This document shows positions 1 through 52,206 of a stretch of DNA of 52,206 nucleotides, piece by piece. The stretch is from assembly GCA_021780195.1 (NCBI GenBank), contig JAJXZE010000019.1, positions 1 through 52,206 on the forward strand. The letters run 5' to 3'. This DNA comes from a bacterium. GTDB lineage: Bacteria > Patescibacteriota > Minisyncoccia > UBA6257 > 2-01-FULL-56-20. A model generated the notes under the pieces. It saw nothing but the letters and a program-made list of their open reading frames with translations. It was not told the origin of the DNA and did no database searches. Within the stretch, counting starts at the first letter, position 1; each line of letters opens with the position of its first letter. The position numbers and the translations under genes were made by a program.

Positions 1-114
1 TTCCGCGGGATTCAGGGCGAGGATCACGACTGTGGCGAGGATGGCGATGATCGCGATCACGACCAGAAGCTCGATCAGGGTGAAGGCCTTGCGGGAGGAA
101 GAGTGCGATTTCAT
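1..114 (-). CDS. Type IV pilin/prepilin-like protein, N-terminal part (runs off left edge)
   Basis: Reverse complement reads MKSHSSSRKAFTLIELLVVIAIIAILATVVILALNPAE, a class III signal/N-methylation motif; absent from the ORF track because it is truncated. Upstream TATACT and GAGGT. Confidence 0.85.
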   Translation of the reverse strand, partial: MKSHSSSRKAFTLIELLVVIAIIAILATVVILALNPAE

Positions 115-163
115 TACCTCATTAGTATAGCAGATGGGAGAAAAGAAGCGTCAGCGAGATAAA

Positions 164-188
164 CAAAAAAACCGCCCGGAGGCGGTTT
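164..188 (-). terminator. Rho-independent terminator
   Basis: AAACCGCC-TCCG-GGCGGTTTTTTTG on minus strand. Confidence 0.85.
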
Positions 189-342
189 CATTTTCCTTGA
201 ATAGGTCTTACTCTGCGGCGGCTTCCGCGTTGGACAACAAATGGGATGGTCCGCGGGGACCCGAGGGTCGGCGCGAGACGGATCCCTCGGTTGGGATTAT
301 TGCTTGGTCGGAGCGCCTGTGGGAGGGGCGAGTAAGACCTGT
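164..342 (-). ncRNA. Candidate free-standing rod-shaped ncRNA (6S-like shape) with own promoter and terminator
   Basis: 11-bp perfect closing helix AGGTCTTACTC(203-213)/GAGTAAGACCT(330-340); inner pairing GGCGcTCCG/CGGAaGCCGCC and apical CCGAGGG/CCCTCGG; TTGACT about 30 nt upstream; hairpin plus T-run at 164-188. Confidence 0.45.
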
Positions 343-418
343 TTCCATTTTCGGACCGCAGGGTGAAAAGTCAAGAAAAAATGTTGAAAACATGTGGGCA
401 TCCTGTGGGTGAACCGAT

Positions 419-2446
419 TTAACGCCGCTTCTCCGCCGTTTTCGCCGCGGGCTTCTTTTTCTGAAATTCTTTCTGAAGCTCCCTTATCTCATCCCGCAGA
501 ATCGCCGCAAGCTCGAAGTCGAGCCGCTTTGATGCATCCCTCATCTCGCGCTCTTTCTCCGCGACGAGCTTCGCGACCGCCGTTTCCGACTTCGGCACCG
601 GTTTCATCTCGAGCGCCAGGAGCTTGTCTACATTCGGCAGGATGTCCGTGATCGCCTTCACGATCGTCCGCGGCGTGATGCCGTGCCTTTCGTTATAGGC
701 GACCTGCAGGACGCGCCGGCGCTCGGTCTCTCGCACGGCGCGCTCGATCGACCCCGTGATCTGGTCCGCATACATCATGACTTCGCCGTCCGCGTTCCTC
801 GCCGCGCGGCCGATCGTCTGCACGAGCGAAACCTCGCTCCGGAGGAATCCCTCCTTGTCCGCGTCGAGGATCGCGACGAGCGACACTTCGGGAAGGTCGA
901 GGCCTTCGCGGAGCAGGTTCACGCCGACCAGCACCTCGATCTTTCCGCGCCGCAGATCGGTCAGGATCTTTATGCGGTCGAGCGTCTTCACATCGCTGTG
1001 GAGATAATTCACTTTGATCTTCCGCTCCTCGAGATACGCCGAAAGGTCCTCGGCCATGCGTTTGGTAAGGGTCGTGACGAGCACGCGCTCGTGCCGCGCC
1101 ACGCGCGCCTCGATGCGCGGGATGAGGTCCTCCACCTGGCCGCGCGCGGGGCGGATCGTGATCCTGGGGTCCACGAGGCCAGTCGGCCGGATGATCTGCT
1201 CCACGATCTGGGCGCTCCTTTCCTTCTCGTACTCTCCCGGCGTCGCCGACGTATAGATCGTCTGGCCCGTGCGCTTTTCAAATTCCGCAAAGCGCAGGGG
1301 GCGATTGTCCGCCGCCGAGGGGAGCCGGAAGCCGTACTCCACGAGCGTCTTCTTGCGCGCCGCGTCGCCGTTATACATCCCCGCGAGCTGGGGCACCGTC
1401 ATATGCGATTCGTCGATGATCGTAAGGAACGCGGGCGACCCGTCCTCGTGATGGGGGAAATAATCGAGGAGGGTGTCCGGCGGCTCGCCCGCCGCGCGGC
1501 CCGAAAGATGGCGCGAATAGTTCTCGATGCCATGGCAATAGCCCACCTCGCGCATCATCGCAATGTCGAACTTCGTGCGCCGCTCCAGCCGCTCGGCTTC
1601 GAGATACTTTTTTTCCTTCGCAAAAAGCGCGAGTTGTCCCTTAAGCTCTTTCTGGATTTCCTTGACCGCCCGCTCGCGCGCCGGCTCCTCCGTGATAAAG
1701 TGCTTCGCGGGCGCGAAGATCACTTCCGGCACCTGCGGCGTGGCCCCGGGCCGGAAACCGGCCACCGGATCCACCTCGTAGATCGCCCGTATCACATCCC
1801 CCGCCGCTTCAAGAACGTAGATGACTTCGCGGTCCGCGGGCATGATCTCCCAGTGCTCGCCGCGCAGGCGATACGTACCGCGCGTGAGGTCGGCGTTCGT
1901 GCGCGTGAACTGGAGCGAGACGAGCTTCCGCGCGAACGACTTTCGTTCGATGCGGTCCCCCACCTTGAAGCGCGAAATGTTCTCCGCATAAACCTCTGGC
2001 GCGCCGAGTCCGTAGATGCAGGAAACCGACGCCACGACGATCACGTCGGGCCGCGTGAGGAGCGCCGTGGTCGCCGCGTGGCGGAGCTTGTCGATCTCGT
2101 CGTTGATGAGCGCTTCCTTATCGATATAGGTATCGCTCGAGGGGATATACGCCTCCGGCTGGTAATAGTCGTAGTAGGAAACAAAATAATTCACCGAGTT
2201 CTTCGGGAAAAGTTCGCGGAATTCGTTCGTGAGCTGGGCGGCGAGGGTCTTGTTATGGGCGATGACGAGCGTCGGCCGGTTCACCGCCGCGATCACGTTC
2301 GCCATCGTGAAGGTCTTCCCCGAACCCGTGACGCCGAGGAGCGTCTGGTCGCGGTATCCCTTTCCGAGGCCTTTGACGAGCGAAGCGATCGCCTTCGGCT
2401 GGTCCCCCGCCGGCTTGTTGCCGGAAATCAATTCAAAGTGATCCAT
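419..2446 (-). CDS. uvrB: Excinuclease ABC subunit B
   Basis: GVTGSGKTFTMANVI, YYDYYQPEAYIPSSDTYIDKEA, C-terminal UVR motif. Confidence 0.98.
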   Translation of the reverse strand: MDHFELISGNKPAGDQPKAIASLVKGLGKGYRDQTLLGVTGSGKTFTMANVIAAVNRPTLVIAHNKTLAAQLTNEFRELFPKNSVNYFVSYYDYYQPEAYIPSSDTYIDKEALINDEIDKLRHAATTALLTRPDVIVVASVSCIYGLGAPEVYAENISRFKVGDRIERKSFARKLVSLQFTRTNADLTRGTYRLRGEHWEIMPADREVIYVLEAAGDVIRAIYEVDPVAGFRPGATPQVPEVIFAPAKHFITEEPARERAVKEIQKELKGQLALFAKEKKYLEAERLERRTKFDIAMMREVGYCHGIENYSRHLSGRAAGEPPDTLLDYFPHHEDGSPAFLTIIDESHMTVPQLAGMYNGDAARKKTLVEYGFRLPSAADNRPLRFAEFEKRTGQTIYTSATPGEYEKERSAQIVEQIIRPTGLVDPRITIRPARGQVEDLIPRIEARVARHERVLVTTLTKRMAEDLSAYLEERKIKVNYLHSDVKTLDRIKILTDLRRGKIEVLVGVNLLREGLDLPEVSLVAILDADKEGFLRSEVSLVQTIGRAARNADGEVMMYADQITGSIERAVRETERRRVLQVAYNERHGITPRTIVKAITDILPNVDKLLALEMKPVPKSETAVAKLVAEKEREMRDASKRLDFELAAILRDEIRELQKEFQKKKPAAKTAEKRR

Positions 2447-2615
2447 GGGAGTACGGTGGTGTTCATACTGTAAGCGTTTGCGCCTCCGCGGTCAACGCGA
2501 CCCGCAGATAACAAAAACCGCTCCTCGCCTCACACGAAGAACGGCTTTTGATAGTTTTTGCGAACTACGGGATTCATTCTAGCAGATGCCCGAAGATCCG
2601 GCACTGTGGATAAAA

Positions 2616-3260
2616 TCAGAGCTTCGTGAGCGGACAAAGCTCGTGCCGATGAGGCCGGGCGGGGCAGTACGCGCGGCCATAATCAATGAGGAGATAGGTC
2701 GCCTCGAACCACTGCTTTTTCGGAATGATGGCCATAAGATCGCGTTCTATCTTCTCCGGCGTCTTCTCGCGAGAAAGACCCAGCACGTGCGAGAGGCGCA
2801 TGACGTGCGTATCGACCGCGATCCCTTCGACGACGCCGTACGCATTCCCAAGGATCACGTTCGCGGACTTCCTGCCGACGCCGGGAATCGTGACCATCTC
2901 GGCCATCGTCTTCGGCAAACGTCCGTGGAATTCCTTCCGCACCTCGCGCGCGGCGGCGAGGATGTTGCGGGCTTTATTGCGGAAGAATCCCGTCTCGCGG
3001 ATGTCGCGCTCGAACTCCCGCGGATCCGCCTTCACGTAGTCGTCGAGCGTCCGGTATTTCCTGAAAAGGCGTGCGGTCACCTCGTTCACCTTTTTGTCCG
3101 TGCACTGCGCGGAAAGCTCCACGGCCACCAGAAGCTCCCAGTTCGTGCGATAACGGAGCGCGATCGTAGCGTGCGGAAAAAGTTTCTTCAACGCACGCAA
3201 GATTTTCGCGGCGCGGCGTTTCTGCGCGGGAAGTGCTTCGGGAACGATCATACGGATCAT
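2616..3260 (-). CDS. nth: Endonuclease III-like HhH-GPD DNA glycosylase
   Basis: TIPGVGRKSANVILGNAYG...VDTHVMRLSHVLGL; start taken at MIRMIVPEALPAQ. Confidence 0.93.
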   Translation of the reverse strand: MIRMIVPEALPAQKRRAAKILRALKKLFPHATIALRYRTNWELLVAVELSAQCTDKKVNEVTARLFRKYRTLDDYVKADPREFERDIRETGFFRNKARNILAAAREVRKEFHGRLPKTMAEMVTIPGVGRKSANVILGNAYGVVEGIAVDTHVMRLSHVLGLSREKTPEKIERDLMAIIPKKQWFEATYLLIDYGRAYCPARPHRHELCPLTKL

Positions 3261-3331
3261 TATACCGCACGGGCGCCGCATGCGCAGGTCAGTCCGCGCG
3301 CAAATACGCACGCTCCCGTATCGCACCGCCG

Positions 3332-4003
3332 TCAGTCCTCGATCTTGTAGCCGAAGCCGTGCACCGTCTTCAGAAGCTTCTTTTTCCGACCCACATCGAT
3401 CTTTTCGCGCAGGAAGCGGATGTGGACGTCAACAGTATTGGTAAACGGATCCGCATTCATGTCCCAGACGTGCTCGAGGATCATGCTCCTCGTAAGGGTC
3501 GTTCCCGGATTCCGCATGAGATATTCAAGAAGGGCGAATTCCTTGCGGTTCAGCTCGATCTTCTTTCCTCCGCGCGAGACGGAGTGGGCATGAGCGTCGA
3601 GCTCGAGGTCGCCCACCCTGAGCAGGGGTCCCGTGATCTTCTTTTCGCGCCGGAGGAGCGCATGCACCCGCGCGAGGAGTTCCGCCACGGAAAACGGCTT
3701 CGAGAGATAATCGTCCGCGCCGAGGTTCAGCGCCTCGATCTTCGTGGTCACGTCGCCCGCGACGGAGAGGATGATGATCGGGAATACGATCCCTTTCTCG
3801 CGGAGTTCGCGGCAGACCTGGAGGCCGTTCAGCGCGCCCGGGAGCTTGATGTCGAAAACGCCGAGGTCATAACCGTTCACCTTCGCCCACAGGAGTCCTT
3901 TCTCCCCCGTCTCCGCCCAGTCGACGGCAAAGCGTTCTTCCTTGAAGCTCTGCACGACGAAGTTCGCGATATCCTTATCGTCCTCGATGATGAGTATTCT
4001 CAT
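3332..4003 (-). CDS. OmpR/PhoB-family response regulator (REC + winged helix)
   Basis: MRILIIEDDKDIANFV, FDIKLPG, LSKPF, C-terminal VDVHIRFLREKI...VHGFGYKIED. Confidence 0.95.
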   Translation of the reverse strand: MRILIIEDDKDIANFVVQSFKEERFAVDWAETGEKGLLWAKVNGYDLGVFDIKLPGALNGLQVCRELREKGIVFPIIILSVAGDVTTKIEALNLGADDYLSKPFSVAELLARVHALLRREKKITGPLLRVGDLELDAHAHSVSRGGKKIELNRKEFALLEYLMRNPGTTLTRSMILEHVWDMNADPFTNTVDVHIRFLREKIDVGRKKKLLKTVHGFGYKIED

Positions 4004-4139
4004 GCCCTTATCATACCGAATCATACATTAAAAGATTCTAAAGTCCCCGGAAGGAGCTGCTGTCAAAATTACTGCCATAAAAACGATTGACGTCAAGTCC
4101 TTTTCCCCTAGAATAAAGCCAGCAGAACCGAAAGCGACC

Positions 4140-4195
4140 CCTCCTGCGGCAAGCCCGGGACGAAAACGCACCGGCCCCGGGGTTGCCGCAGGAGG
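4140..4195 (+). other. Long leader hairpin upstream of small membrane ORF
   Basis: 13-bp inverted repeat CCTCCTGCGGCAA/TTGCCGCAGGAGG with an inner CCCGGG/CCCGGG pairing; preceded by TTGACG...TAGAAT promoter-like boxes. Confidence 0.6.
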
Positions 4196-4434
4196 AAGGT
4201 CAAGATAAGACCGGTGGCAATAAGGTCGGGCCACTTAAACCAGCCCCTCCTCGCACCACTGCCATGAGCGGAGCCATCGGTCTTGCGGCGCTCGTGGTCG
4301 TCTTCGGCATCTTCATGCCCGACGTACTGCGAGCTCTGAGCGTCTTCCTCCTGACGCTCTTTGGCAGGGCGACCGCGTTCCTGAACGCGATCCCGTCGTC
4401 CTACCCGGTGACCGTCCCTGCGACCGGTCACTAA
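4183..4434 (+). CDS. Small hydrophobic protein, unknown function (start uncertain; ATG at 4264)
   Basis: ORF with a TM-like segment followed directly by a terminator. Confidence 0.5.
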   Translation: MPQEEGQDKTGGNKVGPLKPAPPRTTAMSGAIGLAALVVVFGIFMPDVLRALSVFLLTLFGRATAFLNAIPSSYPVTVPATGH

Positions 4435-4438
4435 ACTC

Positions 4439-4468
4439 AAAGGCACCACCCGCGTGGTGCCTTTTTTC
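4439..4468 (+). terminator. Rho-independent terminator
   Basis: AAAGGCACCACCCGCGTGGTGCCTTTTTT. Confidence 0.9.
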
Positions 4469-4523
4469 GTTTCCTCCATCCTTCATCCTTTCCCGTCTCC
4501 GCGGTACCGCCCGCCGCGCCCCG

Positions 4524-5021
4524 CTATTGTCCCGAGGTCGAGGTCGGCGCCTGGACGGAAAGCAGTTCTACCATGAAGTGCAAGGTCGAATTCGGCGGGA
4601 TCGTCGCCACCTGGCGGTCGCCGTAGCCGAGCTCCGGCGGAATCGTGAGGTCGCGCGTGCCGCCCACCTTCATGCCGAGCACGCCGAGATCCCATCCCTT
4701 GATAACCTCCGCCGCGCCGAGCGTGAAGCTGAACGGCTGGTGCCGGTCGTACGAACTGTCGAACTTCGTGCCGTTATCGAGTGTGCCCACGTAATTCACC
4801 GTAACCAGGTCGCCGTTCTCCGCTTCCGCACCCGTCCCCGCCACCACGTCTTTTATTTTAAGATTTTGCATGATTTTTGATTGAGCATCCTGCGCCGCGG
4901 TAATCTGCGCCGCCGTAGTATTCGCGGTGGCTCCTGAGATCGTCCCGGCGTACCACGATCCGAGCGCGATGATTCCCGCCGCGATCAGCACGAACCCAAC
5001 TATGGTTGCCGATTTTTTCAT
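4524..5021 (-). CDS. FKBP-type peptidyl-prolyl cis-trans isomerase, membrane-anchored
   Basis: N-terminal TM; VTVNYVGTLDNGTKFDSSYDR...GWDLGVLGMKVGGTRDLTIPPELGYG. Confidence 0.95.
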   Translation of the reverse strand: MKKSATIVGFVLIAAGIIALGSWYAGTISGATANTTAAQITAAQDAQSKIMQNLKIKDVVAGTGAEAENGDLVTVNYVGTLDNGTKFDSSYDRHQPFSFTLGAAEVIKGWDLGVLGMKVGGTRDLTIPPELGYGDRQVATIPPNSTLHFMVELLSVQAPTSTSGQ

Positions 5022-5029
5022 AGTGGTAT

Positions 5030-5347
5030 TTATGATATTGCGGACCCCGGCGCGACCTCGCGATCCACAGAGAGGAGCACCGGTTCCCCGTCCGCGCCGT
5101 GCGCCGCAAGAAGCATGCCCTGGCTCTCGAGGCCCATTAGCTTCCGCGGCTCGAGATTCGCGACGACCACTATCTCCCGGCCCACGAGAGTTTCCGGCGC
5201 GTATTCCTTGCCGATGCCCGCAAGCACTTGGCGCGGCTCGCCAAGATCGACCTGGAGCTTCACGAGCTTCTCCGAACCATCGACCCGCTCCGCCGCCGTG
5301 ATCTTCGCCACCCGGAGCTCGACATTCCTGAATTCATCGATCGTCAT
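5030..5347 (-). CDS. Stand-alone tRNA-binding OB domain (Trbp111/MetRS C-terminal-like)
   Basis: VELRVAKITAAERVDGSEKLVKLQVDLG...VVANLEPRKLMGLESQGMLLAA. Confidence 0.9.
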   Translation of the reverse strand: MTIDEFRNVELRVAKITAAERVDGSEKLVKLQVDLGEPRQVLAGIGKEYAPETLVGREIVVVANLEPRKLMGLESQGMLLAAHGADGEPVLLSVDREVAPGSAIS

Positions 5348-5359
5348 CGGAAAATGGTA

Positions 5360-5824
5360 TCACTGCTTCCGCTTTTCGCCAAGCGCCCGCTCAAGGCGCT
5401 CAAGGCGTTCCGCGATCGCCCTCGCCTCCCTCCTGATCTCGCCGATCGCGCCGACCTCCATACGCACATCCTGTTCCGTCTTCTCGCTGATCTTCTTGTC
5501 GCCGCGGAGACCCGTGATGATGATCTCGTTCCCGATGAAGTTTGAAACGAAAACGCCCGTCATGAGGAGGACGACGAGGCCGAGCGCGAAACAGAGCGGC
5601 CCGTCCCACCAGACGAGCGTCGGAGGCACCATCGTGGCTCCCGCTCCGGCGACGGACGCCGTGCCCGCAAAGACCTCAACCGCATAGTCCGTAGTGACCC
5701 ATACTCCGCGCCAGAAAAGCACCACCCCTATGCCTCCCACGATCGCATACCAGATCGGATAGTGGCTCAGATAACCGCGCACATGATCCTCAAGCTTGTC
5801 GAAAAAATGAAGGACGGACTTCAT
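5360..5824 (-). CDS. Membrane protein with C-terminal coiled coil, unknown
   Basis: Hydrophobic segments followed by a charged helical tail. Confidence 0.6.
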   Translation of the reverse strand: MKSVLHFFDKLEDHVRGYLSHYPIWYAIVGGIGVVLFWRGVWVTTDYAVEVFAGTASVAGAGATMVPPTLVWWDGPLCFALGLVVLLMTGVFVSNFIGNEIIITGLRGDKKISEKTEQDVRMEVGAIGEIRREARAIAERLERLERALGEKRKQ

Positions 5825-5939
5825 GTTGATTCCGTGTCGTTGCCTTTATTATACCCCGCTCCGGCGCCGGGGCAAAACATGCGACCGATCAAGGGACGCC
5901 GCCCGGACGCCAAGTGCCATATTCCAGCGGTAAATATCC

Positions 5940-6509
5940 TCAATCTCGAATGGGAAGCGCGCGCAGAAATGAATCCAGCTTCGCGAAAAATTCCTCTTTC
6001 GTGCCGTTGTTCTCGATCGTCGCATCCGCATCCGCAATCACGGCGTCCACTTCGTGCGTGCCGGAGTACTGGAGGCGTTCCTGATTTTCCTCTTCCCTGA
6101 AGCGCTCGAGGGTGATCTCGTCGCCCGCGCGCTTCCGCGCGAGGATCCGCGCATACCGCGCTTCGACGGGCGCCTGGACGGCCAGCAGGACGAAACGGTC
6201 CCCAAACGCGCCTCGGAACGCCAAAACCTCGGCGCGGTTTCTGAGCCCGGACACTGCCGTGTCGCGCGCCACTTTTTTCACGATTTCGCCCACCGGATAT
6301 TCGTTCCCGTGAAGTGCCCGCATCTTCGCCGAAAACGCTTTCATACTGGTCCGGTCGAGGGGAATGCCTTCCCTCCGCATATCGGCGCGGATGAAATCTC
6401 CCGACGAAAAATGGACGAATCCTTTCGTCTCAAGATATTCCGCGGCGGAATCTTTTCCTGATGCCGGATGGCCGACGACGCCGATCACCCTAGCTTCCTT
6501 ATTTCCCAT
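5940..6509 (-). CDS. P-loop kinase, dephospho-CoA/adenylate kinase-like (UPF0200-like)
   Basis: VIGVVGHPASGKDSAAEYLETKGF...SSGDFIRADMRREG; start MGNKEARV overlaps the secA end. Confidence 0.75.
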   Translation of the reverse strand: MGNKEARVIGVVGHPASGKDSAAEYLETKGFVHFSSGDFIRADMRREGIPLDRTSMKAFSAKMRALHGNEYPVGEIVKKVARDTAVSGLRNRAEVLAFRGAFGDRFVLLAVQAPVEARYARILARKRAGDEITLERFREEENQERLQYSGTHEVDAVIADADATIENNGTKEEFFAKLDSFLRALPIRD

Positions 6510-9207
6510 GGCACTTCTTATATTTCTTCCCTGAACCGCAGGGGCACGGATCATTTCGTCCGACCTTCTTTGCCCCGCCGCCATTTCCACCTTCCGCGGA
6601 ACCGCCGCCCGATGCCCGGAGCGCGCGGGCGTTCGGATTGAGCGCCGCGACCGCGGCGGCCGTGGCCGCGGCGGTGGCGGTGGCGGCGGACGGAGCGAAA
6701 GCCGGCGCATTCGCAAGCTTCAGCACATTCGCGAATACGAGTCCATTGAAGTTGTTCCAGAAATTCTTGTAGAGGGCACTCGCCTCGTGCCGGTATTCGA
6801 CGAGCGGATCGCGCTGGCCGTAGGCGCGGAGGCCCACCGATTCAGAGAGCGCCTCGAGGTCCTCGAGGTGCGTCATCCAGAGCATGTCGAGCACGCTGAG
6901 GAGCTGATTCCGCGCGAGAGGATTTTCGGCCGCCAGAGCGGCCTTTTCCTCAAGAAGCCGCGCCACCGCTTCCCCGTCTTCGAGAATCACGGCGTCATCC
7001 GCCGCGGCGACAATTCCCGCTTCACGGAATGCCTTCCGCAGTACGCGTTCCGCGTTCGCGCGGTCCGTCGACGCGGCGTCGTCCGCGGGCGCCCCGGCCG
7101 GGGAGGCCGCGTCTTCGGCCAGTGCGGCGGGAAGGAGCGCGGCTTCATAATGCGATCTCGCCGCCTCCGCGATCGTCCGCGCCACCGTCTTCTTGTCAAG
7201 CATGCCGAGGATCTCCGTGCGCCGCTGGTACACCGCCGCACGCTGCTTGTTCAGCACGTCATCGTATTCAAGAAGGTGCTTGCGCAGATCAAAATTCGCC
7301 CCTTCCACCTTCTCCTGCGCCTGCGCGACGGCTTTCGATATGAATTTGAAATCGATCGGTTCGTCCTCCGGCAGGTCGAAGCGGTTCATGATCCCGCGGA
7401 GGCGGTCGCCGCCGAAAATGCGGAGAAGGTCGTCCTCGGCCGAGAGGAAAAACTGCGTCGAGCCGGGATCGCCCTGGCGTCCCGCGCGGCCGCGAAGCTG
7501 GTTGTCGATGCGCCGCGCTTCGTGACGCTCGGTGCCGATGACATGCAGGCCGCCCGTCGCGCGCACCTTTTCCGCCTCTTCCGGCGTCGGAGGATTGCCG
7601 CCGAGCAGGATGTCCACGCCGCGGCCCGCCATGTTCGTCGCGACCGTGACCGCGCCGGGCCGCCCGGCCTGCGCGATGATCGCGCCTTCGCGCTCGTTGT
7701 TCTTCGCGTTCAACACCTCGTGCGGGACGCCGGCGCGCGAAAGCGCCGCGTCGAAAAGCTCGTTCTTCGCGATTGAGGTCGTGCCGAGAAGGACGGGCTG
7801 TCCATTCTTGTGGCGCTCCGCAACGTCGCGCACGACGGCGTTCACCTTCGCGTTATAATTTTTGTAAATAAGGTCGTTCAGGTCGCGGCGCGCGAGGGCG
7901 CGGTTCGGCGGGATGCTCACCACCTCAAGCTGGTACACTTTGAAAAATTCCTCGGCGGAGGTCTGCGCGGTGCCCGTCATGCCAGAGATCTTTTCATAGA
8001 GGCGGAAATAGTTCTGGATCGAAATCTTCGCGTACGTGCGGGATTCCTCCTTGACGAGCACGCCCTCCTTCGCTTCGATCGCCTGATGCAACCCCGCCTG
8101 ATACCGCCGGCCCGCGAGCATGCGGCCCGTGAACTCGTCGACGATGATCACCTCGCCGTTTTTCACCACGTAATCGCGGTCGCGGAAAAAGAGCGCCTTT
8201 GCCTTGATGCTCTCCTCAAGATAATGCACAAGGCGGATCTGTTCCGGCGCGTAGATATTCTGGATGCCGAGCGTTCGTTCCACCTTTTCGATTCCGGCGT
8301 CCGTGATGGCCGCCGTTTTCCGCTTCTCGTCCACCTCATAATCCTTGTCTTTCTCGAGGAGCGAAGCGACGCGCGCGAAGGTCTTGTACGCCTCGCTCGA
8401 CTGCTCGTCGGGCGCCGCGATGATCAAGGGCGTTCGCGCCTCGTCGATCAGGATGCTGTCCACCTCGTCGATGACCGCAAAGTGATGTCCCCGCTGGACG
8501 CGATCCTCGATACGGTAGACAAGGTTGTCGCGCAGATAATCGAACCCGAATTCATGGTTCGTCCCGTACGTGATGTCCGCGGCATACGCCTCCCGCCGCG
8601 AGACGGGGCGCAGGAATTCCTGCTGGACAAGGAAGCTCCCCGTCGCGTCGCGCTCCCGGTCGATCAGCGCCTCCGCATCCCCGCTCACCTTCCATTCGGG
8701 GTCGTACAGGAACGCCGCGTTGGGCACCAGGCACGCGACGCTGAGGCCGAGCGTCCGGTAGACCTGTCCCATCCAGACGGCATCGCGGCGGGCAAGATAT
8801 TCATTCACGGTGACCACGTGCGCGCCGCGGCCCGAGAGCGCGTTCAGGTACACCGGCGCGACCGCGGCGAGCGTTTTCCCTTCTCCCGTCATCATTTCAG
8901 CCACCCCGCCCCGGTGAAGCACGAGCCCGCCCAGGAGCTGGACATCGTACGGCCGCTGGCCGAGCGTCCGCCGCGCCGCTTCGCGCGCCAGGGCGAACGC
9001 GCGCGGAAGGATCTCATCCGCAGTGTGCGCCCGCTCCTCGTCCGTCGCGGCCTCCGCGAGACGCGTCCTGAAATCCGCGCTCATGGCCGCGACCGCGGCG
9101 TCCGAAAGCGCCGCCATCCCCGGCTCGAGGGCGTTGATCTCCTGCACGCGCGCTTCGAGGTCCGCAAGCGAGCGGCGGCGGAAAAATTGTTTGAGCGAAT
9201 CAAGCAT
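6499..9207 (-). CDS. secA: Preprotein translocase ATPase SecA
   Basis: MMTGEGKTLAAVAPVYLNAL, VIDEVDSILIDEARTPLII, NMAGRGVDILLGG, C-terminal CPCGSGKKYKKCHG. Confidence 0.99.
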   Translation of the reverse strand: MLDSLKQFFRRRSLADLEARVQEINALEPGMAALSDAAVAAMSADFRTRLAEAATDEERAHTADEILPRAFALAREAARRTLGQRPYDVQLLGGLVLHRGGVAEMMTGEGKTLAAVAPVYLNALSGRGAHVVTVNEYLARRDAVWMGQVYRTLGLSVACLVPNAAFLYDPEWKVSGDAEALIDRERDATGSFLVQQEFLRPVSRREAYAADITYGTNHEFGFDYLRDNLVYRIEDRVQRGHHFAVIDEVDSILIDEARTPLIIAAPDEQSSEAYKTFARVASLLEKDKDYEVDEKRKTAAITDAGIEKVERTLGIQNIYAPEQIRLVHYLEESIKAKALFFRDRDYVVKNGEVIIVDEFTGRMLAGRRYQAGLHQAIEAKEGVLVKEESRTYAKISIQNYFRLYEKISGMTGTAQTSAEEFFKVYQLEVVSIPPNRALARRDLNDLIYKNYNAKVNAVVRDVAERHKNGQPVLLGTTSIAKNELFDAALSRAGVPHEVLNAKNNEREGAIIAQAGRPGAVTVATNMAGRGVDILLGGNPPTPEEAEKVRATGGLHVIGTERHEARRIDNQLRGRAGRQGDPGSTQFFLSAEDDLLRIFGGDRLRGIMNRFDLPEDEPIDFKFISKAVAQAQEKVEGANFDLRKHLLEYDDVLNKQRAAVYQRRTEILGMLDKKTVARTIAEAARSHYEAALLPAALAEDAASPAGAPADDAASTDRANAERVLRKAFREAGIVAAADDAVILEDGEAVARLLEEKAALAAENPLARNQLLSVLDMLWMTHLEDLEALSESVGLRAYGQRDPLVEYRHEASALYKNFWNNFNGLVFANVLKLANAPAFAPSAATATAAATAAAVAALNPNARALRASGGGSAEGGNGGGAKKVGRNDPCPCGSGKKYKKCHGK

Positions 9208-9210
9208 GGC

Positions 9211-9552
9211 CTACCGCGGCGTCTTCCCGCGGCGCGGGGCGATGAGCTTCGTTTTGTGCTTCTCGATCTCGTTCTTCAGGGTATCCCGCGTCCGGTCAAT
9301 GGCCGTCCGGATGTCGGGCCCGGACTCCTCGGCGCGGATGACGCGCTTCGGGATGCGGAGATCGGCGGCGGCGGCGAAGACCTCCCCTTTCTTGTGGTGC
9401 TGGGTCGTGCGCGAGACCTCGACACGGAGCTCCGCCTCGCCCGCCGCGTCGAACGCTTTCACGAACTTCGCGATCGGCGCGAATTTCTGGTTGATATAGG
9501 TCTCGAGCGGCTTCGTCAGGTCTATTTTTTTGGCTCCGATGATGATGTTCAT
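9211..9552 (-). CDS. hpf: Ribosome hibernation promoting factor / RaiA-like
   Basis: MNIIIGAKKIDLTKPLETYINQKFAPIAKF; RTAIDRTRDTLKNEIEKHKTK. Confidence 0.9.
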   Translation of the reverse strand: MNIIIGAKKIDLTKPLETYINQKFAPIAKFVKAFDAAGEAELRVEVSRTTQHHKKGEVFAAAADLRIPKRVIRAEESGPDIRTAIDRTRDTLKNEIEKHKTKLIAPRRGKTPR

Positions 9553-9576
9553 TGGTCGTGTGGTATTAATGTTGAT

Positions 9577-10551
9577 TTACGGCAGGGCCTGCACCTCCTC
9601 CTCTAATTGTACCCCGAATTTCCTCCGGACGCCCGCCTTCACGAGCCGCATGAGGGTCCGCACGTCTTTCGCCCGTGCCTTCCGCACGTTCACGATGAAA
9701 TTCGTATGTTTGGAGGATATTTCGGCGCCGCCCCTTCGTACGCCGCGGAGGCCCGCTTCGGAAATGAGCTTGGCCGCGAAAATCACCGGAAACGGGTCGC
9801 GCTTCACCGAAAACGGCGACCCGCGGAGCGTAAGCGCGCCGTCGCGGACCGCCTTCCGGTATGCCGGGCTCCCCTTGGGGAAAAGCGACGCGACGGGAAC
9901 ATTTTTAAACATGCTGCCGATATTCGGATATTCGAGCGGGTGTCGCTCCCTGCGGTGCGCGATCTTTTCCCTCATGGCGCGTCCGATCGCCGCACGATCC
10001 CCCTTCGCAAGGCGGAACGTGGCGTCCAGTATGATATACCTTCCCGCCGTTTTCTTGAAGAGGCTCGAGCGGTAGCCGAATCCGCAGCGCGCGGCGGAAT
10101 GGATGACCACCTTCATGGTCTTCGTATCGAAGCTCCTGACCGACGCGATCGAATCCTTCGTTTCTCCGCCGAAGCACCCGGCATTGCCACGCACGGCGCC
10201 GCCCACCGTTCCGGGAAGGCCGCCCGCCCACTCAAGTCCCGAAAGCGAATGCCGCGCGGCGAACGAAAGAAGATCCGCCATTGATGCCCCGGCGCCCGCG
10301 GCGACCGTAGTGCCCGCGACTGCGATCTTCGTCATCCCCGGCCGGATGACAAGCCCCTTCACGCCGCGATCATCGATAAGAAGATTCGTGCCGCCCCCGA
10401 TGACGAAAAACGGGATCTTTTTCTCCCGGGCCGCGAGGATCGCCCCGCGTACTTCCGCTTCATTTTTCGGTTCGAAAAAAAACCGGGCCGGTCCCCCGAT
10501 CCGATAGTTGCTGAACTTCGAAAGCCGTACGCGCTCTTTGAATTTTTGCAT
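9577..10551 (-). CDS. murB: UDP-N-acetylenolpyruvoylglucosamine reductase
   Basis: FSNYRIGGPARFF, GGGTNLLIDDRGVKGLVI, GLPGTVGGAVRGNAGCFGGE. Confidence 0.97.
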   Translation of the reverse strand: MQKFKERVRLSKFSNYRIGGPARFFFEPKNEAEVRGAILAAREKKIPFFVIGGGTNLLIDDRGVKGLVIRPGMTKIAVAGTTVAAGAGASMADLLSFAARHSLSGLEWAGGLPGTVGGAVRGNAGCFGGETKDSIASVRSFDTKTMKVVIHSAARCGFGYRSSLFKKTAGRYIILDATFRLAKGDRAAIGRAMREKIAHRRERHPLEYPNIGSMFKNVPVASLFPKGSPAYRKAVRDGALTLRGSPFSVKRDPFPVIFAAKLISEAGLRGVRRGGAEISSKHTNFIVNVRKARAKDVRTLMRLVKAGVRRKFGVQLEEEVQALP

Positions 10552-10699
10552 CGCTCCGCCCAGGCCTCGAAACGCGCGGGTGCGGATTTCCAGGACTCGG
10601 CGGAGCGGCTGTGGTGACCTCCGATTCTTTTTGTTGTTGAACGAGTGCTCTACAGCCGGCTCCGCTATCAGTATACGAAATAAGGATTAAAAGACAATT

Positions 10700-10840
10700 A
10701 AGGGCCGCATGACGGTATCCGGAACGACGCCGGATACCCCGGAGACCAAAGACCCCCTTGCGGGGGTCCTTGGCCAAAAAGAATCTCATGGGACATTCCT
10801 CAGTCGACGTCGTCGTTAGGGAATATTCGCACCCATTCCC
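10700..10840 (-). ncRNA. Structured leader/possible small RNA upstream of murB
   Basis: TATAAT at about 10846-10851 (minus), two strong hairpins GGTATCCGG/CCGGATACC and GGACCCCC/GGGGGTC; a second promoter-like TTGTCT-N16-TATACT lies nearer murB. Confidence 0.3.
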
Positions 10841-10932
10841 CAGCATTATACCAGGGAACGGGGAAAAGCGCAAGGGGCTGGCCCAATGGTATGCCGCAGG
10901 CGTGGCGCGCCGCACGTGATTTTCCGAATAAG

Positions 10933-11556
10933 CTATACCCGCACCGCCGGCCTCTTGAAGACCAGATACTTGTACCCGAGAAAGTCCCAGAGGAACGATG
11001 CCGCGATGCCCGCGAGCGCGCCTACGTTCGCCCATACGTTCGGCGAAAGGGAGGCCGGGCGCGCGACACCGCTGAAAACATACGAGGCGATGCCGACGTT
11101 CAGAAGGAAGCCCACGACCGCCACGGCATAGAACTTGACGGTCTCGCGAGCCGTCGCCGGCTCCTCCGCATTGAACGTCCAGAATTTGTTCCAGAAGAAG
11201 CTGTTCGTGGTCGCGGCGAGGAAAGAAACCGACTTGAAAATGCGGTACCCCCATACGCCGGGCGCACCGAGGAGCAGGATCTCGAGATTCAGCACGCCCA
11301 CATCCACGAACGAGTTCAGCGTTCCCACCGCGGCGAATTTCCCGAACTGGTAGAGCACCGGAACGAGCTTCCCGAGGAGATACAGTACGAAGAGCGCGAG
11401 CGGAGCAAAGATCGTAAACCCAGCGAACACTTCCACGCGGAGCGTCCATGTGAGATCAAGGCGGAACTGCCCCGCAAGATTCGCGAGGATCGGCTGGGAA
11501 AGGAGTCCCACCGCCGCGCCGATCGCGAGCGACGCCAGAAAGTCTTTTCTTTTCAT
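10933..11556 (-). CDS. GtrA-like multipass membrane protein
   Basis: FGKFAAVGTLNSFVDVGVLNLEIL...NKFWTF...GFLLNVGIASY. Confidence 0.8.
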   Translation of the reverse strand: MKRKDFLASLAIGAAVGLLSQPILANLAGQFRLDLTWTLRVEVFAGFTIFAPLALFVLYLLGKLVPVLYQFGKFAAVGTLNSFVDVGVLNLEILLLGAPGVWGYRIFKSVSFLAATTNSFFWNKFWTFNAEEPATARETVKFYAVAVVGFLLNVGIASYVFSGVARPASLSPNVWANVGALAGIAASFLWDFLGYKYLVFKRPAVRV

Positions 11557-11569
11557 TGCGCGCAGGAGA

Positions 11570-12328
11570 TTACCGGAGCGAGTACACGACGTTCACCGTG
11601 TCCGTGATATCCTGGGTTCCCGGCTGGATTGTCGGCGCGGACGCTACCGCGCCGCCCATCCCGAGCACGCTCTGGTCTGACGCGTACATGGTCCGCGGCA
11701 CAGGAAGATAATTATTCTCCGCCACGCTCACCACGCCGCCAAGCGATGCGCCGGATGATGCCGCCATATCCTTCGCCTTCGCAAGCGCCTTCGCGAACGC
11801 ATCCGCGCGCGCCGCCGCGAGCACCGTCTCGGGGTCGGCGAACGTGAACGCCACGCCGCTCACCTGGTTCACGCCGAGGGGCGCGAGCCCGCCGATCACG
11901 TCCGCCACCTTCGTGAGGTCGCGGATCTTCGCCTGGACGGTCTGCGTCATGGTGTAGCCCGTGATGTAGTTCCGCTGGGTGTTCTTATCCCACTGGTAGT
12001 TCGGCGAGAGATTGTACGCCGTCGTCGTGATGTCCTTGTCGTCAATCCCTTGCGACTTCACAAACTTGAGAACCGCGGTCATCTTCTGATTGTTGTTATC
12101 GGTGAGCACCGAAGGGTTCTGGCCCTGAGTGACGACCGAAAAAGTGAGCTCCGCCATATCGGGGCTCGCCGTCGTTTTGCCCTCCGCGGAAACCGTCAGG
12201 GTTCGCGCAGGATAGAATCCGTCGCCCCACTTCTGAAGCATCGGCATCACGAAGAACAGCACATTGATGATCGCCACCGCAATGAGCGCATCGAGCAGAA
12301 ACCAGAACCATTTCTTTCCGTTTTCCAT
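11570..12328 (-). CDS. SIMPL (DUF541) domain protein
   Basis: LTVSAEGKTTASPDMAELTFSVVTQGQ...GYTMTQTVQAKIRDL. Confidence 0.9.
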   Translation of the reverse strand: MENGKKWFWFLLDALIAVAIINVLFFVMPMLQKWGDGFYPARTLTVSAEGKTTASPDMAELTFSVVTQGQNPSVLTDNNNQKMTAVLKFVKSQGIDDKDITTTAYNLSPNYQWDKNTQRNYITGYTMTQTVQAKIRDLTKVADVIGGLAPLGVNQVSGVAFTFADPETVLAAARADAFAKALAKAKDMAASSGASLGGVVSVAENNYLPVPRTMYASDQSVLGMGGAVASAPTIQPGTQDITDTVNVVYSLR

Positions 12329-12351
12329 AGTATTTTTGATGATTGATTATT

Positions 12352-13122
12352 TTATTTCCCTCTCCCCGCGGCGGCCACGATTTTTCCAAATTCCGCCGCG
12401 TGCAAACTGGCGCCACCGACCAACGCGCCGTCGATATGCGGGCTTCCTGCATAGGCCGCCGCATTCTTCCCGTCAACCGATCCTCCATAGAGAACGAGCG
12501 GCGGTTTCGCCTGGTTACGGACGCGCACGCGCATCCTGATGAAATCGGCCATCATCGCCGCGTCTTCCGGCGGATCGTTGCGCCCGGTGCCGATGGCCCA
12601 GATCGGTTCGTAGGCGACGGCCACGCTTCCCTTTTTCCCCGCGCGCACGCCGCTCAGGTCCGCCGCGAGCTGGGCCGCCACGAACTTCCGCGCGGCCGCG
12701 GTCCCCTGCCTCCGCACCGCGCGCGGCTCCCCGACGCACAGGATCACCTTGAGATCCGCCGCGAGCGCGGCCTTGATCTTCAGATTGATCTCCCCATCGG
12801 TCTCGTGCGCAAAACGACGCCGTTCCGAATGTCCCACGATCGCGTATTCCACGCCGAGCGAAACAAGCATGCGGGGCCCCACCGCTCCGGTATACGCGCC
12901 TTCCTCCTCATAAAAAACGTCCTGCGCGCCGAGGGCGATATGCTTCGCACGCGTGCGCGTGCGCTCGGCCGCGAGGCGCTCCAGATACACGGAGGGCGCG
13001 CACACCGCCACGCGGACGCCCTTCGGCGCCGCAATTTTCGCCGTCGCGCCGAAAAGGCGCAATGCCTCCCCGAGATCACGCGGATGTTCCTTCCAGTTTG
13101 CCGCAATCAATTTCTCCCGCAT
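12352..13122 (-). CDS. tpiA: Triosephosphate isomerase
   Basis: MREKLIAANWKEHP, GHSERR, AYEPIWAIGTG, LYGGSVDGKNA. Confidence 0.97.
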   Translation of the reverse strand: MREKLIAANWKEHPRDLGEALRLFGATAKIAAPKGVRVAVCAPSVYLERLAAERTRTRAKHIALGAQDVFYEEEGAYTGAVGPRMLVSLGVEYAIVGHSERRRFAHETDGEINLKIKAALAADLKVILCVGEPRAVRRQGTAAARKFVAAQLAADLSGVRAGKKGSVAVAYEPIWAIGTGRNDPPEDAAMMADFIRMRVRVRNQAKPPLVLYGGSVDGKNAAAYAGSPHIDGALVGGASLHAAEFGKIVAAAGRGK

Positions 13123-13135
13123 GAAGATATTATAC

Positions 13136-13171
13136 CACCAAAAAGAAAACCCCCGGCCGGAGCCGAGGGGT
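13136..13171 (-). terminator. Rho-independent terminator
   Basis: CCCCTCGGCTCCGGCCGGGGG followed by TTTTCTTTTT on minus strand. Confidence 0.75.
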
Positions 13172-13190
13172 TGGAAAAATCTGGGGAAAC

Positions 13191-13505
13191 TCACCAGAAA
13201 TGTCGCGACCTCCCATTCGTAAATGGGGAGAGTGCACAGAAAAACAAAATGATCGCGCCTCCGCCTATCCTTGCCCGCACGCCGGTCCAAGCATTGCGAA
13301 GGCGGCTCCTTACGACACTCGCTCGAGATTGCTGTCGCACGATCGCAACAATCAGCCACGCAATCACCGCGATCATCGAAAGACCTGCGCAGGTGCACAA
13401 AAACATTTCCGCGAACGGTATCAGCCCATCCTGAATATAACGGGCCGTCATGCAAAGGCTGATTGCAGTGATCAGCAGGGAAACCAATCTTCGTTCTCGG
13501 CTCAT
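13191..13505 (-). CDS. Small membrane protein, unknown
   Basis: GAGGAGGGATAGGATGAGC gives an SD plus ATG; two hydrophobic segments. Confidence 0.6.
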   Translation of the reverse strand: MSRERRLVSLLITAISLCMTARYIQDGLIPFAEMFLCTCAGLSMIAVIAWLIVAIVRQQSRASVVRSRLRNAWTGVRARIGGGAIILFFCALSPFTNGRSRHFW

Positions 13506-13622
13506 CCTATCCCTCCTCAAGGCAGATGCCACTTTCTGACAACACCATACCATGACCTAAGCAACATAACAACCGATTCAAATTTAACAGTGCCTTAATG
13601 GCCGTCGCGGCATCATACCACC

Positions 13623-14027
13623 ATGCGATACCGCGATATTACACATGAAACCGCTAAGGCGAAAACATTTTATCGGTCTATAGGTTCTATAAAAAGTCCC
13701 GCATTTAGAGGCGAGGAGGTCGTATTCGGATCTGTTGGCTTTCAACACCTCATAAGAAAGGGCCGCATTCCGCGCCCGCGGCGCGAACAGCGGAGGAGAT
13801 TTTCGCTCTTGAAATATGCAAAGCTGATTCTTGAAGCTCCCGCCACTCATGTCGACTATCGGCAAGTGCGGGGACGTAATTCCTCAATAATCTCGTTCTG
13901 GGCCATCTCACGAATCATTGCCGGCCGCGCCATTAAAGTTGTCGTCAGGCAGAAGCATGGCGGATTAAAACAATTCTTCAGCATCATGGCAACTAAAAAA
14001 GGCCCATACGGACCTTCTTTGGAGTGA
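13623..14027 (+). CDS. Possible PBECR-like (phage Barnase-EndoU-ColicinE5/D-RelE-like) nuclease domain protein
   Basis: VVFGSVGFQHLIRKG...RRRFSLLKYAKLILEAP...AIKVVVRQKHGGLKQFFSIM resembles the small PBECR fold layout; remote call by eye. Confidence 0.5.
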   Translation: MRYRDITHETAKAKTFYRSIGSIKSPAFRGEEVVFGSVGFQHLIRKGRIPRPRREQRRRFSLLKYAKLILEAPATHVDYRQVRGRNSSIISFWAISRIIAGRAIKVVVRQKHGGLKQFFSIMATKKGPYGPSLE

Positions 14028-14114
14028 TCGCCATCAGCAACAATGCCGATAGAGGCGTATACCTCGCGATCACATGGCCAGTATAGCACATGGCACATTA
14101 AAAAATTATTAACC

Positions 14115-14258
14115 GGGATTTGAACTGCTCGGCCGGTAAGACCGGCCTGCGCGTGCGTGACCCTCGGTCCCGCACTGCCGCGCCGCAAACGCGGCGCGGC
14201 CCTCCGACGCGGGAGGGGCGGACCGCCCCTCCCGCCCCCCTCCCTCCGTTCAAATCCC
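14115..14258. other. Multi-branched structured region: closing 11-bp helix enclosing three GC-rich hairpins
   Basis: GGGATTTGAAC(14115-14125)/GTTCAAATCCC(14248-14258) enclosing GGCCGGT-AAG-ACCGGCC(14131-14147), GCCGCGCCGC-AAAC-GCGGCGCGGC(14177-14200), GGGAGGGGCGG-A-CCGCCCCTCCC(14211-14233). Confidence 0.7.
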
Positions 14259-14278
14259 TCGATCGACGAACCAAAAAA

Positions 14279-14376
14279 ACATAGCGCGGCACACATTGTA
14301 AGAGGGCCGAGCGACAAGAAACCATCGCCGCAGGAGCGATGGTATTCTGGCTCTTAAAATGTGTACCGCGCTATGT
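14279..14376 (-). terminator. Very long hairpin (26-nt arms) with T-run, downstream of tRNA-Glu
   Basis: ACATAGCGCGGcACACATTgTAAGAG / CTCTTAaAATGTGTaCCGCGCTATGT (24/26 matched), then TTTTTTTGG on minus strand; contains repeat copy 14304-14353. Confidence 0.7.
14304..14353. repeat. 50-nt structured repeat, copy 1
   Basis: GGGCCGAGCGACAAGAAACCATCGCCGCAGGAGCGATGGTATTCTGGCTC; 48/50 identical to 33055-33104. Confidence 0.9.
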
Positions 14377-14378
14377 TT

Positions 14379-14456
14379 TGGTACCGCCACCGGGATTTGA
14401 ACCCGGGTTTTCGCCGTGAGAGGGCGACGTCCTAGACCAGGCTAGACGATGACGGC
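14379..14456 (-). tRNA. tRNA-Glu (CTC), CCA encoded
   Basis: GCCGTCATCGTCTAGCCTGGTCTAGGACGTCGCCCTCTCACGGCGAAAACCCGGGTTCAAATCCCGGTGGCGGTACCA; anticodon loop CTCTCAC. Confidence 0.95.
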
Positions 14457-15748
14457 GTCATATCCCGCACTTCCCGCACTTCCCGCACCACCTTATCGAG
14501 CTCCATGGAATGCGACCCTTTGATGAGCACGAGGTCCCCTTCCTTCATGAAATCCTGAAGCGGTTTCGCCGCTTCGTCCGCCGTGTCGAAGGAAAAGATG
14601 GCCGCGCTCCCGAGCCCCGCGCCGCGCGCCGCGGACGCAATGAATTTCGCGCGCGGCCCGACGGTGAAGATCGCGTCCACGGACTTCGCCGCAAGGCGCC
14701 CCACCGCTTCGTGCGCCTCCGGCGCATACTTCCCGATCTCAAGCATGTCGCCGAGGACCGCAATCCGGCGCTTCGCCGGAAGATCCATGACCGTGTCGAG
14801 CGCCTCCGCCATGGAAAGCGGACTCGCATTGTACGAGTCATCGATCAGATACGCGTGCTTCACCCCGGAAAGAAGCTGCATCCTTGAATCCGCGGAGCGG
14901 TATTTCCCGAGCGCCTCCGAGATTCTAACGAGATTCATGCCGAAAATCAAACCGACTGAGGCGGCCGCGGACGCGGCATATGCCTGCGCGCGCCCGAACA
15001 CTTCGGGGATCGTGACGGGCACGGAACTCCCCGCATGCTCGATCTTGAACCCAATCCCCGCGGGACGGCCGCGGACGGCTCGGTTCGTGAACCGCGCGGC
15101 CTGCACTTCCGCGCCTTTTTCGAATCCGTACGTCAGCACCCGCGCGCGCGCTTTCGTCGCAAGACGCATCACGGTCTCGTCGTCGAAATTCAGTACCGCG
15201 AATCCATTCGCGGGCAGGACATCGATCAGCCGCCCCTTCTCGCGTGCCACCTCCTCCGGCCCCGAATAGTATTCGAGATGCACCGGCACGCTCCCCACCG
15301 CGGTAATCACGCTCACTTTCGGCCGCACGATCCGGAGCAGACGCCTGATGTCCCCCGGCCGGTCGGCGCCATACTCAAGGACCAACACGTCGGGGTAGCG
15401 CTTGTCTTTCACCGCAAGCCGCGCGAGCGAAGCGAAGATCACTTTCACCCAGAACAGGAGTTTCCGTCCGCGCGCCGTTCCCTTCGGCTGGTCACGGCTC
15501 ACGAGCCGGAGTTCCTCGGGGGACCAGTCGCCAAGTACCGCGAGCGAGAGGCCGAGTTCGTTGTTCAGATTGCCCGAGGCCGCGCGCACGCGGTACGCGG
15601 AACCGAGCACCGCGGCGACCGCAAGTTTCGTCGAGGTCTTTCCTACGCTTCCCGTCACGCCAACAACGGCGGGACGGTAGCGGGCGACCGTAAGGCGCGC
15701 GAGCGTCCCGATGATGCGCGCGAGCATATCGTTCATCGCGTGCTTCAT
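14432..15748 (-). CDS. murF: MurF-like Mur ligase
   Basis: VGVTGSVGKTSTKLAVAAVL, LEYGADRPGDI, DDSYNASPLSM; dcw context. Confidence 0.93.
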   Translation of the reverse strand: MKHAMNDMLARIIGTLARLTVARYRPAVVGVTGSVGKTSTKLAVAAVLGSAYRVRAASGNLNNELGLSLAVLGDWSPEELRLVSRDQPKGTARGRKLLFWVKVIFASLARLAVKDKRYPDVLVLEYGADRPGDIRRLLRIVRPKVSVITAVGSVPVHLEYYSGPEEVAREKGRLIDVLPANGFAVLNFDDETVMRLATKARARVLTYGFEKGAEVQAARFTNRAVRGRPAGIGFKIEHAGSSVPVTIPEVFGRAQAYAASAAASVGLIFGMNLVRISEALGKYRSADSRMQLLSGVKHAYLIDDSYNASPLSMAEALDTVMDLPAKRRIAVLGDMLEIGKYAPEAHEAVGRLAAKSVDAIFTVGPRAKFIASAARGAGLGSAAIFSFDTADEAAKPLQDFMKEGDLVLIKGSHSMELDKVVREVREVRDMTPSSSSLV

Positions 15749-17346
15749 AGGCGGTCGGGAGGAATATTGTAATAGTTGATCAGGTACTGCGAAAGATTCC
15801 TGAATGCCGGCACGACGGAGAGCGCCGCGATCGCGTCCGACGGCAAGCCGTCAAGTTTCACGAACGCCACAAAACGTGGGCGCGAAGTGGGACCGAAGCC
15901 GATGTAAGAATCGATCAGCTTATCGGTATATCCGCCATGTACAAGATCAGGAATGAATGCCGACCCCGTTTTTCCCGCAAGCGAATAACCGTCGATGTTC
16001 GCCACGCCTGCAAGATCCACCGCATCCACCATCATCTGCGCCACCTGCGCCGCGGAACTCGTCGCGATCACGCGACGGATCACTTCGGGCGCACGCGCCG
16101 CGTTCACGTATGGGCGCATGAGGAGGCCTCCGTTCGCGATCGCGGACACCGCGTTCACGAGTTCGAGCGGCGTCACTGCGACGCCCTGTCCGTACGCCGC
16201 GGTCGCGAAGGCCACCTGCGGCGCCTTCGGCGCGAGCTGGCTCAGATTCCCGTCGGCCTCACCCGGGAGATCGATGCCCGTCTTTTCGTCGAGGCCGAAC
16301 TGCTTCAGATAGTCCGTGAACGTGCTGTTGCCGATCAGCCCTTCCGCATATACCGCGCCAGTATTGATGGAATGCTCGATCACCTGGGTCATCGTCGTTC
16401 CCGGACCATAGGCGCCATGCGTCAGGTAATCATAGTTCTGGAGGTAGCGGCCGTTGATGGTCAGGTGCCCGTAGTCGGTATAGGTGGTCGTTGGCGTCAA
16501 TTTTCCCGCATCAATTCCCGCCGCCATCGTGAGTACCTTGAAGATCGACCCCGGCTCGTAGACCTTCTGCGTCACCGGATTCATGAACGAGGCGATCGAA
16601 GAGGACGCATAATCATTCGGATCGAAGTTCGGATAGCTTCCCATCGCGAGGATCTTCCCCGTGACCGGATCCTCCACCACGACGCTTCCCCCCGTCGCGT
16701 TATTCGCCTTGATGAGGTCGTCGAGGACCTTCTCCGCCTCGATCTGCACGTTCGGATCGATCGTGAGCGAAACATCCGAGGAGAGTCCCTTGCCCAGAAC
16801 GGAGTTGTAATATTCTTCGATGCCGTAGTGGCCGCCGTCGCCGGTATTCGAGGCGTTCGGCCCCACGTACCCGAGGAGCTGTGACGCGACGGGCCCCAGG
16901 GGATAGAACCGCTCCGGCTCGAAGTCCGCATACACCCCCTTCAGATTGAGATCGGTGATCTGCTGAGCCACGGACGGATCGGCCTTCCGCACCAGAAGTT
17001 CGTACTGATCGTTCTTCCTCGAAAAAATACCGAGGAGTGTCGGCACCGGAATGTTGAGAATCGGTGCCACGGTGTTCGCCGCCTCCTGCGCGTCTGCGAT
17101 CGCGGATGGAACCGCATAGATGACCGGGAACGGCTGTTCCAGCGCCGCCGGGAGCGTGTTCCCCTGATTATCCGTGAAATAGATTGCGCCGCGGTCGCCG
17201 TTCACCCCCTGGGATGCGAGCGCCTGAGCCTCGGCCTTCGCAAGATAATAGTCCCCTTTCAGCACGGACACCTGATACAAATGAAAACCCAAGAGGGCAT
17301 AGAGCCCCACGAGCGCTACGATAAGAAAGGTGAAGCGGTAATTCAT
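15745..17346 (-). CDS. ftsI: Penicillin-binding protein (FtsI/PBP2-like transpeptidase)
   Basis: YEPGSIFKVLTM, HSINTGAVY, AGKTGSA. Confidence 0.95.
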   Translation of the reverse strand: MNYRFTFLIVALVGLYALLGFHLYQVSVLKGDYYLAKAEAQALASQGVNGDRGAIYFTDNQGNTLPAALEQPFPVIYAVPSAIADAQEAANTVAPILNIPVPTLLGIFSRKNDQYELLVRKADPSVAQQITDLNLKGVYADFEPERFYPLGPVASQLLGYVGPNASNTGDGGHYGIEEYYNSVLGKGLSSDVSLTIDPNVQIEAEKVLDDLIKANNATGGSVVVEDPVTGKILAMGSYPNFDPNDYASSSIASFMNPVTQKVYEPGSIFKVLTMAAGIDAGKLTPTTTYTDYGHLTINGRYLQNYDYLTHGAYGPGTTMTQVIEHSINTGAVYAEGLIGNSTFTDYLKQFGLDEKTGIDLPGEADGNLSQLAPKAPQVAFATAAYGQGVAVTPLELVNAVSAIANGGLLMRPYVNAARAPEVIRRVIATSSAAQVAQMMVDAVDLAGVANIDGYSLAGKTGSAFIPDLVHGGYTDKLIDSYIGFGPTSRPRFVAFVKLDGLPSDAIAALSVVPAFRNLSQYLINYYNIPPDRL

Positions 17347-17666
17347 TAGTTCCCTGCCGTTGCCCGGGTGATCCCCTGCCCCGGCGTGAGATAGAATGGT
17401 CTCGATTCCGCGATAAGTCCGTCCTGCGTCGTGAGCTGGGCCACGCTGTCGCCGCCGAGCACCGCCACCACCTTGTTGTTGAGGTCGGTGATGTTCGCCC
17501 CCACCGCATCGAGCGACGCCTTCGCGATATCAATGTTGTGGCTCGCGTTCACCGTGGCATTATAGAGCCATACCATGCTGAACGTGGCTCCGATGAGCGC
17601 CACGCTCAGCATGAAAAGGATCACGTTCATAATGCTTTTATTTTTATTGGGTTGGATGAAAGTCAT
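17346..17666 (-). CDS. Small single-TM protein in FtsL position
   Basis: Short TM protein between rsmH and ftsI; assignment by synteny only. Confidence 0.6.
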   Translation of the reverse strand: MTFIQPNKNKSIMNVILFMLSVALIGATFSMVWLYNATVNASHNIDIAKASLDAVGANITDLNNKVVAVLGGDSVAQLTTQDGLIAESRPFYLTPGQGITRATAGN

Positions 17667-17794
17667 TTTTTTATTTACTGCTTTTTATTCCCCCGTGTCC
17701 GCGCTCGCGTCCGCGCCTCCCTGCGGGCACCTCCTTGCGCGCACCTGCGCCGTTCCGCGCCTCCCTGCAAGCACCTGCATCCTCGCGCCAGCCG

Positions 17795-18697
17795 CTATCT
17801 GGCGACCGCCGCGCGCAGTTTCGCCGAGCGGCTCCGCGGATTTTCGCCCACTTCACCGCGCGATGCTTCGACAGGCTTCGGCGTAAGAATCTCGAGCGCC
17901 GCTTCCTTCTCCGCCGTCCGGAACGCGCGCTTTACGATGCCGTCCTCCTGCGAATGGAAGGAGAGTACGACCACGCGTCCGCCGGGCTTGAGGATCCGCG
18001 GAAGCGCTTCGAGCACTTTTTTCAAATTACCAAGTTCGTCGTTTGCATAGATCCGGAGCGCCTGGAACGTCCGCGTCGCCGGATCGATCCTCCCGCGCTC
18101 GTAGCCCTTCGGCAGGGCATCCCTCACGACGGCCGCGAGCTCTCCGCTCGTCGTGATCCGTTTCCGCTTTTCCGCGGACACGATCGCCCGTGCGATCTTC
18201 CCCGCAAAGCGTTCATCCCCGAATTCATGGATGATCGACGCAAGGTCGCGTTCATGAAGTTCGCGGAGGATTTTCGCCACCGGCTCGCGCGCGTCGTCGT
18301 ACGTCATGAGCAGGGGCTCGTCCGCGGCATTCTCGCCGAAGCTGAATCCCCTTCCCGACCGCGCAAGCTGGGTCGACGAGAATCCAAGGTCAAGGAGCAG
18401 GCCGTCCGCCTTCCCCAATCCTTCGCGCGCAAGGATCTCCGGAAGGTCGGCATAATTGCCGTGCGCGTAACGTTCGCGCGCGCCGTGCGTGCGCCGCGGT
18501 TCCGCGCGCGCCACCATGTCGCGATCCCAGTCGACGCCGAGGAACGCACCCTGCGGCATGATCTTTTCCATCACCGCCGCCGCATGTCCGCCGCCGTCCA
18601 CCGTGCCGTCAATCATGAAGTCGCCCGGCTTCGGATCAAGATACTGAATGACTTCGTGTAAAAGAACCGGTGCGTGTTCCGCGGAAAGGTTTTCCAT
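17795..18697 (-). CDS. rsmH: 16S rRNA (cytosine1402-N4)-methyltransferase
   Basis: HAPVLLHEVIQYLDPKPGDFMIDGTVDGGGHA; DGLLLDLGFSSTQL; VVLSFHSQEDGIVK. Confidence 0.97.
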   Translation of the reverse strand: MENLSAEHAPVLLHEVIQYLDPKPGDFMIDGTVDGGGHAAAVMEKIMPQGAFLGVDWDRDMVARAEPRRTHGARERYAHGNYADLPEILAREGLGKADGLLLDLGFSSTQLARSGRGFSFGENAADEPLLMTYDDAREPVAKILRELHERDLASIIHEFGDERFAGKIARAIVSAEKRKRITTSGELAAVVRDALPKGYERGRIDPATRTFQALRIYANDELGNLKKVLEALPRILKPGGRVVVLSFHSQEDGIVKRAFRTAEKEAALEILTPKPVEASRGEVGENPRSRSAKLRAAVAR

Positions 18698-18703
18698 GGC
18701 GCG

Positions 18704-19135
18704 CTAGATGCCGAGTTCGCCGAGTTGTTCCGCGATCTGCTCCGAAGCGCTTTCCGTCTTCGTCTTGTACGCCGTCCACGCCGCTTCGTCCCAGATCTCG
18801 ATGCGGTTCACGAGCCCCGTGACGACCGTCTCCTTCCTGAGGCCCGCGTACTTCCGCAGATAATCGGGAACCAAGATCCTCCCCTGATTGTCGAGTTCCA
18901 CATCCGATGCGCCCGCGAGCATAAGCCGCACGAACGCCCTCGAATTCGCCTGTGCCAAAGGAAGGGCCATGAGCTTTGCCGCAAGCGCCTCCCACTCGGC
19001 ATTCGCAAATACAAAAAGACAATTGTCGATTCCGCGGGTGATGATGGCTCCGGCCGAAAGTTTCTCGCGGAATTTTGCCGGAATCGCCATCCGACCTTTC
19101 ACATCCAAATTGTGCCGGTATTCTCCAAGAAGCAT
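18704..19135 (-). CDS. mraZ: Transcriptional regulator MraZ
   Basis: MLLGEYRHNLDVKGRMAIPAKFREKL; first gene of the dcw cluster. Confidence 0.97.
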   Translation of the reverse strand: MLLGEYRHNLDVKGRMAIPAKFREKLSAGAIITRGIDNCLFVFANAEWEALAAKLMALPLAQANSRAFVRLMLAGASDVELDNQGRILVPDYLRKYAGLRKETVVTGLVNRIEIWDEAAWTAYKTKTESASEQIAEQLGELGI

Positions 19136-19206
19136 TAATTGAGATATTTCTTTCCTTTGATGGGCGGTGATGTCTCGCGGTGAGTTCTGCACAGAAAGGA
19201 CGGTTT

Positions 19207-19246
19207 ATCCCCAGAATTATCCACAACCCCCCACTTCTTCACCACT
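19207..19246 (-). promoter_or_regulatory. Candidate MraZ-box direct repeats upstream of mraZ
   Basis: Minus strand TGGtgaagaagTGGggggttgTGGataattcTGGgg: TGG at 10-11 nt periodicity. Confidence 0.6.
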
Positions 19247-19500
19247 TTTGTTTAATCATACGCCACAAGCCCGCAACGTCAAACCCTCCCCTGTGGATGA
19301 AAGAGGATGGAAGTAAAAAAATGGGGCAGGTTTTCCCTGCCTTCGCCATTTTTTCATCCCCCAAACCATCCACCGCCTGTACACACGTTATCCAGACCCC
19401 GCTCCGGCAGTATTGCTTTTGCTGAACATCCCTCCCTCGTAAATGTTGCCGAAACAAGTACTGGCGGGGAGCGCATGCCGCGCGGATGTCTCTTCTTTTG

Positions 19501-19572
19501 TGGGCGTTGCAGGGATCGGACCTGCGACCTTTCCGATGTGAACGGAACGCTCTACCACTGAGCTAAACGCCC
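19501..19572 (-). tRNA. tRNA-Val (CAC)
   Basis: GGGCGTTTAGCTCAGTGGTAGAGCGTTCCGTTCACATCGGAAAGGTCGCAGGTCCGATCCCTGCAACGCCCA. Confidence 0.95.
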
Positions 19573-19687
19573 TTCGCAATCGCCGCGCGGCGAATTCGCC
19601 ATCTACTATAAGACAAAAGTGCGCCGGATTCAACCGGCGCACTTCCTGGATCACGGAGAATCCTCGGCGGACCCGCGCGGGGCGCTC

Positions 19688-20053
19688 CTACTGGAGTTCC
19701 ACCGTCGCTCCCGCTCCTTCAAGTTTCTTCTTGATCTCTTCCGCTTCTTCCTTCTTCACGCCTTCCTTCACGTTCTTCGGCGCGCCGTCCACGAGGTCCT
19801 TCGCCTCCTTGAGGCCGAGGGTCGTCACTTCGCGCACCACCTTGATGACATTCAGCTTGCTCGCTCCGCCTGACTTCAGGACCACCGTAAAGCTGGTCTT
19901 TTCTTCCGCGGCGGCGGCGCCGGCGCCCGCACCTGCGGCCATGGGGGCCGCGGCCGAGATGCCGAACTTTTCCTCAAGTTTCTTCACGAGCTCCGCGAGC
20001 TCAACCACCGTGAGGGACTCGATTTTGGCAATAAGATCGTCGAAATTGGCCAT
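19688..20053 (-). CDS. rplL: 50S ribosomal protein L7/L12
   Basis: [18 protein letters not shown]...[39 protein letters not shown]. Confidence 0.98.
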
Positions 20054-20083
20054 GGGATTATTGTCGTATTTATTGCGCTTGCG

Positions 20084-20605
20084 TTAGCTCGACCTTTTTG
20101 ATTTCTGGTCCAGGAGATACATAAGGGAACCGAGCGGGGCTTGCAACATGCCGAGGAGCTGGGCAAGGAGCACTTCGCGCGGAGGAAGCTTGCCGATCGC
20201 GACGATCTGCGCGCCGTCGAGAAAACCGCTCCCCGTGATGTCGTACGCGCCGAGAAGGTGCTTCACCCACATCTGCTTGTCGCCGCCTTCGGGAACCTCC
20301 ATGCCGGAGAAGAATCGGAACGCGGGACCCGCCACCTGGTCGATCGTGCCTTCGCCGAACACGGTACCGACCGAGATCTTGAACTGCTTGAGATCCGCAT
20401 CGATCCCCTTCTCTTTAAGAAGGAGGCCGAGGAGGCGCTTCTTGATCACAAGGAAGTTCGCGCCGTTCTTCTTGAGTTCGTTGCGGAACCTGCGGATATC
20501 CTCCGCCGGGATCTTCGTGAAGTCGGTGAAAATGAGCGCGGCGCTCTTGTCGAGCAAGGCTTTCGCCCGCTTGAGTTCCTCTCCTTTCTGCGCCTTGGTC
20601 TTCAT
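20084..20605 (-). CDS. rplJ: 50S ribosomal protein L10
   Basis: KGEELKRAKALLDKSAALIFTDFTKIPAEDIRRFRNELKKNGANFLVIKKRL. Confidence 0.96.
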   Translation of the reverse strand: MKTKAQKGEELKRAKALLDKSAALIFTDFTKIPAEDIRRFRNELKKNGANFLVIKKRLLGLLLKEKGIDADLKQFKISVGTVFGEGTIDQVAGPAFRFFSGMEVPEGGDKQMWVKHLLGAYDITGSGFLDGAQIVAIGKLPPREVLLAQLLGMLQAPLGSLMYLLDQKSKRSS

Positions 20606-20689
20606 GGTGTTGTTTTTGTTTCGATGCGATATGGGCGCAGTACCGTATGATGCGCCTCGGCCGCCCACGGAAAAAGAAAAATGGCCGTT

Positions 20690-20770
20690 CCAAAGCCATC
20701 GCACGTCCTCGGTAGGTCTTCTTCCCTTGTGGTGCCTTGCGGCGCGGGATGCCTGCGGTCTTTGGAAGTG
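20690..20770 (-). promoter_or_regulatory. L10 leader (ribosomal protein autoregulatory mRNA motif)
   Basis: Minus strand AAGACCGCAGGC...CTACCGAGGACG upstream of rplJ; TATACT at 20776-20781. Confidence 0.75.
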
Positions 20771-20887
20771 GTTCCAGTATAGCAGAGGCGCGCGAGAAGT
20801 CAAATGCATATCACCTTGCGCGCCGGTTTCTCGGGTGATATATTCTTTTGTGGCACATCAGGGGAACCACCCCTAAGGAGGAAAAAG

Positions 20888-21139
20888 ATGAGCTGTGGCG
20901 GCCCGGCGGAGAAAGCGGAGTGCAGGGAATATATTAAATTGCTGGAAAATATGGAATATTTCCAGCAGTTGTCCTGCATTACGTCGCTTTCGCCGGAAGA
21001 TCGGGCGGGAGCACGAAAGATATTTCGCGAGCTCGAGGAGGCTCGCAGAAACCACCCGCTTACCTCGCACATCGAGGAATGCGAGGAGTGCGCGTCCATC
21101 CTGCAGGGGATCCAAGCGCACTACAACAGAAAAAACTAA
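20888..21139 (+). CDS. Small Cys-containing protein (CGGP..., HIEECEECASIL), unknown
   Basis: AAGGAGGAAAAAGATG SD/start; promoter-like TTGCGC...TATATT; GC hairpin plus T-run after stop. Confidence 0.7.
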   Translation: MSCGGPAEKAECREYIKLLENMEYFQQLSCITSLSPEDRAGARKIFRELEEARRNHPLTSHIEECEECASILQGIQAHYNRKN

Positions 21140-21154
21140 CCTCCTTCTGTCTCA

Positions 21155-21180
21155 CCCCGGCCCGGCCCGGGGTTTTCTTT
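21155..21180 (+). terminator. Rho-independent terminator
   Basis: CCCCGGCCCGGCCCGGGGTTTTCTTT. Confidence 0.6.
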
Positions 21181-21243
21181 ACTCACCGGGGGCCGCCGCA
21201 CGTGTTGCCAAAACAACGGCTCACGGCTACTATAAAACCGAAA

Positions 21244-21330
21244 GGAGGGTTGGCAGAGTGGTCTAACGCGCCGCACTCGAAATGCGGTTGGGGAGAAATC
21301 CCCTCACAGGTTCGAATCCTGTACCCTCCG
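21244..21330 (+). tRNA. tRNA-Ser (CGA)
   Basis: GGAGGGTTGGCAGAGTGGTCTAACGCGCCGCACTCGAAATGCGG + long variable arm + CACAGGTTCGAATCCTGTACCCTCCG. Confidence 0.95.
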
Positions 21331-21344
21331 CAGAGTAATTCGAT

Positions 21345-21566
21345 TTTTATTTCCCCCACGAGCGGCCACGCTTCGCGTGGCGCAAAATCTAGCTTTCCCT
21401 CGCCGAGCCGGAAGTTCGAACCAATCTTTTCGGCGAATTCCCGTATGGATTTGTTATCATCGCTTTTTGCCAAAGTGGAGGCCGATTCCGCTTGCTTTAT
21501 GAACTGTATGGCAGGTTCGAACCATGAAACGCCTTTTCGCTCAAAAGCGACTTTGCAAGAAGCCAT
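21345..21566 (-). pseudogene. Degraded C-terminal remnant of a large serine recombinase abutting tRNA-Ser(CGA)
   Basis: FIKQAESASTLAKSDDNKSIREFAEKIGSNFRLGEGKLDFAP aligns by eye with AKTILSQGDKAQIRAFLKNIGSNFILNSKRLDFSA of the 30721 recombinase. Confidence 0.65.
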
Positions 21567-21717
21567 GAAAAGCGGTGATGCGACCAGCTACAATGCCGCC
21601 GAATATAATTTAATTCAGCAGCAAAATTAATTTGGCGGATAATGCTTTCAAAGCCGTAAGGCAAAGTTGGGAGGGTTAAATTCTATAAGCGAATAAACAC
21701 GCGGTTATGTTTTGATT

Positions 21718-21723
21718 TATAAT
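21718..21723 (+). promoter_or_regulatory. -10 box for likely leaderless mRNA
   Basis: TATAAT ending 7 nt before ATG 21730. Confidence 0.5.
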
Positions 21724-21729
21724 GCAGGC

Positions 21730-22797
21730 ATGAGCATTATCGAGAGCATCCGCAACTGGTTCCAGGGCAAAACTCAATGGCAGAATCAGCCACCAAAGTT
21801 GCCGGATTCGTATTTTGTAGGAGAGGAGTACGTGAAAGACCCCACGCGGATTGACGTTGTGATTAACGCCCAATTCATATCGGGTGGCTTGGTGCACCCA
21901 TTTGATTTTTTCTTATACGGAAATAGGGTTCTCGTCCGCCAATCTGGTGCGGTACTCACTGTAACTATTCAAAGAAAGATACCGCAGAAACTCTGGCAGG
22001 ATGTTTATTCTTCGCAAAAGGGCGATAGATATATTGTGGCGTATGTTTGGAAAATGCTTCCTCGCGTAAATCAGGAGATTCTAAAACAGAAGTATGCAAG
22101 TGGCCACGTTTTCCTTAAAAGCATTTCCACACTCGACATCGTGGCACTTCTATTGAACTACAACAAGAAAACGATACAGGTGCGCTGGCCGCTTGCCATA
22201 AGCGATTTTCCAATGCCGCCAGAACTTAAAATCGCCGGAGACGAAATCTATGTTCGAGACTTCATTGATGCTATGAGTTCGTATTTCTCGTCTAATTATG
22301 ACGATTGCATACGGCGGCTCGTAACAGCTACGGAAAATTTCTTTGAAGCGAACAAATTGCCCGGCAATGGTTTCAAGGACACCGTTGTTAAAAACATTTC
22401 AGGCGGAGCGCTTGCCCAGAAATCCATAAAGAGCAATCTACTGTTCATTTATAAACTGCGCAATAAGATCGTGCACAATAAATTCAGAATTAACCCTGCG
22501 CGAGGCTGGATATGTTTCAAGGCGATTTCCACGGTCAAATATTTATTTGGCTCTCCGCTCAATACAACAAATCATATGGCGGCTGGTTATGTTTCGCGCA
22601 TCGAAATGCAGTTTAATATGCTGCGCGACTTCGCAGGCGGTTTTACGAATTTGGATGATATTGAACGAGCGCAGAGTAATCCCAAAAATGAGCCGAATGA
22701 GGATAATGTTATTAGAACGCAGGAACAGATGGACAAATTTATGTTCAGCAGCTTGGAAATCACGCCTAAAGAGCGAGGATTGGTTCTTATGAAGTAG
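21730..22797 (+). CDS. Unknown protein with HEPN-like Rx4H motif
   Basis: FIYKLRNKIVHNKFRI matches the HEPN R-N-x3-H motif; rest unrecognised. Confidence 0.6.
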   Translation: MSIIESIRNWFQGKTQWQNQPPKLPDSYFVGEEYVKDPTRIDVVINAQFISGGLVHPFDFFLYGNRVLVRQSGAVLTVTIQRKIPQKLWQDVYSSQKGDRYIVAYVWKMLPRVNQEILKQKYASGHVFLKSISTLDIVALLLNYNKKTIQVRWPLAISDFPMPPELKIAGDEIYVRDFIDAMSSYFSSNYDDCIRRLVTATENFFEANKLPGNGFKDTVVKNISGGALAQKSIKSNLLFIYKLRNKIVHNKFRINPARGWICFKAISTVKYLFGSPLNTTNHMAAGYVSRIEMQFNMLRDFAGGFTNLDDIERAQSNPKNEPNEDNVIRTQEQMDKFMFSSLEITPKERGLVLMK

Positions 22798-22820
22798 ATT
22801 GCATCCGAAAAATAAGAGCA

Positions 22821-23690
22821 TTGCGGAACGCCGACGAGAATAGTATAAAGGCACTAATGCCTCCACTTTTTGCAGAACTCGAACAAAGATTGCCAGACGG
22901 CGAGCTGGGTAGTTCAACCTCGATGGATAGCGCGCTAGCTCGACCTTTTGGCGTGCTCGTGCAGGACGGCAGGAGAGTTGGCAAGATCAACCATCTTTTC
23001 TATGCGGATTCTGCCCACTCTTATATAGTCGGGTCTCTGTGCTGGTCTGTAACCGGACGACTTATTTTCTTTCCGGGCATAATTGGAAGAAAAATTATTT
23101 GGGACACCGGAGTAGCTCAACTTAAAAGCAATGGGATTATTGATCACATCACCTTAGAACCTGATTTCGCAACTTGGCATCTAACATCGCTCATAAACGG
23201 CAAGAAAGACACCAGTCACTTGCCCAACCGTAACACGGTAAAAATCCAACGCGGGTTGCATTACTGGTTTGGTATGAGCGTTTCCGGCCCTCAGGTTTTT
23301 GAACCCGCATTTCAAAGCCACAAGTTCAAATTCGAGATACCTCAAGATAAGGCAGACTACTATCGGAAAATAATTCTCGATGCTAAGGCTGGGGCTGTGT
23401 ACCACACTTTAAATTTACCTTCTACGGGAAGTTTGGCGGCGGGAGAATTTCTGCACTTTGATTTTTTGATAGATAGGCGATGGTTTCGACACTTGAGGAA
23501 ACTTCCAACGAATTTAGCTTGGGTACCGAGCGCGCCTCCGGCACTAAAAACCCCTATAAAAATCCCCAGCGAGATTCCTATGAGGGGGCATAACGTGAAG
23601 CTTGAAGGATTCAAAGGTACTATTGTCATCTTAGTTTCTAGGCACGTCGGCACTCTCACGGAAGACGTAATACTTGGTAGTGCGGCTTAG
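22821..23690 (+). CDS. Unknown protein, immediately downstream of the HEPN-like gene (TTG start)
   Basis: 289-aa open frame in low-GC island, same strand, 23-nt gap. Confidence 0.6.
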   Translation: MRNADENSIKALMPPLFAELEQRLPDGELGSSTSMDSALARPFGVLVQDGRRVGKINHLFYADSAHSYIVGSLCWSVTGRLIFFPGIIGRKIIWDTGVAQLKSNGIIDHITLEPDFATWHLTSLINGKKDTSHLPNRNTVKIQRGLHYWFGMSVSGPQVFEPAFQSHKFKFEIPQDKADYYRKIILDAKAGAVYHTLNLPSTGSLAAGEFLHFDFLIDRRWFRHLRKLPTNLAWVPSAPPALKTPIKIPSEIPMRGHNVKLEGFKGTIVILVSRHVGTLTEDVILGSAA

Positions 23691-23927
23691 GCGGTATTGC
23701 GTAGCGACTACAAAACGTGGAACTACCACCTCTTAGGCGTGCCAAAAGGAGGGGTTGGGGGAGGAATTTGGGCGCGCCATAGGCGAAGCCCCGAGGCCAG
23801 CAGGCCGAGGGGCTGAGCACTGAGTTTCAGAATTGCCGGAAGGCAGGCAGAAATACCGAAAATAGGTATATTGTCATTTCCCAAACCGGAGCAAAAGTTC
23901 AGATTTGACGGGACATAAATCGTATCA

Positions 23928-23965
23928 GGGTAGTCGTTCCGTAACGACTACCCCAACGACTACCC
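23928..23965 (+). repeat. Competing inverted/direct repeats
   Basis: GGGTAGTCGTT-CCGT-AACGACTACCC-C-AACGACTACCC. Confidence 0.9.
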
Positions 23966-24095
23966 TCTGGGGTCAGAAATTCGTGCTAAAATACGTTCGT
24001 ATTTCGTCCAAAATCGACCGCACAGTAGTGCATCGGTTCGAGAGACCTTGAGGTCTGAGATTTTACGTCTGGTGAATGTAAGCTACAATGGCCTT

Positions 24096-24596
24096 ATGCT
24101 GAAATCATTTTCTTACCAGCTCAATGCCGGTCCTCTCCCCACAGAAGAAGCGCTGTTGGAAGATTGGCAAATCGGTAATTGCCGCCGGGCCATACAACTA
24201 TACTTTTTAATTTCTAAAAGAGTATTTTTACCTCCTGAAAAAGTGCTTTGCCCTGCAGCGTATCACCAGACCGGAAATTTTATTTTCAGAAAGGGCGAGA
24301 GTGTTGATTTTGGCCTATGTAAGGCCGGAGATATTATCTATGCCGAGAGAATCAGAAACAAAGATGGAGGGCTAATCGATAAAAGCGAAAAGAGCTTTAT
24401 TCGCGAGGATGATTATATAACTTCCCTGCATACTGCCATTTACACAGGAGATCCCGGTCGGGAAATTTACCACGCCACCTCTATCGAAGGAGGTAGCTGT
24501 AATTGGTCGCTCAAACGTTTCTTGGAATTTTACAAACCAGTGGCTGTGAAGCGGATTGCGACCTCGGATCACCGCAGAAATTTTAGAGGGACTTAA
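24096..24596 (+). CDS. Possible NlpC/P60-like (papain-like) protein
   Basis: NCRRAIQLYFLI (Cys), KAGDIIYAER, SLHTAIYTGDPGREIYHAT (His) in NlpC/P60 order; TACAAT 7 nt before ATG. Confidence 0.55.
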   Translation: MLKSFSYQLNAGPLPTEEALLEDWQIGNCRRAIQLYFLISKRVFLPPEKVLCPAAYHQTGNFIFRKGESVDFGLCKAGDIIYAERIRNKDGGLIDKSEKSFIREDDYITSLHTAIYTGDPGREIYHATSIEGGSCNWSLKRFLEFYKPVAVKRIATSDHRRNFRGT

Positions 24597-24769
24597 TGCC
24601 TCGCTAGGTATGATGGCATCGCGGTGGGGGCGGCGCAGTGCTGGCTCTGGCCTACCATCTAGAGTCCACGGGGCGCATATCCCCGCGCCAAGACCGCCAC
24701 GGGGCAGGCATTAAAAGATTATTAACGGGCCGTTTTGTTTTCGTCCGCCCCCGCCCGACCACGGCGGCG

Positions 24770-25720
24770 TTAGAGAACAAACCTCACGTAGATTCCCGAC
24801 GGCACCACGCGGCCGCCTGCGGACTCCGCGATAGCCAGCTCGCCGAACTCCCCTTTCCCGCTGACCTCAGCACGTGCGGTGAACGCTCCTTCGACCGCCT
24901 GAACGAAGGACTGCGGCGAGTATCCCGCGGCGTAGCCATTCAGAAGGAAGAACGCGCCGGACTTTCGCGCAAGAAGCTTTTCGAGAATCGCAAGTAGGCG
25001 CGTGAGGTCGCGTTCGATATGCCACACCTCCCCTTTCGGACCGCGCCCGAACGCGGGCGGGTCGAGGATGATTCCGTCGTACGACGCGCCGCGACGCGCC
25101 TCGCGCTCCGCGAATTTCAGGGCATCATCCGTGATCCAACGGATTCCGTCCGCCGCGATTCCGGAAAGCGCGGCATTCTCCCTCGCCCATGCATTGCTCT
25201 TCGGCGACGCGTCGACGTGCGTCACGCGCGCGCCGGCCTGCGCCGCCGCGATGCTCGCGATGCCGGTATAGCCGAAAAGATTGAGAACCGAAGGTGCGCG
25301 CCTCGCCGCCTGGACGGACTTATCGGAGGACGTTCGCGTGGACTCGCGCCCGTGTACATCCGGCCCTCCGGCTCCCACGAGCGCCGCCGCGTGGGCGCGG
25401 ATCCATTCCCAGTTCGCCGCCTGCTCGGGAAAAACGCCCGTGTGCTTGAACGACGTCAGGCGCACCTTGAAACGGACGTCGCGCCAAAAAAGCTCCCACG
25501 CCTCTGGTATCCCCTTCTTCTTCCACGAACCCTTCTCGCCATTCCTCTCGAACTCCGCGCGCGCCTCCTTCCAGCGCTCGGGCGCGGCGGGAGTCCACAG
25601 GGCCTGCGTTTCGGGACGGATAAGGATCACTGCGCCGTAGCGCTCAAGCTTGCGCTCCCCGCCGGAATCGACGAGTTCGTAATCACCCCAGGGCTCCGCG
25701 ACGAGGTCGGTGCGCTTCAT
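24770..25720 (-). CDS. SAM-dependent rRNA methyltransferase (RlmI-like)
   Basis: VLNLFGYTGIASIAAAQAGARVTHVDASPKSNAWARENA; IILDPPAFGRGPKGEVW. Confidence 0.9.
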   Translation of the reverse strand: MKRTDLVAEPWGDYELVDSGGERKLERYGAVILIRPETQALWTPAAPERWKEARAEFERNGEKGSWKKKGIPEAWELFWRDVRFKVRLTSFKHTGVFPEQAANWEWIRAHAAALVGAGGPDVHGRESTRTSSDKSVQAARRAPSVLNLFGYTGIASIAAAQAGARVTHVDASPKSNAWARENAALSGIAADGIRWITDDALKFAEREARRGASYDGIILDPPAFGRGPKGEVWHIERDLTRLLAILEKLLARKSGAFFLLNGYAAGYSPQSFVQAVEGAFTARAEVSGKGEFGELAIAESAGGRVVPSGIYVRFVL

Positions 25721-26628
25721 GTCCGTGCGTCCGCGCCGGCGACCCCGCGCGCATCCGTTCCCGCGTCCGCAGGGACGCTATCCGCATCCGGCGCGCCGAT
25801 GCCGTGCACCGCGCTCCATTGATAGAGCACGACCGCGGCGGAGACCGATGCGTTCAGTGATTCGCAGCGCGGCTCCATCGGAATGCGGAGTCCGACGTCG
25901 CACCGCGCGAGCGTGTGTTCGCGAATGCCCGTCCCCTCGTTCCCGACGATCACGAGCGCGGGCGCGTCGAATTTCTCCTCGGCGAGAACCTGCGCGCCGT
26001 CCATCACGAGGCCGTACGTGCGGAAGCCGAAATCTTTCTTGAGGCGGTCGACGGCCTGATTCACGTTCCCTATGGCGACGAGCGGCACACGAAACACCAT
26101 GCCCGCGGACGCCTTCACGACCGCGCCCGTCACGGGCGCCTGGTTATGGACCGGCATAAGGACGCCCGTGGCGCCGAACGCCGCCGCCGAGCGGATGATG
26201 GCGCCCACATTGTGCGGGTCGGTCAGCTCGTCGAGCAGAACAAGCAGGGTGCGCGCATCGGGCGGGCGCTTTTCGAACCCCGCCGCGAACTCCCTGAAGT
26301 CGCGCACGAGGGCGCCCGGATCCACCGTCGCGATCACGCCCTGGTGCGCCGTATCCTCGCCCACCATGCGTCCCGCGTCGCGGCTCCGCACCGCCTCGAC
26401 CGGCACCGCGCTTTTCCGGAGAAGCGCCCGGAGTTCCGGGTCGTCCACCTCGTCCGAAAGAAAAACTTTCCGCACCACATGCGGCGCATTCAGAAGCGCC
26501 TCCGCGAGCGCGTGCTTGCCATAGATGTAGATCTTCTCGCGGCGCGGGTGGCCGGACGCGCGATCGCGGTCCCCTTTGCGGCGGCGCGCAGCGCGGGCGG
26601 GGCGCTCGTTATACCTCTTTCCCCTCAT
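25717..26628 (-). CDS. rlmB: TrmH/SpoU-family 23S rRNA 2'-O-methyltransferase
   Basis: IYGKHALAEAL, LDELTDPHNVGAIIRSAAAFG, VGNEGTGI, IPMEPRCESLNASVSAAVVLY. Confidence 0.95.
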   Translation of the reverse strand: MRGKRYNERPARAARRRKGDRDRASGHPRREKIYIYGKHALAEALLNAPHVVRKVFLSDEVDDPELRALLRKSAVPVEAVRSRDAGRMVGEDTAHQGVIATVDPGALVRDFREFAAGFEKRPPDARTLLVLLDELTDPHNVGAIIRSAAAFGATGVLMPVHNQAPVTGAVVKASAGMVFRVPLVAIGNVNQAVDRLKKDFGFRTYGLVMDGAQVLAEEKFDAPALVIVGNEGTGIREHTLARCDVGLRIPMEPRCESLNASVSAAVVLYQWSAVHGIGAPDADSVPADAGTDARGVAGADART

Positions 26629-27058
26629 CATCGTGATTGACCCGCTCGCCCCAAGATCCCCTCTTTTCTTCGGGAAGCATCTCCGCAAGCGCAAGCATTA
26701 CCTTATCCGACTCCCTCTTGAGCCTCTCCTGCAGTTCCTTTATGCGGTCGAGATCCGCTCGCGTAACACTCTTCGGATCTTCCCTCCTGCGTTTCAAAAT
26801 TTCGCCGAGATCCTTAAGGCCCTCAATCTTCTCCGGAACGATCGGCTTGCCGATGATCATCTCGGCTTCCGGTCTCCCCAAGAGGCCACCAATGCCTTTT
26901 TTGCGAATGACCGCATCGGGACTGTCCGATTTTATGTTCACCGCGATGGGAACAATGATGGCATTGGAAATCTCGGCAAGATATACGCCTCCATATCCGC
27001 CCCTAGCCGGCAACTTGCCATCTTTCACGGGAGTTGGATCATAGGCCGCAATCAACAT
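26609..27058 (-). CDS. PlsC-like acyltransferase C-terminal portion (lacks HX4D region)
   Basis: DGKLPARGGYGGVYLAEISNAIIVPIAVNI...MIIGKPI; in-frame TGA just upstream. Confidence 0.6.
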   Translation of the reverse strand: MLIAAYDPTPVKDGKLPARGGYGGVYLAEISNAIIVPIAVNIKSDSPDAVIRKKGIGGLLGRPEAEMIIGKPIVPEKIEGLKDLGEILKRRREDPKSVTRADLDRIKELQERLKRESDKVMLALAEMLPEEKRGSWGERVNHDDEGKEV

Positions 27059-27222
27059 CGCATCACCCTCGTCGGCGTTTCATTGCGCTTTGCGGGAAAT
27101 TCTCCTTCTGTGGGTGCCAGATTACGCCCTACCGATTCGAATTTCATTGACTTTAGCATATCATTCCGATACGGGGATGGCAAGATAAAAATGCGGGCCG
27201 TGGCGGGGCCCGCAAAAGACGA

Positions 27223-27474
27223 TCAGAGGCAGATGAGCTGGCGCATGGCCAGCCATACAAACAGCCCCCAGATTCCTGCGGGCGCAAGCACCCGAAAGGA
27301 AAATACCGCAAACGGGACGCCTATCGGCAATCCCATAGGCGGCGGGGGCGGCGGCCACGATTCCTTTAGGTATTTCATTGCCCAGCGCCGACCGCGCCGG
27401 GTCGCCGCCACGGCGACGATTGCCCCCGCCGTCGCCGCAAGAAACGCAAATGATACGAAGTTCGCTATCGTCAT
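27223..27474 (-). CDS. Small membrane protein, unknown
   Basis: Two hydrophobic segments; AGGAGGTTCGCCATGACG at start. Confidence 0.6.
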   Translation of the reverse strand: MTIANFVSFAFLAATAGAIVAVAATRRGRRWAMKYLKESWPPPPPPMGLPIGVPFAVFSFRVLAPAGIWGLFVWLAMRQLICL

Positions 27475-27530
27475 GGCGAACCTCCTTTCTAGAACATATT
27501 ATACAATAATCTACGAATAACGCAACCTCC

Positions 27531-27728
27531 TCAATCTTCAAACAAAAACACCTTGTCCACCGTGCTGCCGAGCGCCTTCGCGATGTCGTGCGCGAGCTTG
27601 AGCGAAGGGTTGTACTTCCCCTGCTCCAGGAATACGACGGTTTCACGGCGCACGCCCGCCAGGCGCGCCAGTTCGTCCTGGGTCAAGCCGCGCTTCGCGC
27701 GAAGTTCTTTAATCCGGTTCTGCATCAC
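27531..27728 (-). CDS. XRE-family HTH regulator
   Basis: [49 protein letters not shown]. Confidence 0.95.
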
Positions 27729-27731
27729 GCT

Positions 27732-28286
27732 TTATGATCGTCCGCAGGGAGCCGTCGGCGCGGGGGCGGCGGGATGGCCGTGCGCCGTCCATTGCCCGTT
27801 CACGCAAATCCAATCATCCTCGCCGGACAGGAAACGGACACCCACGGCGAACATCGCAATGAAAAGCGCGATCACAAGGACGATGAGCATCGTCCTTTTT
27901 CTACCGGAAGAGGCATAGCGGGAGTGATAGCTCACGAGCGCGGCATAGACAAGCATGAGAAGACATGTCGAGAACGCAAGCGTAAGACCGATCGCCTCGT
28001 AGGCGGGATTCCGGTCGCGGAACGCGTAAAACATGAGCGTCGCGATCACGGCGATCCATGAATATATCTGGATGGCAAGAAACGCCGCCCTGCCGCCGAT
28101 CGCAAAATCGCGCTCGTCCGCCACGATCTCCTTCACGCGGCGGCGGAGGAAAAGAAGCACGAGCACCGCGGCGACCAGCACCGCGACGGGTACGAGATAG
28201 CTCCGGTAAACGATCGCCTGGCCGACCACCGCCGCCACGATGACCACGACCGCAAGCTTCGCGAACCGATATTGTTTTGCGCTCAT
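27732..28286 (-). CDS. DUF2178-like membrane protein
   Basis: Four TM segments, VADERDFAIGGRAAFLA; paired with XRE gene. Confidence 0.75.
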   Translation of the reverse strand: MSAKQYRFAKLAVVVIVAAVVGQAIVYRSYLVPVAVLVAAVLVLLFLRRRVKEIVADERDFAIGGRAAFLAIQIYSWIAVIATLMFYAFRDRNPAYEAIGLTLAFSTCLLMLVYAALVSYHSRYASSGRKRTMLIVLVIALFIAMFAVGVRFLSGEDDWICVNGQWTAHGHPAAPAPTAPCGRS

Positions 28287-28581
28287 GCGACAATGTTATA
28301 TTTTTCTAACATTCCTGTCAAGCGGAGGCGTCCCCTCCCACGCCGTGCGTTATCCTGCGGTGACGATGTCCCGAAGTTCGAACTAAACGGCAAGATCAAT
28401 ATCTGAACAGTTGATAACACTGTACAGAAATTAAGGAAAATTTACAGAGAAAAACCCGAATAGTTCGAACTCCTGGTTTTGCCAAAAAAGTTTACTAAAC
28501 ATTAAAATGTCTAACCGAACCGATAAAAACTCGCTGTTTCATTACACAAACTGACTTTCTGCTATAATCCACTGCAATCGG

Positions 28582-29049
28582 CTATATGCCCATAGTCACA
28601 TTTTCCTTCAACCTTGGGTCTAATTCATCTTTAAGGTGGTATTTTTCGACAATCTCATTCAAAACATCGCCCTCACTTTTTTCATCCTCAAATGAATTAT
28701 AATTATCTAATATTTCTTCTCCGACTTGAATATCTTTAATAGCGACTGTAATAACTTCTTCCTCGTTATCTCTGTATTCAGAAAGAACGTTCGGGTTTTC
28801 AGAATGATTAAAAAACTTCCCGTCATCGGAAGAAAAGCAATACAATTTACTTTTCTTACTTCTCCAGGAATATTTATAAATATAGATTTGCAATGCTTCT
28901 GGGAAAGCCAGGATCTGTTCGCGGGTAAATTTTAGATCAAATCCCGACGTGAATCTCCATATTTCAGTTCCTTTGGAAATAAACTGATCAGCAAAAAGAC
29001 CAAGGCCGTGAATTTTACTTTCTTTAACTTTTGTCTTTACTAACATCAT
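28582..29049 (-). CDS. SET-domain protein (putative protein lysine methyltransferase)
   Basis: SKIHGLGLFADQFISKGTEI; KFFNHSENPNV; AIKDIQVGEEILDNYNS. Confidence 0.92.
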   Translation of the reverse strand: MMLVKTKVKESKIHGLGLFADQFISKGTEIWRFTSGFDLKFTREQILAFPEALQIYIYKYSWRSKKSKLYCFSSDDGKFFNHSENPNVLSEYRDNEEEVITVAIKDIQVGEEILDNYNSFEDEKSEGDVLNEIVEKYHLKDELDPRLKENVTMGI

Positions 29050-29150
29050 ATAGTTCGAATCCCTTTAAGGTTCACTCATTTTATCATTTTTTCTTTTTAA
29101 GAAGTAGCGTAAAACAAGGTTTTATTTTAATGCTCATTCTCAAAGCTCCT

Positions 29151-29256
29151 GCGGTGTCTGCTTGAAAATATCCGAACTGAGCTGACTGGGCTTGGCGGTC
29201 GGAATTCCCCCCGCGCCTCCCTTCCGCCCGCCTCGCTTTGAAATGGAGCGGAAAGG
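29151..29256. repeat. Inverted repeat P, left copy (106 bp)
   Basis: Perfect reverse complement of 30508-30613. Confidence 0.95.
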
Positions 29257-29284
29257 ACGATTTCAAGTTTTTCTTTAACGGTTT

Positions 29285-30154
29285 TTATTCCAAATCGCTT
29301 TTGCCGATGTTGCATTTAGAGCAAAGCGTTTGTAGATTTTCTAAAACAGTCTCGCCACCATTCATCCACGCCTTGATATGGTCAACGTGTAGGATGATAG
29401 TCGGGTCGGTCGCGGGCGATCTTCCACAATTTTTACATTTGAAATTATCTCGTCTCATTACTATAAAACGAAGTCGCCAATTTATATTTCTTTGAGTTTT
29501 GTGGCGGGTTATTTTCTCGGTTTTCAAATTTGAATTAGTCTGAATCGGAGCTTTCTCTTCAATCAATAATTCCGTTTCACCTTCGTTCATATACTGGACA
29601 AAAGTTTCAAGAGCTTTGCGCCAAGAACCAAATCTATAGTCATATGCACCGACAGAATATTTTGAAAAAGGTTTTTCAATTTCGGCATAATTCGGTTGGC
29701 GTCCAAGCTTCGTCCAAACTTCTTCAAGATTTTTAAAATATTCTTCGTCGGTTATACCCAGCGTTCTCGTTTTTTCTAACCCCGCTTTTTCAAGAGCTTT
29801 AAACCACGACCCGAAAGCTCTGACGAATGGGCCAGAATCATATCTTCCAAGTGCGGCGTACTCATTAAGGGTAACGGAGTTTTTATTCAAGCTAGTTGCG
29901 ACACTCTTTAAATCTGCTAAAAGTTCATCGTCGCCGAGCTTTGGGTTTTTCCGTATTCGCAGACCCGCCATCCCCATCGCTTTCGTCCAAGAGCCAAACC
30001 TTCTTTGAATTGTCGAGGGGTCATATTTGCCGTACTTTCCATATTCTTCCGTGCTAAGCGAATCAAGTTTTAACTCTGTCGCAACCCTGCGTAGGTCAGA
30101 TAAAAAATCATCACTGGAGACATTGCGATTATATGGCTTCAGTTCAAATTTCAT
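29285..30154 (-). CDS. HNH endonuclease with three homing-endonuclease-associated (HNH_repeat) units
   Basis: Repeats ...EYGKYGKYDPSTIQRRFGSWTKAMGMAGL / EYAALGRYDSGPFVRAFGSWFKALEKAGL / ...YDYRFGSWRKALETF; HNH CKNCGRSP...HVDHIKAWMNGGETVLENLQTLCSKCN. Confidence 0.93.
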   Translation of the reverse strand: MKFELKPYNRNVSSDDFLSDLRRVATELKLDSLSTEEYGKYGKYDPSTIQRRFGSWTKAMGMAGLRIRKNPKLGDDELLADLKSVATSLNKNSVTLNEYAALGRYDSGPFVRAFGSWFKALEKAGLEKTRTLGITDEEYFKNLEEVWTKLGRQPNYAEIEKPFSKYSVGAYDYRFGSWRKALETFVQYMNEGETELLIEEKAPIQTNSNLKTEKITRHKTQRNINWRLRFIVMRRDNFKCKNCGRSPATDPTIILHVDHIKAWMNGGETVLENLQTLCSKCNIGKSDLE

Positions 30155-30158
30155 AAAA

Positions 30159-30356
30159 TTATTTCACTAATTCTTCCATCGAAACGCCTAACGCCTTGGC
30201 GATCTTGGCGACGGTTTGAACACTTGGCTTTACGACTACATTACTCTCAATCTTAGTAAGGGTAGTGTGCTTCACGCCCGACTTCCTTACCAAATCATCT
30301 TGGGTTAGACCAAGCTTATTGCGCGCCTTTTTGATGTTCTCGCCAACCGTTGCCAT
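30159..30356 (-). CDS. XRE-family HTH regulator
   Basis: IKKARNKLGLTQDDLVRKSGVKHTTLTKIESN. Confidence 0.95.
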   Translation of the reverse strand: MATVGENIKKARNKLGLTQDDLVRKSGVKHTTLTKIESNVVVKPSVQTVAKIAKALGVSMEELVK

Positions 30357-30507
30357 AGTTTCAATACTTTGATATCATTATTCGTATAATGTACGATAAC
30401 AATATTATGATAGCAAAATTATTCTTTTGCCTCAATTCGAGGAAAAGCCCGCTTCTGGCCTCCATAAAGTTCGAGTCGACATTTTTGACGGGTTCTTTGG
30501 CGGTTTG

Positions 30508-30613
30508 CCTTTCCGCTCCATTTCAAAGCGAGGCGGGCGGAAGGGAGGCGCGGGGGGAATTCCGACCGCCAAGCCCAGTCAGCTCAGTTCGGATATTTTC
30601 AAGCAGACACCGC
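30508..30613. repeat. Inverted repeat P, right copy (106 bp)
   Basis: Perfect reverse complement of 29151-29256. Confidence 0.95.
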
Positions 30614-30692
30614 CAGTTGGGAAATGGGTTGCCCGCTATGCGGGCTTGCCAGCCGTTGTGTGCCGAAAAATCGAGCCGTTTTGAATTCAGTA
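30608..30692. repeat. Inverted repeat B, left copy (85 bp)
   Basis: Perfect reverse complement of 32078-32162; overlaps P by the CACCGC core. Confidence 0.95.
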
Positions 30693-30720
30693 AGGCCAGA
30701 AGCGGGCTTTTCTCAATCCT

Positions 30721-32169
30721 ATGAAATATTTTATCTATACCAGAAAATCAACCGAGAGCGAGGAAAGGCAGGTGATGTCCCTCGAATCACAGCTGAACGA
30801 GCTGAAAGAATTTGCTGTCAAAGAAAAACTTGAAATCGTCGCTTCGCTTAGCGAAGCACAAACCGCCAAAGAACCAGGGCGAAAGGTTTTTGCAGAAATG
30901 CTTGATCGGATTTGCGCGGGAGAAGCCGACGGAGTTTTGGCTTGGCATCCCGACCGATTAGCTCGTAATTCGATAGACGGCGGAAAGATTATCTACCTGC
31001 TGGACACAGGAAAAATCAAAGACCTCAAATTTCCGACGTTTTGGTTCGACAGCACGCCGCAGGGAAAATTTATGCTAAACATCGCCTTTGGGCAGAGCAA
31101 ATACTATGTGGATAATTTGAGCGAGAATATCAAGCGAGGCCACCGCCAAAAACTGCGGAAAGGAATTTGGCCTGGCTTCGCCCCGCTCGGCTATTTAAAC
31201 AATTCAAAGACAAGGGCGATTGATGTTGATGGCGAAAGAGCGCCAATTATCAGAAAAGCTTTTGAGCTATATGCGACTGGCGAATATACCCTAAAAGCCC
31301 TTGCTAGGATTTTGGATCAAGCGGGGCTAAGAAGCCATAAGGACAACATTCTTGTGGTTGCCTGTGTCCAGCGACTTTTGAAAAACCCTTTTTACTATGG
31401 AATTTTCCGCTTCAACGGTGAGCTGTACGAAGGAAGCCACGAGCCAATTATTTCTAAAAAACTTTTTGATTCCGCTCAGCAAGTGATGGCGAATCGCGGC
31501 AAGAAGAAGCGAAAGCGAAAACACGACTTCGCTTTTTCGGGATTCATGAAATGCGGAAAGTGTGGTTGCCTCATCACCGCCGAGACACAGAAGGGTTATG
31601 TGTATTATCGTTGCACCAAGAAAAAGCAGACCTGCGGCGAGAAGTATCTGCGGGAAGAACTGCTTATTGAACAAATGAAGTCCATTATTCAAAAAGTTTC
31701 CATTCCCGACAACTGGGCAAAAAATATGCTCGACGAGCTAGACTGCGAGAAGGAGAGTATCCAAAACGAGGGCATTTCTTTTGTCCAAAATCTGAAATCT
31801 CAGAAAGCGGAAATTGAGCAGAAAATGGACCGCTTGCTCGATGTCTACCTTGAGGGCAGAGGTATATCGTCTGACGAGTATCAGACCAAAAAAGTGAAAT
31901 TACTCAACGAGAAAGCTGACCTAGAGCAAGAAATCAGAGATTTTGGGCAAAATGGAAATAATCGGCTCGAACCGATACGGGAGGTTATTTTATTGAGTAG
32001 CCAAGCTAAAACTATTTTATCGCAGGGCGACAAAGCGCAAATCCGCGCATTTCTCAAAAATATCGGCTCGAACTTTATACTGAATTCAAAACGGCTCGAT
32101 TTTTCGGCACACAACGGCTGGCAAGCCCGCATAGCGGGCAACCCATTTCCCAACTGGCGGTGGGGGTGA
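30721..32169 (+). CDS. Large serine recombinase (resolvase + recombinase + zinc ribbon)
   Basis: MKYFIYTRKSTESEERQVMSLESQ; WHPDRLARNSIDGG; CGKCGCLITAETQKGYVYYRCTKK. Confidence 0.97.
   Translation: MKYFIYTRKSTESEERQVMSLESQLNELKEFAVKEKLEIVASLSEAQTAKEPGRKVFAEMLDRICAGEADGVLAWHPDRLARNSIDGGKIIYLLDTGKIKDLKFPTFWFDSTPQGKFMLNIAFGQSKYYVDNLSENIKRGHRQKLRKGIWPGFAPLGYLNNSKTRAIDVDGERAPIIRKAFELYATGEYTLKALARILDQAGLRSHKDNILVVACVQRLLKNPFYYGIFRFNGELYEGSHEPIISKKLFDSAQQVMANRGKKKRKRKHDFAFSGFMKCGKCGCLITAETQKGYVYYRCTKKKQTCGEKYLREELLIEQMKSIIQKVSIPDNWAKNMLDELDCEKESIQNEGISFVQNLKSQKAEIEQKMDRLLDVYLEGRGISSDEYQTKKVKLLNEKADLEQEIRDFGQNGNNRLEPIREVILLSSQAKTILSQGDKAQIRAFLKNIGSNFILNSKRLDFSAHNGWQARIAGNPFPNWRWG
32078..32162. repeat. 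Inverted repeat B, right copy (85 bp), covers recombinase C-terminus and tRNA 3' end
   Basis: Perfect reverse complement of 30608-30692. Confidence 0.95.
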
Positions 32170-32244
32170 GATTCGAACTCACGATGCGGTTTCCCGCATA
32201 ATGGTTTTCAAGACCATCGCCTTCAGCCTCTCGGCCACCCCACC
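32155..32244 (-). tRNA. tRNA-Ser (TGA), CCA encoded
   Basis: GGTGGGGTGGCCGAGAGGCTGAAGGCGATGGTCTTGAAAACCATTATGCGGGAAACCGCATCGTGAGTTCGAATCTCACCCCCACCGCCA. Confidence 0.95.
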
Positions 32245-32266
32245 ATCGCTCCATCGGCGCCCTCAG

Positions 32267-32339
32267 TGGACCGGACGGGATTCGAACCCGTCACCTTTCG
32301 CATGCCATGCGAACGCTCTACCAAATGAGCTACCGGCCC
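32267..32339 (-). tRNA. tRNA-Ala (GGC)
   Basis: GGGCCGGTAGCTCATTTGGTAGAGCGTTCGCATGGCATGCGAAAGGTGACGGGTTCGAATCCCGTCCGGTCCA; G3-U70 pair present. Confidence 0.95.
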
Positions 32340-32481
32340 CCGTCAATGATTCTAAGATTATTTGGGCTATTATATCAAGCTCCTGCTGAATCCACGTTCC
32401 TGCGCACATCACACTGCATACGCCTTTAAAAGAATGGCCCGCATGTTCGTGCAGGCCATTCCGTCCCGATGTCAATCCGAT

Positions 32482-32751
32482 CTATTTCCCCTCTTCCTTC
32501 TTTTCCGCACCGATGCGGCGCGCTTTTCCCGTGCTGAAAACGTAAAGATAAAGGATCTCGAGGATGCCGGCCGTGTTTACCACGAGTAGGACCACGAACC
32601 ACACCTTACTCCCCTCGCGCGCCGATTTCCAGAGCGCAAGCCCTTTCCAGACAATGGACCACACGAGCAGGAGAACGAGCAGGATGCCGGTGGTTCCCAT
32701 GAACAAAGCCGGACCGACCCCCTGCCAACCGTCAAAAATGCCAGGATGCAT
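32482..32751 (-). CDS. DUF5652-like small membrane protein
   Basis: WSIVWKGLALWKSAREGSKVWFVVLLVVNTAGILEILYLYVFS. Confidence 0.85.
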   Translation of the reverse strand: MHPGIFDGWQGVGPALFMGTTGILLVLLLVWSIVWKGLALWKSAREGSKVWFVVLLVVNTAGILEILYLYVFSTGKARRIGAEKKEEGK

Positions 32752-32817
32752 ATGGATAACTGATAAGCTATATGTCCCTTGCGACCTTTTCTATATCCTC
32801 TATAGTGTATCGTAAGC

Positions 32818-32889
32818 GCCCTCGTAGTTCAATGGATAGAACGGCTCACTCCTAACGAGTCGATAGAGGTTCGATTCCTCTCGAGGGCA
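32818..32889 (+). tRNA. tRNA-Arg (CCT)
   Basis: GCCCTCGTAGTTCAATGGATAGAACGGCTCACTCCTAACGAGTCGATAGAGGTTCGATTCCTCTCGAGGGCA; loop CTCCTAA. Confidence 0.95.
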
Positions 32890-33054
32890 CACCCAGGCAG
32901 AAGCACTCATATCTCGTCGCCATGGGCTCCCTTTTTTTATTTCCATCATGTCGTGCGTCTTCCCGCGTTCCTCCGCGCGCCCGGTTCGGGGAGGGCCGCG
33001 CAGGCCCGTCCGGCTCGGTCCGCAAAATGCGGCGTTCGGCATTTTGCGGCGGGC

Positions 33055-33104
33055 GGGCCGAGCGACAGGAAACCATCGCCGCAGGAGCGATGGTATTCCG
33101 GCTC
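33055..33104. repeat. 50-nt structured repeat, copy 2
   Basis: 48/50 identical to 14304-14353. Confidence 0.9.
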
Positions 33105-33148
33105 CACGAAACGGCGCGCCGAGGGACGCGGGATTCGCCGCGGCATGC

Positions 33149-33154
33149 TACAAT
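33149..33154 (+). promoter_or_regulatory. -10 box for likely leaderless mRNA
   Basis: TACAAT ending 7 nt before ATG 33161. Confidence 0.5.
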
Positions 33155-33160
33155 AATCCC

Positions 33161-34177
33161 ATGACTGAGAGGCGCGTGATCAAGACCATCAGGAAAGTGA
33201 TGCCGGCCGTGGTATCGATCGTGATCACGAAGCATCTCGAGGACGTGGAGAAAGAACTCCCCAAGGAGGGCACGCCTGTTCCCGAGGAGATGGTCGACCG
33301 CCACGGCATGGTGGAGGTCGGCGGCGGATCGGGCTTCATCGTGGACCCTAAGGGCCTCATCCTTACGAATAAGCACGTGGTCGCGGATCGCAAAGCGGAA
33401 TACGCCGTCATCCTGAACGACGGCCGGAAGTTCCCCGCCGCGATCCTTTCGCGTGATCCGATCAACGACCTTGCCATCCTCAAGGTGGACGCTCCAAAGC
33501 GCCTCCCCTCCCTCGCACTCGGCGATGCGACCCGGCTTGAGCTCGGCGAAAGCATCATCGCCATCGGCAACGCGCTCGGCATTTTCAAGAACACGGTGTC
33601 CCTCGGCATCGTCTCCGGCCTTTCCCGCGCGATCACCGCGCAGGCCGAACCGGACGCTCCCCCGCAGGAGATGCGCGGCCTCATCCAGACGGACGCCGCG
33701 ATCAACCCGGGCAACTCGGGCGGGCCGCTCGTCGACGGAAAAGGGCGCGTCGTGGCCGTGAATGCCGCGATCGTCTCCGGCGCGCAGAACATCGGCTTCG
33801 CGATCCCCGTGAACGCCGCGCGGCGCGACCTTGACGACCTGCGCCGCTACGGCCGCATCCGCCAGCCGCTCCTCGGCCTCCGATACGTGATGGTGGACGC
33901 GGACCTCAGGGAAAAGATGAATCTCGCCGCGGACCACGGCGCGCTCGTCATCCGCGAAGCGGAACACGACTACGCCGTGGCGCCAGGGAGCCCGGCCGCG
34001 AAAGCGGACATTAAAGAGGGAGATCTCATTATGAAATTGAATGGCCAGGATCTCAATCTCGAACACCCCATCCAGGATTTCCTCGCGGACATGAGCGTGG
34101 GAGACGAGGTGGAACTCCTCGTGCTCCGCGGCGGCAAGGAGACCACGGCAAAGCTCACGCTCGCCGAGCGGAAGTAA
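33161..34177 (+). CDS. HtrA/DegP-like trypsin-PDZ serine protease without evident signal peptide
   Basis: GSGFIVDPKGLILTNKHVV, DLAILKVDA, QTDAAINPGNSGGPL, C-terminal PDZ. Confidence 0.95.
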   Translation: MTERRVIKTIRKVMPAVVSIVITKHLEDVEKELPKEGTPVPEEMVDRHGMVEVGGGSGFIVDPKGLILTNKHVVADRKAEYAVILNDGRKFPAAILSRDPINDLAILKVDAPKRLPSLALGDATRLELGESIIAIGNALGIFKNTVSLGIVSGLSRAITAQAEPDAPPQEMRGLIQTDAAINPGNSGGPLVDGKGRVVAVNAAIVSGAQNIGFAIPVNAARRDLDDLRRYGRIRQPLLGLRYVMVDADLREKMNLAADHGALVIREAEHDYAVAPGSPAAKADIKEGDLIMKLNGQDLNLEHPIQDFLADMSVGDEVELLVLRGGKETTAKLTLAERK

Positions 34178-34227
34178 CCGCCGCGCCCGCGCCTCCCGCA
34201 CGCGCCCGCGCCAGCGGGCGTATTTTT

Positions 34228-35172
34228 TTAATATGTGTAGTAGTCGACGAGGAGGCCGTTCTTGTCGAAGAGTTCCACGGTGTCATGATACTGGTCGAGA
34301 GGACTCGATCCCATCCAGACGCGCACTTCGTTCGAAAGAAAGTCGGGGTCCGCGTAGTGCGCGTTATAGCAGGAATGGTAATTGAAATGGTTCTGGAGAT
34401 ACTGGACGCAGGAGTAGTCGTTCGGCGGTATCTTCGAAAGATCCGGCGTACTACAGCCGCCGAGGGACATGATGTAATTCTGACAGACGCCCGTGAGTCC
34501 CTGGACCCCCGTCCGGTCGTCGTAAGGGCAGTTTGAAGGGAGGCGGGGCGTGAACTGCGACTGATTCGGGAGATAGCCGACGCACTTGTTGATGCGGAGG
34601 TTCACCGGCGCGGAGGTGGAATAGAGATTCACCGTGTCGCCGCTCTTCACGCGGATATCGCTCGGCGCATTGAGGCCCCACGGGTCATAATACACGATCG
34701 CCTGGGGCAGATACTCGCCGCCGTGATTCGCCTTGATCTGCCATCCGGTGATATCGACCGTCGTCGTGGGCGACGAAAGGTAGGTATACAAGCTGATCTG
34801 GCCGTAATAATAGAAGGTGCCGGGCGACACGGTACCGAAGCGCACCTCGTGGAAATAGGGCGAGAGTTCGCTTGCCGTGAAGCCGGGCGGGATCTGGCTC
34901 GGGTCGATCGCGGGCGCGGACGAAGTCGGCGCGGCGGGCGCGGATGCCGCTCCCCCGCCCGCTGTCCCTCCGCCCGAACCCGAACCCGAACCCGCACTGC
35001 CGCCCGAGGAATAGTTCGGGTAAAGCGAGAATGATCCGCGGGTCGACGAGGAGATCGTAAAGAACGATTTGAACGGCGCGAGGCCCTTCCCGATGATCCC
35101 CGATTGATAAATATAAAGCCCGACGCCGAGTACGACGATGATGAAAAAAATGATCTTTATTTTTGCTCCCAT
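34228..35172 (-). CDS. Secreted lamin-tail-domain-like protein with Gly/Ser and Ala/Pro linkers
   Basis: N-terminal TM; ITGWQIKANHGGEYLPQA...VELFDKNGLLVDYYTY. Confidence 0.65.
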   Translation of the reverse strand: MGAKIKIIFFIIVVLGVGLYIYQSGIIGKGLAPFKSFFTISSSTRGSFSLYPNYSSGGSAGSGSGSGGGTAGGGAASAPAAPTSSAPAIDPSQIPPGFTASELSPYFHEVRFGTVSPGTFYYYGQISLYTYLSSPTTTVDITGWQIKANHGGEYLPQAIVYYDPWGLNAPSDIRVKSGDTVNLYSTSAPVNLRINKCVGYLPNQSQFTPRLPSNCPYDDRTGVQGLTGVCQNYIMSLGGCSTPDLSKIPPNDYSCVQYLQNHFNYHSCYNAHYADPDFLSNEVRVWMGSSPLDQYHDTVELFDKNGLLVDYYTY

Positions 35173-35187
35173 GCGGTTCGGCGGCCC

Positions 35188-37695
35188 CTACGCCACGATA
35201 TTCACCAGTTTTTTGTCCACATAGATGACCTTTTTTACCGTTTTCCCCTCAAGCGCATTCTGTACCTTCCGGTTCCCGAGCGCAAGCGCCTTCGCTTCCT
35301 CCTCTCCGATCGACGATTCCGTTTCCACCGCGTCGCGGGTCTTCCCGTTCACCTGGAACACGAGCGTGATCGCGCTTCCCGCAAGGTGCGCGGGGTCGTA
35401 GGCGGGCCACGCCTCGCGGTGGATCGACGCGGCGTTGCCGAATCTCCCGCGCCATATCTCCTCCGCAAGATGCGGCGCGAAAGGAGCGAGGAGCTTGAGG
35501 AAAACCGTGAATTCTTCACGCGAGCCCTTCCCTTCCTCGATGGCTCTCAGCAAGATCATAAGCGCGGAGACCGCGGTGTTGTAGTGGAGATTTTCTATGT
35601 CTTCCGTCACTTTCTTGATGGCCCGGTGGAGCGCCGGCGCTACTGCAGGGGCAGGGGCAGGCGCGGGCGCGGGCGCGGGTTCGCGCGCGGCGCTTTTCAC
35701 TTTTCCGGCATCCTCCGCGGGCACAAGCGTCTCCGCGTACGCCCATACGCGCTTCAAGAACCGCTCGACCCCGAGCACGCCCGCGTCACGGAAATCGCCC
35801 CCCTGCTCGAAGGGCGCGAGGAACATGAGATACATCCGGAGAGTGTCGGCGCCGAAATTCGTGATGTACTCGTCGGGATTTATGACATTGCCCTTCGACT
35901 TCGACATTTTCGTGCCGTCCTTGATGAGAAGCCCGTGCGCGCGAAATTTCTTGAACGGCTCCTCGAACGCGACGAGTCCCCAGTCGTGGAGCGCCATCGC
36001 CACGAAGCGCACATAGAGAAGATGGAGCACCGAGTGCTCCGCACCGCCGGTGTAGAGGCGCATCGGGCCGTCATTTTCGGGCGGCAGCCACTTCGCGACG
36101 CGTGCGCCGTTGAGCGCCGCCGTGTCGTTCTTTGGATCAAGATAACGGAGGTAGTACCACGCGGAGTCGAGGAACGTGTCCGAAACGTCCGTCTCGCGCC
36201 GCGCATGGCCGCCGCAGGCGGGGCACTTCACCTCGTAAAAGGATTTTTCCGTGCCGAGGGGCGACACGCCCGTTCCCGTCGGACGGAAATTTTCGATGCG
36301 CGGCAGAATGACCGGCAGATCACTTTCCCCGACCGCATACCAACCCGGCATGTCCGCGCGCTCCCCCTTCCCGGCCGCCGCGCACGCGTCGCACCGGATC
36401 ATCGGGATCGGCGCGCCCCAGTAGCGCTGGCGGGAGATCAGCCAGTCGCGCAGACGGTACTGCACCTTTCGCTCGCCGCCGATCAGTTTCGTGATCTCCC
36501 GCTTGGCCTTCTCGGAATCCATGCCGTCGAACCGGCCGGAACCGGTCAGCACGCCCGTTTCTTCTGCCACCACCTGTACGACGGGCAGGCCGAACTTCTT
36601 CGCGAACGCAAAATCCCGCTCGTCGTGCGCGGGCACGGCCATGATGGCGCCGGTTCCCACATTGCCCAGGACGTAATCCGCGACCCATACGGGAATCTCC
36701 TTCCCGGTCGCGGGATTCACGGCCGCAAGCCCCGCCGGAACGCCCGTCTTTTCCTTCCCCTCGTCGATGCGCTCAAGCTCCCGCTTCGTCAAGCTTTCTT
36801 TCACATATTTTTTAACTTCCTCGGATGCCTGCCAGCCGGCGCGGAGCCACCGTTCCGCGAGTTCGGGAGAAACCACCATGAACGTCGCGCCGAAGAGCGT
36901 GTCGGGCCGCGTGGTGAACACCCTGAGGGATTTATTGCCGAGGCCCTGCGACGACGCCGCACCAGACGCCGCACCGGCGGCGCCCGCGGCAAGCGGAAAG
37001 TCAATGAGCGCGCCTTCGGAACGGCCGATCCAGTTCCGCTGGGCGATCTTCACTTTTTCCGTCCAGTCGATGCCGTCGAGCCCTTTGAGCAGGCGCTCGG
37101 CATAGTCGGTGATCTTGAAGAACCACTGCTCGAGTTCCTTCCGCACGACTTCCGTGCCGCACCGCTCGCACTTCCCTCCCTCGACCTGCTCGTCCGCAAG
37201 CACGGTTTGGTCCTTGGGACACCAGTTGACGGACTGCGTCTTGCGGTACGCGAGGCCCTTTCTGAACATCTGGACGAAGATCCATTGCGTCCACCGGTAA
37301 TACTCGGGGTCGTACGTCTCCACGCGCTCGTCCCACGCAAAGCCGTTGCCGATCGCCGCAAGCTGGCCGTAGAAACGCGGCGCGGCCTTCGCCGCCTGGT
37401 CCATGGGATGCACGCCGACTTTCATGGCGTAGTTCTCCGAATGGATGCCGAAACCGTCGAGGCCGATGGGTTCAAAGACGTCGTAGCCCTGCATGCGCTT
37501 CATGCGGCCGAAGATGTCGGCGCCCGTGAAAGCGTACATGTTTCCTACATGAAGCCCCTCCGCAGAAGGGTACGGGAACATCATGAGGTTGTAGAACGGG
37601 CGCGGGGCGCGATCGAGGTCGGGCTCGTAGATGCGCTCCGTGCGCCATATCTCCTGCCACTTTGGTTCAATCGCGCCCGGCTCGTATTTCGGCAT
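35188..37695 (-). CDS. leuS: Leucyl-tRNA synthetase
   Basis: PYPSAEGLHVGNMYAF, KMSKSKGNVINPDEYI, SDTFLDSAWYYLRY. Confidence 0.99.
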   Translation of the reverse strand: MPKYEPGAIEPKWQEIWRTERIYEPDLDRAPRPFYNLMMFPYPSAEGLHVGNMYAFTGADIFGRMKRMQGYDVFEPIGLDGFGIHSENYAMKVGVHPMDQAAKAAPRFYGQLAAIGNGFAWDERVETYDPEYYRWTQWIFVQMFRKGLAYRKTQSVNWCPKDQTVLADEQVEGGKCERCGTEVVRKELEQWFFKITDYAERLLKGLDGIDWTEKVKIAQRNWIGRSEGALIDFPLAAGAAGAASGAASSQGLGNKSLRVFTTRPDTLFGATFMVVSPELAERWLRAGWQASEEVKKYVKESLTKRELERIDEGKEKTGVPAGLAAVNPATGKEIPVWVADYVLGNVGTGAIMAVPAHDERDFAFAKKFGLPVVQVVAEETGVLTGSGRFDGMDSEKAKREITKLIGGERKVQYRLRDWLISRQRYWGAPIPMIRCDACAAAGKGERADMPGWYAVGESDLPVILPRIENFRPTGTGVSPLGTEKSFYEVKCPACGGHARRETDVSDTFLDSAWYYLRYLDPKNDTAALNGARVAKWLPPENDGPMRLYTGGAEHSVLHLLYVRFVAMALHDWGLVAFEEPFKKFRAHGLLIKDGTKMSKSKGNVINPDEYITNFGADTLRMYLMFLAPFEQGGDFRDAGVLGVERFLKRVWAYAETLVPAEDAGKVKSAAREPAPAPAPAPAPAVAPALHRAIKKVTEDIENLHYNTAVSALMILLRAIEEGKGSREEFTVFLKLLAPFAPHLAEEIWRGRFGNAASIHREAWPAYDPAHLAGSAITLVFQVNGKTRDAVETESSIGEEEAKALALGNRKVQNALEGKTVKKVIYVDKKLVNIVA

Positions 37696-37744
37696 AGGTA
37701 CTCATTATTGTAAGCCGCGCAGGACCTTTTCTCAACACCTGCGG

Positions 37745-38593
37745 CTATATCCCGAGCACGCGCGTCGCGTTCTCGTTGATCTGTGCCACCATCTCTTCGA
37801 CGGAAAGGCCCTTCAATGCCGCGAGGCGCTTCACCGTTTCCACGACGTACGCGGGCTCGTTGCGCTTCCCGCGGTAGGGCACGGGCGCCACGTACGGCGC
37901 GTCGGTTTCTGAAAGGATGCGGTCCGCGGGAATCATCGCAACAAGCGCATCGTAATCGTGCGTGAATGTGATGACACCGCCGAACGTGAATGAATAGCCG
38001 AGATCGAGGAGCGTCCGCGCGTCGTCCGCGCTCCCGGTGAAGAAATGCAGGATGCCCGGCGTGAGGCCGCTACCCGCTTCGCGGAGCATGAGGATAAGGT
38101 CGGCGAACGCGTCGCGGCAGTGGATCATGAGGGGCTTTCCCGTCTCGCGCGCAAGCGCGATCTGCGCGGCAAACGCCGCCTTCTGCTTTTCGACCTGCAC
38201 CGCGCGTGGTTCGTCCCCGCCAAAATGGAAATAGTCGAGGCCGCACTCGCCGATGGCGACGGCTTTCGGGTGCGTAAGAAGCGCGCGGTACGCCTCCGCG
38301 TCAAAGACCTCGCCGCGCGAGGTGAAGGCCTTTGCGGCCTCTCCCCCGCCGAGCTCCTGCGCGTCGTGATGGGACCGCGCCGTGTGGATCGGATGGAGGC
38401 CGACCGCCGCGAAGACGCCCTCGTGCGCGTCGGCGAGCGCGACGGCCGCGCGCGAGGTGTCGCGCTGGGTTCCGACCGTGACGAGGCGGACGCCCGCCTC
38501 GCGCGCGCGGCGGAGCACCTCCTCGCGGTCGGCGTCGTACGCCGCGAAGTGCGCGTGGGTGTGGGCGTCGAGGTACCGCATCGCCGCCGTCAT
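37745..38593 (-). CDS. tatD: TatD-family DNase/hydrolase
   Basis: YLDAHTHAHF, GLHPIHTA, IGECGLDYFH, SETDAPYVAP. Confidence 0.95.
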   Translation of the reverse strand: MTAAMRYLDAHTHAHFAAYDADREEVLRRAREAGVRLVTVGTQRDTSRAAVALADAHEGVFAAVGLHPIHTARSHHDAQELGGGEAAKAFTSRGEVFDAEAYRALLTHPKAVAIGECGLDYFHFGGDEPRAVQVEKQKAAFAAQIALARETGKPLMIHCRDAFADLILMLREAGSGLTPGILHFFTGSADDARTLLDLGYSFTFGGVITFTHDYDALVAMIPADRILSETDAPYVAPVPYRGKRNEPAYVVETVKRLAALKGLSVEEMVAQINENATRVLGI

Positions 38594-40044
38594 TTCGCGC
38601 GCGGAAAAAGCGGCTCGATCTTCACGGCGCGGACGGTGTCGCCCTCGCGGACGAGAGCCGCCTTGATCTTCTGCGAGGCGTCGGGGAGGAAGGGCGCGAG
38701 CATGTCCCCCACCGCGCCGAGGAGCGCCGTGAGGTTCGCGAGTGCGGCGCGGCGCGCGGCATCGTCATTGATCTCCCACACTTTCTTCTCGTTCACATAC
38801 CGGTCGCCGAAGGAGATTACTTCCCATACTGCGGCAAGCGCTTCGGGGAATTTCAGCGCGACGAGCTTCGCGCGCACCGCGCGGCGCGTATCCTCGATCA
38901 CGCCCGCGAACTCGTTGTCCGGCGCGCCCGCCCCTTCCGCGCCAAGCGCAGGCAGGGATTCCTCTTTTGCGGCAAGCGCGAGGACGCGCGCGGCAAAGTT
39001 GCCGAGGCCGTTCGCAAGGTCGCCGTTATAGCGCTCACGGAGTTTCGCCTCCGAGAAGTCGCCGTCCGCGCCAAACGGGATCTCGCGCAGGAGGAAGTAG
39101 CGGAGGCCGTCCGCTCCGTACCGCGCGGCGACGTCCAGCGGATCGATCGTGTTCCCGAGCGACTTCGAGATCTTCGTGCCGTTCAGCGTGAAGAACCCGT
39201 GCACTACGATCTGTCCGGGAAGCGGCAGGCCGGCCGACATGAGCATCGCGGGCCAGATGACCGCATGGAAGCGCGCGATATCCTTTGCCATCACGTGCAT
39301 GTCCGCCGGATGCTCCTCCCACCATTCGATGCCCACGGCGGAAATATAATTTACGAGAGCGTCCGCCCATACGTAGATCACCTGCCCGGGATCGTCCGGC
39401 ACCGGAATCCCCCAGTCGCGCTTTTCGCGCGAAAAGCTCACGTCCTCGAGTCCCCGCTCGACGAAGCTCTTGATCTCGTTGAACCGGTGCGCGGGCGCCA
39501 CAAAATCGGGATTTTCTTCGTAGAGTTCAAGGAGCGCCTTCTGATACTTCGAAAGGCGAAAGAAATAATTCTCCTCGACCACGAGCTCCGGCGCCGTCTT
39601 GTGGTCCGGGCAGAGCCCGTCCACGAGCTCGTCCTCCTTCAGAAACGCCTCGTGCCCCTTGCAGTAAAGCCCGCGGTATTCGCCGCGATAGATATCGCCC
39701 GCCGCCTCAAGCCGGCGCCAGAAATCTTTCACCACGGCAACGTGCCGCTCCTCGGTCGTCCGGATGAAGTCCGTGTTCGATATGCCGAGCTTCTCCCACG
39801 TGGACTGCCAGAGCGCGGCAAGCCGGTCGGTGTACGCATGGATCTCCTCGCCGGTTTTCTTCGCCGCATCCACGGTCTTCTGCGCGTTCTCGTCGACGCC
39901 CGTGAGGAAGAACACATTGTCCCCTTCCGCCGCGTGCCATCGCGCCAGGGTGTCCGCCGCAATCGTCGTGTACGCGTGGCCGATGTGCGGCTTGTCGTTC
40001 ACGTAATAGATCGGGGTCGTGATATAGAATTTCTCGCCGTTCAT
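38590..40044 (-). CDS. metG: Methionyl-tRNA synthetase (no C-terminal OB domain)
   Basis: FYITTPIYYVNDKPHIGHAYTTIAADTLAR; KISKSLGNTIDPLD. Confidence 0.98.
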   Translation of the reverse strand: MNGEKFYITTPIYYVNDKPHIGHAYTTIAADTLARWHAAEGDNVFFLTGVDENAQKTVDAAKKTGEEIHAYTDRLAALWQSTWEKLGISNTDFIRTTEERHVAVVKDFWRRLEAAGDIYRGEYRGLYCKGHEAFLKEDELVDGLCPDHKTAPELVVEENYFFRLSKYQKALLELYEENPDFVAPAHRFNEIKSFVERGLEDVSFSREKRDWGIPVPDDPGQVIYVWADALVNYISAVGIEWWEEHPADMHVMAKDIARFHAVIWPAMLMSAGLPLPGQIVVHGFFTLNGTKISKSLGNTIDPLDVAARYGADGLRYFLLREIPFGADGDFSEAKLRERYNGDLANGLGNFAARVLALAAKEESLPALGAEGAGAPDNEFAGVIEDTRRAVRAKLVALKFPEALAAVWEVISFGDRYVNEKKVWEINDDAARRAALANLTALLGAVGDMLAPFLPDASQKIKAALVREGDTVRAVKIEPLFPRAK

Positions 40045-41066
40045 GCCGCAATTCTCCGTTTTCCCGCCGACCATTCCTGGATGACCTCCTGGAAGACCCC
40101 CGCCGCCGGAACCGAGATGATGATCCCGAGTATGCCACCGACCTCCGCGCCTATCAGAAGCGCGACGATCACGATCACGGGATGGATGCCCACGATCCGC
40201 TGGTTCAGCAACGGCACGAGGATGTTCGCCTCGAACTGCTCCGCGATCACGAAGAAGATCAAGGTGTAGAGCGCGAGGGTAGGCGACGTGGTGAGGGCCG
40301 CGATCACGGCGATCGCGCCCGAAAGGAACGGCCCGACGAATGGCACGAGCTCGAAAATGCCCGCAAGGAATCCAATGAGGAACGCGTACTTCACGCCGAG
40401 CAGGGTGAGGCCTGCCCAGACCGTGAATCCGAAGATGATCGTGAGCAAGATTTGCATCCGGAACCATGAACTGATGAGGCGGCGCGACCGCTCGTAGATA
40501 CGGAGCGCGGTGGATTCATAGATCGGAGGAATCACCACTTTCAGGAAGCGCTCCACGCCGTCCTTGCTCAGACTCAGATAGAACGAACAGAGGAGCACCG
40601 CGACGGCGAGGCCGAGGCTCCCGAGCGCGCTCGAGAACGCATCGAGCGGTGAACCGGTTCCCGCGAAGAATTGGGTGGAGAATCTGCTCACGAGCGCCGA
40701 AACCGACTGCGACGCCTGCGCGGTGAATATCGAGGAGAGTCCCCCGGCCGCACCGCCCGCGGTCGCCGGCGCAGTTGCGCCCGAAAGGATGGAATTCAGC
40801 TCGACGATCACGATCGGCGCGAGCGAATAGACGATGAAAATAACGAAGAGGATGGCGGCGAGGAAGATGAGGATGACGCCGATACTCCGCGGCACCCTGC
40901 GCCGCTCAAGAAAATTCACAAGTCCTTCGAGGCCGGACGAGATGATAATGGCGAGGAAGAGCCCCAGGATGATCTGGCGGCCGAGGTAGAAAATGGCGGC
41001 CATCACGATGAAAATAAAAATCCGCCAGAGGCTCACCCACGAGATCTCGAATAAACGCGTTTCCAT
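40041..41066 (-). CDS. AI-2E family transporter
   Basis: Multi-TM; FLAGIFELVPFVGPFLSGAIAVIAAL; ATGA overlap with metG. Confidence 0.93.
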   Translation of the reverse strand: METRLFEISWVSLWRIFIFIVMAAIFYLGRQIILGLFLAIIISSGLEGLVNFLERRRVPRSIGVILIFLAAILFVIFIVYSLAPIVIVELNSILSGATAPATAGGAAGGLSSIFTAQASQSVSALVSRFSTQFFAGTGSPLDAFSSALGSLGLAVAVLLCSFYLSLSKDGVERFLKVVIPPIYESTALRIYERSRRLISSWFRMQILLTIIFGFTVWAGLTLLGVKYAFLIGFLAGIFELVPFVGPFLSGAIAVIAALTTSPTLALYTLIFFVIAEQFEANILVPLLNQRIVGIHPVIVIVALLIGAEVGGILGIIISVPAAGVFQEVIQEWSAGKRRIAA

Positions 41067-41071
41067 GGAGA

Positions 41072-42349
41072 TTAAAAGGTGAGTATTTTGGAGAGTTTCT
41101 TTTTTTCGCCGGCGCGGTACGGACCGATGGCGGCGAGATTCATCTTTTCGTTCCGGAACACGTCGCGCGCCGCCGCCCGAACCTCCTCCGCCGTGGTTTT
41201 CCTTATTCTATCGATAATCTTCTCCGGTGGCAAAAGGGTCCCCGTAAGGATCTCCTCTCCTCCGTAGAAGCTCGCCAGCTCGTCCGCGGTCTCGAGGCCC
41301 AGGATGATGCTTCCCGCCATATGGTCCTTGGTCCGGGCAAGCTCGTCCGCGGGCACGAGCGTATCCCTGAGCATCCGGCATTCGTCGATGACCGCCCGCA
41401 GGACGGTCTCCACCTTGGCATGGTCGACGCCCGCGGCGATCTCGAAGAATCCGTGGTCAAGCGAGAGTTCGGCGTCCGCGCCGAGATAATACGCCGCGCC
41501 GAGTTCCTCGCGGATTTTTTTCCAGAGGCGCGAATGCATGCCGCCGCCGAGGACGTCGGCGAGCACGCGGAGCGCATAACGACGCCGGTCGAAAAGATCG
41601 AATGCGCGGAACCCGAGCACGAGATGCCCCTGATCCGACTTCTTATACCTGACGAGGAGGCCGGGCTTCGTCTGGCGTTCGCGTGTCTTTTCCTTCGGCG
41701 CGCGGCGGCGGCGCGGCAGGCCTCCGAACGCGGCGCGTATCCGCGCAAGGACCGCCTTCTCGTCGAACCTCCCGGCGATCACGACCACCGTGCCGGACGT
41801 CACATACCGCGCGCGCCGGTAAGCCGCGAAATCATCCCGCGTGAAACGGCGCACGTTCTCCCTGGTACCGACGACATCCCATCCCGCCGGCTGGTCACCG
41901 TAGAGGAGCGCCAGGAGGAGATCCTGCACTTTCCTTGTCGGCGTATCCTCGTACATATTGAGCTCCTCCACGATGACGCCGCGCTCTTTCTCGATCTCCT
42001 CCGGTGCGAGCAGGGGGTGGAGATAGAGGTCGGTCACGATCTCCATGATCTTCTTCAGCTTCTTCGCTTCGGCCTTCGCCCAGTAGCCCGTGAATTCCTG
42101 CGACGTGAAGGCATTCGACTGGGCACCGAGCGCCGCGAATTCCTCGGCGATCATGCCGGGCCGCGGACGGAGCGCCGTCCCCTTGAAGGTCATGTGCTCG
42201 AGGAAATGAGAGATGCCGTTCAGACGCCTGGTCTCGTATTCCGATCCGGCCTCGACGAGCACGAGCACGCTCGCGGCGAGGGAGGATGCCTGCGGCACCA
42301 GCACGACCCTCAGACCGTTCGGCAATACGATCTTTCTCGGCGGCTTCAT
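41072..42349 (-). CDS. M16 family zinc peptidase
   Basis: LNGISHFLEHMTFKGT (HxxEH), LGGGMHSRLWKKIREELGAAY. Confidence 0.95.
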   Translation of the reverse strand: MKPPRKIVLPNGLRVVLVPQASSLAASVLVLVEAGSEYETRRLNGISHFLEHMTFKGTALRPRPGMIAEEFAALGAQSNAFTSQEFTGYWAKAEAKKLKKIMEIVTDLYLHPLLAPEEIEKERGVIVEELNMYEDTPTRKVQDLLLALLYGDQPAGWDVVGTRENVRRFTRDDFAAYRRARYVTSGTVVVIAGRFDEKAVLARIRAAFGGLPRRRRAPKEKTRERQTKPGLLVRYKKSDQGHLVLGFRAFDLFDRRRYALRVLADVLGGGMHSRLWKKIREELGAAYYLGADAELSLDHGFFEIAAGVDHAKVETVLRAVIDECRMLRDTLVPADELARTKDHMAGSIILGLETADELASFYGGEEILTGTLLPPEKIIDRIRKTTAEEVRAAARDVFRNEKMNLAAIGPYRAGEKKKLSKILTF

Positions 42350-43824
42350 TATGATTGCGACGTGATTGTTTGGATGTCGTCCGCGAAGCTCTGCGCCCGG
42401 TCGACCACGGCCTGCCCGTACGTCCAGAGGTAATTCTTCCACCGGCTCCCGGCGTAATACTTCGCCGCCGTGCACCGCTCCTGGCTCAGCGCCGCGCTGT
42501 AGACGGCCTTGCATCCCACCATGGCGTCCTTCAGGTAGAGCGCGGTCGCCACGAACGCGTCGGCGTTGTTCCAGGGCGACGATGGGTTGTTCCCGGTGAT
42601 CTGCGAAACCCCGCTCGCGTAGAGCATCCAGGTCGAAGGCACGAACTGCGCCGGACCCATCGCGCCCCCATAGACGCCGTCCGCGTTCGGACAGGACACC
42701 ATCATGCTGTTCGGGTCGAGATTCAGCGACTTCGTGATCTGGAGGAAGATCGGGATGTTCGACGGGCTCATCGCCGTCTTGTAGCTGCACTGGCCCACAT
42801 TCTGCCCGAGCGCCGACTCGCGGTCGAGGATCGCGAGAATGAACGCGGGATCAATGCCCGTCGCCGTGGACGCGACCTTCGCGTACTGGTAGGCGTCCTC
42901 GAAGGACATCTGGCCGCCGCCCAGAAGCTGGAAGATGCGGTTCCTGATCTGCGCCGCGGTGGCCTGCGTCTGCTGGAGCAGCTGCTGATACTTCGATTCC
43001 TGGCCCTTGGTCGCGGCAAGAAGCTGGGCCTTCTGGGTCTTCGTGCTCGCCACCTGCGCCGCCTGCGCCTGCTGGTACTCCGCCGCGCTCGCGGCATCTG
43101 CCTTCGATGCCATGTACTGCTGTTCCTGATCCTGCAGTTGGGATTGAAGATCCGTGACCTGCTGGACCGCCACGCGGAGATTGTCCTGCACGAGGGCGAT
43201 ATTCTGCGTGTCACCCCAGAAGTCGGAAAGCCGCGGACTCCTCAGGAACACCTCGATCAAGCTCACCCGGTCCGTCTCGTATAAACTCTGGACAAGATTG
43301 CCGATCGCCGCCTTCTTGTTCAGGATATCCGCCTGCGTGGCAGTGATCTGCGTCTGGGTCGAAGCGATCTGCTGGTCAAGCTGACGGATGGTGAGCGTCG
43401 TCGCCTGGATCTGGAGGTTGAGCTTCGCGACTTGCGCGTTCAGCTGGGAGATCTCCCCGTTCAGCGTATTCCCCTGCTTCTGATAGCTCGCGATCTGGCC
43501 TTCGTACTGGTTGATCTGCGCCTCAAGTTGCTGGAGCTGATTCTGGAGATTGTTCCGCTCCGCGACCGGATCGGTCGAGGTCGCCGCGCCCGTACCGGAT
43601 GCCTGCGTGAAAATGGTGGGCGCCGCCACGGAGCCAAAAAGCAGGGACGCGACGCCGCCGCACACGATGACCGCTTTCATGATTTTACCGACCGGGATCC
43701 GGAACGACCGGACGCGGGAAAGATTGAGGCGCCGCACCGGATCGCGGAACGCGCTCCACCGGACGCCCTGTCCGTTTTGCGGCACCACGTCGCCCAAAAC
43801 CTTCGGTCGGAGAGGCCTCTGCAT
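42349..43824 (-). CDS. Coiled-coil + MltB/SLT-like lytic transglycosylase
   Basis: Long coiled coil then FILAILDRESALGQNVGQCSYKTAM...GGAMGPAQFVPSTW. Confidence 0.88.
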   Translation of the reverse strand: MQRPLRPKVLGDVVPQNGQGVRWSAFRDPVRRLNLSRVRSFRIPVGKIMKAVIVCGGVASLLFGSVAAPTIFTQASGTGAATSTDPVAERNNLQNQLQQLEAQINQYEGQIASYQKQGNTLNGEISQLNAQVAKLNLQIQATTLTIRQLDQQIASTQTQITATQADILNKKAAIGNLVQSLYETDRVSLIEVFLRSPRLSDFWGDTQNIALVQDNLRVAVQQVTDLQSQLQDQEQQYMASKADAASAAEYQQAQAAQVASTKTQKAQLLAATKGQESKYQQLLQQTQATAAQIRNRIFQLLGGGQMSFEDAYQYAKVASTATGIDPAFILAILDRESALGQNVGQCSYKTAMSPSNIPIFLQITKSLNLDPNSMMVSCPNADGVYGGAMGPAQFVPSTWMLYASGVSQITGNNPSSPWNNADAFVATALYLKDAMVGCKAVYSAALSQERCTAAKYYAGSRWKNYLWTYGQAVVDRAQSFADDIQTITSQS

Positions 43825-43851
43825 ATGCTCCTATTATAACGGAGCGCGGGG

Positions 43852-44502
43852 CTATTTGGTATCCTCGGTCTTCTCCGCGGCGCGCTCGGCCTTCTTCTCC
43901 TCCGATTCCACCTTGACGTCGGCCACATCGACGGGCGCCTCCACCTTCTCCTCCTCCTTGACCGGCGGAAGGGCCGTCACAATCGCGGAATCAGGATCGG
44001 CGTGGATCGTGACGCCCTTCGGCACCGCGAGATCGCGCACGTACACGCTCTTGTTCACGTCGTCGAGCACCGAAAGGTCGACGGTGAGCCGGTGCGGAAG
44101 GTCGTTCGGCAATGCTTCCACCTCGATCTCGAGCATTGATTTGTTGACCACCGCCCCTTTCTCCTTCACCGCCGCCGCGACCCCCGTGAATTCGACGGGC
44201 ACCCGCGTCCTCATCTTCTCGTTCATCTTCACCTGGTAGAAATCAATGTTCGTGAATTCCCCCGTCACGTAGTCGCGCCCCACCTCGTGGATCACAACCG
44301 ATTTCTTCTCGCTTCCCGCGTGGAGTGTCACCACGGTGCTCGTTCCCGCTTCCCTGAAGATCTTCCCGAACTCCTTCGCGGGCACCGCGAAATGCTCGTT
44401 CTTCACTTTGTGGCCGTAGAGCTCCGCGGGAATAAGACCCTCCTTCCGGAGCGCCTTCGCCGATTTCGCCTTCAGGTCACGTGTATGCACCGCTAATTCC
44501 AT
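43852..44502 (-). CDS. rplY: 50S ribosomal protein L25 (CTC type)
   Basis: RKEGLIPAELYGHKVKNEHFAVPAKEF...; acidic C-terminal tail. Confidence 0.92.
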   Translation of the reverse strand: MELAVHTRDLKAKSAKALRKEGLIPAELYGHKVKNEHFAVPAKEFGKIFREAGTSTVVTLHAGSEKKSVVIHEVGRDYVTGEFTNIDFYQVKMNEKMRTRVPVEFTGVAAAVKEKGAVVNKSMLEIEVEALPNDLPHRLTVDLSVLDDVNKSVYVRDLAVPKGVTIHADPDSAIVTALPPVKEEEKVEAPVDVADVKVESEEKKAERAAEKTEDTK

Positions 44503-44671
44503 AGGGAGCAGTATAGCAGAAACGGCGCGGAATGCAACCCGCGGCGCTATCCTCACCATGCCTTTCTCGCTCGCACAAACCAGTTCGCTCAAAAGGCATA
44601 GCAAGGATTTTCATCCTTCCATAATATAAAAGGAAAGGGCCGCCGAAGCGACCCCATATTACCAGTCGTAA

Positions 44672-44926
44672 TCATGACTCTTCGATGCCGCGGTTAATAA
44701 ACACCAGGGCATACAGCGCGAGGAGCGCACAAAGGGTCAGAAAAAACAGTTCCATTTGTTTCGTCGGGGCCAAAAAGGCCACCTCGAGGAAGGTGATGCT
44801 GGCCACGGCGCCTGCCAACCCCGAAAATACCATACGCTTTGGTTTGAGATGGCCCCAAATAGCCCAAAATCCAAGGACCACCGCAACAACGCTTAGCACC
44901 ACGGCAAAAACGAACAGAAGCGTCAT
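44672..44926 (-). CDS. Small membrane protein, unknown
   Basis: GGAGGGGAGTATGACG start; three hydrophobic segments. Confidence 0.65.
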   Translation of the reverse strand: MTLLFVFAVVLSVVAVVLGFWAIWGHLKPKRMVFSGLAGAVASITFLEVAFLAPTKQMELFFLTLCALLALYALVFINRGIEES

Positions 44927-45034
44927 ACTCCCCTCCAGGGTCGATCAAACTCATCGGGTAATACCCGATGGCTGTGATTAGCATGGCACAGTCAAACCAC
45001 GTCGTCAAACTAGAATCGAGGTTTTCCCGCGGGA

Positions 45035-45913
45035 CTACCGCAGATTATTGAAGAGCTTCAGCCGATCTTCCACGATCTTCCGGATTCCCTCCGCCGCGGG
45101 CGGAAGGATCTTGTACGGCGCAATTTCGTCGGGCAGAGCACGGAGGCCCTCCTCCACGCCGCGCCGCCAGGCGAGGCGGAGCTCGCTCGATACGTGAATG
45201 ATCGTCATGCCCGCCTTCGCGGCGGCGACGAAGTCCTCGTCCGCGGTGCCCGAACCGCCGTGGAGCGTCATGAAGCGGCATCCCGCGGTCCCGATCGCCG
45301 CCTTGATCGCCGCAATGCGCGGGATATCGAGCCGCTTATGGACCTCTCCGCTCACCATCGTCTTCAAAAGTCCATGCATGTTGCCCACCGCCGGCGCAAG
45401 GACGTCCACCCCCGTCGCCGCGACGAATGCCGCCGCTTCCTCCGGCGTCGAAAGCGCGATCCCCGCCGGGGCATCCATCATCACCTCCGAGGACGTCCCG
45501 ATGTATCCGATCTCGCCTTCGATTACGATCCCGGGATTCACGGCGCGCACGGCGCGCACCACGTCGGCGGTCTCTTTTATATTCTCGTCCATCGGCTTCG
45601 CGGACAGATCGATGATGATCTCGTCGAAACCCGCCTGCGCCGCCTCGACGGCTTTCTCAAGTGAGTGCGAGTGGTCGGCGTTCAGGAAAACGGGATAATC
45701 GTATTCGTCGCGGAGCGACTTCACGAGCGCCGCCGCGCGCCGCGCGCCGATGAACTCGCGCTCCCCCTCCGAAACGCCGATCAGAAGCGGTACGCCGAGT
45801 CCGCGCCCCGCGGCGAAAATGCCGTTCAGCGCCGCAAGCTCGGAGATATTAAAATGGCCCACGGCCACGCGCCGCGTATCCGCATCCGTCAGCACCTCAC
45901 GCAGGGTTTTCAT
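45035..45913 (-). CDS. fba: Class II fructose-bisphosphate aldolase
   Basis: VAVGHFNISELAALNGIF, NADHSHSLE, LHGGSGTADEDF. Confidence 0.93.
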   Translation of the reverse strand: MKTLREVLTDADTRRVAVGHFNISELAALNGIFAAGRGLGVPLLIGVSEGEREFIGARRAAALVKSLRDEYDYPVFLNADHSHSLEKAVEAAQAGFDEIIIDLSAKPMDENIKETADVVRAVRAVNPGIVIEGEIGYIGTSSEVMMDAPAGIALSTPEEAAAFVAATGVDVLAPAVGNMHGLLKTMVSGEVHKRLDIPRIAAIKAAIGTAGCRFMTLHGGSGTADEDFVAAAKAGMTIIHVSSELRLAWRRGVEEGLRALPDEIAPYKILPPAAEGIRKIVEDRLKLFNNLR

Positions 45914-45914
45914 C

Positions 45915-46913
45915 TTAGAGCAGTTTCGGCCGATAACTCTTCGGCGCTTTTTTCAGCAGCTGGAGCAACGCCGGCTTCGTCAGAAGCCCGGTCTGGGCCC
46001 CGAACGACTGCACGACGTGCATCGATTCGATGGGCGCCCAGCGCAGGGCCTCGGGCACCGAAAATCCGTAGATCAGCGCGGAGAGGAATCCCGTCGAAAA
46101 GGCGTCGCCGGCGCCGGTACGCGAAACTGGCGGGCGCGGATCGGGATACGGCGGCATGAAATAACACGAGCCGTCATCGGACGCGTATGCGCCGAGGGGA
46201 CCGTCGGTGATGACCACGATCTTCGGCCCCAGCCGCCGAAGTCCGGCAAGGAGCGCTCTGATATTGTCGCGCTTTGCCCCGAGAATGTGTTCCGCTTCCG
46301 CGCGATTGACGAATAGCGCATACGTCATGCGGTAAATCTCCCTCAGCTTTTTGGCCCCGAACTTCAGCTGGAACGTGCCCGGATTGAACGCCATGCGCGT
46401 CTCCGGATGCTTTTTGAGATATGCCGCGACTTTGGCGTGGAACCCGAGGGTATGTTCGCCGATGGAGGAGAAATAGATCCAGTCCGCCGGGCCCAGCCGG
46501 GCGGGGTCATAGTAATCATAATCCTGATGCTTGATGAGAATGGTTCTCTCCGGGCCGTAGTTCAGCACGAAATGATAGTTCGTCGGCTTCCCCTTATTGA
46601 CCCTGACGAGCGTTGCAGACACTTTCTCTTTTTGGTACCAGTCGAGAATCTCTTTGCCGTAATGATCGTTCCCCACGGCGGTCAGCATCGAAGTGTCGAT
46701 GCCGAGGCGCGACGCACCGACCGCCACATTGGAAGCGTTGCCGACCGCCACGGCCACCATGAGCGACTCGTACGGAATCTTATCCCCGAACGGCATGCAT
46801 ATTTCGAGGTGTTCGCGGTCGGGATGGTTGTGGACGCGCGCCTCCTTCAAAGTGATGAATGCGTCCATCACCACGTCGCCGATGCAGATCAATTTGGGAT
46901 TTTTTTTGTTCAT
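45915..46913 (-). CDS. PfkB-family sugar kinase
   Basis: VGNASNVAVGASRLG...; RTGAGDAFSTGFLSAL. Confidence 0.93.
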   Translation of the reverse strand: MNKKNPKLICIGDVVMDAFITLKEARVHNHPDREHLEICMPFGDKIPYESLMVAVAVGNASNVAVGASRLGIDTSMLTAVGNDHYGKEILDWYQKEKVSATLVRVNKGKPTNYHFVLNYGPERTILIKHQDYDYYDPARLGPADWIYFSSIGEHTLGFHAKVAAYLKKHPETRMAFNPGTFQLKFGAKKLREIYRMTYALFVNRAEAEHILGAKRDNIRALLAGLRRLGPKIVVITDGPLGAYASDDGSCYFMPPYPDPRPPVSRTGAGDAFSTGFLSALIYGFSVPEALRWAPIESMHVVQSFGAQTGLLTKPALLQLLKKAPKSYRPKLL

Positions 46914-46915
46914 GC

Positions 46916-47908
46916 TTATTTTTTTCTCTTCACCGCCTTCTTCACCGCCGCCACGATGTCCTTTACGCCCATGCCGTACTTTTCGATGAGCGCGGCGGGC
47001 GGGCCCGATTCGCCGAACGTATCCTGCATGCCGATGAACTCCATGGGCACCGGCGCACGGCGCGCGAGCACCTCGGCGACCGCGCCGCCCAGTCCCCCGC
47101 TCACCTGATGCTCCTCCACCGTGACCACCGCGCCGATCTTCTTCGCGAGCTCGGCGATCTTCCGGTCGTCGAGCGGTTTTATGGTGTGGCAGTTCAGCAC
47201 CACCGTCCCGATTTTTTCCTTCTCGAGTTCGCGCGCCGCGAGAAGGGCGTGATGCAAAAGACCGCCGCACCCCACGATGAGCGCCTCCGGCTTCTTCGAC
47301 TGCCAGAATATCTCCGCCTTGCCGGGCGTAAAGGGCGTTTCCGCGGTTGTCATGATCGGCGTCTTCTCGCGCTGGAAGCGCAGGTACACCGGCCCCCAGA
47401 TTGCGGCGGCGGCGATCGTCGCCTTCTCCGCCTCAAGGGCGTCGCACGGCACGAAAACGCGCATATTGGGGAGCGCGCGCATCATGGCGATGTCCTCCGT
47501 CGCCTGGTGCGTCGCGCCGTCGGGACCGACGGAAATGCCCGCGTGATGTCCCGCGATTTTCACGTTCGAATCGTTGTACGCGATCGTCGTCCTGATCTGT
47601 TCCCAGTTCCTGCCCGGCGAGAACGTTGCGTATGAAGCGATAAAAGGAACTTTGCCGCTGATGCCGAGACCCGCCGCGACCGTCGCCATGTCCTGCTCCG
47701 CGACGCCCATTTCAAAGAAACGCGCCGGAAACTTCTTGGCGAACGCCTCCGTGCGCGTGGATTCCGTGAGGTCGGCCGAGAGCGCGACGACGTTCGGGTT
47801 CTTCCCGCCCGCCGCGACGATGCCCGTTCCGTACCCGTCACGGGTCGGCGCCTGCGCGACGTCGTCTTCAAAAAGATGCGGATTCAGTTTTGCGTCGGGG
47901 TTCAGCAT
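46916..47908 (-). CDS. Transketolase C-terminal subunit
   Basis: ALSADLTESTRTEAFAKKFP...FEMGVAEQDMATVAAGL. Confidence 0.95.
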   Translation of the reverse strand: MLNPDAKLNPHLFEDDVAQAPTRDGYGTGIVAAGGKNPNVVALSADLTESTRTEAFAKKFPARFFEMGVAEQDMATVAAGLGISGKVPFIASYATFSPGRNWEQIRTTIAYNDSNVKIAGHHAGISVGPDGATHQATEDIAMMRALPNMRVFVPCDALEAEKATIAAAAIWGPVYLRFQREKTPIMTTAETPFTPGKAEIFWQSKKPEALIVGCGGLLHHALLAARELEKEKIGTVVLNCHTIKPLDDRKIAELAKKIGAVVTVEEHQVSGGLGGAVAEVLARRAPVPMEFIGMQDTFGESGPPAALIEKYGMGVKDIVAAVKKAVKRKK

Positions 47909-47948
47909 GGCATTAGTCGGGGTTCATCGGCGGCATTCATTTGCGCGT

Positions 47949-49511
47949 TCACTGGTGTTCGGATCTTACTTTTCCCCGAAGCGTCCTCAATTCACCGAGC
48001 GCGAGCTCCGCCTCGCCGGGCTTGAAGGGCTTGGAGTGCCAGAGGTAATCGTTCTCCATGAAATCCACGCCCTTGCCCGGGATCGTGTGTGCGATGACCA
48101 CGGTCGGCCGCTCATGGATCGCCTTCGCTTCGTTCACTGCGGCCGTGATCTCCTCGAAGTTGTGCCCGTCGATCTCGAGCACGTGCCAGTTGAACGATTC
48201 GTATTTTTCGCGGAACGGTTCGAGCGGCATGATCTTTTCCGTAAATCCATCGATCTGGATATTATTGCGATCCACGACCACCGTGAGGTTCGCAAGGCGC
48301 ATTTTCCCCGCGAACATCACCGCCTCCCACGTGTTCCCCTCTTCGTGTTCGCCGTCGGAGGTCAGGCAGTACGTCCGCCACCTCGCGCCGTCCATACGCG
48401 CGGCGAGCGCGATGCCCGCGGCGAGCGCGATGCCGGAACCCAAAGGCCCCGAGGTCGTCTCGATGCCGGGAAGCGCCGTGCGGTGCGGATGCCCCTGAAG
48501 GCGTGTGCCGAGCTGACGCAGAGTTTCGAGCTCCTCCACGGGAAAATATCCCGCGCGCGCGAGCGCCGCGTACTGCACGGGGCAGATATGGCCGTTCGAA
48601 AGTACCAGGCGGTCGCGGTCGGGCCAGTGCGGATCCTTGGAATTGTGGCGCAAAATATGGAAATAGAACGCGGCAAAGACATCGGCCATGCCGAGGGGCC
48701 CCGCGATATGTCCGGAGCCGGCATGGGCGACCATGCGGATCACGTCCGCGCGCAGTCGGTTCGCCGTCGCGGCGAGTTCGGCCAGTTTTTTTTCGGTCAG
48801 GGATTCCATGGATCGTTCGCGGTAAATGCTCTGCGGAAATGAATTGCGGAACCAGGCCGACGGCAATGGACGGAGCGCGCGCAGTTCTTCGAACGCCCGT
48901 GCGGGATCCTCGTGTCCGAAGATCCAACTTTCCGCGGCCGCGAGGTCGGCACCGGCTTCCTGCGCGGCGCGCGCCGTCGCGGGCCTCATCCCGCCGTCGA
49001 CTTCAATTATAGCATCCGGCCTCCGCGCGCGGAGCCATTTCACCTTTCCGAGCGTGAGAGAGAGAAAGTGCTGGCCCGACGGACCGGGATTCACCGCGAG
49101 CACCTGGAAGCCGGGCGCGAGGTCGAGATACGGCACGAGCTTCCGGACCGCGGTCTCGGGCCGCGACGAGAGCATCGCTTCCGCGCCCGCCGCAGCGCAT
49201 TTTGCGGCGATCGCGGCGAATTCCGCGGGTGTCACGGTTTCGGCGTGCACGATGACGCGCGCCGCGCCCGCCGCGAGCCAGGCGTCAAGCGCTTTTTCCG
49301 GATGCTCCACCATGAGATGCACCTCGAGCCGGTACGGCGTTCCGAGCGCGGCCCATGCCACGGGATCGTTCCACGTCTTATGGAACGTGAATGCGCCGTC
49401 CGCCACATCGAGATGGATAAAATGCCCCGCGGGCAAAAATTCCCCGAGCGTCGCGAGCTTCTCGCGCACGCAGTCAAGGTCGGGACAGTTGATAACGGGA
49501 TGGATATTCAT
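47949..49511 (-). CDS. Ribulose-phosphate 3-epimerase fused in frame to transketolase N-terminal subunit
   Basis: HLDVADGAFTFHKTW...EVHLMVEHPEKA...EVDGGM (Rpe) then GHIAGPLGMADVFAAFYF...TSDGEHEEGNTWEAVMFA...NNIQIDGFTEKI (Tkt N). Confidence 0.92.
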   Translation of the reverse strand: MNIHPVINCPDLDCVREKLATLGEFLPAGHFIHLDVADGAFTFHKTWNDPVAWAALGTPYRLEVHLMVEHPEKALDAWLAAGAARVIVHAETVTPAEFAAIAAKCAAAGAEAMLSSRPETAVRKLVPYLDLAPGFQVLAVNPGPSGQHFLSLTLGKVKWLRARRPDAIIEVDGGMRPATARAAQEAGADLAAAESWIFGHEDPARAFEELRALRPLPSAWFRNSFPQSIYRERSMESLTEKKLAELAATANRLRADVIRMVAHAGSGHIAGPLGMADVFAAFYFHILRHNSKDPHWPDRDRLVLSNGHICPVQYAALARAGYFPVEELETLRQLGTRLQGHPHRTALPGIETTSGPLGSGIALAAGIALAARMDGARWRTYCLTSDGEHEEGNTWEAVMFAGKMRLANLTVVVDRNNIQIDGFTEKIMPLEPFREKYESFNWHVLEIDGHNFEEITAAVNEAKAIHERPTVVIAHTIPGKGVDFMENDYLWHSKPFKPGEAELALGELRTLRGKVRSEHQ

Positions 49512-49963
49512 GACTGGTCGGCTTCCATCTTCCCTATTTCCCCGAGCCGGCGCACATACCTTTCTTCTTTCGCGAACGGCGTCGTCAGGAACACCTTGAC
49601 CATTTTTTGCGCGGTCGCTTCATCCGTGAAATCGGCCGCGATCGCGAGCACGTTCAGGTCGTCGTCGTGGCGGCCCTGGTACACATGATCCGGAGAAAAC
49701 GGAAGACCCGCACGCACGCCGGCGAATTTGTTCGCCACGACATCGACGCCGAAGCCGGACCGGCAGATCACGATGCCTCGCCGGCCCGCAGGGTCCTTTC
49801 CCACTTCGCGCGCGACCGCGGCGGCGTACGTCGGGTAATCGTCGCCGGGAACGAGCGACGCGGCGCCCATGTCCATCACTTCATACCCTTCGTCCGTGAG
49901 CGCGGCCTTCAGACGCTCCTTGAGCGCGAACCCGCCGTGATCGGCGCCGAGATAGATGATCAT
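49508..49963 (-). CDS. rpiB: Ribose-5-phosphate isomerase B
   Basis: MIIYLGADHGGFALKERLKAAL...GIVICRSGFGVDVVANKFAGVRA. Confidence 0.95.
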   Translation of the reverse strand: MIIYLGADHGGFALKERLKAALTDEGYEVMDMGAASLVPGDDYPTYAAAVAREVGKDPAGRRGIVICRSGFGVDVVANKFAGVRAGLPFSPDHVYQGRHDDDLNVLAIAADFTDEATAQKMVKVFLTTPFAKEERYVRRLGEIGKMEADQS

Positions 49964-49975
49964 TCCTTTATTCTA

Positions 49976-50002
49976 CAACAAAAGCCGCCCGAGAGGGCGG
50001 CT
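49976..50002 (-). terminator. Rho-independent terminator
   Basis: AGCCGCCCTCTCGGGCGGCTTTTGTTGT. Confidence 0.85.
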
Positions 50003-50028
50003 GATGCGCGGCGCGCCGCTGAACAGCG

Positions 50029-51657
50029 TCAGTACTCGAGCGGGGCAACGTTCGCCTTCGTGTTGCCGCCACCTCCCGACGTTGCGCCGGCGCCACCGCC
50101 GCCCGACGACATGGTCGACGTCGGCACGAAAGGCGCGAAGTAGATACTCCCCTGTACCGAGGCCGGACCCACGATGCCGTTCACGTCCTGCGCCGCCAAC
50201 ATTGTTTCAAAATCGGTCGGTTTGGGCTCTTTTGCGATAAGCGCAAAGACCGGTTTGTATTGTAAATCCTGCACGATTCGATTATGTAGCGAAAAGTTCC
50301 ATAGTAAATCTTGGAGTAGTTCCCGTTTTTCGTCCGGCTCGCCGTCGAGGTAGTCGTTTTGTGCGGAAATGCCTTGTAAAAAGTAATTTTTTATCGGTTC
50401 CAGAGTTGCAAGCTGCTCGTCGGATTTTCCTTGTATCTTTTTAATTTCGGCCTTAACGGCAACCGCTTCGTTCGTAAGCGCCCTCATTTTCGCCGTATAA
50501 ATCGCCTCAGGGGTGATTTCGGCAGCGAAGCTGTCCGCAAGCTTGGATTGCGCCGTCTCGATTTGCCGGAGGCGATTTTCAAGCGATGCGACGGATGACG
50601 CCGCGTAATGGTTCTCATGGGCGAGCCGTTCCTTCGCCGCTTGATAGGCGAGCTCAATGAGATCGGGGTCGCATTGTAATAGTCCGAGCATATTGCCGAT
50701 GACACCATCGAGAAATTCGGAGCGCATATAAACATGATGCTGGTCGCAGACACGCTTTCCGTTCGTGCAGAAATAATAATCGTGGCCCTTGCGCTTGCTT
50801 GCCGTGATTGCGCATCCGCACTTAGCGCATTTCAAAAATCCGCGTAGATGGAAAAATCTTTTTTGCTGTCGACCGTGCTGTTTGCCGTCGAGGACGGCGT
50901 TCGCGGTATCGTAGAGTTCTTTGGAGATGAGCGGTGTATGATTGCCCTGATAATATTTTCCATTGCGGAACATCACGCCCATGTAGAATGGATCGCGAAT
51001 GACGCGATGGATGAACCCCTTGTTCACTTTCGTGCCGGAGCGGGAACGCAATCCTTTCACATAAAAAGCATCGGAAATTTCTTTCAAGCTGATGCCGCCT
51101 TGTGCGTACATTTCAAAGATGCGCGGAATAAAAGGTGCTATTTTTTCGTCGATGTAAAGCGTCTTGGTCGCTTTATCATTGATATAGCCGAACGGCGCAT
51201 GGTTCGGCCACCCGCCGTGCTCAAGCTTCGCCCGGTTGCCGCGCTTCACGTTCACGGAGAGATCGTCGACATATTTTTTGGCGATGCCGAAATCAAGCGT
51301 CATCATAAACTTGTCGTCCGAGGTGTTATGAAAAAATTTTTCCGGCGTGCGGATTTCTTTGATAAAACCTTTATCCATGAGCTCGATTGTAAGGCCGCCA
51401 TCAACCATGTTGCGGGCGATGCGGTCCGGTTTCCAAACGAGAAGCACACACTCGTCGGATTTTTGAATGTACGCGAGCATCTCGTTAAAGATCGGGCGGC
51501 CGGAAGATTTGGCCGATTTCGATTCCTTGAAAATCTTGGTTATTGAAAAGCCATCGCGTTCAGCAATGCGTTGCAGTTCCGCCTCTTGCGAGTCGATGGA
51601 TAAGACTTGCCGATCTTCGGCTTCGGTCGATTTTCTGCAATATGCTATGTATTTCAT
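50029..51657 (-). CDS. Large serine recombinase with an unrelated Gly-rich C-terminal tail
   Basis: MKYIAYCRKSTEAEDRQVLSIDSQ; WKPDRIARNMVDGG; CAKCGCAITASKRKGHDYYFCTNGK; tail DVNGIVGPASVQGSIYFAPFVPTSTMSSGGGGAGATSGGGGNTKANVAPLEY. Confidence 0.96.
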   Translation of the reverse strand: MKYIAYCRKSTEAEDRQVLSIDSQEAELQRIAERDGFSITKIFKESKSAKSSGRPIFNEMLAYIQKSDECVLLVWKPDRIARNMVDGGLTIELMDKGFIKEIRTPEKFFHNTSDDKFMMTLDFGIAKKYVDDLSVNVKRGNRAKLEHGGWPNHAPFGYINDKATKTLYIDEKIAPFIPRIFEMYAQGGISLKEISDAFYVKGLRSRSGTKVNKGFIHRVIRDPFYMGVMFRNGKYYQGNHTPLISKELYDTANAVLDGKQHGRQQKRFFHLRGFLKCAKCGCAITASKRKGHDYYFCTNGKRVCDQHHVYMRSEFLDGVIGNMLGLLQCDPDLIELAYQAAKERLAHENHYAASSVASLENRLRQIETAQSKLADSFAAEITPEAIYTAKMRALTNEAVAVKAEIKKIQGKSDEQLATLEPIKNYFLQGISAQNDYLDGEPDEKRELLQDLLWNFSLHNRIVQDLQYKPVFALIAKEPKPTDFETMLAAQDVNGIVGPASVQGSIYFAPFVPTSTMSSGGGGAGATSGGGGNTKANVAPLEY

Positions 51658-51743
51658 GGGATTGTTGCTATGGGAATTGGCTTCGCTTTTATCTCTTCCT
51701 TCAAGGTTCTTTTCTTGGGTTATAAGGCATGGGGTTTGCACCG

Positions 51744-52206
51744 TCAATGCGGCATCCTCCAGTCGAGCTGCTCATGGATTTTAACCTTATCAAGAAACAA
51801 TTTATCTTTCTTTAAGATTTCTTTCTTTAATTTCTTTACGGAGCGCGCCTGAAATTCGGAATCGTCGATTTCATCAAGCTTCTCGTCGGGCAGAGTTCTC
51901 AAAACGAGAACATTTCTGAGCTGTTTTGATATCATCTCGCGCATCAAATCAGGAACAGAATCCAGGTCGATGTTCTCGTTTCGGGAGCATTGCCACACTT
52001 CCACACGCGGGTTCACGCGGACGATTTTTCGTTCGTCGTCCATATCCAACACGTGCATCGCGACAAGCGCACGTAGCTCCTGCCTGATCGCGCCGCGATG
52101 CAGGCCTGCGACCCAAAAATATTTCTTCTCATAAAACGCCCACGGCACTTGGCAACCATAGGTAAGCCGGATCACGAGTAGGATAATTTTAACCTGACGC
52201 TTCGTA
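51744..52206 (-). CDS. Phage replication initiator-like winged-helix protein (RepO-like), truncated by right edge
   Basis: Frame continues past the ORF-track start to the edge: TKRQVKIILLVIRLTYGCQ...AGLHRGAIRQELRALVAMHVLDMDDERKIVRVNPRVEVWQ. Confidence 0.6.
   Translation of the reverse strand, partial: TKRQVKIILLVIRLTYGCQVPWAFYEKKYFWVAGLHRGAIRQELRALVAMHVLDMDDERKIVRVNPRVEVWQCSRNENIDLDSVPDLMREMISKQLRNVLVLRTLPDEKLDEIDDSEFQARSVKKLKKEILKKDKLFLDKVKIHEQLDWRMPH

Follow-up and report, generated by a model that had tools for sequence, protein, structure and literature searches.

Several described recombination systems resemble in part the locus reported here. Archaeal integrases of the SSV1 and pTN3 types are tyrosine recombinases whose attP lies inside the integrase gene, and their elements carry no second intact attP. 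Flp of the yeast 2-micron plasmid is likewise a tyrosine recombinase, and the plasmid is a eukaryotic replicon that does not integrate. In SCC elements, large serine recombinases (Ccr) move variable cargo at a fixed chromosomal site, rlmH; to our knowledge, no SCC carries an intact inverted attP or internal inverted repeats of comparable length. Integrative elements and satellites found at tRNA 3' ends commonly use tyrosine integrases and lack a layout with two inverted repeats. In serine integrase systems, the zinc-domain motif of attP half-sites is displaced by 5 bp relative to that of attB half-sites (PMC3783163). Our search of the literature on mobile elements of Patescibacteria (CPR) found no serine-integrase island with two inverted attP sites and returned other elements only.

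The DNA analyzed here (the window, 52,206 nt) comes from a member of the Patescibacteriota (Minisyncoccia; UBA6257; 2-01-FULL-56-20) and covers positions 1-52,206 of the forward strand of contig JAJXZE010000019.1, which is contig C13 in an assembly (GCA_021780195.1) totalling 701 kb in 20 contigs. It holds an element of 3.0 kb that is laid out as tRNA, B-recombinase-B', P'-cargo-P and flank, with a single short core in common. T designates the tRNA half-site and A the flank; M is the attP copy found inside the element, and E the copy that would lie between the 3' ends in an excised circle. The features are as follows.

32155-32244, minus strand: target tRNA-Ser(tga), whose 3' end is the T half of attL (ARAGORN; Rfam tRNA)
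32157-32162, minus strand: attL core CACCGC at the T/B junction, read from the sequence
32078-32162, minus strand: B arm, tRNA-side copy, a 100% inverted repeat; the plus strand codes for recombinase codons 454 onward
30721-32169, plus strand: large serine recombinase, 482 aa as integrated (ORF, Pfam)
30508-30692, plus strand: M, an intact attP (P/CACCGC/B) opposite in orientation to the end sites; the recombinase and XRE genes start on either side of it and diverge
30608-30692, plus strand: B arm, M copy (inverted repeat)
30508-30613, plus strand: P arm, M copy (inverted repeat); read on the minus strand, it codes for the native recombinase tail CLLENIRTEL...
30159-30356, minus strand: XRE/Cro-C1 HTH regulator, 65 aa (Pfam HTH_3)
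29285-30154, minus strand: HNH endonuclease, variable cargo, with three homing-endonuclease-associated repeats (Pfam HNH, HNH_repeat)
29151-29256, minus strand: P arm, distal copy, ending in attR (P/A; inverted repeat)
29151-29156, minus strand: attR core at the P/A junction, read from the sequence
29157-29243, plus strand: orphaned native recombinase C-terminal tail, which would be in frame with the recombinase only once E re-forms in the circle

Both repeat pairs, the P arms of 106 bp and the B arms of 85 bp, are 100% identical in inverted orientation, far beyond chance, and they have the hexamer CACCGC in common, found at the two ends and, on the plus strand, at 30608-30613. The P arms have no other occurrence in the whole window assembly, and an Rfam scan of the element retrieved the tRNA only, all other matches being below the gathering score. 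One end of the element abuts the 3' end of the tRNA, and the core is common to both ends. An earlier sequence-only reading had described these repeats, with coordinates and identity that our analysis confirmed, and interpreted the locus as a recombinase element integrated at a tRNA 3' end, with attL (T/B), attR (P/A) and an intact inverted attP (P/B). We uphold this interpretation because of a 5-nt offset between half-sites, the recurrence of the layout in independent assemblies and in an isolate, and a collinear unoccupied locus in a relative. In most measurable elements, the GTTCG(A) T-loop box of the tRNA half begins 18 nt ahead of the core, and the P half has a similar GTTCG that begins 23 nt ahead of it. 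Since the box is 5 nt farther from the core in the P half, P/B is assigned as attP and the tRNA end as attB. The offset concerns the P/T side only and not the B/A side; in the exceptions, the script had picked another box or the T side was the P half of another element.

The search for relatives compared the recombinase with whole-genome and GTDB sets, and a script examined 130 recombinase places, a few genomes being represented twice. B-type inverted repeats surround the recombinase gene at 82 of these 130 places (40 to about 300 bp, mostly 90-100% identical), and at 62 of these 82 a tRNA 3' end lies directly at the outer B arm. Complete elements, with a second repeat pair P that has a short core in common with B, were found at about 20 loci, a few of which are the same genome twice; a further one (L083) proved complete once more flank had been fetched, and one is carried by the isolate Schleiferia thermophila DSM 21410. 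Complete relatives measure about 2.6-9 kb. The family is widespread, mostly in tiny genomes of the Patescibacteria type, and its targets are chiefly tRNA-Ser and tRNA-Gln, also tRNA-Trp, -Leu, -Ala, -Glu and others. Recombinases flanked by inverted repeats fall inside a single clade (99% support, 105 rows), and outgroup members lie near tRNAs without repeats. Viral contigs yielded one truncated match, and plasmids only distant recombinases with under 60% identity. At L100, no P partner was present within about 17 kb and the arms look decayed. A contig considered as a possible circular form with an intact attP (L117, G026:C13) was rejected, as it has no terminal overlap and its gene is a rearranged relic.

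Several observations concern the surroundings of these elements. The recombinase segments of L046, L048 and L049/L232, assigned to Nitrospirota, Patescibacteria and the Bacteroidota isolate Schleiferia thermophila, are 98-99.6% identical, which may reflect either a recent inter-phylum transfer or, for the metagenome bins, misbinning. L145 has elements at neighbouring tRNA genes. In L143, and probably also in L036 and L123, the T position is occupied by the P half of another element, which suggests tandem arrays. In the window, at 21244-21545, tRNA-Ser(cga) precedes the remains of a recombinase C-terminus (residues 408-468), probably a decayed related insertion. Moreover, a second large serine recombinase (50215-51657, 36% identical) belongs to the clade without inverted repeats.

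The sequence-only reading also predicted that relatives would contain the corresponding empty site. For one family member, a collinear unoccupied locus exists in a sister species; the T/A site of the window's own element was not found. In the former case (G026), one contig closes with murF and tRNA-Glu(ctc), and another opens with P/A followed by tpiA. In the sister species (G032), murF, tRNA-Glu(ctc) and tpiA are collinear without any recombinase or repeats, and about 1.2 kb of other sequence separates the tRNA from tpiA. For the exact empty sites of other elements, a DNA search in their genera matched the tRNA side partly, and the flank was not conserved. A SET-domain protein (28582-29049) adjoins attR in the window; its relatives elsewhere are not beside tRNAs, and used as a synteny anchor for the window site it led to no tRNA near these relatives.

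The recombinase has the Resolvase, Recombinase and Zn_ribbon_recom domains (Pfam, above cut-off) of a large serine recombinase. In the integrated state its frame passes through the B arm and then into the tRNA gene, so that its last residues are tRNA-antisense; since the stop codon (32167-32169) sits inside the tRNA gene, the ORF does not end within the element. In continuity with the P half, the arrangement expected in the circle, the frame is open and leads into a conserved tail, for example WRCLFEKIRTDFAQN or WLCLLNKIRTFFQ.NPD. This native tail, of the pattern …IRTFF.ENPD-stop, is encoded by the P half of attP. Over the first 39 nt across E, the recombinase frame has no in-frame stop in 62 of 65 elements (stops in 3/65), and the other two frames contain stops in 33/65 and 36/65. 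Diversity in the tail is lowest at the second codon position (0.35), higher at the first (0.44) and highest at the third (0.53). The attP thus encodes the native C-terminus of the recombinase, and integration therefore swaps it. The earlier reading, correct as to the integrated element, had overlooked this part, and a conserved native C-terminus encoded by the attP P half appears, from the sequences compared, to be the new finding here. Each insertion would cost the recombinase gene its normal end, which may lock the element in place. Since outgroup recombinases without inverted repeats likewise read into tRNA genes, the tail swap is older than M; judged on these sequences, the swap alone does not account for M.

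The cargo of the window element consists of the Cro/C1-type XRE regulator and the HNH protein with its three HNH_repeat units (Pfam), for which PADLOC gave a weak REase_II match. In the family, an XRE gene usually comes first and the remainder is variable, including a P-type ATPase, a UvrA-like ABC protein, methyltransferases, a TdeIII-type restriction enzyme, a GDSL hydrolase, a sodium/solute symporter and an Hsp70-like protein. No replication gene was recognized in the cargos searched. The Schleiferia cargo (L232:3261-4414) contains an IS3-like transposase gene pair, identified by eye, beside a truncated AAA/OLD-like gene. The edges of the cargo also hold short islands copied from the element's own recombinase segment, in the window as follows.

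29256-29279, minus strand: N1, a copy of recombinase nt 96-119, abutting the P arm
30491-30507, minus strand: N2, a copy of recombinase nt 138-154, abutting the P arm
30464-30488, minus strand: X3', a copy of recombinase nt 1333-1357, which border the B arm in the recombinase segment
30442-30461, minus strand: X5', a copy of 30693-30712, the leader bordering the other B arm on its inner side

About a dozen relatives carry such copies of 17-38 nt at fixed positions: N1, which reaches nt 119 of the gene, and N2, which begins at nt 137, beside the P arms, then X3' and X5'. In the close clade, synonymous conservation of the source stretches is 0.96 for N1 and 0.92 for X3', among the highest in the gene, versus 0.61 overall. 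In more distant elements, the islands are absent or undetected.

Taken together, we propose, with a probability of roughly 0.7, that the locus is a tRNA-targeting serine-recombinase integrative element whose circle carries two inverted attP sites, whose recombinase tail is swapped at E, and in which M provides a spare copy of the native end. What the DNA shows directly is how the element is laid out, that this layout recurs, how its attachment sites are related, that the tail is conserved as coding sequence and that orientation is biased; from these we infer a circle, a consequence of the tail swap for activity and a function for M. The two copies of attP (P/core/B) would separate, in the excised circle, the recombinase segment from the segment with XRE and cargo. 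Copy E, between the 3' ends, would recombine with the tRNA 3' end to give T/B ... P/A, and copy M, between the divergent 5' ends, would be left intact inside the element and inverted. Integration at E would detach the native tail, tRNA-antisense codons taking its place; this loss might limit the integrated enzyme, and integration would then probably be self-limiting. M could serve as a spare native 3' end, as a control region between the divergent genes, or as both. The native tail would be kept or regained only if the element integrated through M or if its recombinase segment inverted between the B repeats. Several points fit this proposal poorly: no circular form was seen, the repeat arms, of 85-409 bp, exceed the length needed for attP, and the recombinase-derived islands are left unaccounted for.

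The islands would find a place in an extended version, rather unlikely in our opinion, in which the double inverted attP acts as an integration-state switch: the tRNA-coded tail would be the locked state, the M route or a rare inversion the unlocked one, and the islands cis elements. The perfect inverted repeats might alternatively point to a phase switch in which the recombinase flips both segments between inverted attachment sites, and the sequence-only reading had indeed described two invertible segments. As a working property, this was not sustained. Both orientations should be common among relatives of a phase-variable system, but the 3' end of the recombinase gene faces the tRNA in 80 of the 82 loci with a detectable tRNA, and among 21 complete elements about 20 have the cargo genes adjacent to M directed away from it. 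Rare reversals do exist, of the recombinase in L087 and L096 only (5' end toward the tRNA; both end at contig breaks, the native tail there being unconfirmed) and of the cargo in L153. In addition, the near-identical copies of Schleiferia, the Nitrospirota bin and the Patescibacteria bin have their two slightly different B arms (93.6-93.8% identity) in the same places. Since orientations are near-fixed and the B arms keep their places, free inversion is unlikely and rare inversion possible. According to published rules for serine integrases, only P/B with T/A is productive without a directionality factor, attL with attP and attP with attR being unproductive in the integrases studied, and M should therefore not normally recombine with the element's own ends (PMC3783163); this agrees with the fixed orientation. 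A phase switch thus appears improbable to us. The 80:2 bias itself requires selection or a functional difference, because equally usable E and M sites would predict a ratio near 1:1.

Several further explanations can be considered. M might be a mere duplicated promoter or operator for divergent control of the recombinase and XRE genes, with gene conversion keeping it identical to E. Its constant position between recombinase and cargo, and the direction of the adjacent cargo genes, would fit; however, a complete attP is retained in M and mismatches between arms are fewest near the core (in imperfect B arms, 2.5-3.3% within 45 nt of the core versus 4.3-6.7% at 45-104 nt), so that we hold this explanation to be possible and rather unlikely. 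An amplification of the 2-micron kind, in which inversion of a circle with two attP sites during replication raises the copy number, would suit the putative circle of two unique segments with identical inverted sites between them and the recombinase gene in one. It seems improbable, given that it requires attP to recombine with attP, which the serine integrases studied do not do, that no replication gene was recognized in the cargos examined, and that no circular or multicopy form was seen. Folded single-strand sites serve in recombination for CTX-phi and as integron attC, and a double-stranded attP might similarly arise if the inverted attP copies paired within single-stranded DNA that is imported or transferred. 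The length of the arms would allow stable stems, the elements are small and lack recognized transfer or replication genes, and ComEC homologues have been reported in Patescibacteria (PMC12102498); but serine integrases cut both strands, so that a folded stem would leave hairpin-ended breaks, and we give such a route little credence. Finally, the frequent location of contig breaks in the arms might suggest an assembly chimera of integrated and excised forms. As identical anatomy recurs in many assemblies from different projects and in an isolate, a one-off chimera is excluded, and artifacts of this kind are hardly credible as an explanation.

We therefore regard the locus as a genuine integrative element that recurs across genomes, with two attP copies in an unusual layout and a well-supported anatomy, for which the roles of M, of the tail swap and of the islands are proposals. 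The family is widespread in Patescibacteria, where gene movement is little understood, and its near-identical recombinase segments occur across bins and an isolate assigned to three phyla. Its cargo spans restriction-modification and other defense-type genes, transporters and enzymes. A recombinase that rewrites its own C-terminus, if true, would be a simple means of self-limiting integration, and natural tRNA-targeting integrases with readable attP/attB pairs may serve as tools.

Compared with known systems, the element resembles the large serine integrases (phiC31, A118/LI, Bxb1) in domain order and in the attP x attB logic, including a distal recognition box displaced by 5 bp in attP relative to attB, which is matched here (PMC3783163). 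It differs from them in having two inverted attP sites, a tRNA 3'-end target and an attP half that codes for the recombinase C-terminus. As with the SSV1 and pTN3-type integrases, integration disrupts or alters the integrase gene. The 2-micron plasmid is split by a pair of inverted recombination sites into two unique segments, one of which carries the recombinase, as the putative circle here would be; in contrast to it, orientation is biased in this family. The movement of variable cargo by a large serine recombinase recalls SCC, and the family is akin to the integrative elements and satellites at tRNA 3' ends in forming islands with variable, often defense-related cargo.
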